From an uncultured Pelagibacteraceae bacterium (lineage in GTDB: Bacteria; Pseudomonadota; Alphaproteobacteria; Pelagibacterales; Pelagibacteraceae), in assembly GCA_902532225.1 (NCBI GenBank), contig CACAHI010000001.1, positions 1 to 64,000 on the forward strand: a stretch of 64,000 nt of DNA. The letters are read 5' to 3'. Numbering within the stretch: the first letter of the stretch is position 1; each line of letters opens with the position of its first letter. Below, piece by piece: positions 1 through 64,000 of this stretch. The notes below the pieces were generated by a model. It was given only the letters and a program-made list of their open reading frames with translations. It did no database searches and had not been told where the DNA came from. Position numbers and translations under genes: made by a program.

Positions 1-208
1 TAACACCTGCGTTAATTCTCTGTATCCACAAAGATCTAAAATTTCTTTTTTTCGTCTTACGATCTCTATAAGCATATTGCATTGCTTTTTCCATTGCTTG
101 CCTTGCAACTCTTATAGTATTCTTTCTTCTTCCCCATTGGCCTTTTACAGCTTTAAGGACTTTTTTATGTTTCGCTTTACTTGTTGTTCCTCTTTTTACT
201 CTAGCCAT
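1..208 (-). CDS. rplT: 50S ribosomal protein L20 (partial, runs off window start)
   Basis: Reverse complement reads [69 protein letters not shown]; next to rpmI and infC. Confidence 0.96.
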
Positions 209-209
209 T

Positions 210-416
210 TTAACCTCTTAAACTATAGGGCATATATGATTTTACAATTTTTCCGTCTTGTTTTGACATTATGGTTGTGCCCCTTTGTTTTCTAATTTGT
301 GAATTTGTTCTTTTAATCATCCCATGTCTTTTTCCTGATTGTGGCATTACAACTTTTCCTTTTGCAGTAATTTTAAATCTTTTTTTAGCTGAACTTTTTG
401 TTTTTAATTTAGGCAT
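210..416 (-). CDS. rpmI: 50S ribosomal protein L35
   Basis: 68 aa [22 protein letters not shown]...; synteny with rplT/infC. Confidence 0.96.
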
Positions 417-460
417 GACGGAAGTTTATATAGATTCAAGAAAATTTTACAACAAGATAT

Positions 461-1009
461 TTATAATGGTTGGATAACCATTATCATTTGTTTTCCATCA
501 AATTTTGGCATTAATTCGACTTTGCCAATTAATTTCATGTCGTCTTGAATTTTTTTCATTAGTTCATGCCCTAGCTGAGGATGTTGCAACTCTCTTCCTT
601 TAAACTTGATAGTAAATTTAACCTTATCACCTTTTACAATAAATTTTTGGGCATTTTTAATTTTAAAAGAATAATCATGAACATCCGTGACTGGACGTAA
701 TTTAATTTCTTTAAGTTCAATTTTTTTTTGTTTCTTTTTTGCTTTATTTGCTTTTTTTTGTTGGTCATATTTAAATTTTCCTATGTCCATCACCTTACAA
801 ACGGGTGGCCTAGCATTTGGAGCTATTTCTATTAGATCTAAGTCTTCATTTTTTGCAATATTTATAGCTTCATTAACATTTAATACTCCAAGATTATTAC
901 CTGAGCTATCTATTACCTGTACCTCCGATGAAGTAATTCTATGGTTTATTTTTGGACCCTTAGGTTTATTTTTTCTTTGAAAATAGTTTTTATGATTATT
1001 AAACGGCAC
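461..1009 (-). CDS. infC: Translation initiation factor IF-3
   Basis: Typical IF-3 sequence (INHRITSSEVQVIDSSGNNLGV..., KEIKLRPVTDVHDY). Confidence 0.97.
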   Translation of the reverse strand: MPFNNHKNYFQRKNKPKGPKINHRITSSEVQVIDSSGNNLGVLNVNEAINIAKNEDLDLIEIAPNARPPVCKVMDIGKFKYDQQKKANKAKKKQKKIELKEIKLRPVTDVHDYSFKIKNAQKFIVKGDKVKFTIKFKGRELQHPQLGHELMKKIQDDMKLIGKVELMPKFDGKQMIMVIQPL

Positions 1010-2926
1010 TTAAATTGATGGAACCTTATTTAATGAGGAATAAGTTTCTAGAAATTTTTTTACTTCCATGTTTTCTTGTTTTGTAGAATCCAATTGTCTA
1101 ATAGTTACTGTGTTACTGTCAACTTCTTTTTTACCACAAATTAGTAATATTGGTACTTTACTAAGAGAATGTTCTCTTATCTTATAATTTAAATTATGAT
1201 TTTTTAAATCAACTTCACAATTTAAACCTATGCTATTGATTTTGTTATATATTTTTTTCGCATAATCATCAAATTCTGCTGATACTGGAATTACTACTAC
1301 CTGAAGTGGGTTTATCCAGAAGGGAAGTTTTCCAGCATAGTTCTCTATTAATATGCCAATAAATCTCTCAAGTGACCCAAATAATGCTCTATGTAACATA
1401 ACTGGAATTTTTTTTGATCCATCTTTATCTACAAATGTAGCACCTAATCTTTCGGGTAAATTCAAATCTACTTGTAAGGTTCCACATTGCCAATCTCTTC
1501 CTATTGCATCTCTTAGAACAAATTCAATCTTTGGTCCATAAAATGCTCCTTCTCCTTTATTTATAGTGTATTCTAATTTTGATGCTTTAACTGCTTCAAG
1601 CAATGCCGCTTCGGCTTTATCCCAAACTTTATCATTTCCAACTCTAGTTTCTGGTCTATCTGAATATTTTAATATTACATTTGAAAAACCCAAATCTTTA
1701 TAAATATCTAAAATTAAATTTGTTACTGATAAAGATTCCTCAGTAATTTGATCTTCTGTACAAAAAATATGTGCATCATCTTGGGTAAACGCTCTAACTC
1801 TCATCAGTCCATGAAGAGCACCTGACGGTTCATATCTATGAACTTTTCCAAATTCAGACATTTTAAGTGGTAAATCTCTATAACTTTTTAATCCCTGGTT
1901 AAACACTTGGACACAACCAGGACAATTCATTGGTTTGATTGCAAATACTTTTTCGTCAGGAGTAGTAGAAGTATACATATGTTGACCAAATTTTTCCCAA
2001 TGTCCTGATTTTTCCCATAAAGATCTATCTAATATTTCAGGAGTATTTATTTCTTTATAACCAGCTTGTTTTTGTTTATTTCTCATGTAGTCAATTAATT
2101 TTTGAAACAAAGACCAACCTTTTTCATGCCAAAAAACTGACCCTGGGCTTTCTTCTCTGAAATGAAATAAATCCATTTCTTTTCCTAATTTTCTATGATC
2201 TCTTTTTTCTGCCTCTTCAATTCTTTTTAAATATTCATCAAGTTCTTTTTGAGATGGCCATGCTGTTCCATAAATTCTTTGCAACATTTCATTTTTTGAG
2301 TCACCTCTCCAATACGCACCGGCAACTTTCATTAGCTTAAAATACTTTCCAATTTTTCCTGTTGAAGTTAGATGTGGGCCTCTACATAAATCATGCCATT
2401 TTCCATGAAAATAGATGGATACTTCTTCTCCTTTTGGAATACTTTTTATTATTTCTGCTTTGTAAATTTCTCCAGCTTTTTTAAAATGTTCTATAGCTTT
2501 ATCTCTTTCCCACACTTCTCTATGCGTTTGTTCATCTCTTTCAACAATTTCTTTCATTTTTTTTTCTATTTTTTGAAGATCTTCTTCAGTAAAAGTTTCT
2601 TTTCTCGCAAAATCATAATAAAAACCATTTTCTATTACTGGTCCTATGGTTACTTGAGTTCCCGGAAAAAGTTCTTGTACTGCCATTGCTAAAACATGTG
2701 CTGTATCATGTCTTATTATTTCTACCCCTTCTTTGTCTTTAGAAGTATAAATTTTTACAGAGCAATCATTTTCTATTTCAAAATTTAAGTCCCTTAAATT
2801 TCCATCAACGCTTATTACTAATGCTTGCTTTGATAAAGATTTACTTATTTTCTCAGCAATTTTTAATCCAGTAACTTTCTTGTCAAAAGCTAGTGTATTT
2901 CCATCTGGCAATTTTATATTTGGCAT
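1010..2926 (-). CDS. thrS: Threonyl-tRNA synthetase
   Basis: 638 aa with TGS domain, HDTAHVLA, MNCPGC and class II synthetase motifs. Confidence 0.98.
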   Translation of the reverse strand: MPNIKLPDGNTLAFDKKVTGLKIAEKISKSLSKQALVISVDGNLRDLNFEIENDCSVKIYTSKDKEGVEIIRHDTAHVLAMAVQELFPGTQVTIGPVIENGFYYDFARKETFTEEDLQKIEKKMKEIVERDEQTHREVWERDKAIEHFKKAGEIYKAEIIKSIPKGEEVSIYFHGKWHDLCRGPHLTSTGKIGKYFKLMKVAGAYWRGDSKNEMLQRIYGTAWPSQKELDEYLKRIEEAEKRDHRKLGKEMDLFHFREESPGSVFWHEKGWSLFQKLIDYMRNKQKQAGYKEINTPEILDRSLWEKSGHWEKFGQHMYTSTTPDEKVFAIKPMNCPGCVQVFNQGLKSYRDLPLKMSEFGKVHRYEPSGALHGLMRVRAFTQDDAHIFCTEDQITEESLSVTNLILDIYKDLGFSNVILKYSDRPETRVGNDKVWDKAEAALLEAVKASKLEYTINKGEGAFYGPKIEFVLRDAIGRDWQCGTLQVDLNLPERLGATFVDKDGSKKIPVMLHRALFGSLERFIGILIENYAGKLPFWINPLQVVVIPVSAEFDDYAKKIYNKINSIGLNCEVDLKNHNLNYKIREHSLSKVPILLICGKKEVDSNTVTIRQLDSTKQENMEVKKFLETYSSLNKVPSI

Positions 2927-4086
2927 TAATTTATTTTTTTAAATAGTTTTTTATACTCTGTGTACGTAGAAAAACACATTTTTTCAATTTCAAATTTTTT
3001 TAAAACATGTTTTCTAGCTTCTGTACCCATTGATTCTAAAGTTTGACGGTCTAAATTTAATACATGAACTATTTTATCAGCTAATTTTTCAACATTTTTA
3101 TTTTCAAATAAAAAACCTGTTTTATTGTCTATTATTGTTTCTATTGAACCACCAATGTTGCTTGCGATAATAGGTTTTTCCATTGATTGTGCTTCCACTG
3201 ATACTCTTCCAAAAGCCTCTGGTTCAATTGAAGCAGATATAACTATTCTTGAAACTTTATACGCTATTGGCATTAATTCACATTTTTCAATAAATTTTAA
3301 ACTTTCATGAAGTCTGTATCTATCAACTAAACTTTCTAATTTTTTTTTGTATATTTTTCTACCTTGATCGCTACCAAGTATTATAGCGTAAAAGGGAAAC
3401 TTATAATGTTCATTAATCCTATTTAAAGCTTCTATGAATAATTCTTGGCCTTTCCAAGACGTAAGTCGCCCTGGTAACAAAATTATAGGTCTATCGTTTT
3501 TGATTCCCCATTGCTTTATAATTTTTTCTTCATCTCTATGATTGATTTTTGTTGAGTGAAAATATTCTGTATTTATTCCTCTAAATATAACCATAAATTT
3601 TTTTATTCCACTTACATAATCAGAGTACTTTTCATTAATGTGTGAAAATATGAAATTTGAACCAGCAATAACTAGATCGGATCTTAACATTACCGAATTA
3701 TAAAACTTTTTAATTTTATTATTAAAATTATATGTGCCGTGAAATGTAGTGACAAATTTTCTCCTTGTTAATCTTGTTGCAATTAGACATGACCAAGCTG
3801 GTGCCCTGCTTCTTGCATGAACAATATCAATATTGAAAATCAAAATAACTATAGATAATATTATTGAATTAATTAACATCAAAATTGGATTTTTGGATTG
3901 TACAGGCAGGCGAATAAGTTTTACTTTTTTTTTATTTAAATATTTTATTAATTCTCCACCACTTGTTACAATAAAAGATCCTACCTTATTTTCGGCCAAA
4001 TAGTGTGCGAGGTCGTAACATCCTGTTTCAGCACCTCCATATCCAAGTCTGGGGATTACTTGTAAAACTTTTAATTTTGATGACAT
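2926..4086 (-). CDS. Glycosyltransferase family 4 (GT-B fold)
   Basis: VIPRLGYGGAETGCYDLA N-terminus and EPEAFGRVSVEAQSMEKPIIASNIGG C-terminal motif. Confidence 0.9.
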   Translation of the reverse strand: MSSKLKVLQVIPRLGYGGAETGCYDLAHYLAENKVGSFIVTSGGELIKYLNKKKVKLIRLPVQSKNPILMLINSIILSIVILIFNIDIVHARSRAPAWSCLIATRLTRRKFVTTFHGTYNFNNKIKKFYNSVMLRSDLVIAGSNFIFSHINEKYSDYVSGIKKFMVIFRGINTEYFHSTKINHRDEEKIIKQWGIKNDRPIILLPGRLTSWKGQELFIEALNRINEHYKFPFYAIILGSDQGRKIYKKKLESLVDRYRLHESLKFIEKCELMPIAYKVSRIVISASIEPEAFGRVSVEAQSMEKPIIASNIGGSIETIIDNKTGFLFENKNVEKLADKIVHVLNLDRQTLESMGTEARKHVLKKFEIEKMCFSTYTEYKKLFKKIN

Positions 4087-4129
4087 ATGATAAAATAATA
4101 TAATATCAGAATAGTTCTATAAAACTTAC

Positions 4130-4894
4130 ATGAAAAAATATAAATTTATTAAAATTTCCAAAACTAAAAAACTTAGATATATAGGCAATTATTTCAAAAA
4201 AAACCTATATATAATTTTCCTTCATGGTTTTGCTTCTGATATTGAGGGAAAAAAACCAAATTCTCTTAAAAAATATGCAGTAAAAAATAGATTAGGTTTT
4301 CTAGCTATGGAATATTCAGGACATGGAAAATCTTCAGGCAAATTTACTAGTGGAAACATAAGCACTTGGGCAAATGATGCAAAAAAATCAATAAAAAAAA
4401 TTGTGAAAAGAAATAATTTTATTTTGGTTGGGTCCAGCATGGGATCCTGGGTTTCTTTAATTTTATTCAAATATTTTAAAAAACAAATTAAAGGATTTGT
4501 TGGAATAGGGTCTGCTCCAGAATTTACATCAAGACTTATGTGGAAAAAATTTAATAAAAAAATAAAATATGAAATTATTAAAAATAAAGTCTGTAAAATA
4601 AAAATTGAAAATTATGAATATATGATAAGCCATCAATTAATTAAAGATGGAAAAAAAAACAAAAATAAAGTTTTGAATAAAAAAATTAAGTCAAATATTT
4701 ACGTGACCATGATACATGGAAAAAAAGATGAAGTTGTGCCAGTTCATTATTCAAAAAAAGTTCTTAATATTTTTACTCAAGCAGAGAAAAAGCTTAAAAT
4801 AGTTAAAAAGGGTGACCATAGTTTATCATCAAATAAAAATCTAAAATTAATTATAAAAGAATTAAATCTGATTGTTCAAAAAATTATTAACTAG
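4130..4894 (+). CDS. Alpha/beta hydrolase
   Basis: FLHGFASD, GSSMGSW nucleophile elbow, late GDHS. Confidence 0.85.
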   Translation: MKKYKFIKISKTKKLRYIGNYFKKNLYIIFLHGFASDIEGKKPNSLKKYAVKNRLGFLAMEYSGHGKSSGKFTSGNISTWANDAKKSIKKIVKRNNFILVGSSMGSWVSLILFKYFKKQIKGFVGIGSAPEFTSRLMWKKFNKKIKYEIIKNKVCKIKIENYEYMISHQLIKDGKKNKNKVLNKKIKSNIYVTMIHGKKDEVVPVHYSKKVLNIFTQAEKKLKIVKKGDHSLSSNKNLKLIIKELNLIVQKIIN

Positions 4895-7800
4895 CTATAC
4901 CAATATTTTTTTTATTAGATAATGGATTTTCAAGTTTATCTATCATCTCTTTTGGACAAACTTGGTAAAAATGTTCTAACTCATTTTCAAAATTATACAA
5001 AATTTTTTTTGAATGATTAGATTTTGTTTCTGTATAATGTTTTAATATTAATTCTTTTAAAAATTTTTTCCAATAATCAGTGTCTAGCCTTTGCCAAATA
5101 ACCGTTTCTGGATTTACTTTTTTTTCAAAATCATTTTTTTCATCATAAATAAACGCCATGCCACCAGTCATTCCTGCAGCAAAATTATCTCCAACATCGC
5201 CTAAAATTACCACATTTCCACCTGTCATATATTCACAGCCATTTGAATCACATCCTTCAATAACTGAATTAGCCCCCGAGTTTCTGACTGCAAATCTTTC
5301 TCCTGCTTGACCTGAAGCAAATAAAAAGCCAGACGTCGCACCATACAAAACAGTATTTCCAATGATAGTATTTTGATTTGATATCAAATTACTTTCATCT
5401 TGCAGACTTATAGAAATTGTAGCTCCAGATAAGCCCTTTCCAACATAATCATTCGCATCTCCTTTAAGATTTAATTTTAGACCTTGTACTCCAAAGGCAC
5501 CAAAGGACTGCCCTGCTGATCCAATAAAATTAAGAGTAATTAGATTTTCATCTAATTTTTTTTCGCCAAATTTTTTGTATAAATTGTAAGAAATTCTTGT
5601 TCCTACAGCTCTATTTGTATTTTCAATTTTATAATTTTTTTCAATTGGATCCTTTTTGTTTATTGATTGCTCGATTTCAGGCCAAATTTTTTGATCAATA
5701 GTTCCTGGAACCTGGATTATAGAACTATTTTCACAATACCTTTTATTTTCTCCAGGATCGGCTTGCACAAAAAGAGGATTTAGGTCTAGATCGTCTAGAT
5801 TCGGAGAACCTTTGTTTACCTGTTTTAAAAGATCTGTTCTACCTATAACCTCATTCAAATTCTTAAAACCAAGCCTAGCTAGAATTTCTCTAACTTCTTT
5901 AGCAATAAAAGTGAAAAGATTCACTACTTTGTCTGGAGTTCCACTAAATTTTTTTCTTAACTCTTCATCTTGAGTACAAATACCAACTGGACAAGTATTT
6001 GAATGACATTGTCTTACCATAATGCATCCCATTGCAACTAATGCTGTAGTAGCTATACCAAATTCTTCTGCTCCCATCATGGCTGCTATAACTACGTCTC
6101 TTCCAGTTTTAATTCCACCATCTGTTCTCAATGTTACCGAATGTCTTAGATTATTTAATGTTAATACTTGGTTTGCTTCTGTTAAACCCATTTCCCAAGG
6201 TACACCTACATATTTAACACTTGTTTGAGGTGTAGCTCCAGTACCTCCATTATGACCAGAAATCAAAATAATATCTGCTTTTGCTTTTGCAACTCCTGCA
6301 GCAATAGTTCCCACTCCTGATGAAGCAACTAATTTTACTCCGACTCTAGCATTTGGATTAATTTGTTTTAAATCATATATAAGCTGAGCTAAATCTTCTA
6401 TAGAGTAGATATCATGATGAGGTGGAGGAGATATTAAAGTCACCCCAGGTGTTGAATGTCTTAGTTTTGCAATTTCTTTAGTAACTTTAAAACCTGGGAG
6501 CTGTCCTCCTTCACCGGGTTTAGCACCTTGAGCAATTTTAATTTCTATTTCGTTACAATTATTTAAGTAATTTATTGTTACACCAAATCTAGCTGAAGCT
6601 ATTTGTTTTACTCTTGAATTGGCTGAATCTCCATTATCTAACCTTTTAAATCTTTTCTCATCTTCTCCTCCTTCTCCACTGCAAGAAGCACCTTTAATTC
6701 TATTCATAGCTATTGCTAAAGTTTCGTGGGCTTCCTTGGATAAGGCTCCATGGGACATGCTCCCACTTCCAAAACGTTTGAGTATATTTTCTGCTGGTTC
6801 AACCTGAGAAATATCGATAGAATTTTTTAAATATCTTTGTCTAAAATCAATTAAATCTCTTAGATTTATTGGTGGCAATTCATATATTCCTTTTGCATAT
6901 TTTTTATATAAATCGTAAGAATTTTTTGTAACCGATGTTTGAAGTAGATGAATTAAGTTTCCTTGGTACTGATGCGTTTCTCCGTTTTTTCTAAATTTGT
7001 AAAGGCCACCAATAGGTAAAATGTTTGAATTATTTTCAAATGCACTTTGATGATTTGTTCTAATTTTTTTTTCTATTCCTGTTAATCCGATTCCTGAAAT
7101 TTTTGACAGCACTCCTGGAAAATATTCATTTACAATAGTTCTGCTTAAACCTACGGTTTCAAAATTACAGCCACCTCTGTAAGAACTAATTACAGATATG
7201 CCCATTTTAGACATAATTTTTAATAAACCGTAGTTGACTGACTTTACATATTTTCTAACACATTCGTCATAGGTTAGCTTTGGGAAAAGTTTTTTTTGAA
7301 ATCTTTGATAAATACTATCTAAAGCAAGATAAGGATTTACAGTTGTAGCTCCAACACCAATCAAAGTTGCAAATGAATGGGTATCTAATGCTTCACCAGT
7401 TTGAACATTTATAGAAACATATCCTCTTAGTTTTAAATTTATTAAATGAGTATTTATTGCACCAATGCATAAAAGCATTGGCATTGGCATTTTATTTTCT
7501 GATATATTTTTATCTGATAGTACTATTTGAGTAATTCCTTGCCTTACAGCAATTTCAGACTCTTTTTTTATTTTTTCTATAGCATTTTCTAACGTTTCAT
7601 CATCAACAAATGTGCAATCTATTAGTTTATGGTTATCACCAAAGTAAGATAAAAAGTTTTCAAACTGTGAATTAGATAATATTGGACTTTCTAAAACATA
7701 AATATTTTTTTCTGTTAAATTATTAAAATCTAAAATATTTCCTAGATTGCCAAATCTTGTTTTTAGACTCATTACTTTATTTTCTCTTAAAGAATCTATT

Positions 7801-9395
7801 GGTGGGTTTGTAACTTGACTAAAATTTTGTCTAAAATAGTGATATAGTGGTCTATACTTATCAGACAAAACTGCCAAAGGAGTATCATCACCCATTGAAC
7901 CAGTAGCTTCTTTTTCATCTTCTACCATTGGATGCAAAATTAACTCTAAATCTTCTAAGCTATAACCAAAACAATGTTGTTTTTGCCTTAATTCATTACT
8001 TTCAAAAATATTTTTTTCATTTTTAATTTGAAATTTTTTATCCAAGTCAATTATTTGATTATTAAAATCTTTATATTCTTTTGCTAAGTAATTTTTTATT
8101 TGATTATTTGTATAAACTTTTCCTTTATCTATTCTTACACCTAAAATATCTCCTGGGCCTAATCTTCCTTTAGATACAATTAATTTTTCATTAAATTCAA
8201 TCATTCCTGTTTCAGATCCAGCAAATAGTAATTTATCTTTTGTTACAGAATATCTTAGTGGTCTTAAACCATTTCTGTCATTTGCAACTATCACCCATTC
8301 ATTATCTGTAGCAGCTATTGCTGCTGGACCATCCCAAGGTTCCATTGTGCTATTAAGAAAATTAAATAACTGTCGCTGATCTTTTGATAAAATTTTACTT
8401 TTTTTTGACCATGCATCAGGAATTAACATTAGTTTTGCTAAAGGAGCAGATTGTCCAGATATATTTAATAGTTCAAAAACATTGTCTAAGGATGCAGAGT
8501 CTGAATTACCTGATGGAATTACTGGTTTAAGATTTTCAATATCATCAAATATTGGGCTAAACATTTCTTGCTCGTGCACTTTCATCCAATTAATATTTCC
8601 TTTTAGAGTGTTTATTTCTCCATTATGAGCTAATGCTCTAAATGGCTGAGCCAAATCCCAACTTGGAGCAGTATTTGTAGAAAATCTTTGATGGAAAATT
8701 GCAAATCTAGATACAAATCTCTCATCTTTTAAATCAGGATAAAAATCAGAAAGCGCTTCCGCTAAAAACATTCCCTTATAGATAATTGATTTAGAACTAA
8801 ATGAACAAATATAAAAACTGTTTAAATTATTAACTACAGCTTCTTTCTCTATTCTTCTTCTGGACTCATACAATTTTATTTCTAACTTTTTTCCAGTAAT
8901 TAATTTATCATTATGATTAAATAAAACTTGTGCTATTTCTGGCCTAGTTAATTCTGCTTTTTCTCCTAAAACTTTTGGATTAACTGGGACCTGTCTCCAT
9001 CCATAAATATTAAAATTACTTTTAGTGAGGATACTTTCTATAATCGTCCTACATTGTTCTTGCGCCGAATAATTATTTCTAGGAAGAAATACCATTCCAA
9101 CACAAACTTCTGAATTATCATGTGAATGACCTGTATTTTCTATTTTTTCTATAAAAAAATCCTGAGGTATTTCAACATGAATTCCAGCTCCATCTCCAGT
9201 CTTACCGTCTGCATCAACAGCTCCTCTATGCCAAACGGCCTTTAGTGCTTCAATTCCATACTCAACTACTTTTCTTGATTTTTTTCCTTCTGTAGAAGCA
9301 ACGAGTCCTACTCCACAAGAATCATGTTCTTGACTTTCTGAATAAACATTATTTTTTTTTAATAAATTTAAATTTTTTTCTCTAATTTTGATCAT
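4887..9395 (-). CDS. gltB: Glutamate synthase large subunit
   Basis: 1502 aa; DSCGVGLVAS amidotransferase N-terminus, Fe-S and GXGXG C-terminal domains; next to gltD. Confidence 0.97.
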   Translation of the reverse strand: MIKIREKNLNLLKKNNVYSESQEHDSCGVGLVASTEGKKSRKVVEYGIEALKAVWHRGAVDADGKTGDGAGIHVEIPQDFFIEKIENTGHSHDNSEVCVGMVFLPRNNYSAQEQCRTIIESILTKSNFNIYGWRQVPVNPKVLGEKAELTRPEIAQVLFNHNDKLITGKKLEIKLYESRRRIEKEAVVNNLNSFYICSFSSKSIIYKGMFLAEALSDFYPDLKDERFVSRFAIFHQRFSTNTAPSWDLAQPFRALAHNGEINTLKGNINWMKVHEQEMFSPIFDDIENLKPVIPSGNSDSASLDNVFELLNISGQSAPLAKLMLIPDAWSKKSKILSKDQRQLFNFLNSTMEPWDGPAAIAATDNEWVIVANDRNGLRPLRYSVTKDKLLFAGSETGMIEFNEKLIVSKGRLGPGDILGVRIDKGKVYTNNQIKNYLAKEYKDFNNQIIDLDKKFQIKNEKNIFESNELRQKQHCFGYSLEDLELILHPMVEDEKEATGSMGDDTPLAVLSDKYRPLYHYFRQNFSQVTNPPIDSLRENKVMSLKTRFGNLGNILDFNNLTEKNIYVLESPILSNSQFENFLSYFGDNHKLIDCTFVDDETLENAIEKIKKESEIAVRQGITQIVLSDKNISENKMPMPMLLCIGAINTHLINLKLRGYVSINVQTGEALDTHSFATLIGVGATTVNPYLALDSIYQRFQKKLFPKLTYDECVRKYVKSVNYGLLKIMSKMGISVISSYRGGCNFETVGLSRTIVNEYFPGVLSKISGIGLTGIEKKIRTNHQSAFENNSNILPIGGLYKFRKNGETHQYQGNLIHLLQTSVTKNSYDLYKKYAKGIYELPPINLRDLIDFRQRYLKNSIDISQVEPAENILKRFGSGSMSHGALSKEAHETLAIAMNRIKGASCSGEGGEDEKRFKRLDNGDSANSRVKQIASARFGVTINYLNNCNEIEIKIAQGAKPGEGGQLPGFKVTKEIAKLRHSTPGVTLISPPPHHDIYSIEDLAQLIYDLKQINPNARVGVKLVASSGVGTIAAGVAKAKADIILISGHNGGTGATPQTSVKYVGVPWEMGLTEANQVLTLNNLRHSVTLRTDGGIKTGRDVVIAAMMGAEEFGIATTALVAMGCIMVRQCHSNTCPVGICTQDEELRKKFSGTPDKVVNLFTFIAKEVREILARLGFKNLNEVIGRTDLLKQVNKGSPNLDDLDLNPLFVQADPGENKRYCENSSIIQVPGTIDQKIWPEIEQSINKKDPIEKNYKIENTNRAVGTRISYNLYKKFGEKKLDENLITLNFIGSAGQSFGAFGVQGLKLNLKGDANDYVGKGLSGATISISLQDESNLISNQNTIIGNTVLYGATSGFLFASGQAGERFAVRNSGANSVIEGCDSNGCEYMTGGNVVILGDVGDNFAAGMTGGMAFIYDEKNDFEKKVNPETVIWQRLDTDYWKKFLKELILKHYTETKSNHSKKILYNFENELEHFYQVCPKEMIDKLENPLSNKKNIGIAS

Positions 9396-10840
9396 GCGAC
9401 TTGTTTCTTTTTTTCATAACTTGTTTTTAAATACTTACCGATTGACATGGCTGCATCTCTTCCGTCTTTAATCGCCCAAACAACTAATGAAGCTCCTCTT
9501 ACAATATCTCCTGCAGCAAAAACACCTTGTAAATTGGTTTCCATTGTATCAAAATCAGTTTTAATTGTTCCCCATCTAGTAATTTGAAGATTACTTTCGT
9601 TAAATAAATATGGAAGGTTTTCTGGATCAAATCCAAGAGCTTTAATTACAATATCTGCTTTTAAACTAAATTCTGAATTATTTTCAACAACTGGCTTGCT
9701 TCTCCCACTTTCATCAGGTTGTCCTAATTTCATTTTATCAATTAAGATATTTTCAACTTTATCAATACCTTCAAACTTCTTTGGGCTAGATAACCAAACA
9801 AACTCAACACCTTCTTCTTCTGCATTGAATACTTCTCTTGCTGAACCTGGCATATTCTCTCTGTCTCTCCTATATAAACATTTTACAGATTTTGCATTTT
9901 GCCTTATCGATGTTCTTACACAGTCCATTGCGGTATCTCCACCTCCTATAACAATTATATTTTTCCCTTGAGCATTAAGTGTGCCATTATCAAACATCTC
10001 AACTTTGTCACCTAATCCTTTTTTATTTGATGCTGTTAAAAAATCCATTGCAGGAAAAATATTTTTTAAATCACTTCCAGGAATTTCTATTTCACGAGGT
10101 TTATAAACTCCGGTTGCGATAAGTATTGCGTCATGTTTTTCTTTTAGTTCGCCTAATGTTGCATCTTTTCCTACTTCAAAATTTTGAATAAATTTTATGC
10201 CACCTTTTTTTAAAAGATTTGTTCTTCTTTCAACTACAAATTTTTCTAGTTTAAAATTTGGAATACCATATATAAGGAGACCTCCTGGACGATCATATCT
10301 GTCATAAATTGTCACTTGATAACCTTCTTTTCTCAATTGCTCAGCACAAGCTAATCCTGCCGGTCCTGCACCTATTATACCTATTGATTGTTTTTTTTCT
10401 GATTTAACCTTTATGGGTTCGATCCATTTATTCTCCCATGCATTTTCAGTAATAAACTTTTCTACGGATCCTATTGTTACCGTTCCGTGTCCTGATTGTT
10501 CAATTACACAATTGCCCTCGCATAATCTATCTTGGGGACAAATTCTTCCACAAACTTCGGGCATGTTATTAGTACTTTGTGAAAGTTCGTAAGCCTCCTT
10601 AAGTCTTCCTTCAGCTGTAAGTTTTAACCAATCTGGAATATTGTTACTTAAAGGACAATGAACTTGGCAAAAAGGAACTCCACATTGAGAACACCTACTA
10701 GACTGTTCTTTTGCCTTTTCATTTATGAATTCTTTATAGATTTCATTAAAGTCGTCCTTACGCTCAATAATCTCTCTTTTAGGTGGGTTTTGTTGACCTA
10801 ATTTTACAAATTTAAGCATTTTTTCTGTCATATAGATCAT
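9392..10840 (-). CDS. gltD: Glutamate synthase small subunit
   Basis: CSQCGVPFCQVHCPLSNNIPDW, GAGPAGLACAEQL; overlaps gltB by 4 nt. Confidence 0.97.
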   Translation of the reverse strand: MIYMTEKMLKFVKLGQQNPPKREIIERKDDFNEIYKEFINEKAKEQSSRCSQCGVPFCQVHCPLSNNIPDWLKLTAEGRLKEAYELSQSTNNMPEVCGRICPQDRLCEGNCVIEQSGHGTVTIGSVEKFITENAWENKWIEPIKVKSEKKQSIGIIGAGPAGLACAEQLRKEGYQVTIYDRYDRPGGLLIYGIPNFKLEKFVVERRTNLLKKGGIKFIQNFEVGKDATLGELKEKHDAILIATGVYKPREIEIPGSDLKNIFPAMDFLTASNKKGLGDKVEMFDNGTLNAQGKNIIVIGGGDTAMDCVRTSIRQNAKSVKCLYRRDRENMPGSAREVFNAEEEGVEFVWLSSPKKFEGIDKVENILIDKMKLGQPDESGRSKPVVENNSEFSLKADIVIKALGFDPENLPYLFNESNLQITRWGTIKTDFDTMETNLQGVFAAGDIVRGASLVVWAIKDGRDAAMSIGKYLKTSYEKKKQVA

Positions 10841-11009
10841 CTATATCTTATAGAATTAGTCATTTAAAGTCGATTTAGGTCAATAAAATTGACTTATATA
10901 TAATTTTTTCCTTTATTTTATAGCGTTTTTACCTTTTGTGCATATCTAATATGCTTTCAAGTAATTGCTTTATTTCAATAGTATTTTGTTTATTTAAATA
11001 AATATCCCT

Positions 11010-11777
11010 ATGGCTTTTTATTACTTAGAAATAATACTTTTATCTTTCATACAGGGATTTTCCGAATTTATTCCAGTAAGTTCATCTGCGCATTTAATAA
11101 TAGCTACAAATTTAGCAAATTTTGAAGTTGGTTCATTAGAACTTGATATAGGTCTTCACTTAGGTTCTTTGCTAGCAATAATTTTTTATTTTAGAAAAGA
11201 TTTAGTGAATATTTTTCATAATAAAGATTTAGCATACTTAATTTTTATTGGATCAATTCCACTAATAACATTGGGATATTTTTTATATTTTACAGGATTA
11301 ATTAATCATCTTAGAAATATTGAAATTATTGCATGGACAACTTTAATTTTTAGCTTTTTGCTTTACTATTCAGATAAATTTAAAGTTGAAAAAAAGTTTG
11401 AAAAAGATTTAAAAATCAAAAATATTATAATAATAGGTCTATTCCAAGTTCTAGCTTTAATACCTGGGGTAAGCAGATCAGGTATAACAATAACTAGTGG
11501 TAGATTTTTAAATTTTAGCAGATTTGATTCATCAAAAATTTCTTTTTATCTTTCTATACCAGCGTTAGCGGGTGCTAGCTGCCTAGGTTTAAAAGATATA
11601 TGGAATGGAGGAATTGAATTGAATAATTTAATATTATTCTCAATATTTTTTTCCTTTATTTTCTCATACTTTACAATAAAATTTTTTTTATTATATGTAA
11701 AAAATTTTTCTCTAAATTACTTCGTGTACTATAGGATATTTTTAGCTTTAATTTTATTTACAATTATTTATAGTTAA
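11010..11777 (+). CDS. uppP: Undecaprenyl-diphosphate phosphatase (BacA/UppP)
   Basis: QGFSEFIPVSSSAHLI and PGVSRSGITI motifs. Confidence 0.95.
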   Translation: MAFYYLEIILLSFIQGFSEFIPVSSSAHLIIATNLANFEVGSLELDIGLHLGSLLAIIFYFRKDLVNIFHNKDLAYLIFIGSIPLITLGYFLYFTGLINHLRNIEIIAWTTLIFSFLLYYSDKFKVEKKFEKDLKIKNIIIIGLFQVLALIPGVSRSGITITSGRFLNFSRFDSSKISFYLSIPALAGASCLGLKDIWNGGIELNNLILFSIFFSFIFSYFTIKFFLLYVKNFSLNYFVYYRIFLALILFTIIYS

Positions 11778-12666
11778 CTTTTTTTATCTCAGGTACCAAC
11801 TGAGAAAACAAAACACCGATTAAGATAAAAGAACAACCTAAAATATTATTTAAATTTAATACTTGGCTTAATAAAATCCATGCTGCAAAAGTGGCAAAAA
11901 CACCTTCTAATGAAAAAATTATCGCGGCAGGTGCTGGGGTAATGTTTTTTTGTGCATAAATTTGCAATACAAAAGCAAAGCCACCTGATAAAATTCCAGC
12001 ATAAAGAATCTGAAACTTGTGAATTAAAATATTTTCAATTATTAATTCCTCAAAAATTAAACTTAAAATTATTGAGCAGACTGAAACAACTAAGGTTTGT
12101 ATTAAGCCAATTAAAATAGGCGTATTAAATTCCTTTATAATTTTACCGATAAATATTATATGTAATGCCCAAAAAATAGCACAAATAACAACAAGAGAGT
12201 CCCCAAGCCTTATTGTTGCATCTTGAAAGTTGGTTAATAAATAACCACCAATTACACAAAATATCGCAGAGGGCCAAACACTCCAATGAATATTTTTCTT
12301 AAAGAGAAAAAAAACAATTATAGGCACCATAGGCACATAAAATATTGTAAAAAATGCTGCGTTTGCAACATCTGTATAAAGCAATGCTACCTGTTGAAAT
12401 ACGGAAGCTAAAAATAAAAAGACTCCAATCAAAATTGACAGATAAAGAAATCTATTTTTGCCTTTTGAAATAATTTTTTTTGTTCTTGATTTTTCTAATA
12501 TTAAATAGAGTGGAATTAAAGCTATGAATCCAACAAAAAATCTTACAGCATTAAAAGTATATGGACCTATCTTTTCCATGCCTGTTTCTTGAGCAATAAA
12601 AGTTGTTCCCCAAATAAAAGTGCAAAGTAATGCACTAATAATAGAAACTGGCTTAGACATAGTCAT
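11764..12666 (-). CDS. EamA/DMT-family transporter
   Basis: 300 aa, multiple hydrophobic segments, N-terminal WGTTFIAQ. Confidence 0.88.
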   Translation of the reverse strand: MTMSKPVSIISALLCTFIWGTTFIAQETGMEKIGPYTFNAVRFFVGFIALIPLYLILEKSRTKKIISKGKNRFLYLSILIGVFLFLASVFQQVALLYTDVANAAFFTIFYVPMVPIIVFFLFKKNIHWSVWPSAIFCVIGGYLLTNFQDATIRLGDSLVVICAIFWALHIIFIGKIIKEFNTPILIGLIQTLVVSVCSIILSLIFEELIIENILIHKFQILYAGILSGGFAFVLQIYAQKNITPAPAAIIFSLEGVFATFAAWILLSQVLNLNNILGCSFILIGVLFSQLVPEIKKVNYK

Positions 12667-13589
12667 ATCGCCAATTTATAAGCAAAATTTTTACCAAGAT
12701 TTTCTTTTAAATCATTGCAAAATCTAGCAGCTTCTGCTCCATCTATAATTCTATGATCATAAGAGAGGGACAATGGTAGCATAATTCTTTTTTTAAATTC
12801 ATTATCAATATAAACTTGCTTATAATATTTTTTGCCAATACCAAGTATTGCAACTTCTGGATAGTTGATTATTGGGGTAAAGAAAGAACCCCCGATTCCT
12901 CCTAAGCTAGTAACAGTAATAGATCCGCCAAAAAATTCTTTTTTATCAATTTTTAATTTTCTACACTTGTCACTAATTTCTTTTAGATGCTCACTCAATT
13001 GATTAAAGTTTTTTTTATCTGCTTCTCTAATTTTAGGAACCATTAAGCCATGCTTTGTATCAACAGCAACTCCAATGTGAAAATATTTTTTTATTGTAAT
13101 TTTACCTTTTTCTATCTCATCAATTGATGAATTAAAATTTGGAAATTTTTTTAATGAAGAGACTAGTGATTTTATAATAAAGACAAGTGGAGTAATTTTT
13201 TTTATTTCACCTGTAATTCGATCCTTCAATGATAATCTAAATTCCTCTAGTTCTGAAATATCTGCTTCATCATGATGAGTGACATGTGGTATTGATTTCC
13301 AAGAATTTGTAAGATTTGGTGCTGCTATTCTTTTAATTCTTGGCATGTCGATTACTTCAACTTCACCAAAATCAGAATGATCAAATTCTACTTTTAGATT
13401 TGTTTTCTCTTTACTATTTTCGCTATCTATTTTTGGATTGTTTAATTTGTTATTAATATAATTTTTAACATCATCATTGGTAATTCTTCCAGCTCTTTCT
13501 GTTCCTGGGATTTCACTTATGTTTGCCCCAAGTTCTCTAGCAAATTTTCTTGTTTTTGGAGTTGCAAATATTTTTTTATTAATAGACAT
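12663..13589 (-). CDS. aceF: Dihydrolipoamide acetyltransferase (PDH E2) lacking a lipoyl domain: E3/E1-binding domain plus catalytic domain
   Basis: Starts directly with peripheral-subunit-binding domain (ATPKTRKFARELGANISEIPGTERAGRITNDDV), then catalytic core with LSYDHRIIDGAEAARF. Confidence 0.93.
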   Translation of the reverse strand: MSINKKIFATPKTRKFARELGANISEIPGTERAGRITNDDVKNYINNKLNNPKIDSENSKEKTNLKVEFDHSDFGEVEVIDMPRIKRIAAPNLTNSWKSIPHVTHHDEADISELEEFRLSLKDRITGEIKKITPLVFIIKSLVSSLKKFPNFNSSIDEIEKGKITIKKYFHIGVAVDTKHGLMVPKIREADKKNFNQLSEHLKEISDKCRKLKIDKKEFFGGSITVTSLGGIGGSFFTPIINYPEVAILGIGKKYYKQVYIDNEFKKRIMLPLSLSYDHRIIDGAEAARFCNDLKENLGKNFAYKLAI

Positions 13590-13592
13590 AAA

Positions 13593-16500
13593 CTATAATT
13601 TTGTAGGAATTGGTTTGTCTGGATTAATATTATATTTTTTTATTGCGTCTTTTGCATATTTGGAAGAAATAAGCTGCTCCTTTGCTAATACACTTAATGA
13701 ATAAGTTACTATATGTTCTTTATCTACTTCGAAAAATTTTCTTAAATTTTTTCTTGTATCACTTCTGCCGTACCCATCCGTTCCAAATGAATAAAAACTT
13801 TTGCTTGTAAAAGGTCTTATTTGATCGGCATTTAAGCGAATATAATCTGATGCTGCTAGCACTGGTCCTTCAGTGTCTAACAAGCATTTTTCGACAAAAT
13901 TTTTTTTATTTTTTTCGTCTGGATTTAACAAATTGTATCTTTCAATTTCAATAGCATCTTTTCTTAATTCACTGAAACTCGTTACACTCCAAACATTACT
14001 ATCAATTTTGTAATCATTTTGTAATATTTCTGCAGCTTTTATCATTTCTCTTAAAATAGCCCCTGATCCAAGCAATTGGATTTTTATTTTTTTATGATTT
14101 TTAAATTCTTTAAATAAGTACATACCTTTTAATATTCCTTCTTCGATAGATTTATCTTTTGGTATAGCAGGATGTGGATAATTTTCGTTCATAGTAGTAA
14201 TATAATAAAAAATATTTTCTTGTTTTTCATACATTCTTTTGAGACCATCTCTAAAAATTACAGCAAGTTCATAACCAAAAGTAGGGTCATAGGATTTACA
14301 ATTAGGTATTACTGAAGACATAATGTGGCTATGTCCGTCTCCATGTTGTAGCCCTTCGCCTGCTAAAGTTGTTCTACCTGAAGTAGCACCAATTAAAAAT
14401 CCTCTTGTTTGGTTATCTCCAGCAGCCCAGGCAAAATCCCCTGTTCTTTGAAATCCAAACATAGAGTAAAACAAATATATTGGTATCATTGAAATATCAT
14501 GATTTGCATAAGCGGTTCCTGCAGCAATCCATGAGGACATTGCTCCAGCTTCCGTAATACCTTCTTCTAAGACTTGTCCTTTTACATCTTCTCTATAAGA
14601 ACTTAATTGTTCTGAGTCTACTGGTTCATATTTTTGACCTTCATGAGCATAAATACCTATTTTTTGAAAAAAACCCTCCATGCCAAATGTTCTTGCCTCA
14701 TCAGGTATAATTGGAACTAAACGAGGAGCCACGTTTTTATCTCTTAATAAACTTGTTAACATTCTTACCAATATCATAGTTGTGGACATTTCTTTTTTAC
14801 CAGTAGACTCTTTCATTGCGCTAAAAACATCTTCTTGTGGAGTTTTTATAGCTTTTGCAAAAGACGATCTTTCTGGAAGATTGCCTCCTAATTTAATTCT
14901 ACATTCTTTTAAGTATTTTATTTCTGCAGAATTTTCAGGAGGTTTATAATATTCAATGTTTTTTACTTGCTCATCTGTTAATGGGACATCAAATCTATCT
15001 CGATAATATAATAAATCTCCTTCATCTAATTTTTTTTGTTGATGAGTTATATTTATACTTTCTCCAGATTTACCCATTCCATATCCTTTGATTGTTTTTG
15101 CAAGGATAACTGTTGGCATACCTTTACTTCTCATCGCCAAATCGTAAGCTGAATAAACTTTATGAGGATCATGTCCACCTCTATTAAGTTTCCAAATATC
15201 TCTATCTGTCATCTGAGATACCAAATCTAATAACTCAGGATATTTTCCAAAAAATTTTTCTCTTACGTAAGCTCCTCCTTTAGCTTTAAATGCTTGATAC
15301 TCACCATCAACGGCTTCTCCCATTCTTTTTATTAATAATCCTGATTTATCTTTAGCAAGTAAAGAATCCCAATACGAACCCCAGATGACTTTGATTACAT
15401 TCCACCCTGCTCCTCTAAATATTCCTTCAAGCTCTTGAATTATTTTTCCATTACCTCTTACAGGGCCGTCAAGTCTTTGTAAGTTACAATTAATTACAAA
15501 AATTAAATTATCTAATTTTTCTCTCGCAGCTAATCCGATCGCGCCCAAAGATTCCGGTTCGTCAGTTTCTCCATCTCCAAGAAAGCACCAGATTTTTCTT
15601 CCTTCATCTTTTAATAAACCTCTATTTATAAGATATTTATTAAATCTAGCTTGATAGATTGACATTATTGGTCCAAGACCCATTGAAACAGTTGGGAATT
15701 GCCAAAATTTTGGCATTAACCATGGATGAGGATATGATGATAAGCCACCAGGATTAACTTCTTGTCTAAATTTATCTAATTCTTTTTCCGTAATTCTTCC
15801 TTCTAAAAATGCTCTTGCATACATTCCTGGCGCACTGTGTCCTTGAAAATAAATTAAGTCTCCACCAAATTTATTATTTTTAGCTCTCCAAAAATGATTC
15901 ATACCGACATCGTATAAAGTTGCTGCAGATGCAAAAGTTCCTATATGACCGCCTAATTCTGGATTTTTTTTATTTGCTCTTACTACCATTGCAGCAGCAT
16001 TCCATCTAATTAAAGATCTTATTTTTCTTTCAATATTTTGATCTCCTGGGGATTTTGTTTCTTCTTCAGGTGAAATTGTATTTATATAAGGAGTATTTCT
16101 TGACAAAACCAAATCTGATCCCTCTTTATAAGAATGGTCTATTAGTTTTTTTATCAAAAATTGAGCTCTGTGTTTTCCGTCTTTTTCAAGGACTGCGGAA
16201 AGTGACTCCATCCACTCATTTGTTTCTATAGGATCAATATCACCATTTTGTACTATCTCGATTTTTTCGTCCCTTTTTTTATTTAAGTTTGTAGTATTTG
16301 GATTTTTGACTTCTTCTTTTAAAACTAAAGTTTTCTCTGCTTCTTGTATAATTTTTTCGGTAGAGGGAGGTATTTTTTCTTCAATTTTATTTTGTGGTAT
16401 TTCATCTGATTTAAGATCGTTTTTTAATGTAATGAGCAAGTCTCCTTTTGATACTTTATCTCCAATCTTTACGTTAACATTTTCTACTACTCCCTCAGAA

Positions 16501-16652
16501 ATTGATGGTACTTCAACACTGGATTTGTCGCTTTCCAAGGTAACTATTGGGTCATTTTTTTTTATTTTTTTTCCGGGCTCTACTAAAATTTCAATAATTT
16601 CTACTTTTTCGAAATCACCTATATCAGGAACTAATAATTTATTTTGCATCAA
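13593..16652 (-). CDS. aceE: Homodimeric-type pyruvate dehydrogenase E1 with N-terminal lipoyl domain
   Basis: N-terminus MMQNKLLVPDIGDFEKVEIIEILVEPGKKI...ESDKSSVEVPS is a lipoyl domain; remainder is AceE-type E1 (WNAAAMVVRAN, GDGETDEPESLGAI). Confidence 0.95.
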   Translation of the reverse strand: MMQNKLLVPDIGDFEKVEIIEILVEPGKKIKKNDPIVTLESDKSSVEVPSISEGVVENVNVKIGDKVSKGDLLITLKNDLKSDEIPQNKIEEKIPPSTEKIIQEAEKTLVLKEEVKNPNTTNLNKKRDEKIEIVQNGDIDPIETNEWMESLSAVLEKDGKHRAQFLIKKLIDHSYKEGSDLVLSRNTPYINTISPEEETKSPGDQNIERKIRSLIRWNAAAMVVRANKKNPELGGHIGTFASAATLYDVGMNHFWRAKNNKFGGDLIYFQGHSAPGMYARAFLEGRITEKELDKFRQEVNPGGLSSYPHPWLMPKFWQFPTVSMGLGPIMSIYQARFNKYLINRGLLKDEGRKIWCFLGDGETDEPESLGAIGLAAREKLDNLIFVINCNLQRLDGPVRGNGKIIQELEGIFRGAGWNVIKVIWGSYWDSLLAKDKSGLLIKRMGEAVDGEYQAFKAKGGAYVREKFFGKYPELLDLVSQMTDRDIWKLNRGGHDPHKVYSAYDLAMRSKGMPTVILAKTIKGYGMGKSGESINITHQQKKLDEGDLLYYRDRFDVPLTDEQVKNIEYYKPPENSAEIKYLKECRIKLGGNLPERSSFAKAIKTPQEDVFSAMKESTGKKEMSTTMILVRMLTSLLRDKNVAPRLVPIIPDEARTFGMEGFFQKIGIYAHEGQKYEPVDSEQLSSYREDVKGQVLEEGITEAGAMSSWIAAGTAYANHDISMIPIYLFYSMFGFQRTGDFAWAAGDNQTRGFLIGATSGRTTLAGEGLQHGDGHSHIMSSVIPNCKSYDPTFGYELAVIFRDGLKRMYEKQENIFYYITTMNENYPHPAIPKDKSIEEGILKGMYLFKEFKNHKKIKIQLLGSGAILREMIKAAEILQNDYKIDSNVWSVTSFSELRKDAIEIERYNLLNPDEKNKKNFVEKCLLDTEGPVLAASDYIRLNADQIRPFTSKSFYSFGTDGYGRSDTRKNLRKFFEVDKEHIVTYSLSVLAKEQLISSKYAKDAIKKYNINPDKPIPTKL

Positions 16653-16863
16653 ACAGCCTTGATTCTAGTCAGTTATTATTAAATTCATAGTAAAATTATT
16701 TGGACACAATTATATCAACTTTTAGTCATGGTAAAATGCGTAATTATATCATGTTCATAAATATAATAAAAAAAATAAAATTGTTAAATAATTCTAGAAA
16801 TTTAGACGGTAGATTTTGGATACAAAAATTGTTGCTAAAGAAAAGTTTAAATTCTTTAAAATA

Positions 16864-17976
16864 TTAATCTCTTTCTATACACATTGCAATTCCCATTCCA
16901 CCACCAATACATAAGGTTGCCAAGCTTTTTTTTGCATTTCTTCTAATCATTTCATGAATTAATGTAACTACAATTCTGCTACCTGAAGCGCCTATAGGAT
17001 GGCCTAAAGCTATTGCACCACCATTGACATTAACTTTTTCAGTAGGAATTTTTAATTCTTTAATAACAGCAATACTTTGTGCAGCGAATGCTTCATTGGA
17101 CTCGACTAAATCTAAATCATCTATATTCCATTTTGCTTTCTCCAAGGCTTTTTTTGATGCAGGTATTGGTCCTGAACCCATTAAAGCTGGCTCTACTCCG
17201 CATGTTGCCCATGATATAATTTTAGCTAGTGGTTTAAGACCTCTTTTTTCAGACTCCTCTCGACTCATTAACATTACAGCTGCAGCGCCATCATTTATTC
17301 CAGATGAATTGCCAGCAGTTACTGTTCCATTTTTTTTAAAAACTGACTTAAGTTCTGAAAGAGATTCTAATGTTACTCCAGATCTGGGGTATTCGTCAGT
17401 TAAAGAATCGTCATCAATTATTTCATCGTTAAATTTTTTATTTTTTATTGCTTCTAGAGCTTTTGTTTGGGATGACACTGAAAATAAATCTTGTTCTTTT
17501 CTAGTAATATCCCATTTCTCTGCAACATTTTCTGCTGTGATGCCCATGTGATAGTTGTTGAATGCATCGATTAGACCATCTTTAAGCATCACTTTTTGTT
17601 TACAATTAGTCATGCTTTCCTGTCCTCCAGCAATAATTACTTTAGAATCGCCTAGTAGGATAGATTGATATCCTGAAACTATTGCTCTTAATCCGGAACC
17701 ACATACTTGATTTATTAAATAACTAGTTTTATCTTTAGGTATTCCAGCTTTAATTGCTGCTTGTCGTGCAGGGTTCTGTCCCGTATCACCAGTTAAAACT
17801 TGACCAAAAATAACTTCATCTACTAATTGTGGTTCAATTTTTGATTTATTTAAAATATTTTTTATTACTTTTTCTCCTAGATCGTGAGCTTGAAATTTAC
17901 TAAACATACCTTTATATCGCCCAATTGCCGTGCGAAGGGCGCTGGTAAAAACTATATCTTTAGAATTTTTTGTCAT
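16864..17976 (-). CDS. Acetyl-CoA C-acetyltransferase (thiolase)
   Basis: NQVCGSGLRAI, NVNGGAIALGHPIGASGSRI, CIGGGMGIAM motifs. Confidence 0.95.
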   Translation of the reverse strand: MTKNSKDIVFTSALRTAIGRYKGMFSKFQAHDLGEKVIKNILNKSKIEPQLVDEVIFGQVLTGDTGQNPARQAAIKAGIPKDKTSYLINQVCGSGLRAIVSGYQSILLGDSKVIIAGGQESMTNCKQKVMLKDGLIDAFNNYHMGITAENVAEKWDITRKEQDLFSVSSQTKALEAIKNKKFNDEIIDDDSLTDEYPRSGVTLESLSELKSVFKKNGTVTAGNSSGINDGAAAVMLMSREESEKRGLKPLAKIISWATCGVEPALMGSGPIPASKKALEKAKWNIDDLDLVESNEAFAAQSIAVIKELKIPTEKVNVNGGAIALGHPIGASGSRIVVTLIHEMIRRNAKKSLATLCIGGGMGIAMCIERD

Positions 17977-18045
17977 ACAAATACAATAGTTGCTAAATTA
18001 CAAAATTACATTAAAAAATGTATGTGGTATATTAATACCAGTGTT

Positions 18046-18084
18046 GCGCCTGTAGCTCAATTGGATAGAGCGCTTGGCTACGGA
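18046..18084 (+). pseudogene. 5' half of host tRNA-Arg(ACG), interrupted in the anticodon loop (attL)
   Basis: GCGCCTGTAGCTCAATTGGATAGAGCGCTTGGCTACGGA; joining to 26093-26130 gives a complete cloverleaf with anticodon ACG and encoded CCA. Confidence 0.93.
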
Positions 18085-18164
18085 TGTCCCGTTAAGAAAT
18101 AAATCTCTTCTATAAATAGCTTATCCCAACACGAATCGACTGGCAATAAAAATTTTATTTTTTG

Positions 18165-18182
18165 GGAACTCTATGGGAACTC
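18165..18182 (+). repeat. Left arm-type integrase-site candidates: GGAACTC x2, 11-bp period
   Basis: GGGAACTCTATGGGAACTC; GGAACTC at 18165-18171 and 18176-18182; same motif repeated beside attR. Confidence 0.75.
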
Positions 18183-18426
18183 TACTAATTAAATTTATCT
18201 TTTAAAAATGAAACACCCTAACGCATTTTTTAAACAAGAAACACGCAACTTAAATAAACTATTTCTCGCACCAATTAATGTTTTTGTAAGTGCAAATTTC
18301 GCATTTAAAAGCTCATAGACGCACGACAATTGTTGTTGAGTACATCGAGTCAAAAATCTATTCAACGAGCAACTAGAGTCTATCTTTGGACTCGCAAACA
18401 CTATTTTAAACGCATACCTAAACCCG

Positions 18427-18670
18427 CGCCGCCTACGGCGTTATTGTATTCTCTTGATGCGATGCTGGATGCATCGCAAGCTCAGCTTCCTAAGGGAAGC
18501 TTCGCTTCGCTAACGGAGCTTCGCTCCGTATTGAGTTACTAAAGTAACTCAACTCGATCACCGCTTCGCGGTGATCTCGTTTTAACATCCGTGATCTCGT
18601 AATAAAATTAGAGGTCCCAAAAGCATGCTTTTCGAATTTCGAAACTTTGTTTTAAGGTTAGGGTACCTAA
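18427..18670. repeat. Cluster of about nine consecutive inverted repeats / stem-loops
   Basis: CGCCG-CCTA-CGGCG (18427-18440); GCGATGC-TGGAT-GCATCGC (18459-18477); AGCTTCC-TAAG-GGAAGCT (18484-18501); ACGGAGC-TTC-GCTCCGT (18513-18529); TTGAGTTAC-TAAA-GTAACTCAA (18531-18552); GATCACCGC-TTC-GCGGTGATC (18556-18576); AAAAGCATGCTTTT (18619-18632); TTTCGAATTTCGAAA (18630-18644); TTAGG-GTA-CCTAA (18658-18670). Confidence 0.9.
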
Positions 18671-18809
18671 ACCAAATAAGGAATCTTTATAGTCTAACTA
18701 AAGAGTTTGATTCAGAGAGCTTTAGAGCTGAAAAACATATTGGAAAAAATAATAAAAAATTTTAATCGAATAGTGTTGGATTATCCTATATAAATTATTT
18801 ATTCGTGAC

Positions 18810-18884
18810 GGACCGGTAGCTTCAATTGGATAGAGCGCGCCGCTACGGACGGCGAGGTTGAGGGTTCGACTCCTTCTCGGTCCA
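18810..18884 (+). tRNA. Element-encoded complete tRNA-Arg(ACG), CCA not encoded
   Basis: Acceptor GGACCGG/TCGGTCC, anticodon stem CGCCG/CGGCG with loop CTACGGA (anticodon ACG), T-arm GAGGG-TTCGACT-CCTTC. Confidence 0.9.
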
Positions 18885-19404
18885 CGAAAATTTCTGAAAA
18901 AATTATTTTGAAACTCGCTACTACTGCTGCATGATTCAGTGTTGGGCACCGACAACAATAGCAGCGAGAGATTTACTATTAATGTTGAGGGCTAATATAG
19001 AATTTAAAATTTAATTTTGAACCGTGGATATATGGGCATGCAGCGAGGAAATTTTGTGCAAGCAAACCTAACCAAGAACCATGGACAAGATTTTTAATGA
19101 GGTTAACCAGTTTAGTTAGCTTAAAAAATTTGTTACTTTTGAATGAAACACTTACCTTGAATGTACGGGGAATAATTCCGGAGGTTACCCTCGAATTATT
19201 TTTCTCAAAGCATTGAATTAATTTATTTTTTGAAAAATACACTGGGGATCATAGGGGAACAGTTCGGAGTAATTAAAAGTAATTATACCGTCTCTTGGAG
19301 CTGCTCAAAACTTATTCAAACAAGCTAATTTTGGCTAACTTTACTGGTACACATTAGCCCACTTTTTATTCAAAAGTTCTGTTGCCCAAGTTCTCTGACA
19401 AGTT

Positions 19405-19728
19405 TTAGTGTAATCGAGGAACAAGAATTTTGGCTTCCGGAGCTCTGCCCTGACCGTTGAGTTTTAGATCGATTAATTTTTTCTCTTCTAACACTCTCAA
19501 CTTTTCCCACTTGATTGATCTGTGTACTCCAACAAGTTCCTCTAGTTTTTTATTCGGAATTTTTATGAAAGTATGTGCGGTTCTAGATAGTTCACCTCTG
19601 CTAACCATTATCCCCTCTTGCATTCGAATATATAAAAATATTCTAACGGCATTTACGCCGTACTTGCTGAACTCTAATAATTGATTCACGCTGATAGGTC
19701 CTCTAATAAATTTACCTTTATCGTACAT
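19405..19728 (-). CDS. Hypothetical protein, possible winged-helix/HTH DNA-binding
   Basis: 107 aa; MVSRGELSRTAHTFIKIPNKKLEELVGVHRSIKWEKLRVLEEKKLIDLK has an HTH-like pattern; after the pol gene on the same strand. Confidence 0.6.
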   Translation of the reverse strand: MYDKGKFIRGPISVNQLLEFSKYGVNAVRIFLYIRMQEGIMVSRGELSRTAHTFIKIPNKKLEELVGVHRSIKWEKLRVLEEKKLIDLKLNGQGRAPEAKILVPRLH

Positions 19729-19758
19729 CAGTTATATACCATTATTATTATATTAACA

Positions 19759-21594
19759 TTAAACATATATACCCCTGTCCACCTTTAAGGTTACCTCTTG
19801 CCTATGTTTTATATTTTTGAATTTGTCTATTTCGTTAAATATTAAATCAAATATTTTCTGATCCTGAGGTTCTTGTTTAAAGTTTCCTCGATGTAGTTCT
19901 GCATCAACTTGTATTTCACCGCCTACTATGTGTCGAGCAGCATCAATCATACATTGCTTTGCAGTTCTAATCATATCCCTATGTTCAGGGATCGGGCATT
20001 CAATTAAAAATGCATCGTGAATCATTGCGCAAACTTTTATGTTTGAGTTACACAATCTTATTAATGCATTACGCAACACATCCGCCGCCGTTGCTTGTAT
20101 TGGAAAATTAATCACCGACCTTGGATTAATAAATTTATCTTTAGGAAATCTTCTGTCCCAACCGTTAGGTGTTGAAATGACTCCGAACATTTGAGCGTGG
20201 TTCGAGTGCTGCTCATTCCATTCAAAGTATTTAGAATAAATTTCTTTATATTTTTTTAATAGTCCAGCAGCTTCCGATTGTGTAATTCCATATTGCTTTA
20301 GACTCTTAGCCATGCTGCGGCTTCCCATTCCATAGTTACTTGCAAGAACAATAACTTTAAATATTTTTCTTTGTTCAGGATGAGATTGTTTTGTTGCATC
20401 CTCAGGAATAGCACCAGCAAGTTTTGCAGTGTGTAAATAAATATCGCCTGAATTATAAGCTTCTAATAAATTTTCATCACCACTCAATTGCGCCGCTATA
20501 AATGGTTCCTCTGATTTATAGTCTAGATAAGCTAAAACATTTCCATAACTAGGTCTTAAAAAGTTTCTTGCCCATTTAGAATTTCCGAATATCCATTTGG
20601 TACTTGGATTGCATCTTCCAGTAGTCGTGCCAAACATTTTAAATCCGCCATTTGGCCTATACCTATTATCCTCAGAAACATTGAATTCTGTTAGTTTTGT
20701 TTGGTTACTCAGATCAAATACTTTTGAAACAGCTTTTATATCGGGATAAGTCTCTTTGAAAATATCGAAAGTATCACCATTAGTTTTTAGTTTTCCTTTT
20801 GGTGTCTTAGGCCATTCAGTAATTAAATCTAATTTTCTTACTAGCTGCTCAAACTTTTGATGTGAGAATTTTGATTTCTCGTCCCAAAGTCCAAGTGATT
20901 GATTTAGTTCTTGGATTACAGAATCTTTTACCAAGGGCCAATAATCATTAAAAGTTTTCATTTGCTTTACATCAACGGGCATTCCATTTTTTAAAACAGA
21001 AGCAACACACGCCATTGATTGACCGCGCTCCAAAGCTTGCTCCAATAAAGTTTCATAATCGTTGCCGCAAGTTTTTTCTAAATCTTGTAACAAGCCATAG
21101 AATACATGCTCCGACATCAACACATCTTTTTCGCAATAATTTAAAATCTTTTCTCTTTCATTCTCGGTCCAAGTGTTCTGTTTAATACACATATCTCTAA
21201 AATATTCTTTTTCTTCTTTTGAAGTAGGGTGAGGGAACTCGTAAGCTCTTGCAGCAGCAAGTAACGAGAGCTCAGGCCAACGGCCTTTATATAATTTTGC
21301 TAACTCAGTCCAACAATCAAACACATAAGGCGGACGGCCCATTAACATATTTAAAAAATATCCTACCTCTGCATTTGCGTAATGACAAACGAACATTGTC
21401 TTTTCAAAATCAAAATGATGTTGCGCCATGTTTCGTTGCCCATAATCCCAAATCTTTAATGTTTGTCCCGTGGATAAATCTTTATAGACTGCGCATAAAG
21501 CTTTAGTGCAATAGGTGTTTGAAACATCTGACTGAAACTCCGTGTCAACAACAACGACACGGAATTTAGTTTTAATGTATTCAAGAAAACTCAT
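19759..21594 (-). CDS. Phage-type (T7-like) family A DNA polymerase with 3'-5' exonuclease domain
   Basis: 611 aa; exo motifs VVDTEF, CHYANAEVGYFLNML, YCEKDVLM; pol motifs LDYKSEEPF (A), RKIFKVIVLASNYGMG (B), MIHDAFLIE (C). Confidence 0.95.
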   Translation of the reverse strand: MSFLEYIKTKFRVVVVDTEFQSDVSNTYCTKALCAVYKDLSTGQTLKIWDYGQRNMAQHHFDFEKTMFVCHYANAEVGYFLNMLMGRPPYVFDCWTELAKLYKGRWPELSLLAAARAYEFPHPTSKEEKEYFRDMCIKQNTWTENEREKILNYCEKDVLMSEHVFYGLLQDLEKTCGNDYETLLEQALERGQSMACVASVLKNGMPVDVKQMKTFNDYWPLVKDSVIQELNQSLGLWDEKSKFSHQKFEQLVRKLDLITEWPKTPKGKLKTNGDTFDIFKETYPDIKAVSKVFDLSNQTKLTEFNVSEDNRYRPNGGFKMFGTTTGRCNPSTKWIFGNSKWARNFLRPSYGNVLAYLDYKSEEPFIAAQLSGDENLLEAYNSGDIYLHTAKLAGAIPEDATKQSHPEQRKIFKVIVLASNYGMGSRSMAKSLKQYGITQSEAAGLLKKYKEIYSKYFEWNEQHSNHAQMFGVISTPNGWDRRFPKDKFINPRSVINFPIQATAADVLRNALIRLCNSNIKVCAMIHDAFLIECPIPEHRDMIRTAKQCMIDAARHIVGGEIQVDAELHRGNFKQEPQDQKIFDLIFNEIDKFKNIKHRQEVTLKVDRGIYV

Positions 21595-22187
21595 TTGATT
21601 AAACCAATTGTTCTCTTCACAATTTCGTGTTCAGTAGAATCAATTATTCTTTCAGCAAAAGATTTCTTTAAATGGTTTAATATCTCATCACTATCGGGCC
21701 ACTGAGGATGTCCAAGGACCTCCGGATCACGGGGTTGCTCTAGCATATAACTTTTAATTGAATCATCCCAATATATTTTCACCCATTGCTTTTGTGCATC
21801 GGGAATAATATTTTTTATTTGATTGTGAACTTCCATAACTCTATTTGAAAATGGACTAGGTTGTTTTGCTAACCAAATAAATCTTTGCATATTAGCTGCG
21901 ATTACGCATGGGCAAACAATTGCAGATTTAACTTGCGAGGGATTTAGTAACTGAACAATTTTCTCATCTGTCTCATCGTCCTTACCTTGGATTAACCATT
22001 CTTTCATAGCTCCTCCGCCGTCTCGCTGCTCATACATATTCACAATGTCTAAATCCTCAATAGAATTGCCATAAATTTGAATAAAATCTGAGTTCTTTGG
22101 TTTTCTTATTTGCCACTCTTGCGGTTTGGTTGTTGCCAGTGTTGCAAGTCTAGCGGCAGTCTTTCTGTGTTTATTTGGATCGAACAT
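21591..22187 (-). CDS. Hypothetical protein, translationally coupled to the polymerase
   Basis: 198 aa; 4-nt overlap with the polymerase start; no family recognised. Confidence 0.75.
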   Translation of the reverse strand: MFDPNKHRKTAARLATLATTKPQEWQIRKPKNSDFIQIYGNSIEDLDIVNMYEQRDGGGAMKEWLIQGKDDETDEKIVQLLNPSQVKSAIVCPCVIAANMQRFIWLAKQPSPFSNRVMEVHNQIKNIIPDAQKQWVKIYWDDSIKSYMLEQPRDPEVLGHPQWPDSDEILNHLKKSFAERIIDSTEHEIVKRTIGLIK

Positions 22188-22210
22188 AATAATAAATCTC
22201 CTTTTAAGTT

Positions 22211-22621
22211 TTAATGTTTCGTTTCTAGAAAAGAACCAAAATCAAACTCCAATTGATCTTTGTCCGTTCGCAAAGTAACGGGCTCAGGTTCTTCTTCTTC
22301 CGTGTTATTAGGTTCCTCATCTTCTTGGAATAACCAGTGATCGGGAACATAATCTTTTAATTGGCGCTCAACTAAATTTAATCTAGCTTCTCTGCTCTCT
22401 AGTCTAGTTATCAACGCCCAATATCTTCCGGATAATCTAATATAAGCATCCGTAAGATTTTCAGTTCTTTTTAAATTTGAATTATATAATTGTTTTATTT
22501 CTGTTTTTATTTCCGGTAACTCTGAAAGATGATCCGAAACTTCTTTGATTAAATTATTATTTGTCTTTGCAAGTTCTAATCCAAGAACATATCTAGGGTT
22601 TCTATCTTTTCTCAATCGCAT
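22211..22621 (-). CDS. Hypothetical protein with acidic tail and C-terminal QLEFDFGSF
   Basis: 136 aa ORF in the colinear operon. Confidence 0.75.
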   Translation of the reverse strand: MRLRKDRNPRYVLGLELAKTNNNLIKEVSDHLSELPEIKTEIKQLYNSNLKRTENLTDAYIRLSGRYWALITRLESREARLNLVERQLKDYVPDHWLFQEDEEPNNTEEEEPEPVTLRTDKDQLEFDFGSFLETKH

Positions 22622-22844
22622 TTAATCTTTCCTCCAGCATTACAACTGCTTTTGATAAGCGGTCTATTATTGTGAATGATCTCAAAGTTAAATTTTTCAT
22701 AGCTTTGTAATCAACTTGATTGTGTTCGCATACTGCGGGTTCTTTAGGTTTTCTTTTTGGACCTGAAAAGACTGCGCGTATAGTTTTACTGTTTGGGTAT
22801 TTCTCATAGGGAGGTGTACCAAAATTATTCTTTTTATTTTTCAT
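22602..22844 (-). CDS. Hypothetical small protein
   Basis: 80 aa; overlaps both neighbouring ORFs in the operon. Confidence 0.65.
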   Translation of the reverse strand: MKNKKNNFGTPPYEKYPNSKTIRAVFSGPKRKPKEPAVCEHNQVDYKAMKNLTLRSFTIIDRLSKAVVMLEERLNAIEKR

Positions 22845-23733
22845 TTAGTTTCCTTATTATTTCTAAGAGCTCACCGAAAGTTTCATCGCCTCTCAATTGG
22901 ATGTTATAAATTTCTTCGACTCTTGTTGTGAACGGTCGCTTATCATCAAGCGGTTTAGTGCTGCCGTTACTACCGTTAGCATAAGCGCGCCTATCAAACA
23001 TTCCAATTCCTGAAGTTCTTTCAACGGCATTTTCTAAATCATTTACGAGCTGCAACTTGGCTAAGGTGTTGTCCTCTGCTTTAGGAAATTTAAACTGATA
23101 GGATTTATCTTCGGGTTTTGGTTTATCGTACCACGGCTTTTCATGCGGTATAGGTCCAATAGGAATTACATTTGGATATTCGTCTTTCCCGTTTGCTTCA
23201 CTTGGTTTGTTTGGTGTGTAAGCAACTTTTTTATTTGGCTTTTGTATTTTCTTTATTATCTTTTCAAACGGTCCAACTTTATCCAGCTTTTTATTTTTTA
23301 ATTCTTGTAACTCTTTTCGCTTATCTTCTTTTAAAATTTTAGCTGCTCTTCTTCGCAGATCGTTATATTCTTTAATTAACTTTGGATCTTGCTTATGGAA
23401 TCTAGCTGCATCTGAACCGGTACTCATAGCAATTATAGCTTCCGATGTTGTTAATGCGTCTTTGATATCTTTCCTCTTGAAGTAACCAGCTTTTGCAAGC
23501 TCATCGTATTTGTCATTCATCTTCACCGCATCTTTCATTGTGTAAGTCTTTTCAGTTTCATCGCCCCTGATCTCACCGTTTGGAAGTAATCTTACATTCT
23601 CAATAATTTTATTTGGATCACCCTCACCATGAAGAGCTGCAACTGAATCAATGTATTTGACTGCAATGTTTTGGTCCTCAGGTTTATTTGATTTGGATAA
23701 AATATTTAGTAATTGATTTTGAACTCGCTTCAT
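22834..23733 (-). CDS. Hypothetical protein
   Basis: 299 aa; overlaps neighbours; no family recognised. Confidence 0.75.
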   Translation of the reverse strand: MKRVQNQLLNILSKSNKPEDQNIAVKYIDSVAALHGEGDPNKIIENVRLLPNGEIRGDETEKTYTMKDAVKMNDKYDELAKAGYFKRKDIKDALTTSEAIIAMSTGSDAARFHKQDPKLIKEYNDLRRRAAKILKEDKRKELQELKNKKLDKVGPFEKIIKKIQKPNKKVAYTPNKPSEANGKDEYPNVIPIGPIPHEKPWYDKPKPEDKSYQFKFPKAEDNTLAKLQLVNDLENAVERTSGIGMFDRRAYANGSNGSTKPLDDKRPFTTRVEEIYNIQLRGDETFGELLEIIRKLNEK

Positions 23734-23993
23734 TACGGTTTCCTCTGATCTTTTTTGTAATTGCTGACTCTGCCGCCAGCGTTGTTGTTAGCTCTAGCGT
23801 TATGATGCAAGTTTTTATTTATAAACCTCTCCAAGCCGTCAATCGGATATCTAACAACACCGTCCATTTTTAAAAATGGCGGTCCGTTACCTAAAGCTCT
23901 TTTGTTTGCAAGAGTTCTTGTTGAAACTGATAAGCGCTCCGCGGCTTCTTTGGGTTTAAAAAATAATTTCATATTCTTAGCCCTTAAATGCAA
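23733..23993 (-). CDS. AlpA/excisionase-like HTH protein (start may be 23972)
   Basis: MKLFFKPKEAAERLSVSTRTLANKRALGNGPPFLKMDGVVRYPIDGLERFI: MerR-like HTH_17/AlpA pattern. Confidence 0.85.
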   Translation of the reverse strand: MHLRAKNMKLFFKPKEAAERLSVSTRTLANKRALGNGPPFLKMDGVVRYPIDGLERFINKNLHHNARANNNAGGRVSNYKKDQRKP

Positions 23994-24041
23994 ACAAGTG
24001 CAAAGAACAGAAAACTAACTTCCCGTTTTTAATTTCGGGAA

Positions 24042-24452
24042 CTATTTATTTTTTGGAAAATAGTCAGGATCGAAAATAATTTTTATTGTTTCAGTATTCC
24101 AAAACCTATCGATGTGTCTCTCAACTAATTTATATCTTTTGAATTGTCCGTTGGTTCGAATATCTTTTATCACGGTTAGGTTGGTCCATTTTTTATCTTC
24201 GTTGTCATCAAACGCAGCTCTCTTCTTACCTTTAAAAAATTTATCCAACACTTCATCAAGCATCTTTGATTTAGCAACTGCCATAGTAATTTTTCTTTTA
24301 GTCATTGGTTTAGAAACTTTTGTAGAATAAAATCCGAACAAGTAACCAAGTCTAAAATAAATATGTGAAAGCTTCCGTTTCTTGATTGCTTTTTTATATC
24401 CGTGTTTTTTGATTAACGCTAACGCAGCGCGCAATTTCTTGTCAGTGCCCAT
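24042..24452 (-). CDS. Hypothetical basic protein
   Basis: 136 aa, Lys/Arg-rich, between integrase and AlpA-like gene. Confidence 0.65.
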   Translation of the reverse strand: MGTDKKLRAALALIKKHGYKKAIKKRKLSHIYFRLGYLFGFYSTKVSKPMTKRKITMAVAKSKMLDEVLDKFFKGKKRAAFDDNEDKKWTNLTVIKDIRTNGQFKRYKLVERHIDRFWNTETIKIIFDPDYFPKNK

Positions 24453-24494
24453 GGCCGAATAATAACTTTTATTCGACCACGAACCAAGAATTAA

Positions 24495-25823
24495 TTATGC
24501 AGCAAACGCCTTTGATATTTTCTCTGATTCATTCATCAAGAATTCAGGATCAGCAGCAGCATAAATTTCAGTAGTTTGAACCGTCGCGTGTCCAAGCATC
24601 TTTTGTAACGCTCTTAAACTAACTCCACTACTCACACTGAAAACTGCAAAAGTATGTCTTAAAGATTTTAAGTCTCTATCTTCAACACCAGCAGCTTCTT
24701 TGATTTTTTTCCAAAGTTTTCTAACTTCAAAGATGTGTTTTAATTTACAAGGTTTCAATCCTCTTTTGGTTCTACGCATTTGTCCCATTCGCCAATTAGG
24801 AAAAAGATATTTATGTCTTAAATCATCTTTCTTGTAATAGTGAACCGGATCAGCATTCGATCTCAATTCAATGATGTATCTTAAATGTTCAATCATTGTA
24901 TCGTTGATCGGTCTAGACCATTGTCCAACTTTAGATTTTTTATAGTGAATTAATTTTTTATCTAAATCAATTTGATCGATAGTTAAATTAAACACCTCTG
25001 ATTGTGGGCGCCCGCCGCAATACAACGCTGCAAGAATTGCGTTACAAGGAACTCTGAATTCAGGTTTCTTTCTGAATTTTATAAGCTGCGTAATCAGCTT
25101 TTTCATCGCCTTTGTATTGTAGTAATCGTAATGATCTTTCTCTTCTACATTCAATTCTTTCTTCGGCATTGATGCGGGATTCTTGCCAATAAAATAATTC
25201 TTTCGCATTGCGTAATTATAATATTTACGAATTAAACGAACCATTCTATTTGCAGAATATTTGGTCCTTGATGTTATTGCTCCGTGATATTCAAAGATAT
25301 CTTCCGTTGTTATATCACTCAATCTCTTCGATTTAATGTTCATAGCATCGGGATATTTTTTCCAAAGTTTCTGAATACCAGCATCGTTGCTAGTTCCATA
25401 AATATAAGCGCCTATTTGACCGATCTCATCATCAAGGTTTCTTTTATTTCTAGAACTTGTTTTTGCATCCAGTTTCTTTTTCTCAAACTCTTCAACAATA
25501 TCACCTAGAGTTTTTTCTTTTTGTCGAGCAGCTTTAGCAAGTATTGGATCTTTGCCCTGAACATTATCAGCTTTAATCATGGCACCTAACTTACGGGCCT
25601 GAGTAATTGACATCTCAGGAAAATCACCGATCTTTGTTCTCTTGCTATATTTGTATTCAGAAATATATCGCTGCAAGTAAAATGATTTCTCACCAGTAAT
25701 CTGAACATATATTCTCAATCCAATACATTCAGAATCTAGAAGATAATATCTCTGATTTTTAGGATGCAATTTTTTAATCATTGCGTCCGTATATTTTTTT
25801 CTCTCTTGTTTATCGTGTTTCAT
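24495..25823 (-). CDS. Tyrosine recombinase/integrase
   Basis: 442 aa; N-terminal DUF4102-like arm-binding domain, catalytic LYCGGRPQSEVFNL, LKSLRHTFAVFSV, MLGHATVQTTEIYA. Confidence 0.96.
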   Translation of the reverse strand: MKHDKQERKKYTDAMIKKLHPKNQRYYLLDSECIGLRIYVQITGEKSFYLQRYISEYKYSKRTKIGDFPEMSITQARKLGAMIKADNVQGKDPILAKAARQKEKTLGDIVEEFEKKKLDAKTSSRNKRNLDDEIGQIGAYIYGTSNDAGIQKLWKKYPDAMNIKSKRLSDITTEDIFEYHGAITSRTKYSANRMVRLIRKYYNYAMRKNYFIGKNPASMPKKELNVEEKDHYDYYNTKAMKKLITQLIKFRKKPEFRVPCNAILAALYCGGRPQSEVFNLTIDQIDLDKKLIHYKKSKVGQWSRPINDTMIEHLRYIIELRSNADPVHYYKKDDLRHKYLFPNWRMGQMRRTKRGLKPCKLKHIFEVRKLWKKIKEAAGVEDRDLKSLRHTFAVFSVSSGVSLRALQKMLGHATVQTTEIYAAADPEFLMNESEKISKAFAA

Positions 25824-25904
25824 TAATAGTCCTTTCGTTTTTTGTTTTTGTTATCACGAGTAAAAGATGAGGTGTTCTAAATAGGATTCCCAAAGTGAAA
25901 AACG

Positions 25905-25975
25905 GGAACTCATTTCGGAACTCTACGGGAACTCTAGCGGCAATCTGAATCATGTTCGGAACTCTATCGGAACTC
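25905..25975 (+). repeat. Right arm-type integrase-site candidates: five GGAACTC direct repeats
   Basis: GGAACTC at 25905, 25917, 25928, 25958 and 25969 (periods 12, 11, 30, 11). Confidence 0.78.
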
Positions 25976-26085
25976 GATGAGTCGTGAACAAACGGTGAAT
26001 CGTGCATACCTCTAAACCTCTTCTTTCTGTTGAAAAGATTTAGTTTCTTGCTATTGTTAAAAAGGGCATCGTGCGGAGCGTTTCA

Positions 26086-26130
26086 CTACGGACCAGGAGG
26101 TTCTGGGTTCAACTCCTAGCAGGCGCGCCA
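26086..26130 (+). pseudogene. 3' half of host tRNA-Arg(ACG) (attR)
   Basis: CTACGGACCAGGAGGTTCTGGGTTCAACTCCTAGCAGGCGCGCCA complements the 5' half at 18046-18084. Confidence 0.93.
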
Positions 26131-26145
26131 AAATATGAAATAAAT

Positions 26146-26229
26146 ATGAAAATATCTTTACAAAAAGCTGTTATATATTTTTTTATAATAGTTTTAGTTA
26201 TCCTTATAATAATATCATTAACGATTTAG
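26146..26229 (+). CDS. Possible 27-aa single-TM peptide
   Basis: MKISLQKAVIYFFIIVLVILIIISLTI; ends just before the thioesterase gene. Confidence 0.35.
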   Translation: MKISLQKAVIYFFIIVLVILIIISLTI

Positions 26230-26232
26230 ATA

Positions 26233-26628
26233 ATGAATAAAAAATTCGAACAAATAAGTATTAAATCTAGTTTTATGAAGCATAATGGTGGATTATTATT
26301 TAGAGAGCTTTCTAAAAATCAATTTGAATTCAAAACGAAAATTAAAAAAACTCATTTAAATACTGCTGGAATTACTCATGGAGGTTATATTTCTTCTATT
26401 ATAGATTCTGGTGCAGGAACAGCTGCATTTAGAGCATCTAGAAGTTCACGTTGTGTTACAATTTCTTTGAATATAAATTTTATTGCTTCAACTAAACTGG
26501 ATGATGAAATTATTGGTTTTGTAAAAGTTTTAAAGCGAACAAAGTCTATGGTATTTTTAATATGCCATCTTAAAAGTAATAAAAAAATAATAGCTTCTGC
26601 TTCTGGAATTTGGAAAATTCTTAAATAA
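26233..26628 (+). CDS. PaaI-family hotdog thioesterase
   Basis: HLNTAGITHGGYISSIIDSGAGTAAF, SLNINFIAST. Confidence 0.88.
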   Translation: MNKKFEQISIKSSFMKHNGGLLFRELSKNQFEFKTKIKKTHLNTAGITHGGYISSIIDSGAGTAAFRASRSSRCVTISLNINFIASTKLDDEIIGFVKVLKRTKSMVFLICHLKSNKKIIASASGIWKILK

Positions 26629-28945
26629 TAATTTTTCTTCTATAATTTAAATATCCAAAAATAATTAACAGTATTGTGGCAAATGGATAAACAATAGCTT
26701 TATTTGGTCTATCTAAATTTTCTATCTTAAATTCACTAATAATATCTCCCATTTCAAACCCTTGTTTTTTTGCTAAGCCATTCCATTTAATTGTATCAAC
26801 TATAATTCTATTTTCTTCTTTTATTAAATTAACTCCGTAGTCTTCTAAATTAAAATTTTTTTCAAAACTATTTTTTTTAATAACAAATAATTTATATCGT
26901 TCACCATACTCGCTTGGTCTGGTTACTTTTAAATGTACTTCTCTGTTTGGCTCTAAACTTATTGATTTAATATTTTCAAAATTCTTATAATCATATTTTG
27001 GATAAAATTTATTAAGAACAAACTCAGGCGATAAAAATGATATTGAAATAACTAAAAAAATGATAATTTCATACCACTGAAGTTTGCTAAAAAACCACCT
27101 TTGGGTAGCTGCTGTAAAAACTAATATTCCAACTAAAGAAGTTATAATTACTATCAAAGCATGCCAGATATTATCTACTCCTATTAAAAGTAGTTCATGA
27201 TTAAATAAAAAAACTATAGGAAGAATACCTGTTCTTAAACTGTACCAAAAAGCTTGTACTCCAGTTCTAAGCGGATCTCCTCCTGAAATACCTGCTGCAG
27301 CATAAGAAGCAAGACCTACAGGTGGTGTTACATCAGCCATTAATCCAAAATAAAATACAAACAAATGGACAGCAATAATTGGAAAGATAAATCCAGAGGC
27401 ATTTCCTACATCAACTAAAACCATCGCCATTAATGATGCTACAACAACATAATTTGCAGTTGTTGGAAGCCCCATTCCTAATAACAAACACAAAACTATA
27501 GTTAACAATATTAAAATTATAACATTGTCTCTAGCAACAGATTCTATAACTATAATTAAATTTGTACTTAAACCTGTGGATCCTACTGCTCCTACGATAA
27601 CACCCGCGGTCGCTATAGCAATTCCTACAGCAACCATATTTATTGCTCCTTTTTGAAATCCCACTATAGTTTGATTGAACCAAACTTTTAATGCTTCTTT
27701 AAAATTTCTTTGTTTGATTAATATATTTATTAAATTTACTAAAATGAGAGCGTTTGTTGCATAAAATATTGAATACGCAGCAGTAAATCTTAGATAAACC
27801 AACAAATATATTAAAACAAAAATTGGAATTAGAAAATGTAAACCTGAAAAAAAAGTCTTCTTTAAATTTGGTACATCTTTTTCTTCCATTCCTTTAAGAT
27901 TTAATTTTAAAGCTTCAAGGTGAGAAATATAAAATAAAGCAATATAAGATATAACAGCAGGCAAAAAGGCGTGTTTAACGACTTCAAAATAAGTAACTCC
28001 TATAAAACTTGCCATAACAAATGCAGCTGCTCCCATAACTGGTGGCATTATTTGACCATTTACAGAAGATGAAACTTCAATTGCACCAGCTTTTTCTTTA
28101 GAAAAACCAGTTTTTTTCATAATAGGAATCGTAAAAGTTCCTGTTGTAACTGTATTAGCAACCGATGAACCTGATATCATGCCTGTCATGCCAGATCCTA
28201 AAATAGCTGCTTTGGCAGGACCGCCTCTCATTTTTCCAACCATAGCAAAAGCTAAATTTAAAAAATATTGTCCACCACCAGCAGTTTCTAAGAGAGCGCC
28301 AAATAAAACAAATAAAAATATAAAATCGACTGAAACTCCAATTGGAATTCCAAATATAGCTTCTTGATCGAACCATTGAAATCCAACAAGTCTTTTTAAC
28401 GAAAGTCCTCCATGTGAAATTATATCTGGTGCATATTGTCCAAAATACGAAAATAATAAAAAACAAACCGCAATTACAACTAAAGGTATTCCAATTACTC
28501 TCCGAGTTGCTTCGAGTAAAATCAAAATTCCAATCGATCCAATAATTAACTCTATTGGTATAATATATTCTCCTAATGTAATTTTTAAAAGAATACCTCC
28601 TCTATCTACCATTTGATCATAAAAAAAATAAATATAAAGACAGCAAAAAGCTCCTATTACACTTATTAAAACATCTATGATTGTAATTTTTTTTGATCTT
28701 GAAATAGGAAATATTAAAAATGCTAATAATAATGCAAAACCTAAATGTATAGCTCTTGCTGGTAAACCTTTGAACATTCCAAAATCAAACATGAATGGAA
28801 ATGGAGATGCATACCATAATTGAAACAAAGACCAAATGATAGCGATGGTTGCAACAATTTTTAAATGTAGGCCTGTAAGATTTCTAGTCGGGGATAAATC
28901 CTCATGAATTTTACTTTCAATCTTTGATTCAGGTTTTTGATTCAT
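26621..28945 (-). CDS. TRAP transporter fused 4TM/12TM permease
   Basis: TRAP-type large hydrophobic protein (GGPAKAAILGSGMTGMISGSSVANTVTTGTFTIPIMKKTGF). Start MNQKPES at 28945 preferred; the ORF-track start (28981) falls inside a hairpin. Confidence 0.93.
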   Translation of the reverse strand: MNQKPESKIESKIHEDLSPTRNLTGLHLKIVATIAIIWSLFQLWYASPFPFMFDFGMFKGLPARAIHLGFALLLAFLIFPISRSKKITIIDVLISVIGAFCCLYIYFFYDQMVDRGGILLKITLGEYIIPIELIIGSIGILILLEATRRVIGIPLVVIAVCFLLFSYFGQYAPDIISHGGLSLKRLVGFQWFDQEAIFGIPIGVSVDFIFLFVLFGALLETAGGGQYFLNLAFAMVGKMRGGPAKAAILGSGMTGMISGSSVANTVTTGTFTIPIMKKTGFSKEKAGAIEVSSSVNGQIMPPVMGAAAFVMASFIGVTYFEVVKHAFLPAVISYIALFYISHLEALKLNLKGMEEKDVPNLKKTFFSGLHFLIPIFVLIYLLVYLRFTAAYSIFYATNALILVNLINILIKQRNFKEALKVWFNQTIVGFQKGAINMVAVGIAIATAGVIVGAVGSTGLSTNLIIVIESVARDNVIILILLTIVLCLLLGMGLPTTANYVVVASLMAMVLVDVGNASGFIFPIIAVHLFVFYFGLMADVTPPVGLASYAAAGISGGDPLRTGVQAFWYSLRTGILPIVFLFNHELLLIGVDNIWHALIVIITSLVGILVFTAATQRWFFSKLQWYEIIIFLVISISFLSPEFVLNKFYPKYDYKNFENIKSISLEPNREVHLKVTRPSEYGERYKLFVIKKNSFEKNFNLEDYGVNLIKEENRIIVDTIKWNGLAKKQGFEMGDIISEFKIENLDRPNKAIVYPFATILLIIFGYLNYRRKIII

Positions 28946-28970
28946 TTGTGAAGAGTACTTTACTACAAAA

Positions 28971-29000
28971 AAAAGGCCCAATAAATATATTGGGCCTTTT
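28971..29000. terminator. Strong hairpin between TAXI receptor and TRAP permease
   Basis: AAAAGGCCCAATA-AATA-TATTGGGCCTTTT, 13-bp perfect stem. Confidence 0.85.
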
Positions 29001-29023
29001 AAATTTAATTTAATATACTTTTA

Positions 29024-30028
29024 TTACATTAATCCAGCTTCTTTATAGTATCTAACTGCGCCTTCATGTAAAGGTGCTGATAAACCATCAGCTATCATAT
29101 CTTCCTTTTTTAAAGGTGCAAAAGCAGGATGTTGTTTTCTAAAATCATCAAAATTTTCAAATACTGCTTTTACCACTAAATAAACAAGATCTGCTTCAAC
29201 GGCATTACTGGTAACTACAGTAGCTTTAACTCCAAAAGTAGTTACATCTTTTTTTTGTCCAGTATATGTGCCTTTAGGTATTGTTGCTGAAGCATAATAA
29301 TCTGCACCATCAATTAGACCTTGAACAGGTCCACCTGTTAAATTAATTGGCAATGCTTTAGCTCCACAAGTAGCAGCTTGTTCCATAGCGCCATTTGGAA
29401 ATCCGACTGAATATCCAAAAGCATCTATTTTACCATCGCAAAGTGCTTTAACTTGTTCAGATGAAGTAAGTTCAGTTACAGATTTAAAGTAACTATTATC
29501 TACTCCCATTGCTTTCATAAGCTCTTCCATTGTTCCTCTTTGACCAGAACCAGGGTTACCTATGTTAACAACTTTTCCTTTTAAACCATTAAAGTCTTTA
29601 ACTTTTGCTTTTTTTCTAGCCCAAATTTGAAAAGGTTCATTGTGAACTGAAAAAACAGCTCTTAATCCTTTAAACTGTTTTCCTTCCCATTTACTTGAAC
29701 CATTAACAGCATGAAATTGCCAGTCAGACTGAGCTACACCAAATTGAAATTCACCATCTTTGATTTGACCAATATTATAATTTGATCCACCAGTTGATGG
29801 AGCTGTACATCTGTAAGCTTTATCTATACCTTTTTTTCTTCCATGTTCTTTTGCTATTGCAGATTTATGCAACATTTTACAAATTGCGTTTCCAGTTTGG
29901 AAATAAACTCCAGTTGGTCCGCCCGTTCCTATCGTGAAAAACTCTGCAGATTTTGCAACTGTTGTAAATGACAACGATGCTATAAAAATCAAAAGAGCAC
30001 TCGATAAGGAAGTAAGTATTTTTTTCAT
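29024..30028 (-). CDS. TAXI-family TRAP transporter solute receptor
   Basis: Signal peptide; FFTIGTGGPTGVYFQTGNAIC, CTAPSTGGSNYNI. Confidence 0.95.
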   Translation of the reverse strand: MKKILTSLSSALLIFIASLSFTTVAKSAEFFTIGTGGPTGVYFQTGNAICKMLHKSAIAKEHGRKKGIDKAYRCTAPSTGGSNYNIGQIKDGEFQFGVAQSDWQFHAVNGSSKWEGKQFKGLRAVFSVHNEPFQIWARKKAKVKDFNGLKGKVVNIGNPGSGQRGTMEELMKAMGVDNSYFKSVTELTSSEQVKALCDGKIDAFGYSVGFPNGAMEQAATCGAKALPINLTGGPVQGLIDGADYYASATIPKGTYTGQKKDVTTFGVKATVVTSNAVEADLVYLVVKAVFENFDDFRKQHPAFAPLKKEDMIADGLSAPLHEGAVRYYKEAGLM

Positions 30029-30049
30029 ATTCCCCTCCGCTATTGTTAT

Positions 30050-30066
30050 TTTAGAACGATTCTAAC
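30050..30066. promoter_or_regulatory. ICE-like (Irr) palindrome upstream of TAXI-TRAP
   Basis: TTTAGAA-CGA-TTCTAAC, 7-3-7, 22 nt before the start codon. Confidence 0.55.
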
Positions 30067-30096
30067 CAAAACTTTGGGGATGAGTCTATAAAAAAA

Positions 30097-31323
30097 TTAA
30101 GTCGATTCAACCCAGGCTTTTAGTCTTTTTGTGCCTTCCACAATCTTTGGTGCAAATTTTTGAACTAATTTATTATCTAATTTATTTTGATTTGACAAAT
30201 TATCCATGAACTTTTTTCCATCAAAATCAGTAAAACTTAATCTAGTAATAAGTTTGTTTTTAGGAAAACCAAAGTCTGATCCTGGTAATAGTGCAACTCC
30301 CGTATTATCCAATAAATTTGCACACATTTCTTCTGAGTTTTTAAACTTCATATCCAAAAATTCAGGCATTATATAAAAGCCTCCTTGAGGTTTATTAATT
30401 AAAATTTTATTGGATCTTAAGTTCTCATAGACATATTCTCCAACTAACTTAAGGATTTTTCTTGAATTATTTAAATAATTACTATGGTCATTTTGATAGG
30501 CTGCAATAGCTGCATACTGAATTGGGGCGCTAACTGATGAAAATGTTTCACTTGCAAGAACTTTTAATGAATTTTTCAATTTAGTTAATTCATTAGGAAT
30601 AACAAAGTGTCCTAATCTCCATCCACCTGCTGCACACCATTTACTAAGGCCACTGCTTATGATTGTTTGTTCAGGACAATAATTTGAAATAGATTTAAAA
30701 GTATCATCAAATGATAATTCTGCATAGATTTCATCTGACAAAACTAAAATATTATTTTTTTTAACAATTCTACTTATTTCTTCTAAGTTTTCACAAATTT
30801 GTCCTGATGGATTATTAGGTGAATTTAAAAATAATAAATAATTTTTATCTCTATTTTTTGAAATAATCTTTTCGATGTCTTCAGAAGTTGGAAACCAATT
30901 TTTTTCTCTATTAGTTTCTAACCAATGAACTTTGTTTCTTCCTAAAATTGCTTGTGGTTCGTATGATACCCAGCTAGGAATAGGTAATATAACCTCACCA
31001 TCAAAAAGTATTTGTAATAAAAACATTAATTCTTTAGTGCCAGGTCCTATTAAAATATTATCGGCTTTATAGTTATAATTTTTCCTAGATGACTCAAATT
31101 TTGCTATTACTTCTCTTAATTCAAGCAAGCCTTGCATAGGTAAATATTTATTTCGAAAAGAATTGTTTTTTAATTCTAAATTAACATCCTCTGGTATTTC
31201 AAAAGGAGATTGACCAAAACCAAATTTAAAAATCTGTTTTCCTTGCAATTCCAATTCCTTAGATATCTCATTTATTCTTAAGGTTGATGATATTTTTAAA
31301 TTTTTTACTACTTCTTTAATCAT
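30097..31323 (-). CDS. Class I/II PLP-dependent aminotransferase
   Basis: FLNSPNNPSGQI, SDEIYAEL, SSGLSKWCAAGGWRLG. Confidence 0.93.
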   Translation of the reverse strand: MIKEVVKNLKISSTLRINEISKELELQGKQIFKFGFGQSPFEIPEDVNLELKNNSFRNKYLPMQGLLELREVIAKFESSRKNYNYKADNILIGPGTKELMFLLQILFDGEVILPIPSWVSYEPQAILGRNKVHWLETNREKNWFPTSEDIEKIISKNRDKNYLLFLNSPNNPSGQICENLEEISRIVKKNNILVLSDEIYAELSFDDTFKSISNYCPEQTIISSGLSKWCAAGGWRLGHFVIPNELTKLKNSLKVLASETFSSVSAPIQYAAIAAYQNDHSNYLNNSRKILKLVGEYVYENLRSNKILINKPQGGFYIMPEFLDMKFKNSEEMCANLLDNTGVALLPGSDFGFPKNKLITRLSFTDFDGKKFMDNLSNQNKLDNKLVQKFAPKIVEGTKRLKAWVEST

Positions 31324-33279
31324 TTAAATTTTTAATTCCTCTAAATTCTTAAACTCTTTTAATACCTCTGGGTTTGCTAAAGCCTGAATATTTTTAACAT
31401 TACTACCATCTATTATACTTTTTACAGCTAATTCAACAATTTTTCCATTTTTGGTTCTTGGAATATCAGATACACTTAATATTTTTGACGGCACATGTCT
31501 TGGGGATGCATCTTTTTTAATCAACTTTCTAATTTTTTCTATAAGAATTTTATCGAGTGTGAATGGTTCATTTAAAACAACAAATAAAATTATTCTAACA
31601 TCGTTATCCCAGTTTTGGCCTACAACAATTGCCTCTTTTATTTCTTTAAATCTTTCCACAACAGAATAGATTTCTGAGGTACCTAATCTAACTCCACCTG
31701 GGTTTAAAGTGGCATCTGATCTTCCATAAATTATATAACTACCAGTTTTTTTTTTTTCTGCGTAGTCTCCATGATGCCATACATTTCTATATCTATTAAA
31801 ATATGCCTTTTTATATTTTAAATTTTTTTCATCATTCCAAAACTTTTTCGGCATGGAAGGAAATGAATTTTTACAAACTAATTCACCTTTTTTATTTAAT
31901 ATAGATTTGCCTTTTTCATTAAAAATATCTACATCCATGCCAAGTCCGTTATTCTGAATTTCTCCTCTCACAACTGGATTGTATATGTTTCCTAAAACAA
32001 AACATGACACAATATCGGTGCCCCCTGATATTGATGCTAAATGTACATTTTTTTTAATATTTTTATAAACATAATCAAATCCGTCTTCAGATAATGGAGA
32101 TCCTGTTGAACAAATAGTTTTAAGATTTTTAAGTTTAAATTTTACTTTTGTAGAAAAATTTAATTTTTTTAAAGTATCAATATACTTTGCGCTAACTCCA
32201 AAAAGTGTAATTTTTTCTTTTTCAATGATTTCAAATAATAAGTCTTTTTTTCTATACATTGGAAATCCATCAAATAAAACAATTGATGCTTTTGATGCAA
32301 GAGAGCTTATAAGCCAATTCCACATCATCCAGCCACATGTAGTAAAATAAAAAATATTATCTTTTGGGTTAATTTCACAATGTAGCTGATGTTCTTTTAA
32401 ATGCTGCAACAAAACACCTCCGGCACGATGACATATGCATTTGGGTTTGCCAGTAGTACCACTGGAATATAATATTGCTAAATCATGTTCAAAATCAAAC
32501 TTTTTGAAGTTGATTACCTTTGTCTTGTAATTTTTTATATTTTTCCAAAAAAATATCTGATGTTTTTTAATCTTCTTAAATTTTAGATAACTCTGTCCGG
32601 GATAGTTTATAATTAAAACCTTCTTAATTGATTTTATCTTTTTTAAAATTATAGGAAGTCTATTAATAATATTTATTTCTTTTCCATTGTAATAGTATCT
32701 ATCTGCAATAATTAATATTTTTGGTTTAATTTGTGAAAATCTTTCAATGACTCCATGGGTTCCAAAATCTGGAGAACATGAAGACCAAATAGCTCCCATT
32801 GCTGAGGTTGCCAAAAAACTTTCTACACTTTCAATGATATTAGGCAAGTAAGCAGCTACTCTATCATTTTTTTTTACTCCAATTGATTGAAAAAAATTAA
32901 ATACTTTGTAAGTGTTCATGTTTAGATCTCTCCAACTTCTATATTCCTTAAAACCATTTTCACTTATAAATGTTAAGGCTTTGGTATCGTCTTTTTTTGA
33001 AAGTAAATTTTCTGCAAAATTTAACTTAGAATTTATTAAAAATTTATGTTTAAAAATATTGCCTGAGAAATTAAATCTTAATTTTTTATATCCTTTAACA
33101 TTAGCAAAATCCCAAATAGAACTCCAAAATTTTCTAGGATTTTTTAAAGTCCATTTCAATAATTTTGAATATTTTTTAGATATTTTATAATTATAATTGT
33201 TTGATAAAAATTTTTCATATTTAAATAAATTAGATTTTAATTTTATATCGCCAGATGCTTCCCATAATTTTTTAGTCAT
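31324..33279 (-). CDS. Acetoacetyl-CoA synthetase
   Basis: AMP-binding ILYSSGTTGKPKCICHRAGG; 651 aa with ACAS N-terminal region. Confidence 0.9.
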   Translation of the reverse strand: MTKKLWEASGDIKLKSNLFKYEKFLSNNYNYKISKKYSKLLKWTLKNPRKFWSSIWDFANVKGYKKLRFNFSGNIFKHKFLINSKLNFAENLLSKKDDTKALTFISENGFKEYRSWRDLNMNTYKVFNFFQSIGVKKNDRVAAYLPNIIESVESFLATSAMGAIWSSCSPDFGTHGVIERFSQIKPKILIIADRYYYNGKEINIINRLPIILKKIKSIKKVLIINYPGQSYLKFKKIKKHQIFFWKNIKNYKTKVINFKKFDFEHDLAILYSSGTTGKPKCICHRAGGVLLQHLKEHQLHCEINPKDNIFYFTTCGWMMWNWLISSLASKASIVLFDGFPMYRKKDLLFEIIEKEKITLFGVSAKYIDTLKKLNFSTKVKFKLKNLKTICSTGSPLSEDGFDYVYKNIKKNVHLASISGGTDIVSCFVLGNIYNPVVRGEIQNNGLGMDVDIFNEKGKSILNKKGELVCKNSFPSMPKKFWNDEKNLKYKKAYFNRYRNVWHHGDYAEKKKTGSYIIYGRSDATLNPGGVRLGTSEIYSVVERFKEIKEAIVVGQNWDNDVRIILFVVLNEPFTLDKILIEKIRKLIKKDASPRHVPSKILSVSDIPRTKNGKIVELAVKSIIDGSNVKNIQALANPEVLKEFKNLEELKI

Positions 33280-33442
33280 AAAAAAAATATATTGAATTAT
33301 TATTATTTATGTTACTGTTCATTTGATAAAATTTCAAAATGAGAACTTTTTCTTCACTGATTCGGTCATGTTTTAGTCCATTTTTGTTCTTAAACTATAA
33401 CAAGATATAGTAGGGTAAAAAAAATACATACTAATAATAGAA

Positions 33443-35926
33443 ATGATAAAAAATAAAATCACGGCGGTACTAGGACCTACAAATACTGGAAAAACTTATC
33501 AAGCAATTGAGACCATGCTCTCATTTGATGATGGTATGATTGGTTTTCCTCTAAGGCTGCTTGCTAGAGAAGTTTATGACAAAGTTGTAAAAAGAGTAGG
33601 TCAAGAAAAAGTGGCTTTAATTACTGGTGAAGAAAAAATTATACCAGCTAATGCAAAATATTATTTATGTACTGTTGAGTCGATGCCAGTAGATAAAAAT
33701 TTGGAATTTGTTGCTGTAGATGAAGTTCAAATGTGCTCGGACCATGAAAGAGGTCATATATTTACTGAAAGACTATTGAATTTAAGAGGTACAAAAGTAA
33801 CTATGTTTTTAGGTTCTCACACAATTAAAAAAATTATTGAAAATCTTGATGAAGATACAGAATTTGTCAATAAGAAAAGATTGTCTAAACTATCATTTAC
33901 TGGACACAAAAAAATATCCAGAATTGATAGAAAAAGTGCAATTATAGGTTTTTCTGCTGAAGAAGTTTATGCAATTGCTGAATTGATAAGAAGACAAAAA
34001 GGAGGTGCTTCAATTGTAATGGGTTCACTGAGTCCAAGGACAAGAAATGCACAAGTAGAATTGTATCAATCAGGTGATGTGGATTATCTAGTAGCAACTG
34101 ATGCTATTGGAATGGGTATAAACATGGATATAAATAATGTTTATTTTTCTAGTATAAAAAAATTTGATGGAAAAAAATCTAGAAGATTAAATCTGTCTGA
34201 AATAGGCCAAATTGCTGGAAGAGCAGGTAGATTTTTAAGTGATGGTTTGTTTGGGATTACAGGTGAGTGTGATCAAATTAATTCTGAAGATGTAGAACTT
34301 ATTGAAGGACATAAATTTGAAGAAATAAGAAATATTTTTTGGAGAAATTTTGATTTAAATTTTTCATCTACTGATAATTTAGTAAAATCACTAGAAGTCA
34401 AGCCGCCAGCTAATTGGTTAAGAAGAATTAATGAATGTGAAGATGAAAAGGTTTTAAAGTTTTTAATAAAAGATAAAGAAAAATATAAAATTCAAAATAG
34501 CTTTGTTAATTTAAAAAAATTGTGGGAATGTTGTCAAATTCCAGATTTTGTAAAAAAAACATATGGTCATCATTTACAAGTTGTGATTAAAGTTTTTGAA
34601 TTTTTAACTAGTAAAAGTGAGAAGGTTCCGAGTGATTATATGAAAAAACAGTTGAAATCACTTGATAATCTTGAAGGGAACGTAGACTCATTGTCAAACA
34701 GAATAGCTAATGTTCGTACATGGTCATATGTTGCAAATAAAATTAATTGGGTAGAAAATCAAGATTATTGGATAGAAAGAACTAAATATTTGGAAGATAA
34801 ACTTTCTGATAGATTGCATGAAGAATTGACAAAAACTTTTATTGATAAAAGAGCTAGTATATTAGCTAGAGGACTAAAACAAGATTCAAAATTAGAAACT
34901 AAAATAGTTGATCAAAAAAAAGTTATAATAGATAATCAATATATTGGAGAAATTATTGGCCTTAAACTTAATCTTGATTTAAAAAGTAATACTTTAGATA
35001 CCGATATAAAATCACTAAAAAAAGCAGCGAGACAAAATATAGGTCCGGAATTTTCTAAAAGAATAAATGAAATAATTGAAACCAAAATGGTTATATTAGA
35101 AGATAATTTTAAAATAATCTGGCAGAACAATCCTATCGCTATAATAACACCTGGAAAAGATTATTTATCCCCAAAAATTGAAATTATTGTAGATGATATT
35201 ATAGAATTAGAAGATAAAAAGAAATTAATTGAATTTTTAAATAATTGGTTAGAAGATAAAATAAAAGAAACATTAAAAAATCTATTTGATCTTAAATTAA
35301 TTAATGAAAAAAATTCAAATATTAGGGCATTAGCATACCAACTTTATGAAAATAATGGGGTTGTAAAAAGAAGTGAGTCAGTTGACTTAATAAAAAAATT
35401 AAATAACGAAGACAGAAAAGTTTTAAGAAAATATGGAGTAAAATTTGGAAGATACCATATTTTTTTATTTAAACTTTTTAAACCAGACGCAGTCAAATTA
35501 AGATTGATTTTATGGAAAAATTTTTACCAAAAAAATATAAACTTTATTTCTCCTAAATTTGGATTAAATTTTTTACCTATAAATGAAAAAATTAACAAAG
35601 AATTAATGTTAATTTGTGGTTTTGAAAACTTTAAGAACTTATATATAAGAATTGATATCTTAGATAGGCTATTTGTGAAATTGATTGAAAGTAATAAAAC
35701 TGAAAATAAAGAAATAAAGTTAACTCCTGATATGCTTAATTTGTTAGGTTGCAATAAAGAAAATTTTTTAAAGTTAATAGAATTGATGGATTATAAACAC
35801 TTCAACAAAAAAGAAGAGATTTTTCTTAAATATTCTCCTAAAAAAGTAAAATTTAAAAAAGAAAACTCTAAGAAAGAATTTTTTAATAATCCGTTCAATA
35901 AACTTAAGGAAATTCAATTTAAATGA
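33443..35926 (+). CDS. Suv3-like ATP-dependent RNA helicase
   Basis: AVLGPTNTGKTYQAIE, VDEVQM, IGQIAGRAGRF. Confidence 0.93.
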   Translation: MIKNKITAVLGPTNTGKTYQAIETMLSFDDGMIGFPLRLLAREVYDKVVKRVGQEKVALITGEEKIIPANAKYYLCTVESMPVDKNLEFVAVDEVQMCSDHERGHIFTERLLNLRGTKVTMFLGSHTIKKIIENLDEDTEFVNKKRLSKLSFTGHKKISRIDRKSAIIGFSAEEVYAIAELIRRQKGGASIVMGSLSPRTRNAQVELYQSGDVDYLVATDAIGMGINMDINNVYFSSIKKFDGKKSRRLNLSEIGQIAGRAGRFLSDGLFGITGECDQINSEDVELIEGHKFEEIRNIFWRNFDLNFSSTDNLVKSLEVKPPANWLRRINECEDEKVLKFLIKDKEKYKIQNSFVNLKKLWECCQIPDFVKKTYGHHLQVVIKVFEFLTSKSEKVPSDYMKKQLKSLDNLEGNVDSLSNRIANVRTWSYVANKINWVENQDYWIERTKYLEDKLSDRLHEELTKTFIDKRASILARGLKQDSKLETKIVDQKKVIIDNQYIGEIIGLKLNLDLKSNTLDTDIKSLKKAARQNIGPEFSKRINEIIETKMVILEDNFKIIWQNNPIAIITPGKDYLSPKIEIIVDDIIELEDKKKLIEFLNNWLEDKIKETLKNLFDLKLINEKNSNIRALAYQLYENNGVVKRSESVDLIKKLNNEDRKVLRKYGVKFGRYHIFLFKLFKPDAVKLRLILWKNFYQKNINFISPKFGLNFLPINEKINKELMLICGFENFKNLYIRIDILDRLFVKLIESNKTENKEIKLTPDMLNLLGCNKENFLKLIELMDYKHFNKKEEIFLKYSPKKVKFKKENSKKEFFNNPFNKLKEIQFK

Positions 35927-36351
35927 TTAACATTTTTAAAAAAAAAAATGATAAAGAAATAAAAAAAGATGAAAAATTCTTAAATATAGCTGCTTTATTA
36001 ATACATGTGGCAAAAATAGATGAAAATTATACCGAAAAAGAAAAGGAAATAATTAAAAGAACTATTGAAGAAATATCTAATAATAACATAAAAGCTCAAG
36101 ATATTATTGAAGATGCTGAGAAATTAGATAATGACTCAAATCAAATATTAGATTTTACTAAAACTGTTAAAAACCTTGAAGAAAATTTAAAAATAAAATT
36201 AATTGAGACACTTTGGAGAATTATTTATTCCGATAAAAATGTGGACCTTTATGAAGCTAGTTTAATGCGTAGATTAGCTGGATTATTGTATATAGACTCA
36301 AAAACTTTAGGAGATATAAAAAATAAAATTTATAATGAAAATTTAAAATGA
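35923..36351 (+). CDS. TerB-like protein
   Basis: [21 protein letters not shown]...; pattern of the TerB fold. Confidence 0.7.
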
Positions 36352-36674
36352 CTTACATAGTTAATGAAAAATGTATTAAATGTAAACTTATGGACTGCGT
36401 GGAAGTCTGTCCTGTGGATTGTTTTTATGAGGGAAAAAATATGCTTGTAATTAAACCTGATGAGTGTATAGATTGTGGCGTTTGCGAACCTGAATGTCCA
36501 GTGGACGCAATAGAACCTGACACTAATAATGGTATAGAAAAATGGTTAGAAATAAATACAAAATATTCAGAAATTTGGCCAAATATTTCAGAGAAAAAAG
36601 ATCCACCAAAAGATAACGAAAAATACAAAGATGAAAAAGATAAATATAAAAAATATTTTAAAGAAAACATTTAA
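36348..36674 (+). CDS. fdxA: FdxA-type 7Fe ferredoxin
   Basis: [18 protein letters not shown] and [16 protein letters not shown]. Confidence 0.95.
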
Positions 36675-37476
36675 AAAAAAAACAAAAATTAAAGTTAAAA
36701 AAAAAATTAAAAAAGTTAAAAAAGTTAAAATTAAAAAAGTTGCAGAAAAAAAAATAGCTTTAAAAAAAGTTAGAAAAGATACATCCACAAAACCAAACGA
36801 AAAATTTAGAGTTTTAAAAAGTACAGACCAAAAACCAGAAATAAAAAAAATAAAAAAACAAGAATCTCAAAAAAAGGAATATAAACCAAATCAATATGTT
36901 GTGTATCCAAAACATGGAGTTGGAAAAATATTAAGAATTGACACTGTGACTATTGGGGGAATAGAAGTTCAATGTTATATTGTAAAATTTGAAAAAGATA
37001 AGGCAGAAGGATTTGTTCCTATAAATAAACAATCACATTTAAGACCTTTATCCACAATTAATCAGGTTAACAAATCTATCTACATATTAAAAAGTAAACC
37101 AAAAATTAAAAGATCGATGTGGAGCAGAAGAGCACAAGAATATGAACAAAAAATAAATTCAGGAAAAGTATATGAGTTAGCCGAAGTTGTAAGAGATTTA
37201 AATAAAGGTGATGACATCATGGTTGACCAGTCTTACAGCGAAAGGCAATTATTTGAAAAAGCTTATGAAAGAATTTTAAACGAGTTTCAAATTGTTTTAA
37301 AAATTTCACATGAAGATACTCAAAAAAAATTAGATAAAGCATTAAAAAGAAACTTAGTCACACCAGGATCTACACCAGAAACAAAACCTCAAAAATCGAA
37401 AATAACAGATACAGAGGTGGCTGACGATCAAACTGTAGAGACATCACCGGGAGCCACAGTAGAAGACGAGGATTAA
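36631..37476 (+). CDS. carD: CarD-family transcriptional regulator with Lys-rich N-terminal extension
   Basis: [21 protein letters not shown] CarD domain preceded by ~80 aa of [22 protein letters not shown]. Confidence 0.92.
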
Positions 37477-37477
37477 A

Positions 37478-37518
37478 AAAAAACGCTTCTCACACAAAAA
37501 GTTATGAGAAGCGTTTTT
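37478..37518. terminator. Terminator between convergent carD and small basic ORF
   Basis: AAACGCTTCTCA ... TGAGAAGCGTTT flanked by A and T runs. Confidence 0.85.
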
Positions 37519-37532
37519 AAAGAAAGAAATAT

Positions 37533-37604
37533 TTATCTTCTTCTTCTTCTTTTCTTAGCTTTCTTTTTAGCTTTTTTTTTAGCTTTTTTTCTTCTTTTAG
37601 CCAT
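37533..37604 (-). CDS. Small highly basic peptide MAKRRKKAKKKAKKKAKKRRRRR (23 aa)
   Basis: Manual translation; GGGAG Shine-Dalgarno-like motif upstream; terminator just after the stop. Confidence 0.65.
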   Translation of the reverse strand: MAKRRKKAKKKAKKKAKKRRRRR

Positions 37605-37626
37605 CTTTAGCTCCCTTATTTGTTAA

Positions 37627-37644
37627 ACGAATCATTTGATTCGT
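37627..37644. promoter_or_regulatory. Palindrome upstream of the small basic ORF
   Basis: ACGAATCA-TT-TGATTCGT, 8-bp arms, 23 nt before the start codon. Confidence 0.5.
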
Positions 37645-37793
37645 AAATTAGTTTATTTTTATTTTTTTTGTTTAGTTATGTCAAATGTTTAATTTTAGAT
37701 ATTAAATTTAAAAAATTATTTTTTTAATTAAAAAAAAAAAATTAAAAAAAAGATAAGTAAATAGCGATTAATATACAGTTTTTAAAAACAAAA

Positions 37794-39524
37794 TTAATAA
37801 AGTTTTTCTAATTGTTTTTTATATTTTTCAGTAACTTTTTTTCTTTTTACTTTCATTGTTGGTGTTAATAAACCATTTTCAATAGAAAAATTTTCATCTA
37901 TTAAGTGAATTTTTTTTATTTTTTCTACTAAAGTTAATTTTTTATTTATATTTTCCATAATTTTATTTATCTTTTCTTTTTCTTTTAAAAATTCTTTATT
38001 AGGAACTATTAATGCTACTAAATAGTTTTTTTTATCGCCATAAACCATACATTGATCGATTTCTAATTCATTTGTGATCATATTTTCAATTTTAGCTGGT
38101 GAAATATTATCTCCTCCTGCGCTAACAATAATATCTTTTTTTCTATCTGTTATTTTCAAATAACCATCTTCTGGATTTATTTCTCCAATGTCGCCTGTGT
38201 GCAACCAACCATTTATTATAATTTTTTCTGTTTCTTCTTTTTTATTCCAGTACCCTAGCATTACATTTTCTCCCTTAACTAATATTTCTCCATCATCTGC
38301 AATTTTAACTTGATTGCCCTTAAAAGGTGGCCCTACGGTTTCTACCTTTATCTTATGTATTGGGTTGCAGCTAACTACAGGAGATGTTTCTGTTAAACCA
38401 TATCCTTGAAGAGTTGGTAGACCTATAGAATTAAGAAATTCTCCTATTTCTCTATCTAAGGCTCCTCCTCCAGAAACAAAAGCTTTTAAATTACCACCAA
38501 ACTGTTTTTTTATTTTTTTTCTTACCAATAAGTCAACTAATGAGTCTATTAATTTTTCAATAAAAGTCATTTTTTTACCTAGCAATCTTTTTTTGCCTAA
38601 TCGAATTGTTGCATCAATTAGTTTAGCTTTAAAACCAGTTTGTTTTTTTAAATTAAGATTTATTTTGTTATATAAATTTTGGTAAAATCTTGGAACAGCT
38701 GTCATAATGGTAGGTTTAGCCTCTGATATATTTTCTAAAAGTTTTTCTATTTTTTCAGCGTAAAAAACTTTTGCACCTACGGCTAATTGTACAAATTGAA
38801 CACAATGTTCATATGAATGTGAAAGAGGTAACCAAGTTAAAAAAACTGGTTTCTCATCAATCAGAGGTTTTAGAATTTCGCAAGCTCCTTCAATATTATT
38901 AAGTATTCCACCGTGACTTAAAATTACTCCTTTTGGATTGCCGCCAGTTCCTGAAGTATAAATTATACAAGCAGGTGAAGATCTTTTTAAATTATTTTCT
39001 TGTATTTCCGTTGTATCAGATAAATCATTTTTTATAATTGAGTCGAAATCAATGTATTGCTCTTTATTTTTTATTTCTAAATCATTAATAGCTATATCTA
39101 CTTTATCAAAAGTAATAATTTTTTTTATAAAATTTTTTTCATTAATAATTTTATTTAATTTTTTAAGCATATCATTATTGGAAACAATAACGACTGAAGG
39201 TTCACAATCTTCAATTAAATATCTATAATCATCTTCAGTATAAGTAGTATATGCTGGTACAGTTATGCCTCCTGACAAAATTATTGCCAGATCTGAGATG
39301 AACCATTCAGGCCTATTTTCTGAAACTAAAAGACATCTTTCTCCTTCCTTAATATATTCTTTAATTTTTTTAGATATTTTAAATATATTTTTTTTAGCTT
39401 GTCCCCATGTATAAATTTTTTTGTTATTTGGATTGAGCCAATGTAATAAAACATCATCAGAATTTTGTTTATCTGCCTGATAAAAAAATAATTCAATTAA
39501 ACTGTTAAACTTATCTAAGTTCAT
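37794..39524 (-). CDS. Long-chain acyl-CoA synthetase (AMP-forming)
   Basis: CIIYTSGTGGNPKGVILSHGG, LQGYGLTETSPVV. Confidence 0.93.
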   Translation of the reverse strand: MNLDKFNSLIELFFYQADKQNSDDVLLHWLNPNNKKIYTWGQAKKNIFKISKKIKEYIKEGERCLLVSENRPEWFISDLAIILSGGITVPAYTTYTEDDYRYLIEDCEPSVVIVSNNDMLKKLNKIINEKNFIKKIITFDKVDIAINDLEIKNKEQYIDFDSIIKNDLSDTTEIQENNLKRSSPACIIYTSGTGGNPKGVILSHGGILNNIEGACEILKPLIDEKPVFLTWLPLSHSYEHCVQFVQLAVGAKVFYAEKIEKLLENISEAKPTIMTAVPRFYQNLYNKINLNLKKQTGFKAKLIDATIRLGKKRLLGKKMTFIEKLIDSLVDLLVRKKIKKQFGGNLKAFVSGGGALDREIGEFLNSIGLPTLQGYGLTETSPVVSCNPIHKIKVETVGPPFKGNQVKIADDGEILVKGENVMLGYWNKKEETEKIIINGWLHTGDIGEINPEDGYLKITDRKKDIIVSAGGDNISPAKIENMITNELEIDQCMVYGDKKNYLVALIVPNKEFLKEKEKINKIMENINKKLTLVEKIKKIHLIDENFSIENGLLTPTMKVKRKKVTEKYKKQLEKLY

Positions 39525-39531
39525 ATTTTTT

Positions 39532-39618
39532 TGGTGGGCGAAGAGAGAATCGAACTCTCACAGTATTGCTACCATTGGATTTTGAGTCCAACGCGTCTAC
39601 CAGTTCCGCCATTCGCCC
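39532..39618 (-). tRNA. tRNA-Leu(CAA)
   Basis: GGGCGAATGGCGGAACTGGTAGACGCGTTGGACTCAAAATCCAATGGTAGC...GTTCGATTCTCTCTTCGCCCACCA; loop CTCAAAA, long variable arm. Confidence 0.95.
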
Positions 39619-39678
39619 TTTTAAACATTTTTTTAATAGTAATTGTATAAGTAAAAATATGATAATAAAACAATTTAA

Positions 39679-40284
39679 ATGATAAAGAAGATTTATAAAA
39701 AAACAATTGAATTAGCAGCTCACAAAAAATCAAAATTTTTTTTAGCTATTATATCTTTTATTGAGAGTTTTATTTTTCCCATACCTCCAGATGTTATAAT
39801 TATTCCTATGACTATAGCCAAAAAAAACGATTGGTTTAAAATAGCATTGGTAGCTACAACATTTTCTGTTTTAGGTGCGTGTCTAGGTTATTTTATAGGT
39901 TATGTTTTTTTTAACGAAATAGGTGTTATAATATTTGAGTTATATGGTGTAGATAATGTTTCCTTTTTGAAAGATAAAGTATCCTCAGAAGGGGGATTAT
40001 TAGCATGGATTACACTTCTTGCAGTTGCGGGTTTTAGTCCTGTACCATTTAAACTCTTAACAATTACCAGTGGATTTGTACATTTTAATTTATTTCTTTT
40101 TATAACCGTAAGTTTAATAACCAGAGGATCGAGGTTTTTTTTAATCGCATTTCTTATTGGAAATTTTGGAAATACGATGAAGAAGTTAATAGAAAAAAAA
40201 TTGATTAAGATTTCAATAATATTTTCAATTTTAATTATTTTATTTGCTACTTTTATTTACTACTTTTTAAAAAATTTTTTTTAA
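39679..40284 (+). CDS. DedA/YqaA-family membrane protein
   Basis: FIESFIFPIPPDVIIIPM, GFSPVPFKLLTITSGF. Confidence 0.88.
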   Translation: MIKKIYKKTIELAAHKKSKFFLAIISFIESFIFPIPPDVIIIPMTIAKKNDWFKIALVATTFSVLGACLGYFIGYVFFNEIGVIIFELYGVDNVSFLKDKVSSEGGLLAWITLLAVAGFSPVPFKLLTITSGFVHFNLFLFITVSLITRGSRFFLIAFLIGNFGNTMKKLIEKKLIKISIIFSILIILFATFIYYFLKNFF

Positions 40285-40287
40285 CTT

Positions 40288-40767
40288 ATGAAAAACATTT
40301 TTAATATTAAATCATTTTTTTTGATTACATTAATAGTGTCTATTTTATCATTAATAACTGCAATTTATATTGAACATATAATTGAAATAAAACCGTGCAA
40401 ACTTTGTATATATCAAAGATTTCCTTATCTAGTAGCAATTTTTATATCATTTTTAGGATACTATTTTCCCAACAACATATTGTGGGTAAAATTACTTACA
40501 TTAATATTTGTAATTAGTTTTGTAATCTCAGGTTATCATGTGGGTATTGAAAATGAATTTTTTAAAGAATTTTCTGGATGCACAAATAAAAACATTAATT
40601 TATTGGATAAATCCGAAATACTAAATAGCCTTCAAAATGAGGTTATTAGTTGTAAAAACGTGAGTTTTAAAATATTAGGCATGTCACTTGCGACTATAAA
40701 TATGATTATTTCTTCTTTATTTGTAATTATATATCTTAAAATAATTCACAATGAAAAAAACAAATAA
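40288..40767 (+). CDS. dsbB: DsbB-family disulfide bond formation protein
   Basis: KPCKLCIYQRFPYL; membrane topology and second Cys pair. Confidence 0.88.
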   Translation: MKNIFNIKSFFLITLIVSILSLITAIYIEHIIEIKPCKLCIYQRFPYLVAIFISFLGYYFPNNILWVKLLTLIFVISFVISGYHVGIENEFFKEFSGCTNKNINLLDKSEILNSLQNEVISCKNVSFKILGMSLATINMIISSLFVIIYLKIIHNEKNK

Positions 40768-41284
40768 AAAAAAATTAGAGCAAATAATAAGAGTCGATCA
40801 TGCTGGAGAACGTGGAGCAATAAAAATATATGAAGGACAACTGTTAGCTTTAAATACTTTGGTTAAGGATGAAAAATTAGAAAAAACCATAAAAGAAATG
40901 AAAGAACATGAAAAAGAGCATTGTGAATACTTTGAAAATGAAATTAAAAAAAGAAGAATTAAAAAAACAATTTTTCTTCCTCTGTGGGATTTGTTAGGAG
41001 TTAGTTTAGGATTTGGAAGTGTAATTTTGGGTAAAAAAGCTGCAATGCTATGTACAGCATCAGTTGAAGAAGTAATTGATGGACATTATCAAAGTCAATT
41101 AAATGAATTAAAAAAAGATGAAGAAAAACTTAAAAAAAAAATCACTAAGTTTAGAGCTGATGAAATTAATCATAAAAATATTGCATATGAAGAAGGAGCT
41201 ACTAAAGAAGGTTTATATTCATTTTTTGATAAAATTATTAAGACAGGATCAAGATTTGCAATTAATATTTCAAAAGAAATATAA
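40751..41284 (+). CDS. coq7: 2-polyprenyl-3-methyl-6-methoxy-1,4-benzoquinone monooxygenase (Coq7)
   Basis: IIRVDHAGERGAIKIYEGQ, EHEKEH, EEVIDGHYQ. Confidence 0.95.
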   Translation: MKKTNKKKLEQIIRVDHAGERGAIKIYEGQLLALNTLVKDEKLEKTIKEMKEHEKEHCEYFENEIKKRRIKKTIFLPLWDLLGVSLGFGSVILGKKAAMLCTASVEEVIDGHYQSQLNELKKDEEKLKKKITKFRADEINHKNIAYEEGATKEGLYSFFDKIIKTGSRFAINISKEI

Positions 41285-41287
41285 ATT

Positions 41288-41851
41288 TTAAGGCTCTAAT
41301 TCAACATCCCAATACAAATGATCTAACCAACTTTTGTGTAAAAAATTGGGAGGGAAATTTTTTCCATTTTTATGCAAATCTTCAGTAGAAGGACGAAATG
41401 GTAATTGATTTAGCATCATTCCAGATTTAGATAATAATCTTCCACCTTTTTTAACGTTACAACAAGAACAAGCTGTTACTACATTGTCCCAGTCTGTTTT
41501 GCCTCCTTTTGATCTTGGTAATAGATGGTCAAATGTTAATTCTTTTTTACTACCGCAGTATTGACAACTAAACTTATCTCTTAAGAATACATTAAATCTT
41601 GTAAAGCTAGGGTTGGTTTGCGGTTTTACAAAACTTCTTAGAGCAATAACACTTGGAAGTTTCATGCTAAATGAAGGACTTCTTATAACTCTATCATAAT
41701 AACTCACTATCGAAACTCTATCTAAAAAAACAGATTTTATTGAATCTTGCCAACTCCATAAAGATAACGGGTAATAACTTAAAGGCCTATAGTCAGCATT
41801 TAAAACAAGCGCTGGGCATTTTTCAAGTGATAATGTTTGATCAATTGTCAT
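41288..41851 (-). CDS. HNH endonuclease
   Basis: CQYCGSKKELTFDHLLPRSKGGKTDWDNVVTACSCCN. Confidence 0.93.
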   Translation of the reverse strand: MTIDQTLSLEKCPALVLNADYRPLSYYPLSLWSWQDSIKSVFLDRVSIVSYYDRVIRSPSFSMKLPSVIALRSFVKPQTNPSFTRFNVFLRDKFSCQYCGSKKELTFDHLLPRSKGGKTDWDNVVTACSCCNVKKGGRLLSKSGMMLNQLPFRPSTEDLHKNGKNFPPNFLHKSWLDHLYWDVELEP

Positions 41852-41915
41852 AAGTTAATTAAGTCTAGCCTAATTGCAAATTAATATCAACCTGACAAAT
41901 TATTTTAAAAAAAAA

Positions 41916-42572
41916 TTAATAACCTAAGTTTTTTTTAATATATTTTAGAGCAAAACTCGAAGCTTCGGTTGAAATATGATGTTCACAGTTATGTAACATA
42001 TTAGTTTCTACTTCAATTTTGTTTCTTTCCAAAAAATCTTTTGCTTCTAACAAATTACTCGGTGAAACTACCTGATCCATATCGCCATGTAATAGTAAAA
42101 ATTTAGTTTTTGAAATTATTCTTGATGCAAGATTATTCTTATTAATTATTTTTCCGGAAAAACCAACTACACAACTAAATGGTTCATTTTCAATTAAACC
42201 AATATTGATTGCTAACATGCACCCTTGACTAAAACCGGATAAACATATTTTTGAGTTACCTAATCTATATACAGTCTTTACCTGATCAATAAATTCTTTT
42301 AACTTTTTTTCTGCTTTTAAAGATTGATCAAGAATATATTCTTCGTTTTCTTTTGATAAATCAAACCATTGGTAGCCGTTTGGATTAATTTCACATTTCT
42401 CATGTGCATTAGGACATAAAAATACAGTATTAGGCATAAAACGTTTCCAGTTGAGTGTAAGTATGCTTATATCTTTGCCATCTCCACCATAACCATGAAG
42501 CAAAATTACTGCATTTTTAATTTCTACATTATTTTCAGGATTGATTACTACTGTTTCAAGGCAAAATTTCAT
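41916..42572 (-). CDS. Carboxylesterase/phospholipase (alpha/beta hydrolase)
   Basis: LLHGYGGDG, LSGFSQGCMLAI, HGDMDQVV. Confidence 0.88.
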   Translation of the reverse strand: MKFCLETVVINPENNVEIKNAVILLHGYGGDGKDISILTLNWKRFMPNTVFLCPNAHEKCEINPNGYQWFDLSKENEEYILDQSLKAEKKLKEFIDQVKTVYRLGNSKICLSGFSQGCMLAINIGLIENEPFSCVVGFSGKIINKNNLASRIISKTKFLLLHGDMDQVVSPSNLLEAKDFLERNKIEVETNMLHNCEHHISTEASSFALKYIKKNLGY

Positions 42573-42685
42573 ATTTAATTTATTATGTTTTTTTATTAAA
42601 AAAATGTCTTACAATCAATTAATGCTTTCTTATATTTCAATTAAAGTTTTAGATTATTTAAATCTAAAGTATATAAATAACCAAT

Positions 42686-44080
42686 ATGAAGAAAAAAATA
42701 AAATCTATTTGGAGTACCAGAATTAACAAAAAAACCTCATCTTTATTCCAAAAAGTGGGGTCTTCTATCGAAGTAGATAAGAGATTATTTAAAGAAGATA
42801 TAGATGGATCAATAGCTCATGTGGAAATGCTTTGTAAACAAAAAATAATCTCTTTTAAAATTAAAAATAAAATAATTTGGGGTTTAAAAAAAATTGAAAA
42901 TGAAATTAAAAAAAAAAAATTCATTTTTAGAACTGAATATGAAGATATTCATATGAACATAGAAAAAAGATTATATGATATTATTGGTGAAGATGCAGGT
43001 TTCATGCATTCTGCTAGATCTAGAAATGACCAGGTTTTAACTGATTTAAAATTATGGATGAGAAAATCTACAATTGAACTGATTGAAGTATTAAAAAATT
43101 TAAATAAGCATTTTGTTAACTTAGCTGAAAAAAATGTTTATACAATTATGCCTGGATTTACTCATTTAAAAAATGCACAGCCAATTTCATTGGGTCATTA
43201 TTTGTTAGCATATGTGGAAATGTTTGACAGAGACTTAAATAGATTTAATTACAATTTAAATAATCTAAATGAAAGCCCTTTAGGTGTTGGAGCTTTATCA
43301 GGAACATCTTTTAATATTGATAGAAAATTTACAGCCAAAAAACTAAAATTTAAAAAAATTAGCAATAACTCTATAGATACAGTGTCAGATCGTGATTTCG
43401 CACTTGATTTTCTATTTTCTTGTGCAACTTGCACGATGCATATATCTCGATTATCAGAAGAATTTATTATTTGGAATTCTGATGCATTCAATTTCATATC
43501 TTTAAAAGATAGTTTAGTAACAGGATCTTCCATGATGCCACAAAAAAAAAATCCAGATCCACTAGAATATTTAAGAGGAAAAAGTGGCAACGCTTACGGT
43601 AATTTATTTTCAATGTTTACAATATTAAAAGGTTTACCGTTATCATATTTTAAAGATTTACAAGATGACAAAAACTTAATATTTAAATCATTTGATGATC
43701 TAAAAAATTCAATTTTAATTCTGAGTGAGATAATTAAAAATATTAATTTTAATAAAAAAAAAATGCTTCAATTGGCTTCTATTGGATATATTACATCAAC
43801 AGATTTAGCAGAACACATTGTGCAAAAATTGAAAATTCCATTTAGGAAATCTTATGAAATTACAGCAAAAATAGTAAATTATGCAGAAAAAAATAATAAA
43901 ACATTAGATCAAATTAGTATTAAGGAAATTAAAAAAATTGAAAAAAAATTAGACTCTGATGTTTTAAAAATTTTAAATCTAGAAAATTCAATAAAATCAA
44001 AGAAATCATATGGAGGAACATCTTTTGAAAATGTAAATAGAATGATAAAGAAATATAAAAAAGGAATTAATGTTAAATAA
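42686..44080 (+). CDS. argH: Argininosuccinate lyase
   Basis: HSARSRNDQVLTDLKLW, GSSMMPQKKNPD. Confidence 0.96.
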   Translation: MKKKIKSIWSTRINKKTSSLFQKVGSSIEVDKRLFKEDIDGSIAHVEMLCKQKIISFKIKNKIIWGLKKIENEIKKKKFIFRTEYEDIHMNIEKRLYDIIGEDAGFMHSARSRNDQVLTDLKLWMRKSTIELIEVLKNLNKHFVNLAEKNVYTIMPGFTHLKNAQPISLGHYLLAYVEMFDRDLNRFNYNLNNLNESPLGVGALSGTSFNIDRKFTAKKLKFKKISNNSIDTVSDRDFALDFLFSCATCTMHISRLSEEFIIWNSDAFNFISLKDSLVTGSSMMPQKKNPDPLEYLRGKSGNAYGNLFSMFTILKGLPLSYFKDLQDDKNLIFKSFDDLKNSILILSEIIKNINFNKKKMLQLASIGYITSTDLAEHIVQKLKIPFRKSYEITAKIVNYAEKNNKTLDQISIKEIKKIEKKLDSDVLKILNLENSIKSKKSYGGTSFENVNRMIKKYKKGINVK

Positions 44081-44180
44081 AATATTATTTTTTGTACTAA
44101 TATCTATAGCTTTGTTTTCTTGTGGTAAAAAAGGGGATCCCGTCTACGAAGAGTCAAGATTAAAATTAGTTATTACTTAA
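44070..44180 (+). CDS. LptM/YifL-like small lipoprotein
   Basis: 36 aa MLNKILFFVLISIALFSCGKKGDPVYEESRLKLVIT; lipobox and CGKKGDP; between argH and lysA. Confidence 0.82.
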   Translation: MLNKILFFVLISIALFSCGKKGDPVYEESRLKLVIT

Positions 44181-44191
44181 TAATAAACTTT

Positions 44192-45406
44192 ATGAAATAT
44201 AAAAATAAGAAACTTTATATAGAAAATTTACCTATCGAAAAATTAGCTAAAAAGTATGGCACTCCACTTTATTGTTATTCATTAAGCAAGATAAAAGATA
44301 ATATTACTAATTTTAAAAATAATTTTAAGTCAATAAATCCTACTATTTGTTTTTCTGTAAAATCTAATTCTAATATTCATTTATTAAAAATAATAAAAAA
44401 AATGGGATTAGGGGCTGATGTGGTTTCAAAAGGAGAGCTATTAAAAGTATTAAAAGTAGGAATGCACCCAAAAAAGATCGTTTTTTCTGGGGTTGGAAAA
44501 GACTATGATGAATTAGAGCTTGCGATTAAAAAAAAAATTTTACTAATAAATGTAGAATCTGAAAGTGAAATTAAACAAATAGAAAAAATTGCAAATAAAA
44601 GAAAAATTAAAGTAAATATTGGTATAAGGTTAAATCCTGATATTGATCCTTTAACTAACAGTAAAATTTCAACAGGAAGAAAAGAAGATAAATTTGGAAT
44701 TTCAAAAAAACAATTTGTTAAAATTGTAAAAAAAATTAAATCGTCAAAAAATTTAAATTTACAATGTTTAAGTGTTCATATTGGCAGTCAAATTACAAAT
44801 TATAAACCTTACTCAGAAATGCTTAATGTAATTGAAAATTTAATTAAAAAAACTAAACATAATTTTAATTATGTAGATTTAGGTGGAGGTATGGGTATTA
44901 AATATGAAAAAAATTCTAAAGAATTAAATTATCAAAAGTACAGTAGTTTAATAGGTAGATTTTTAAAGAAAAATAAAACAAAAATTATATTTGAACCTGG
45001 AAGATCAATAATAGGTGATGCGGGTATCCTCATAAGTAAAATAATTTATATTAAAGACGCAATTAAAATCAAATTTGTAATTATGGATGCGGCTATGAAT
45101 GATTTAATTAGACCAGCTTTATATGGCGCAAAACATGAAATTAAAGCTGTTAGAAAAAATAATATTAAAATTAATAAATTACATGAATTTGTTGGCCCAG
45201 TTTGTGAAACTAGTGACAAATTTTCTTCATTAAAAAAATACCAGAAACTAAATGAAAATGATTTTCTAGCAATTCATGATGTTGGAGCATATGGTATGGC
45301 TTTATCTTCAAATTATAATTTAAGAACCAAACCAGCTGAAATATTGGTAGATCGATCAAAAGTAAAGGTAATTACAAAACGTCAGCTTATTAAAAATTTA
45401 ATTTAA
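44192..45406 (+). CDS. lysA: Diaminopimelate decarboxylase
   Basis: YGTPLYCYS, CFSVKSNSN, LSVHIGSQI, FEPGRSI. Confidence 0.96.
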   Translation: MKYKNKKLYIENLPIEKLAKKYGTPLYCYSLSKIKDNITNFKNNFKSINPTICFSVKSNSNIHLLKIIKKMGLGADVVSKGELLKVLKVGMHPKKIVFSGVGKDYDELELAIKKKILLINVESESEIKQIEKIANKRKIKVNIGIRLNPDIDPLTNSKISTGRKEDKFGISKKQFVKIVKKIKSSKNLNLQCLSVHIGSQITNYKPYSEMLNVIENLIKKTKHNFNYVDLGGGMGIKYEKNSKELNYQKYSSLIGRFLKKNKTKIIFEPGRSIIGDAGILISKIIYIKDAIKIKFVIMDAAMNDLIRPALYGAKHEIKAVRKNNIKINKLHEFVGPVCETSDKFSSLKKYQKLNENDFLAIHDVGAYGMALSSNYNLRTKPAEILVDRSKVKVITKRQLIKNLI

Positions 45407-45416
45407 TCATAAGTTA

Positions 45417-46118
45417 ATGATAAAAAGTTTCATTTTTAAATTTTTCTTTTTCTTTGGAATTTTATTTATATGTATACTTTTTATACCAGCATTATTTCTA
45501 CCAAAAAAATTTGTTCAATTTGGTGGAAAATTAATGGGACATTGGTGTTCAATTTCATTAAAAGTTTTTTTATCTACTAAAATTATTGTTAATGGTAAAG
45601 AAAATATCATTAATGATCAAAAGTTTTTTATTGCTTGTTCTCATCAATCAATGTTTGAAACCTTTTTTTTACAAACTATTTTTAATTCTCCAATATTCAT
45701 TCTTAAAAAAGAATTATTAAAAATTCCTATTTTTGGTTCATATTTAAAAAAAATAGATTCTATCTCGATAGATAGAAATAAAATTTCAAAAGACAATTTA
45801 AATTTTAGTGACCAAATAAGATTTGCGATTAAAAACTCCAGTAGACCAATAATTATATTTCCACAAGGCACTAGAACTTTACCAAATGAAAAGGTTCCTT
45901 TTAAAAAAGGTGTTGGAAGAATATATAAAGACTTAAATATTTTTTGTCAGCCAGTTGCGGTTAACTCTGGCCATGTTTGGCCAAAAAACGGTCATCTTAA
46001 ATCTAATAAAATTATAAATGTTTCTATATTAAAGCCAATATCTCCAGGATTGTCATCTGAAGATTTTTTAAAATTTTTAGAAAATGATATTTATAACGAA
46101 TTAGATAAATTTAATTAG
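45417..46118 (+). CDS. plsC: 1-acyl-sn-glycerol-3-phosphate acyltransferase
   Basis: HQSMFETFFLQ, FPQGTRTLP. Confidence 0.92.
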   Translation: MIKSFIFKFFFFFGILFICILFIPALFLPKKFVQFGGKLMGHWCSISLKVFLSTKIIVNGKENIINDQKFFIACSHQSMFETFFLQTIFNSPIFILKKELLKIPIFGSYLKKIDSISIDRNKISKDNLNFSDQIRFAIKNSSRPIIIFPQGTRTLPNEKVPFKKGVGRIYKDLNIFCQPVAVNSGHVWPKNGHLKSNKIINVSILKPISPGLSSEDFLKFLENDIYNELDKFN

Positions 46119-47227
46119 CCTTTCATAGGCATAACAATATAAATGCTATCAAAATCTGCGGGGTCTTTAATTAATGCTGGCGATCCACTTTCATTTAAGT
46201 AAATTTCTATTTTATCACCATCTAATTGGGAAGCTATATCGATTAAATATTTTGAATTAAAACTTATATTTAAATCATGTTCAAACTTAACATTTAGAAT
46301 TTCATTACCATCACCACTGTTTGTATTATTAACAGATAAATCTAATTTATTATTTGACAGTGCAAACTTTACACCATCTTTTTTATCTAATGAAACAGAC
46401 GCTACTCTATCAACTGCATTTAAAAATAATTTAAGATCTGTTTCTAATTTTTTATTATTATTTTTAGGGACAACTTGAATATAATTAGGAAATTTGCCAT
46501 CTATTAATTTAGAGATTAAAATACTATCTTTGGCCTCAAATTTAATTTTAGATTTTATATTTGAAATTTTTATATCACCATCGTAATCTTCAAGTATAGT
46601 ACACAGTTGGTAGACTGTTTTTTTTGGAAGTATAATAGGTTCAAAGTTAACTTTTTCTTTCAGATTAATCTTTGAAATAGACATACGATGACTATCAGTT
46701 GCTACTGAGGTTAGATAAAATTTGTCTTCAATTTCTGAAACGTGTAAAAAAATACCACTTAGGTAATGTCTTGTTTCATCGTTAGAAATTGAAAATTTGC
46801 ACTTATTCAATAGTTTTAAAAGTTTTTTTGAATGTATAGAAAATTCATTATCAGAAAATATTTCATCGGCAACTGGAAATTCATTTGGAGATAAGCAATT
46901 TAAATTGAACTTTGTATTATCTGAATCTAATTGTAATTTATTTTCTGTACTTAAAGAAAAATTAACTTTTTTCCCAGAAGATAATTTCTTAACTATATCA
47001 TTAATTATTGACGATGATGTTGTTGTTTTTCCTTCCTCTAAAATTTCAATATTTTCTATTTGATTTATAAAAATTATATCAAGATCTGTGGCGGTTAAAG
47101 TTAGTTTTGAGTTAGCGGCATTTATCATAATATTTGAAAGAATTGGGAGTGTACTTCTTCTTTCTATAATACCTTGGCAGTAATTTAACGATCTTTGAAG
47201 ATCTTTTTGATTTACATTAAATTTCAT
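46115..47227 (-). CDS. dnaN: DNA polymerase III beta clamp
   Basis: MKFNVNQKDLQRSLNYCQGIIERRSTLPILSNI...; C-terminal YIVMPMKG. Start MKFNVNQ preferred over the track's 47266. Confidence 0.96.
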   Translation of the reverse strand: MKFNVNQKDLQRSLNYCQGIIERRSTLPILSNIMINAANSKLTLTATDLDIIFINQIENIEILEEGKTTTSSSIINDIVKKLSSGKKVNFSLSTENKLQLDSDNTKFNLNCLSPNEFPVADEIFSDNEFSIHSKKLLKLLNKCKFSISNDETRHYLSGIFLHVSEIEDKFYLTSVATDSHRMSISKINLKEKVNFEPIILPKKTVYQLCTILEDYDGDIKISNIKSKIKFEAKDSILISKLIDGKFPNYIQVVPKNNNKKLETDLKLFLNAVDRVASVSLDKKDGVKFALSNNKLDLSVNNTNSGDGNEILNVKFEHDLNISFNSKYLIDIASQLDGDKIEIYLNESGSPALIKDPADFDSIYIVMPMKG

Positions 47228-48638
47228 TATTTTGCTTATACAAAACTTCGTTCTTGATATTGTCAATACTTATTGAAATATCTGAGTCCTTTTCCTTAAG
47301 TTTTTCTATAGTCTTTACCGAGTGAATTACTGTTGTATGATCCCTGTTAGCAAAATCTCTTCCAATTTCTGGTAGCGATTTTGATGTTAGCATTTTAGTT
47401 AAATATATAGCAACCTGTCTTGGTCTTACTAAATATCGAGATCTTCTTGAGGAAAGCATTTCATTTTTATTTATTTTAAAATATTTGCATGACGCGGATT
47501 GAATCGCTTCTACAGTAACTTTATTTTCTGAATTATTTAATAAATCTTTTAGAATTACTTTAACTTCAGGAATATTTGGTGTTTTATTATATATTCTAGT
47601 AAATGAAACAACCCTATTCAAAGCACCGATTAATTCTCTTATATTAGACTTCAATTGATTACCTATATATTTCTGAATATCTTCACTGATTTTAAAGTCG
47701 CTTATTTGATTTATGCCTAAATCTTCAATTCTTTTTTTAATTATTTTATATCTTAGCTCTTCCTCTGGTTTTTGAATATCAATAACTAAACCACCAGCAA
47801 ATCTAGACTTTATTCTTTCTTGAATTCTAAGAAGCTTATTTGGAGCTCTATCACCTGAAATAATTATTTGAGAACCTTTATCCAATAATGCATTAAATGT
47901 ATGAAAAAATTCTTCCTGCATAGCTTCTTTTCCAGTCATAAATTGAATGTCGTCAATTAAAAGAACATCTGTATTTCTAAAATATTCTTTAAATTTAAAC
48001 ATTTCATTTGATTTTATAGAACGAACAAATTGATACATAAATCTCTCTGCTGAAATTAACATGACTTTGTGGGTTTTTTTTAATTCCAATCCAATCGCAT
48101 TTAATAAATGTGTTTTTCCCATTCCAACACCACCATATAAATATAATGGATTATAAAATCCTGCATCTTTTGCTACTTTTTTAGAGGCCTCGAATGCTAA
48201 TTTGTTGCTTGATCCTACAACAAATTTTTCAAAAGATTTTAATGGATCTATTCTATTATATTTTAAGTATGAGTCCTTAATAAAAGAAATATTGCTAGTT
48301 GAACTAGTATCTTCTGTTTTAAAATTATCAACTAATTTTTTTTCATCATTATTATTTTCTTTAATTATAAACTCAATTCTTATTATTTCTCTATTATATG
48401 ATTTAATTATTTTTAAAATCTGATCCAAATATCTAGAAGCTATCCAATCTCTAATAAACCTGGTAGATACTGACAGCAAAATATAGTTTAGGTGTTCTTC
48501 TTCAAAAGATATTTTTTTTAGCCAGCTATCATATATGTCGCTTCCTAATTTTTTCTTCATTTCTGCTTGGACAATTTTCCAGTCAATTTTATTGCCTAAA
48601 TTTTCGGAGCTATTAATATTGAGATTTTTGTTATTCAT
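47217..48638 (-). CDS. dnaA: Chromosomal replication initiator DnaA
   Basis: YGGVGMGKTHLLNAIG, DVLLIDDIQFM, ANRDHTTVIHSVKTI. Confidence 0.98.
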   Translation of the reverse strand: MNNKNLNINSSENLGNKIDWKIVQAEMKKKLGSDIYDSWLKKISFEEEHLNYILLSVSTRFIRDWIASRYLDQILKIIKSYNREIIRIEFIIKENNNDEKKLVDNFKTEDTSSTSNISFIKDSYLKYNRIDPLKSFEKFVVGSSNKLAFEASKKVAKDAGFYNPLYLYGGVGMGKTHLLNAIGLELKKTHKVMLISAERFMYQFVRSIKSNEMFKFKEYFRNTDVLLIDDIQFMTGKEAMQEEFFHTFNALLDKGSQIIISGDRAPNKLLRIQERIKSRFAGGLVIDIQKPEEELRYKIIKKRIEDLGINQISDFKISEDIQKYIGNQLKSNIRELIGALNRVVSFTRIYNKTPNIPEVKVILKDLLNNSENKVTVEAIQSASCKYFKINKNEMLSSRRSRYLVRPRQVAIYLTKMLTSKSLPEIGRDFANRDHTTVIHSVKTIEKLKEKDSDISISIDNIKNEVLYKQNNEI

Positions 48639-48799
48639 AAATTTAAATTAGGAGATTCCAATTAAAGACTTAATTGACAATATTCAATAAGTTTTTGGAT
48701 TTTAAAAAAAAAATTTAAAATCTACGAGTGTATTTATACTTAACTAAAAAAAAAAATTTAGATTTTAAAAAAAAATATTTTGCTTTTTTTTCTTTACCT

Positions 48800-48843
48800 A
48801 TATCTTGTATAAAAAAAATTTTCTGCTTCATATCTTGTATAAA
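48800..48843. repeat. Two exact ATATCTTGTATAAA repeats 30 bp apart, upstream of dnaA
   Basis: 48800-48813 and 48830-48843. Confidence 0.85.
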
Positions 48844-48894
48844 TATTAAAAGTTGTGCAACTTAGAATTAATTTCGTACTAGTGGTGGTTGTTG

Positions 48895-49155
48895 TTATAG
48901 AGAATTAATTCTTTTTGTAATTCTTGAGACATTTCTTGAGGCGTTACGTTTTTTTATTACCCCTGTTTTGGCTATTCTCATTAGCTCAGAATTCAACTTG
49001 GGTAAGAATAATAGTGCCTCTTTTTTATTTTTTTTCTCTATAAGAGAATTCATTTTTTTGAGAGCATTCCTATATCTACCTTTTCTGGACTTGTTAATTT
49101 TGGTTTGTCTTTGAATTCTACGTGTAGTTTTAATTGCTGATTTTGTATTTGCCAT
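48895..49155 (-). CDS. rpsT: 30S ribosomal protein S20
   Basis: MANTKSAIKTTRRIQRQTKINKSRKGRYRNALKKM. Confidence 0.96.
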   Translation of the reverse strand: MANTKSAIKTTRRIQRQTKINKSRKGRYRNALKKMNSLIEKKNKKEALLFLPKLNSELMRIAKTGVIKKRNASRNVSRITKRINSL

Positions 49156-49208
49156 ATGATCGGCGTTGTATAGCTTTTGTAATAAAAACGGTCAATAGGT
49201 TATTATAT

Positions 49209-50069
49209 TTATTTTTGGCATTTTTTGCAGAAAAACGTAGATCTATTTGAAATAAATAATTTCACTATAGTTCCATCGCAATATGCACTACGGCATTTTT
49301 CCTGCTCTTGATTATAAACTTTAAAGGAATTTTGAAAATGACCTTTAGTTCCAGAAGTGTTGGTAAAATTTTGAATAGAAGACCCTCCTTTTTTAATAGC
49401 TTTTGTGATTGTTTTTTTGGAAAATTTAATCAAATTTTTTATCTCTTTGTGCTTTAATTTGCATCCAGCTTTAAGGGGGCTTAACTTTGAGTAAAACAAA
49501 ATTTCATTTACATAAATATTTCCTAAACCACTAACAAATCTTTGATCTAATAAAATATTTTTAATATTTTTATTTCTATTTTTTAGATATTTTTTTACAT
49601 ATTTAATGTCAAAGCTTTTACTAGTTGGTTCTGGACCTAGTTTAAGAAAATATTTTTTTAAACTATCTCGGCCTTTAAATATTAAAAAAAATCCAAACCT
49701 TCTCGGATCATTATATATCATTTTGATTTTATCAAATATAAATTCTAAGTGATTATGTTTTTTTGGTAAAAAAGGAGAGCTATAAAAACTCGTGTTCGTA
49801 ATATTATTTTTTTTTTTATAAACTAAATGTATGGTTCCCGACATACCTAAATGGAATACGCAGTAACTTTTATTATTTAGCTCTAAAACAATATATTTTG
49901 AAATTCTAAAAATATTATTTATTATATTATTTTCTAGTTTTTTTCTAAAATTTTTTTTTAATTTAAACCTTAAATTGCTATTTCTTATGATTACTCGTTT
50001 AATTTTTCTTGATTTTATCTTTTTGATAAGTGATTTTTTCACTATTTCAACTTCTGGTAATTCTGGCAT
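49209..50069 (-). CDS. mutM: Formamidopyrimidine-DNA glycosylase
   Basis: MPELPEVEIV, C-terminal Cys4 zinc finger (QEQEKCRSAYCDGTIVKLFISNRSTFFCKKCQK). Confidence 0.96.
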   Translation of the reverse strand: MPELPEVEIVKKSLIKKIKSRKIKRVIIRNSNLRFKLKKNFRKKLENNIINNIFRISKYIVLELNNKSYCVFHLGMSGTIHLVYKKKNNITNTSFYSSPFLPKKHNHLEFIFDKIKMIYNDPRRFGFFLIFKGRDSLKKYFLKLGPEPTSKSFDIKYVKKYLKNRNKNIKNILLDQRFVSGLGNIYVNEILFYSKLSPLKAGCKLKHKEIKNLIKFSKKTITKAIKKGGSSIQNFTNTSGTKGHFQNSFKVYNQEQEKCRSAYCDGTIVKLFISNRSTFFCKKCQK

Positions 50070-50110
50070 TTGTTATTATAATATTAATATTGAATTGAAA
50101 AAAATAAAAT

Positions 50111-50815
50111 ATGCAACAAGAACTTCAAAATAAAAAAGGCTTGGTCAATAATGTTTTTGATAAATCTTATGATAAATATGATTTAATGAACGATATTATG
50201 TCTCTTGGTATTCATAGGATTTGGAAAAAAGACTTAATATTTTGGATGTCCCCAAAAGAAAACAAAAATTTAATTGATGTAGCTTCGGGCACAGGCGATA
50301 TTGCAAAATTATTTTCAAAATTAACAAATAATAAATCAAAAGTTTTATGCATAGACCCAAATAAAAAAATGATATCAAAAGGTAAAGAAAAATTGTCGAA
50401 CTTAAAAAATATTCAATGGAAAATTGGTAATGCTGAAAACTTGCCAGTAAATGATAATAGTTATGAATATTATTCAATAAGCTTTGGTTTAAGAAACACA
50501 AAAAATATTGATAAATCGCTTTCAGAAGCTTTCAGAGTACTAAAACCAGGTGGAAGATTTTTTTGTTTAGAATTTTCTAAAGTTGAAAATGAAAATTTAG
50601 ATTTATTATATGCTAATTATAGTAAAATCTTACCTTTGGTTGGCAAGTTGGTTTTGGGTGATAGTATGCCTTACAAATATCTAACTGAAAGCATAAAAAA
50701 TTTTATTGATCAAAAAACATTAATTGAATTAATGATGAAAAATGGGTTTGAAAATTGTTCATACAGAAATTTAAGTGGTGGAGTAGCTGCTATACATTCT
50801 GGTTGGAAAATTTAA
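50111..50815 (+). CDS. ubiE: Ubiquinone/menaquinone methyltransferase UbiE
   Basis: YDLMNDIMSLGIHRIWK, DVASGTGDIA. Confidence 0.95.
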   Translation: MQQELQNKKGLVNNVFDKSYDKYDLMNDIMSLGIHRIWKKDLIFWMSPKENKNLIDVASGTGDIAKLFSKLTNNKSKVLCIDPNKKMISKGKEKLSNLKNIQWKIGNAENLPVNDNSYEYYSISFGLRNTKNIDKSLSEAFRVLKPGGRFFCLEFSKVENENLDLLYANYSKILPLVGKLVLGDSMPYKYLTESIKNFIDQKTLIELMMKNGFENCSYRNLSGGVAAIHSGWKI

Positions 50816-52380
50816 TGATAAAAAAAATAATTATACTATTTAAATTAGCTAGAAAAATTGCTTTATCAGATGCAATTAATGTGATTTCGAAGATTCAGAA
50901 ACCACCTTTCATAATAAATTTTTTTTTTAGCATTTTTTCGTTTTCTTTTAAAAAAGATGATCAATTTCAAAATTTATCTGATGAGGAAAAGCTTTGTGCT
51001 TCTATACAAAGTATGGGTACAACTTTTATAAAATTAGGGCAATTTTTGGCTACAAGGCCAGATATAATTGGAGAAAACTTATCAAATCAATTAGAAAAAT
51101 TACAAGATAAACTTCCTCCATTTTCCCTACAAAAAACTAATTTGATTATTAAAAAAAATCTGGGAGAAGATTTGTATAGTTCCATAATTAATATTAGTGA
51201 ACCAGTGGCAGCTGCATCAATTGCTCAAGTTCACAAAGCACAAATAAATGATCAAGGGATTCTTAAAGATGTTGCGATAAAAGTGCTGAGACCCGATATA
51301 AAAAAAATTTTTAATGAAGAAATTGATGCACTTTTAATGTTAGCTTATTTAGTTGAAAGCTTAATTAAAAAAACTAAGAGATTAAAATTAGTTGAAGTTG
51401 TATTTCTGTTGAAAGAAATTACAAACCACGAAATGGATTTAAGATTTGAGGCTGCCGCTGCAAATGAATATTTAGAAAACACTAAAAATGATTCAGGTTT
51501 CCATGTACCTAAAATTTACTGGAATTATACAAGTGAAGAAGTTTTAACACTGGATTGGGTAGATGGAATATCAATAAGAGAAACTGAGGAATTAAAAAAT
51601 AGAAAAATTAATATAAAAAATATTGCTTCTGATCTTATACAACATTTTTTAAGACATGCAGTAAGAGATGGATTTTTTCATGCCGATATGCATCAGGGAA
51701 ATTTGTTTATTAATAATGGTGGACAAATTGTACCAATAGATTTTGGAATAATGGGAAGATTAGATAAATTAAATAGAAGATATTTAGCAGAAATTCTCTA
51801 TGGTTTTATTAAAAGAGATTATAAAAAAGTTGCTGAAGTACACATGATAGCTGGCTTAGTGCCTCAAAATGTTAATGTTGCTGAATTATCACAAGCATTA
51901 AGATCAATAGGGGAACCTATTTTTGGACAATCAGTTAAAGATATATCTGGAGCAAAACTATTGAAACAATTATTTGATATTACAGAAAAATTTAATATGC
52001 AAACACAACCGCAGTTATTGTTGTTGCAAAAAACAATGGTTGTAGTTGAGGGTGTTTCTAGGAAACTTAATTCAGATACAAACATATGGGAAACCTCAAA
52101 ACCAGTTTTAGAAAAATGGTTAAAAGAAACTAAAGATCCAATTAGCAATTTTACAGAAACAATTAAAGAGTCAACAGAAGTATTAAAGAGATTGCCTGAA
52201 TTACCAAAAATTATGGATAAAGCAAATCAAGCCTTATCTTTTATGGCAAGTGGTCAAATACCTCAAAACTCGAATTCTTATTCTGCTCTTAACGAAAAGA
52301 AATTAGAAATGAAATCTTTCAGAAATCAAAGTATAGCTGGATTATTATTGCTTGTATTTTTAGGTTTCATAGTATTTTAA
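50815..52380 (+). CDS. ubiB: UbiB/ABC1-family ubiquinone biosynthesis kinase-like protein
   Basis: KLGQFLATRPDII, AAASIAQVHKA, FHADMHQGNLF. Start at 50815 (MIKKIIILFKL) preferred. Confidence 0.94.
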   Translation: MIKKIIILFKLARKIALSDAINVISKIQKPPFIINFFFSIFSFSFKKDDQFQNLSDEEKLCASIQSMGTTFIKLGQFLATRPDIIGENLSNQLEKLQDKLPPFSLQKTNLIIKKNLGEDLYSSIINISEPVAAASIAQVHKAQINDQGILKDVAIKVLRPDIKKIFNEEIDALLMLAYLVESLIKKTKRLKLVEVVFLLKEITNHEMDLRFEAAAANEYLENTKNDSGFHVPKIYWNYTSEEVLTLDWVDGISIRETEELKNRKINIKNIASDLIQHFLRHAVRDGFFHADMHQGNLFINNGGQIVPIDFGIMGRLDKLNRRYLAEILYGFIKRDYKKVAEVHMIAGLVPQNVNVAELSQALRSIGEPIFGQSVKDISGAKLLKQLFDITEKFNMQTQPQLLLLQKTMVVVEGVSRKLNSDTNIWETSKPVLEKWLKETKDPISNFTETIKESTEVLKRLPELPKIMDKANQALSFMASGQIPQNSNSYSALNEKKLEMKSFRNQSIAGLLLLVFLGFIVF

Positions 52381-52388
52381 TTCAGCCT

Positions 52389-53588
52389 ATGAATTTTTTA
52401 AAAGACAAAAAAATTTTGTTAATAATATGTGGTGGGATTGCAGCTTATAAATCTCTAGAATTAATTAGACTATTTAAAAAAAATGGCTCAGTTGTTAAAA
52501 CTATTTTAACAAATAGTGCAAAAAAATTTATAACACCTCTTTCCGTAGCCTCCTTATCCCAAGAAAAAGTTTATACCGATTTATTTGACCATAATAATGA
52601 AGCTGAAATGGATCATATATCACTCTCAAGATGGTCTGATCTAATATTAATTGCACCAGCAACAGCAAATACAATTACTAAATTAAGTAATGGAATGGCT
52701 AGTGACCTAGCTTCAACGGTTGTTTTAGCTTCAGATAAAAAAGTCTTCTTAGCCCCCGCTATGAATGTAAGAATGTGGGAACATAATTCAAATAAAAAAA
52801 ATGTAAAAAAATTAAAGGAATTTGATTATCAATTAATTGGCCCTGAAGTTGGTGATATGGCGTGTGGAGAATTTGGTGAAGGTAAAATGATAGAACCAGA
52901 AAATATTATTAATTTTTTTATTAAATATTTTAAAAGTGAAAAAAAACACTGTAAGTATAAAGCTTTAGTAACAGCTGGACCAACTCATGAATATATTGAT
53001 CCCGTAAGATATGTAACTAATAAATCAAGTGGAAAGCAAGGTTATGAAATCGCAAGATCTCTATCTAGAAAAGGTTTTGACACAACTTTAATTTCTGGTC
53101 CTACAAATTTGGAACCAATTACAGGAGTTAACACCATCAATGTAAATTCTGCAAAAGAGATGCTCGAAGCAACTTTGAATAATCTTCCAGTAGACGTAGC
53201 TATTTTTTCTGCTGCTGTAGCTGATTGGAAAATAAAAAATTTTAAATATGAAAAAATTAAAAAAGATAATAATATTAATTTAGCATTAGAAAAAAATATT
53301 GATATTTTAAATTATGTTTCAAAACATAATTCTCTAAGACCAAAAATAGTCATTGGATTCGCTGCAGAAACAAATAACTTAATAGAAAATTCCAAAAAAA
53401 AATTGAATGATAAAAGTTGCGATTGGATAATAGCTAATAATATTTCAGATAAATCAATTGGATTTGGATCAGATTTTAATGAGGTAACAATATTTTACAA
53501 AAATAAAAAGATTGAAAAAATTTCTAAAATGAAAAAATCCATTTTATCTGATAGGATAGTTCAAAGGATAGTTTCAGAATTAAACTAA
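52389..53588 (+). CDS. coaBC: Phosphopantothenoylcysteine decarboxylase/synthase
   Basis: ICGGIAAYKSLELIR, APAMNVRMWEH, TAGPTHEYIDPVRYVTN. Confidence 0.96.
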   Translation: MNFLKDKKILLIICGGIAAYKSLELIRLFKKNGSVVKTILTNSAKKFITPLSVASLSQEKVYTDLFDHNNEAEMDHISLSRWSDLILIAPATANTITKLSNGMASDLASTVVLASDKKVFLAPAMNVRMWEHNSNKKNVKKLKEFDYQLIGPEVGDMACGEFGEGKMIEPENIINFFIKYFKSEKKHCKYKALVTAGPTHEYIDPVRYVTNKSSGKQGYEIARSLSRKGFDTTLISGPTNLEPITGVNTINVNSAKEMLEATLNNLPVDVAIFSAAVADWKIKNFKYEKIKKDNNINLALEKNIDILNYVSKHNSLRPKIVIGFAAETNNLIENSKKKLNDKSCDWIIANNISDKSIGFGSDFNEVTIFYKNKKIEKISKMKKSILSDRIVQRIVSELN

Positions 53589-53589
53589 T

Positions 53590-54030
53590 TTGATGGTAAA
53601 AGTTCTTATAAAAAAACTTAATCCACAAGTTAAACTACCTTCTTATAAAACTGAAGGTTCTTCAGGTATGGATTTAATGGCTTGTATTAATGAACCTATA
53701 TATATTCCTCCAAAAAATTCTGTTTTAATACCCACTGGATTGTCTATAGCAATACCAAAAGATTGCGAAGTACAAATAAGACCTAGATCGGGCCTGGCAG
53801 CTAAGTCTAATATTAGTGTACTTAATACTCCTGGAACAATTGATAGTGACTACCGAGGTGAGCTGAAAATAATTTTATATAATCATGGTGATAAAACTTT
53901 TGAGGTAAAAAATAATGATAGAATTGCACAAATGATTCTTATGCCAATTTTAAAAATTAATTTAGAAGAAACAGATGATCTTCCTGATACTGTAAGAGGT
54001 TCTGGTGGTTTTGGATCTACTGGTAAATGA
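53590..54030 (+). CDS. dut: dUTP diphosphatase
   Basis: GSSGMDLMA, RPRSGLA, GTIDSDYRGE, RGSGGFGSTG. Confidence 0.97.
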   Translation: MMVKVLIKKLNPQVKLPSYKTEGSSGMDLMACINEPIYIPPKNSVLIPTGLSIAIPKDCEVQIRPRSGLAAKSNISVLNTPGTIDSDYRGELKIILYNHGDKTFEVKNNDRIAQMILMPILKINLEETDDLPDTVRGSGGFGSTGK

Positions 54031-54782
54031 GTAAACAAATTAGTAAAAAAAATATAGAGAGATATTCTCGTCAAATAATTCTAAAAAATGTAGGACCAGC
54101 TGGTCAAAAAAAGATTTTAAATTCAAAGGTGTTAATAATTGGACTTGGAGGATTAGGATGTCCAGTTGCTGATCATTTATGTAGGGCAGGTGTGGGTACA
54201 ATCGGTATAGTAGACTTTGATAAAGTAAGCTTGTCAAACTTGCATCGTCAATCATTTTTTAGTCATAAGGATATAAAAAAATTTAAAGTGGATGTTATAA
54301 AAAAAAAAATAAATTTAATCGATCCAAAAATTAAAGTAAAAAAATTTAAAAAAGCCATTACAGAAAATAACGCAAACAGCTTAATAAAAAATTTTGATAT
54401 CATAATCGATGGTTCTGATAACTTTAAGACTAAGTTTTTATTAAATAAAATATCGATAAAATATAATAAAACTTTAATAATAGGTGCAATTAGTAAATTT
54501 GATGGACATGTTTTTGTATTTAATTTTAAGAATAGAAATGAACCTTGCTTAAAATGTTTTTATCAATCAGAGCCTTCTGATGATTTATTAAATTGTGAAA
54601 GAGAGGGGATTTTAAGTCCTGTAGCTGGTATAATTGGTTCTTTACAAGCTAATGAAGCTTTAAAAAGAATCTTGCAAACAAAAGACTATCTTAATAAAAA
54701 AATATTGATTCTTGATGCTCTTAAATTAAATTTTAAGAAAGTTTTATTTAGCAAAAAAAGAAACTGTATATGTAAACAATGA
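54027..54782 (+). CDS. ThiF/MoeB-family adenylyltransferase
   Basis: RYSRQIILKNVGPAGQKKI, GLGGLGCPVADHL. Confidence 0.93.
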   Translation: MSKQISKKNIERYSRQIILKNVGPAGQKKILNSKVLIIGLGGLGCPVADHLCRAGVGTIGIVDFDKVSLSNLHRQSFFSHKDIKKFKVDVIKKKINLIDPKIKVKKFKKAITENNANSLIKNFDIIIDGSDNFKTKFLLNKISIKYNKTLIIGAISKFDGHVFVFNFKNRNEPCLKCFYQSEPSDDLLNCEREGILSPVAGIIGSLQANEALKRILQTKDYLNKKILILDALKLNFKKVLFSKKRNCICKQ

Positions 54783-55222
54783 AAAAAATTATTTACCTTT
54801 GTATTTTTATTTTATTTTTTAAAACAGCATATTCATCAAGTTCTTATTATCTAATGTTAAAGAATAGTGAAGTAAATGTAAGATACGGTCCTGGATTCTC
54901 ATATCCTATAAAATTTAAATACAAAAAACGTTTTTTTCCTTTAAAAGTTATTGATAAAAAAGAAAATTTTAAAAAAGTAATTGATTTTAAAAAAAATAGT
55001 GGTTGGATACATTCTTCCCAGCTAAAAAAAAATAAATCATTTATTATATTAGAAAATCAAATATTATTTTCTAAACCAACTAAATACTCGAAACCAGTGG
55101 CAAAAGTTTTTTATGGAAGGCTTTTGTTAGTAAAAAAATGTAAATTAAAATGGTGTAAAGTAAAAACTGAGAAATATGAAGGATGGATAGCTAATAATAA
55201 TTTGTGGGGTAGTGTTGAGTAG
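54779..55222 (+). CDS. Exported SH3-domain protein
   Basis: Signal peptide; SEVNVRYGPGFSYPIKFKY bacterial SH3 pattern. Confidence 0.85.
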   Translation: MKKIIYLCIFILFFKTAYSSSSYYLMLKNSEVNVRYGPGFSYPIKFKYKKRFFPLKVIDKKENFKKVIDFKKNSGWIHSSQLKKNKSFIILENQILFSKPTKYSKPVAKVFYGRLLLVKKCKLKWCKVKTEKYEGWIANNNLWGSVE

Positions 55223-55226
55223 TATC

Positions 55227-57477
<2,251 letters not shown>

Positions 57478-57542
57478 CTAGAGTCAATAATGCAGTCTTG
57501 TCACATCACATTAAAAATTTAAGGATTTTCTAATACTTGATT

Positions 57543-57959
57543 TTAATTATTATTTGCAATCTTAACTAAAACTTCGATAGAATTAATTTTTTTTCCTGGC
57601 AAAACCTTCTTTATATTTATCTTTCCGACATCCTTATCATCTAAATCTATAAGTTCTCTTTTATTTTCGTCAAAAAAATGATGATGATTGGTTACATTAG
57701 TATCGTAATAACTTTTATCACTATTAATTGAAATTTCTTTCAAATATCCCATTTTTTTAAAAGCATGAACAGTATTATAAACTGTCGCTAGTGATATTTT
57801 TTCAACATATTTATTTTTTAAAATATTATTCAGATGATTAATTGTAAAATGAAAAGTATTTTTTCTATCAAAGAGTAGTTTACAGATTTTTATTCTCTGT
57901 TTGGTTGGTCTTAAACCTGAGGACCTCAATTTATTAATAAAGACACTATTATTGTTCAT
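57543..57959 (-). CDS. irr: Irr-like Fur-family regulator
   Basis: LRPTKQRIKICKLLF, ATVYNTVHAFKKMGYLKEI; NHHHFFDE and no CxxC, as in Irr; next to fabA. Confidence 0.85.
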   Translation of the reverse strand: MNNNSVFINKLRSSGLRPTKQRIKICKLLFDRKNTFHFTINHLNNILKNKYVEKISLATVYNTVHAFKKMGYLKEISINSDKSYYDTNVTNHHHFFDENKRELIDLDDKDVGKINIKKVLPGKKINSIEVLVKIANNN

Positions 57960-57971
57960 TTTTTTGCCTAA

Positions 57972-57988
57972 TTTATAACTATTCTATA
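57972..57988. promoter_or_regulatory. ICE-like (Irr) element upstream of irr, in the irr/fabA intergenic region
   Basis: TTTATAA-CTA-TTCTATA, 12 of 14 to TTTAGAA-N3-TTCTAAA. Confidence 0.5.
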
Positions 57989-58039
57989 CAAATATTATAT
58001 TATAATCATGTTAAATAAAGTAATAAATGCCTAAATTTT

Positions 58040-58543
58040 ATGAATAAAAAATCATCTTATAATTACCAAGAATTAATTGATTGTGGAAATGGAAAACTTT
58101 TTGGTCCAGGAAATGCAAAACTACCACTGCCTCCAATGCTCATGTTTGACAGAATCTCAGAAATTAGCGAAGATAAAGGAACATATAAAAAAGGATTAAT
58201 TAAAGCCGAACTGGACGTTAAAGACAGTTTATGGTTTTTTGAATGCCATTTTAAGGATGACTCGGTTATGCCAGGATGTTTAGGTTTAGATGCAATGTGG
58301 CAGTTAGTTGGTTTTTATTTAGGTTGGCTTGGAAACCCTGGAAAAGGAAGAGCTTTAGGAGTTAATACTGTAAAGTTCACTGGAGAAGTATTAAAAAGTG
58401 TTAAACTTGCGAGTTATGAAATTGATATGAAAAGAATTCTTATAAAAGAAGGTACGACAGTAGGTCTTGCAAATGGTATACTTAAAGCAGATGGAAAAAA
58501 GATATACTCAGCTGAAAATTTAAAAGTTGGGTTATTTAAATGA
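58040..58543 (+). CDS. fabA: 3-hydroxydecanoyl-ACP dehydratase/isomerase
   Basis: [46 protein letters not shown]. Confidence 0.97.
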
Positions 58544-59754
58544 TGAAAAAAGTTGTTGTAACAGGTATTGGAGTAGTATCTTGCTTAGGCAATAATCAAG
58601 AAGAAGTTTATAAATCCTTAATAAATGCAAAATCTGGAATTACATTTTGTGAAGAATACAAAGAGTACAATCTAAAAAGTAATATTCATGGTAAACCAAA
58701 TATTAAACTTGAAGATCATGTAGATAGAAAATTTATAAGATTTATGGGTCCTGGTTCAGCATATAATTATATATCAATGAATGAAGCTGTTAAAGACTCA
58801 GGATTAGAAGAAAATGATGTAAGTAATATTAATACAGGTATTATTATGGGATCTGGTGGCCCTTCAATTGAAAATGTTATTATGGCTGCAGATAAAACAA
58901 GAGAAAAAAATCCAAAAAGAATGGGACCATTTGTTGTGCCAAGAACAATGTCAAGTACAGCGTCTGCAACACTTGCAGTACCATTTAAAATTAAAGGTGT
59001 AAACTATACAATAAGCTCAGCTTGCGCAACTAGCGGACATTGTATTGGAAATGCAATGGAGTTAATTCAATTAGGAAAACAAAAAATTATTTTTGCTGGA
59101 GGTAGCGATGAAGTTCATTTTTCTATGACAGCAATGTTTGATGCTATGACCGCTCTTTCTTCAAAATACAACGATACTCCAGAAAAAGCTTCTAGACCTT
59201 ATGATAAAACTAGAGATGGGTTTGTAATATCTGGCGGTGGAGGTGTTTTAGTTTTAGAAGAATATGAACATGCAAAAGCTAGAGGAGCAAAAATTTATGC
59301 GGAATTAACTGGGTATGGAGCAACTTCAGATGGTTACGACATGGTAGCACCGTCAGGCGAAGGAGCTGTAAGATGTATGAAAATGGCTCTAAATACTGCT
59401 AAAAAAAAAATTGACTACATAAATACACATGGAACATCAACTCCGGTAGGAGATATTACAGAACTAAAAGCAGTAGGAGAAGTATTTAAAGATAATGTGC
59501 CTAAAATAAGCTCTACAAAATCTCTTTCTGGACACTCTCTAGGTGCAACTTCTGTGCATGAAGCAGTTTATAGTTTAATTATGATGAAAAATAACTTTAT
59601 TTCAGCATCGATAAACATAACAGACATGGATGATGAAGCAAAAAAATTTCCCATAGTCACAAAAGTTGAAAAAGATGTAACTTTAAATTCAATTATGTCT
59701 AATAGTTTTGGATTTGGAGGAACTAACGCAACTTTAGTTTTTGAAAAGGTTTAA
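58540..59754 (+). CDS. fabB: 3-oxoacyl-ACP synthase I
   Basis: [25 protein letters not shown]; after fabA. Confidence 0.97.
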
Positions 59755-59757
59755 TTT

Positions 59758-60543
59758 ATGAGTTTAATGAAGGGCAAAAAAGGATTAATTATGGGCGTAG
59801 CTAATGAAAGATCCATTGCCTGGGGAATATCTCAAAAATTATCTGAGGCAGGTGCTGAACTCGCATTTACATATCTTGGAGATGCACTTAAAAAAAGAGT
59901 TATACCACTAGCAGAAAAGCTAAATTCAAAGGTAACATTTAGCTGTGATGTTGAAAAAAAAGAAGAAGTAATAAAACTTTTTGAAGATATAAAATCAAAA
60001 TGGGGTCAAATTGATTTTGTTGTTCATGCAGTAGCTTTTTCAGACAAATCAGAATTATCAGGAGAGTATCTAAATACTACGAGAGAAAATTTTTTAAGAA
60101 GTATGCTAATTTCATGCTTTTCATTTACAGAAGTTGCAAAGGAAGCATCTAAATTAATGAATAAAGGTGGAAGTATGCTTACATTAACTTATGAGTCTAA
60201 TAAAGCTATACCAAACTACAATGTAATGGGTGTTTGTAAATCTGCACTTGAATCAAGTGTTAAATACTTAGCTAGAGATTTAGGTGCAAAAGGAATAAGA
60301 GTCAATGCTATAAGTGCGGGGCCAATTAAAACTCTCGCAGCCTCTGCAATTGGAGATGCAAAATTTTTATATAAGTGGAATGAAGATCATTCTTTCTTAA
60401 AGAGAAATGTAGATATCCATGATGTTGGTAACTCTGCATTGTATTTATTAAGTGATCTTGGCGGTGGTGTTACTGGTGAAATTCATTATGTAGATGCTGG
60501 TTACAACAAAGTAGGGATGCCCGATCCAAAAAATATTTCCTAA
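59758..60543 (+). CDS. fabI: Enoyl-ACP reductase (NADH)
   Basis: KKGLIMGVANERSIAWGIS, YNVMGVCKSALESSVKYLA. Confidence 0.97.
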   Translation: MSLMKGKKGLIMGVANERSIAWGISQKLSEAGAELAFTYLGDALKKRVIPLAEKLNSKVTFSCDVEKKEEVIKLFEDIKSKWGQIDFVVHAVAFSDKSELSGEYLNTTRENFLRSMLISCFSFTEVAKEASKLMNKGGSMLTLTYESNKAIPNYNVMGVCKSALESSVKYLARDLGAKGIRVNAISAGPIKTLAASAIGDAKFLYKWNEDHSFLKRNVDIHDVGNSALYLLSDLGGGVTGEIHYVDAGYNKVGMPDPKNIS

Positions 60544-60546
60544 AAA

Positions 60547-60660
60547 ATGTCCAAAAGATATAGCGGAAAATCCTTCAAAGACTCGAGTTTAATGAAAAAA
60601 CCTAAGTTGTCTTTGAAAGAAAAAAGAAGACTTAAAAAGGAAAAAAAGAAGAAAAAATAA
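60547..60660 (+). CDS. Small basic protein MSKRYSGKSFKDSSLMKKPKLSLKEKRRLKKEKKKKK (37 aa)
   Basis: Manual translation; starts 3 nt after the fabI stop codon. Confidence 0.5.
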   Translation: MSKRYSGKSFKDSSLMKKPKLSLKEKRRLKKEKKKKK

Positions 60661-60711
60661 TAAGAAAAATATTTTATTGAAAATTTTTTTATTTTTTAGT
60701 AAATTTGTTTA

Positions 60712-61107
60712 ATGAAAAAAATATTTTTAGTTTTAGTAATATATCTAATTTCAACAATAAGTGTTTATGCTGATTTTTCTTTCAGTTTTGAATGGGGTGA
60801 TATTAAAAAATGTACATCAGGAAAGCCTAACAGAGTTTCTAATCCAATTTTCAATCTTACAAATGTTCCAGAGGGTACTGTAGAATTAAGATTTAAAATG
60901 AAAGATAAAGATGTGCCGAATTATAACCATGGTGGTGGAAAAATTAAAAACTATAGTGGAGAAACAACAATACAACCTGGTGCTTTCAAATACAAAAGTC
61001 CTTGTCCTCCAGACGGCACTCATACATATGAGTGGACAATAACTGCTATCGGTGACAAAAAGAAAAAATTAGGTAAAGCAATAGCAACTAGAAAATATCC
61101 AGAATAA
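60712..61107 (+). CDS. Exported PEBP (YbhB/YbcL)-like protein, truncated form
   Basis: Signal peptide; SNPIFNLTNVPEGTVELRFKMKDKDVPNYNHGGG and SPCPPDGTHTYEWTITAIGD resemble PEBP motifs. Confidence 0.6.
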   Translation: MKKIFLVLVIYLISTISVYADFSFSFEWGDIKKCTSGKPNRVSNPIFNLTNVPEGTVELRFKMKDKDVPNYNHGGGKIKNYSGETTIQPGAFKYKSPCPPDGTHTYEWTITAIGDKKKKLGKAIATRKYPE

Positions 61108-61127
61108 AATTTAAATAAAAATAAATA

Positions 61128-61277
61128 ATGTTAATATTAGTTTGGTTTATAGTTTGTATTATATTTTATTTTGTACAATTATTTTTGGGAAATTCGGGTC
61201 ATGCACTAGAAGTATTTGCTGTTTTAAGCGCAATTGCTATTTTTTCTATTAGTAAAATCAAATACAAAATTAAGTAA
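61128..61277 (+). CDS. Possible 49-aa membrane protein
   Basis: MLILVWFIVCIIFYFVQLFLGNSGHALEVFAVLSAIAIFSISKIKYKIK, two hydrophobic segments. Confidence 0.5.
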   Translation: MLILVWFIVCIIFYFVQLFLGNSGHALEVFAVLSAIAIFSISKIKYKIK

Positions 61278-61333
61278 TCAACAATAAGTACAACTTTTTT
61301 TGCTTACTTTTTAACTCGTTTTCAGATTTTAAT

Positions 61334-63403
61334 TTAAACTGCTGCTTTAATAGATAATTTTACTTTTCCTCTATCAAAACCAATGACTTTAACTTTAACT
61401 TCATCACCTTCTTTTACTACATCGGTTACTTTTGCAACTCTTTTATTAGCAAGTTCAGATATATGAACAAGACCGTCTTGTTTTCCTAAGAAATTAACAA
61501 ATGCACCAAACTCCATAATTTTCATAACTTTTCCACTATAAATTTTATTTAGCTCAGCCTTTGCGGTAAGATCTTTGATCATTTGCATTGCCTTATTTCT
61601 AGACTCTTCATCTGGAGCAGCAACAGTTACTACACCTTCATCATTCACATCAACTTTAGCTCCTGATTTTTCAACAATTTCTCTTATAGTTGCGCCACCT
61701 TTGCCAATTACAGTTGCAATATCCTTTTTATCTACAGTTATTTTTTCCATTTTTGGTGTGTGTTTTCCAACCCCTGCTCTCGATTTATCTAAAGCTTTAT
61801 TCATTTCACCAAGAATATGAATACGACCATCTTTAGCTTGTTTTAATGCCTGCTCCATGATTTCAAATGTAATTCCTGTTATTTTGATATCCATTTGTAA
61901 TGAAGTAATACCATCTTTTGTGCCAGCTACTTTAAAGTCCATATCTCCTAAATGGTCTTCATCACCTAAAATATCTGATAGAACGCTAAAATTATCTCCT
62001 TCTTTTATTAATCCCATCGCAATACCAGCTACTGGTGTTTTCATTGGAACACCTGCATCCATTAAAGATAATGAGGTTCCACATACAGTCGCCATTGATG
62101 AAGAACCGTTAGATTCTGTAATCTCTGAAACAATCCTGAATGTATAAGGAAATTTTTCTTTTGAAGGCAAAGAAGATTTTATTGCTCTCCAAGCTAATTT
62201 TCCATGTCCAATTTCTCTACGGCCAGTACCTATTCTACCAGTTTCTCCAACGGAAAACGGGGGAAAATTATAATGAAGCATAAATCTTTCTCTAACTAAT
62301 CCGTCCAATGATTCAATTCTCTGCTCATCATCTGAAGTTCCGAGAGTTGTTGTTACGATTGCTTGTGTCTCTCCCCTTGTAAACAGTGCAGATCCATGAG
62401 TTCTAGGTAAAATACCAACTTCGCACATTATTGGCCTTACATCCGATAATCCTCTACCATCAATACGGCTTTTGTTTTTTAATATATTTGTTCTCACAAT
62501 TCTTTTTTCTAAATTCTTGAGTTCATAATTAACATCAAGATCTGATATATTTTCATTTTCTTCATAAAGTTTTTTTGCTTTTTCTGTTATTTCAGAAATA
62601 AGATCCGATCTTTCTTTTTTATCTTTTATCGAAAAAGCTTTTTCCAAATCTTTAGTAAATTCTTTCTCCAAATTTTTTGTAACTTCTGAAAGATCTTTTT
62701 TTTCAATTTCCCAAGCATTTTTTCTGCATTCTTTTGCAAGTTCTTCAATAGCTTTAATTACTGGAATAAAATTTTCATGTCCAAATTTCACTGCATTAAG
62801 CATTTCTTCTTCTGACAAGCCGTTTGCCTCAGATTCAACCATTAAAACTGCATCTTTTGTTCCTGCAACAACAAGATCTAAATTAGAATTTTCTAACTCT
62901 ACTTTTGATGGATTAAGAACATATTTTCCATCGATAAATCCAACCCTTGAAGCACCTACGGGTCCTAAAAAAGGCATACCTGAGATAGCAAGAGCTGCTG
63001 ATGAAGCTATAATTGATAAAATATCTGCTTCATTTTCTTTGTCATAAGAAATCACTGTTGGCAATAATTGAACTTCATTTCTAAATTCATCAGGAAACAA
63101 AGGTCTAATAGGTCTATCTATTAATCTTGATGTTAAAGTCTCACTTTCAGTTGGTCTTGCTTCTCTTTTAAAATATCCCCCAGGAATTTTTCCTGCTGCA
63201 TAATATTTTTCTTGATAATTTACTGATAAAGGAAAGTAGTCCACGTCTGGATTAACTTTTTTAGCACCAACGACCGTTGCCATAACTACTGTCTCTCCAC
63301 ATTGTGCTATTATTGCTCCATCTGCTTGTCTAGCAATTCTACCTGTTTCTAATGTAATTTTTTTTCCACCTACTTCTATTTCTTTTTTAAAAATTTTAAA
63401 CAT
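61334..63403 (-). CDS. pnp: Polyribonucleotide nucleotidyltransferase
   Basis: Two RNase PH domains, KH ([12 protein letters not shown]) and S1 domains; next to rpsO. Confidence 0.98.
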
Positions 63404-63406
63404 ATT

Positions 63407-63655
63407 TTACTTTCTTAAATTCAATTTACTTAATAAATTTTTGTATGACTCAGCATTATTTCTTTTTAAATAATCTAATAATTTTTTTCTTTTATTTACA
63501 GCTCTTAAAAGACCAACATTAGAATGTTTATCCTTTTTAAACTCTTTAAAATGTTTTGATAAATTTTCTATTTTTTTTGTTAGAATCGCTATTTGTACTT
63601 CACTTGATCCAGTATCCTTTTCATGAATTGCAAGATCGTTTATTTTTTTACTCAT
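63407..63655 (-). CDS. rpsO: 30S ribosomal protein S15
   Basis: [54 protein letters not shown]. Confidence 0.97.
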
Positions 63656-63669
63656 ATTCTCCTTTTATA

Positions 63670-63993
63670 TTACTTATTTGCCTGTTTAATTAATTTTTCA
63701 ATTTTTTCAGCATAGTCAAAAGACTCGTCTTTTACAAAATATACTTTAGGTAAAAACTTCAAATCTACTTTTTTTGACAAAACCTTTCTAATTAAAAATG
63801 AAAAATCTTTCAATATTTTTATTTTTTCTTCTGATTGAGTGCCTCCTAATGGTAAAACATATGCTTTTGCTGTTTTAAGATCTGGACTCATTCTAACTTC
63901 TGTTACAGTTATTAGGCTAGTTTCTAAATTTGGAACTTTTGCTTCCCCCCTTATAAAGATATTACTAAGTGCTTGTTTTATAACTTCTCCCAC
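63670..63993 (-). CDS. rbfA: Ribosome-binding factor A (possibly partial at window edge)
   Basis: MGEVIKQALSNIF..., VTEVRMSPDLKTAKAYVLPLGG. Confidence 0.92.
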   Translation of the reverse strand: MGEVIKQALSNIFIRGEAKVPNLETSLITVTEVRMSPDLKTAKAYVLPLGGTQSEEKIKILKDFSFLIRKVLSKKVDLKFLPKVYFVKDESFDYAEKIEKLIKQANK

Positions 63994-64000
63994 TCTTAAT

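Follow-up and report, generated by a model that had tools for sequence, protein, structure and literature searches.

Integrative elements of 8-10 kb in SAR11 bacteria: a family probably living as phage satellites, with a PolA-centred replication module and, in one copy, a carried tRNA

Few bacterial groups in the ocean are as abundant as SAR11. Several kinds of small mobile element invite comparison with the SAR11 locus described here. The TerS protein of a satellite is a mark of redirected helper packaging, and we know of no use of terS outside phage packaging. Tycheposons are tRNA-associated; like VEIMEs, they are small marine elements with tyrosine recombinases, and in these respects both resemble the SAR11 locus. 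The PICI-type satellites (SaPIs and Gram-negative PICIs) are small, encode an integrase, an AlpA-like regulator and replication genes of their own, and have no capsid/tail set. The PICMI satellites of Vibrionaceae combine a minimal gene set including int and alpA with the absence of capsid remodelling genes, and are defined by a DUF3987/DUF5906 primase and by integration at fis (PMC10803314). These PICMIs are devoid of terS, which is therefore not universal among satellites (PMC10803314).

The element studied here has the same general design as the PICI-type satellites, and terS is found in six of its seven SAR11 relatives. It differs from them in its replication, which is centred on a family A DNA polymerase (PolA) with no recognised primase or helicase, in the lack of terS in this particular copy, and in its host. 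No DUF3987/DUF5906 Pfam match was obtained in this copy, and the insertion sites of the family are tRNA genes or lpd, not fis; likewise, neither a P4-type primase-helicase nor capsid-size control genes were detected with Pfam or PHROG. A literature search returned no paper on SAR11 phage satellites or on a PolA-centred SAR11 type, and an earlier description among VEIMEs or tycheposons is possible. The element is probably an intact member of a SAR11 family of 8-10 kb integrative elements living as phage satellites, distinguished by its PolA-centred replication module and by a carried tRNA.

The window, i.e. the whole stretch of 64,000 nucleotides that was analysed, belongs to a host assembly whose 57 contigs total 830,586 bp, at 68.6% completeness. 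The element spans 8,008 bp core to core (18078-26092) and splits the tRNA-Arg(ACG) gene of its SAR11 host within the anticodon loop, the 7-bp core CTACGGA being present at 18078-18084 and 26086-26092. Its features are the following.

18046-18084, plus strand: 5' half of the disrupted host tRNA-Arg(ACG), ending in the left core; the gene is intact at the same locus in L072-L075
18165-18182, plus strand: pair of GGAACTC repeats at the left end, 11-bp spacing; candidate integrase arm-type sites
18556-18576, no strand assigned: hairpin GATCACCGCTTCGCGGTGATC, inside a 1.3-kb region without called protein genes
18810-18885, plus strand: complete element-borne tRNA-Arg(ACG), Rfam tRNA 48.7 bits, of a sequence unlike the host gene
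19405-19728, minus strand: winged-helix protein, candidate replication initiator, 107 aa; cluster of seven loci; AlphaFold pLDDT 83.6
19759-21594, minus strand: family A DNA polymerase of the Leu762 type with a 3'-5' exonuclease domain, 611 aa
21591-22187, minus strand: candidate ssDNA-binding protein, 198 aa, directly upstream of polA across relatives; AlphaFold pLDDT 88.3
22211-22621, minus strand: protein of no assigned function, 136 aa
22602-22844, minus strand: protein of no assigned function, 80 aa
22834-23733, minus strand: protein of no assigned function, 299 aa
23733-23993, minus strand: AlpA/excisionase-like HTH protein, 86 aa; HTH_17 E=1.9e-5 (just under the cut-off), phrog_66 E=7.9e-8
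24042-24452, minus strand: protein of no assigned function, 136 aa; a similar-sized gene is kept in relatives between int and the gene at the small HTH position
24495-25823, minus strand: tyrosine integrase with an arm-binding domain, 442 aa; Phage_integrase E=2.2e-17
25905-25975, plus strand: five GGAACTC repeats at the right end; candidate integrase arm-type sites
26086-26130, plus strand: right core and 3' half of the disrupted host tRNA-Arg(ACG)

All protein genes lie on the minus strand, in the order integrase, 136-aa protein, AlpA-like HTH protein, three proteins of no assigned function, 198-aa protein, PolA and 107-aa protein, and the main reading frames are all open and compact. Four related genomes have an intact tRNA here, with the same thiolase gene on one side and the same thioesterase gene on the other; the ends are therefore real and not a chance 7-mer, in agreement with the 8.0 kb between cores proposed in the initial annotation. 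With its integrase, its direct-repeat ends at a tRNA and an empty site elsewhere, the locus is an integrative element with a tyrosine recombinase. The integrase and the AlpA-like HTH protein named in that annotation are both recovered by profile matches, and the absences it reported hold as well: no Pfam or PHROG match to capsid, portal, terminase, lysis, primase or helicase proteins was found among the proteins of this copy, nor any Walker A motif. A scan for defence genes gave two weak matches only, both in relatives. The GGAACTC repeats, grouped near both ends and mostly 11-12 bp apart, form the pattern expected of integrase arm sites; these repeats and the complete tRNA-Arg(ACG) were missing from the initial annotation. 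The region of the hairpin may serve as an origin or packaging region; iterons common to the regions without called genes were looked for and none was found.

The polymerase had initially been described as a T7-like family A enzyme. Its family assignment is firm (DNA_pol_A E=1.1e-31; phrog_17 E=1.3e-49), and alignments reveal the conserved residues of both the exonuclease (D17, E19, Y153 and D157) and the polymerase (D358, E363, R409, K413, L417, Y421, H526 and D527), which are invariant across the family despite about 30% identity. Judged by the spacing of motif B, L417 is the counterpart of residue 762 in E. coli Pol I, and this leucine led us to drop the T7-like identity. PolAs with Leu762 are primarily those of temperate phages (PMC6302109). 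In the PolA tree, the SAR11 element clade is separated from pelagiphage HTVC027P and from cellular PolA (support 100/100) and contains two groups, the window copy with L032 (98/96) and the six terS-bearing relatives (100/99).

Two other proteins accompany PolA, so that the element is not polymerase-only. The best structural matches of the winged-helix family in the PDB are plasmid initiators (4pql, 5kbj and 4pt7), with probabilities mostly of 0.98-1.00 and E-values of 0.018-0.05, and weak PHROG matches point to helicase loaders and initiators. This protein is therefore a candidate initiator with a predicted RepA-like fold, the PDB fold-match E-values being above 0.01. Given its resemblance to plasmid initiators, the element may load the helicase-primase of the host and need not borrow that of a helper, as had been suggested. 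For the protein of about 200 aa, the fold matches at E<1e-3 comprise ten viral models, of which two are labelled DNA-binding, and PDB, Pfam and PHROG gave no match; a role in single-strand binding, drawn from poorly named viral models, is therefore kept as a lead.

Nothing was returned when the PolA of the window served as a single-sequence query against viral and genome contigs, and alignment queries were needed. The proposed search of SAR11 genomes for the same gene order with conserved ends was then fruitful, as it led to seven SAR11-type relatives (L032, L034, L035, L036, L037, L043 and L066), five of them with measured ends. Four full-length relatives were found among the 397 genomes of the SAR11 family search, the other matches being cellular Pol I; wider searches added L043, L066 and the viral contig L037. 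Matches at E<=1e-60 were present in 4/399 genomes of the genus, 6/395 of the class and 2/399 of the phylum sample, the window genome being included in each. More distant PolAs are encoded by Ruegeria, SAR324, gammaproteobacterial and other genomes, and cultured phages contribute PolAs of 23-27% identity among the matches listed. No match was obtained in viral contigs with a query built from the window's own PolA clade.

The relatives, whose PolAs are about 31-37% identical to that of the window copy, have a common gene order: integrase, small regulator, genes of no assigned function, the protein of about 200 aa, PolA and the winged-helix protein, the last being recognisable in most of the seven but not in all. 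None of the seven has a recognised capsid, portal or large-terminase gene. In the five that are measurable, 8.8-9.9 kb separate the ends: L032/L033 is bounded by a 42-bp tRNA-Arg repeat (about 9.9 kb if the contig is circular), L034 by a 41-bp tRNA-Met repeat (8,881 bp), L066 by a 39-bp tRNA-Val repeat (8,828 bp) and L043 by a 13-bp repeat at the lpd 3' end (8,811 bp), while L036, of about 8.95 kb, is also inserted at that lpd site, its repeat being degenerate. L035 is truncated by the contig edge and is not among the measured five. The three tRNA-inserted relatives (L032/L033, L034 and L066) keep a full tRNA at one end, whereas neither half is restored in the window copy. L037, from a viral-contig collection, is a closed circle of 9,078 bp (99-bp terminal overlap) with a single AATACACTCTTAA, the lpd core, i.e. 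a rebuilt attP; no phage DNA matching this circle was found. As a side observation, a family 8 glycosyltransferase gene (L033, 554-1486) is an apparent cargo of the L032 element. In L067 (428-6643), a relative in another family, the genes for PolA, the protein of about 200 aa and the winged-helix protein adjoin genes that resemble a type I restriction-modification system.

The terS gene is present in L034, L035, L036, L037, L043 and L066. Pfam Terminase_2 is above the cut-off in the first three, and the TerS proteins of the other three fall in the same cluster. The window copy and L032 contain neither terS nor, by tblastn, a relic of it. Among 50,697 phage records, the best TerS matches are those of HTVC027P, HTVC023P and 023Pt_psg01, at 29-33% identity. 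In the TerS tree, one branch divides the satellites from the pelagiphages, and two Pseudoalteromonas phages, themselves long-branched, group with the satellites; this layout does not settle which phage is closest or serves as helper. A helper would most likely be an HTVC023P-like phage, although the TerS similarity to pelagiphages is only about 30%. Phages of the HTVC023P type have the closest TerS and the same host group, but are full phages of 57-61 kb; HTVC027P has a PolA of its own, only distantly related, together with a primase and a helicase. In the latter phage (L083, 13818-20513), terS and terL lie about 5 kb apart on opposite strands.

The window copy is the only member of the family that carries a complete second tRNA-Arg(ACG). 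It is the sole complete one found in the available 68.6% of the host genome, and the remainder may hold a second host tRNA-Arg(ACG). The carried gene apparently compensates for the one broken by insertion. A search for a 39-mer of it, with up to three mismatches allowed, picked out the window genome and, among 299 others of the genus, just two (G487 and G490); viral contigs gave no match to the element-borne tRNA. In these two genomes (L092, 11834-11911; L093, 9761-9838), the element-type tRNA is a resident gene at the same locus without the element, with a paired, compensatory change in the anticodon stem. It lies beside the thiolase gene, a 2.7-kb stretch including a gene for a 611-aa protein extending to the thioesterase, and an exact search for remnant halves of the standard tRNA found none in either locus. 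A history of replacement is plausible from the sequences of G487 and G490, the alternative being a native allele. Some members of the family, the window copy included, may make the host dependent on them: they would break a tRNA gene that the host cannot do without and bring in a foreign substitute able to end as a resident gene. At the same locus in L082 (1461-1537), there is a tRNA-Arg(ACG) of yet another, very different sequence, which suggests repeated replacement of the tRNA gene at this site.

Several other explanations of the locus can be considered. The initial annotation held a decayed prophage to be the main alternative, i.e. a deletion derivative of a temperate phage in which polymerase, integrase and regulator are leftovers after the loss of structural genes. 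Indeed, the PolA module is also found beside structural genes in the distant viral contigs L060-L063, where PolA, mostly with the protein of about 200 aa, is near large terminase, capsid, protease or portal genes. The module is therefore spread more widely; nevertheless, in the PolA tree these contigs do not belong to the SAR11 group, they have replication genes but not ends in common with the SAR11 elements, and they do not imply that the window copy arose by recent deletion. L060, L061 and L063 have PolA in common with the window element, and L061 and L063 also the protein of about 200 aa, but they carry large terminase subunit, capsid, protease or portal genes that the element lacks; these three resemble capsid-forming satellites or small phages. 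The window copy has no broken genes, its seven relatives keep the compact order, L037 is a closed circle without structural genes, and no relative with the same genes plus a structural module at homologous ends was found. Since the seven relatives are compact and no SAR11 copy has a structural module, decay from a prophage is very improbable.

An autonomous integrative replicon, relying on its own initiator and polymerase and spreading by transformation, vesicles or gene transfer agents, would agree with the lack of terS or any other packaging gene in the window copy and L032, with a replication module that looks fairly complete, and with the restriction-modification-like neighbours in L067. 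The presence of terS in most of the SAR11 relatives, the uniform sizes of 8-10 kb and the absence of any plasmid record matching the Ruegeria polymerase homologue make this explanation unlikely, although the window copy itself may move by a route such as transformation or vesicles. The least credence is given to an immobile, domesticated island retained for its supply of an essential tRNA-Arg(ACG), even if its tRNA is the only complete one found and two related genomes have a close version as a resident gene without the element. In fact, the integrase appears undamaged, as do both cores and the arm repeats, and precise excision would therefore restore the host gene.

Support for the satellite reading is good at the level of the family, in which the following can be read directly: insertion sites in a tRNA anticodon loop or at the lpd 3' end, a closed circle with attP, a conserved integrase-to-polA order, the recurrence of terS and no structural gene set in the element or its close relatives. 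Since the window copy and its nearest relative L032 lack terS, and no other packaging-redirection gene was recognised in the window copy, its own status is inferred by kinship. The initial proposal is upheld in part: the copy is satellite-sized, looks intact and mobile, and has a dedicated polymerase as its replication gene. The terS-bearing relatives and the one excised circle strengthen the proposal further.

As phage satellites, these elements would respond to helper infection through the AlpA-like protein, which may turn on excision. The winged-helix protein would then mark the origin and recruit host DnaB-DnaG, the protein of about 200 aa would coat or organise single strands, and the element PolA would copy the circle, perhaps into concatemers. 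The helper would package the DNA, with the satellite TerS as guide in those members that encode it; the window copy would have to rely on a pac/cos-like site of the helper or on some other route. In this copy, the carried tRNA-Arg(ACG) would replace the host gene lost on insertion. These elements provide a concrete satellite-type family in SAR11, with measured ends, a closed circle and a candidate helper group. Their replication module, devoid of the expected helicase, makes it possible to test by what means a lone phage-type PolA initiates and finishes replication, and the findings on the tRNA suggest that, in streamlined genomes, even an essential tRNA gene can be exchanged by mobile elements.

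Beyond the element, positions 33001-55000 of the window possibly constitute a second variable region: many of its 1-kb blocks have a GC content as low as 21-25%, and the GC skew switches sign.
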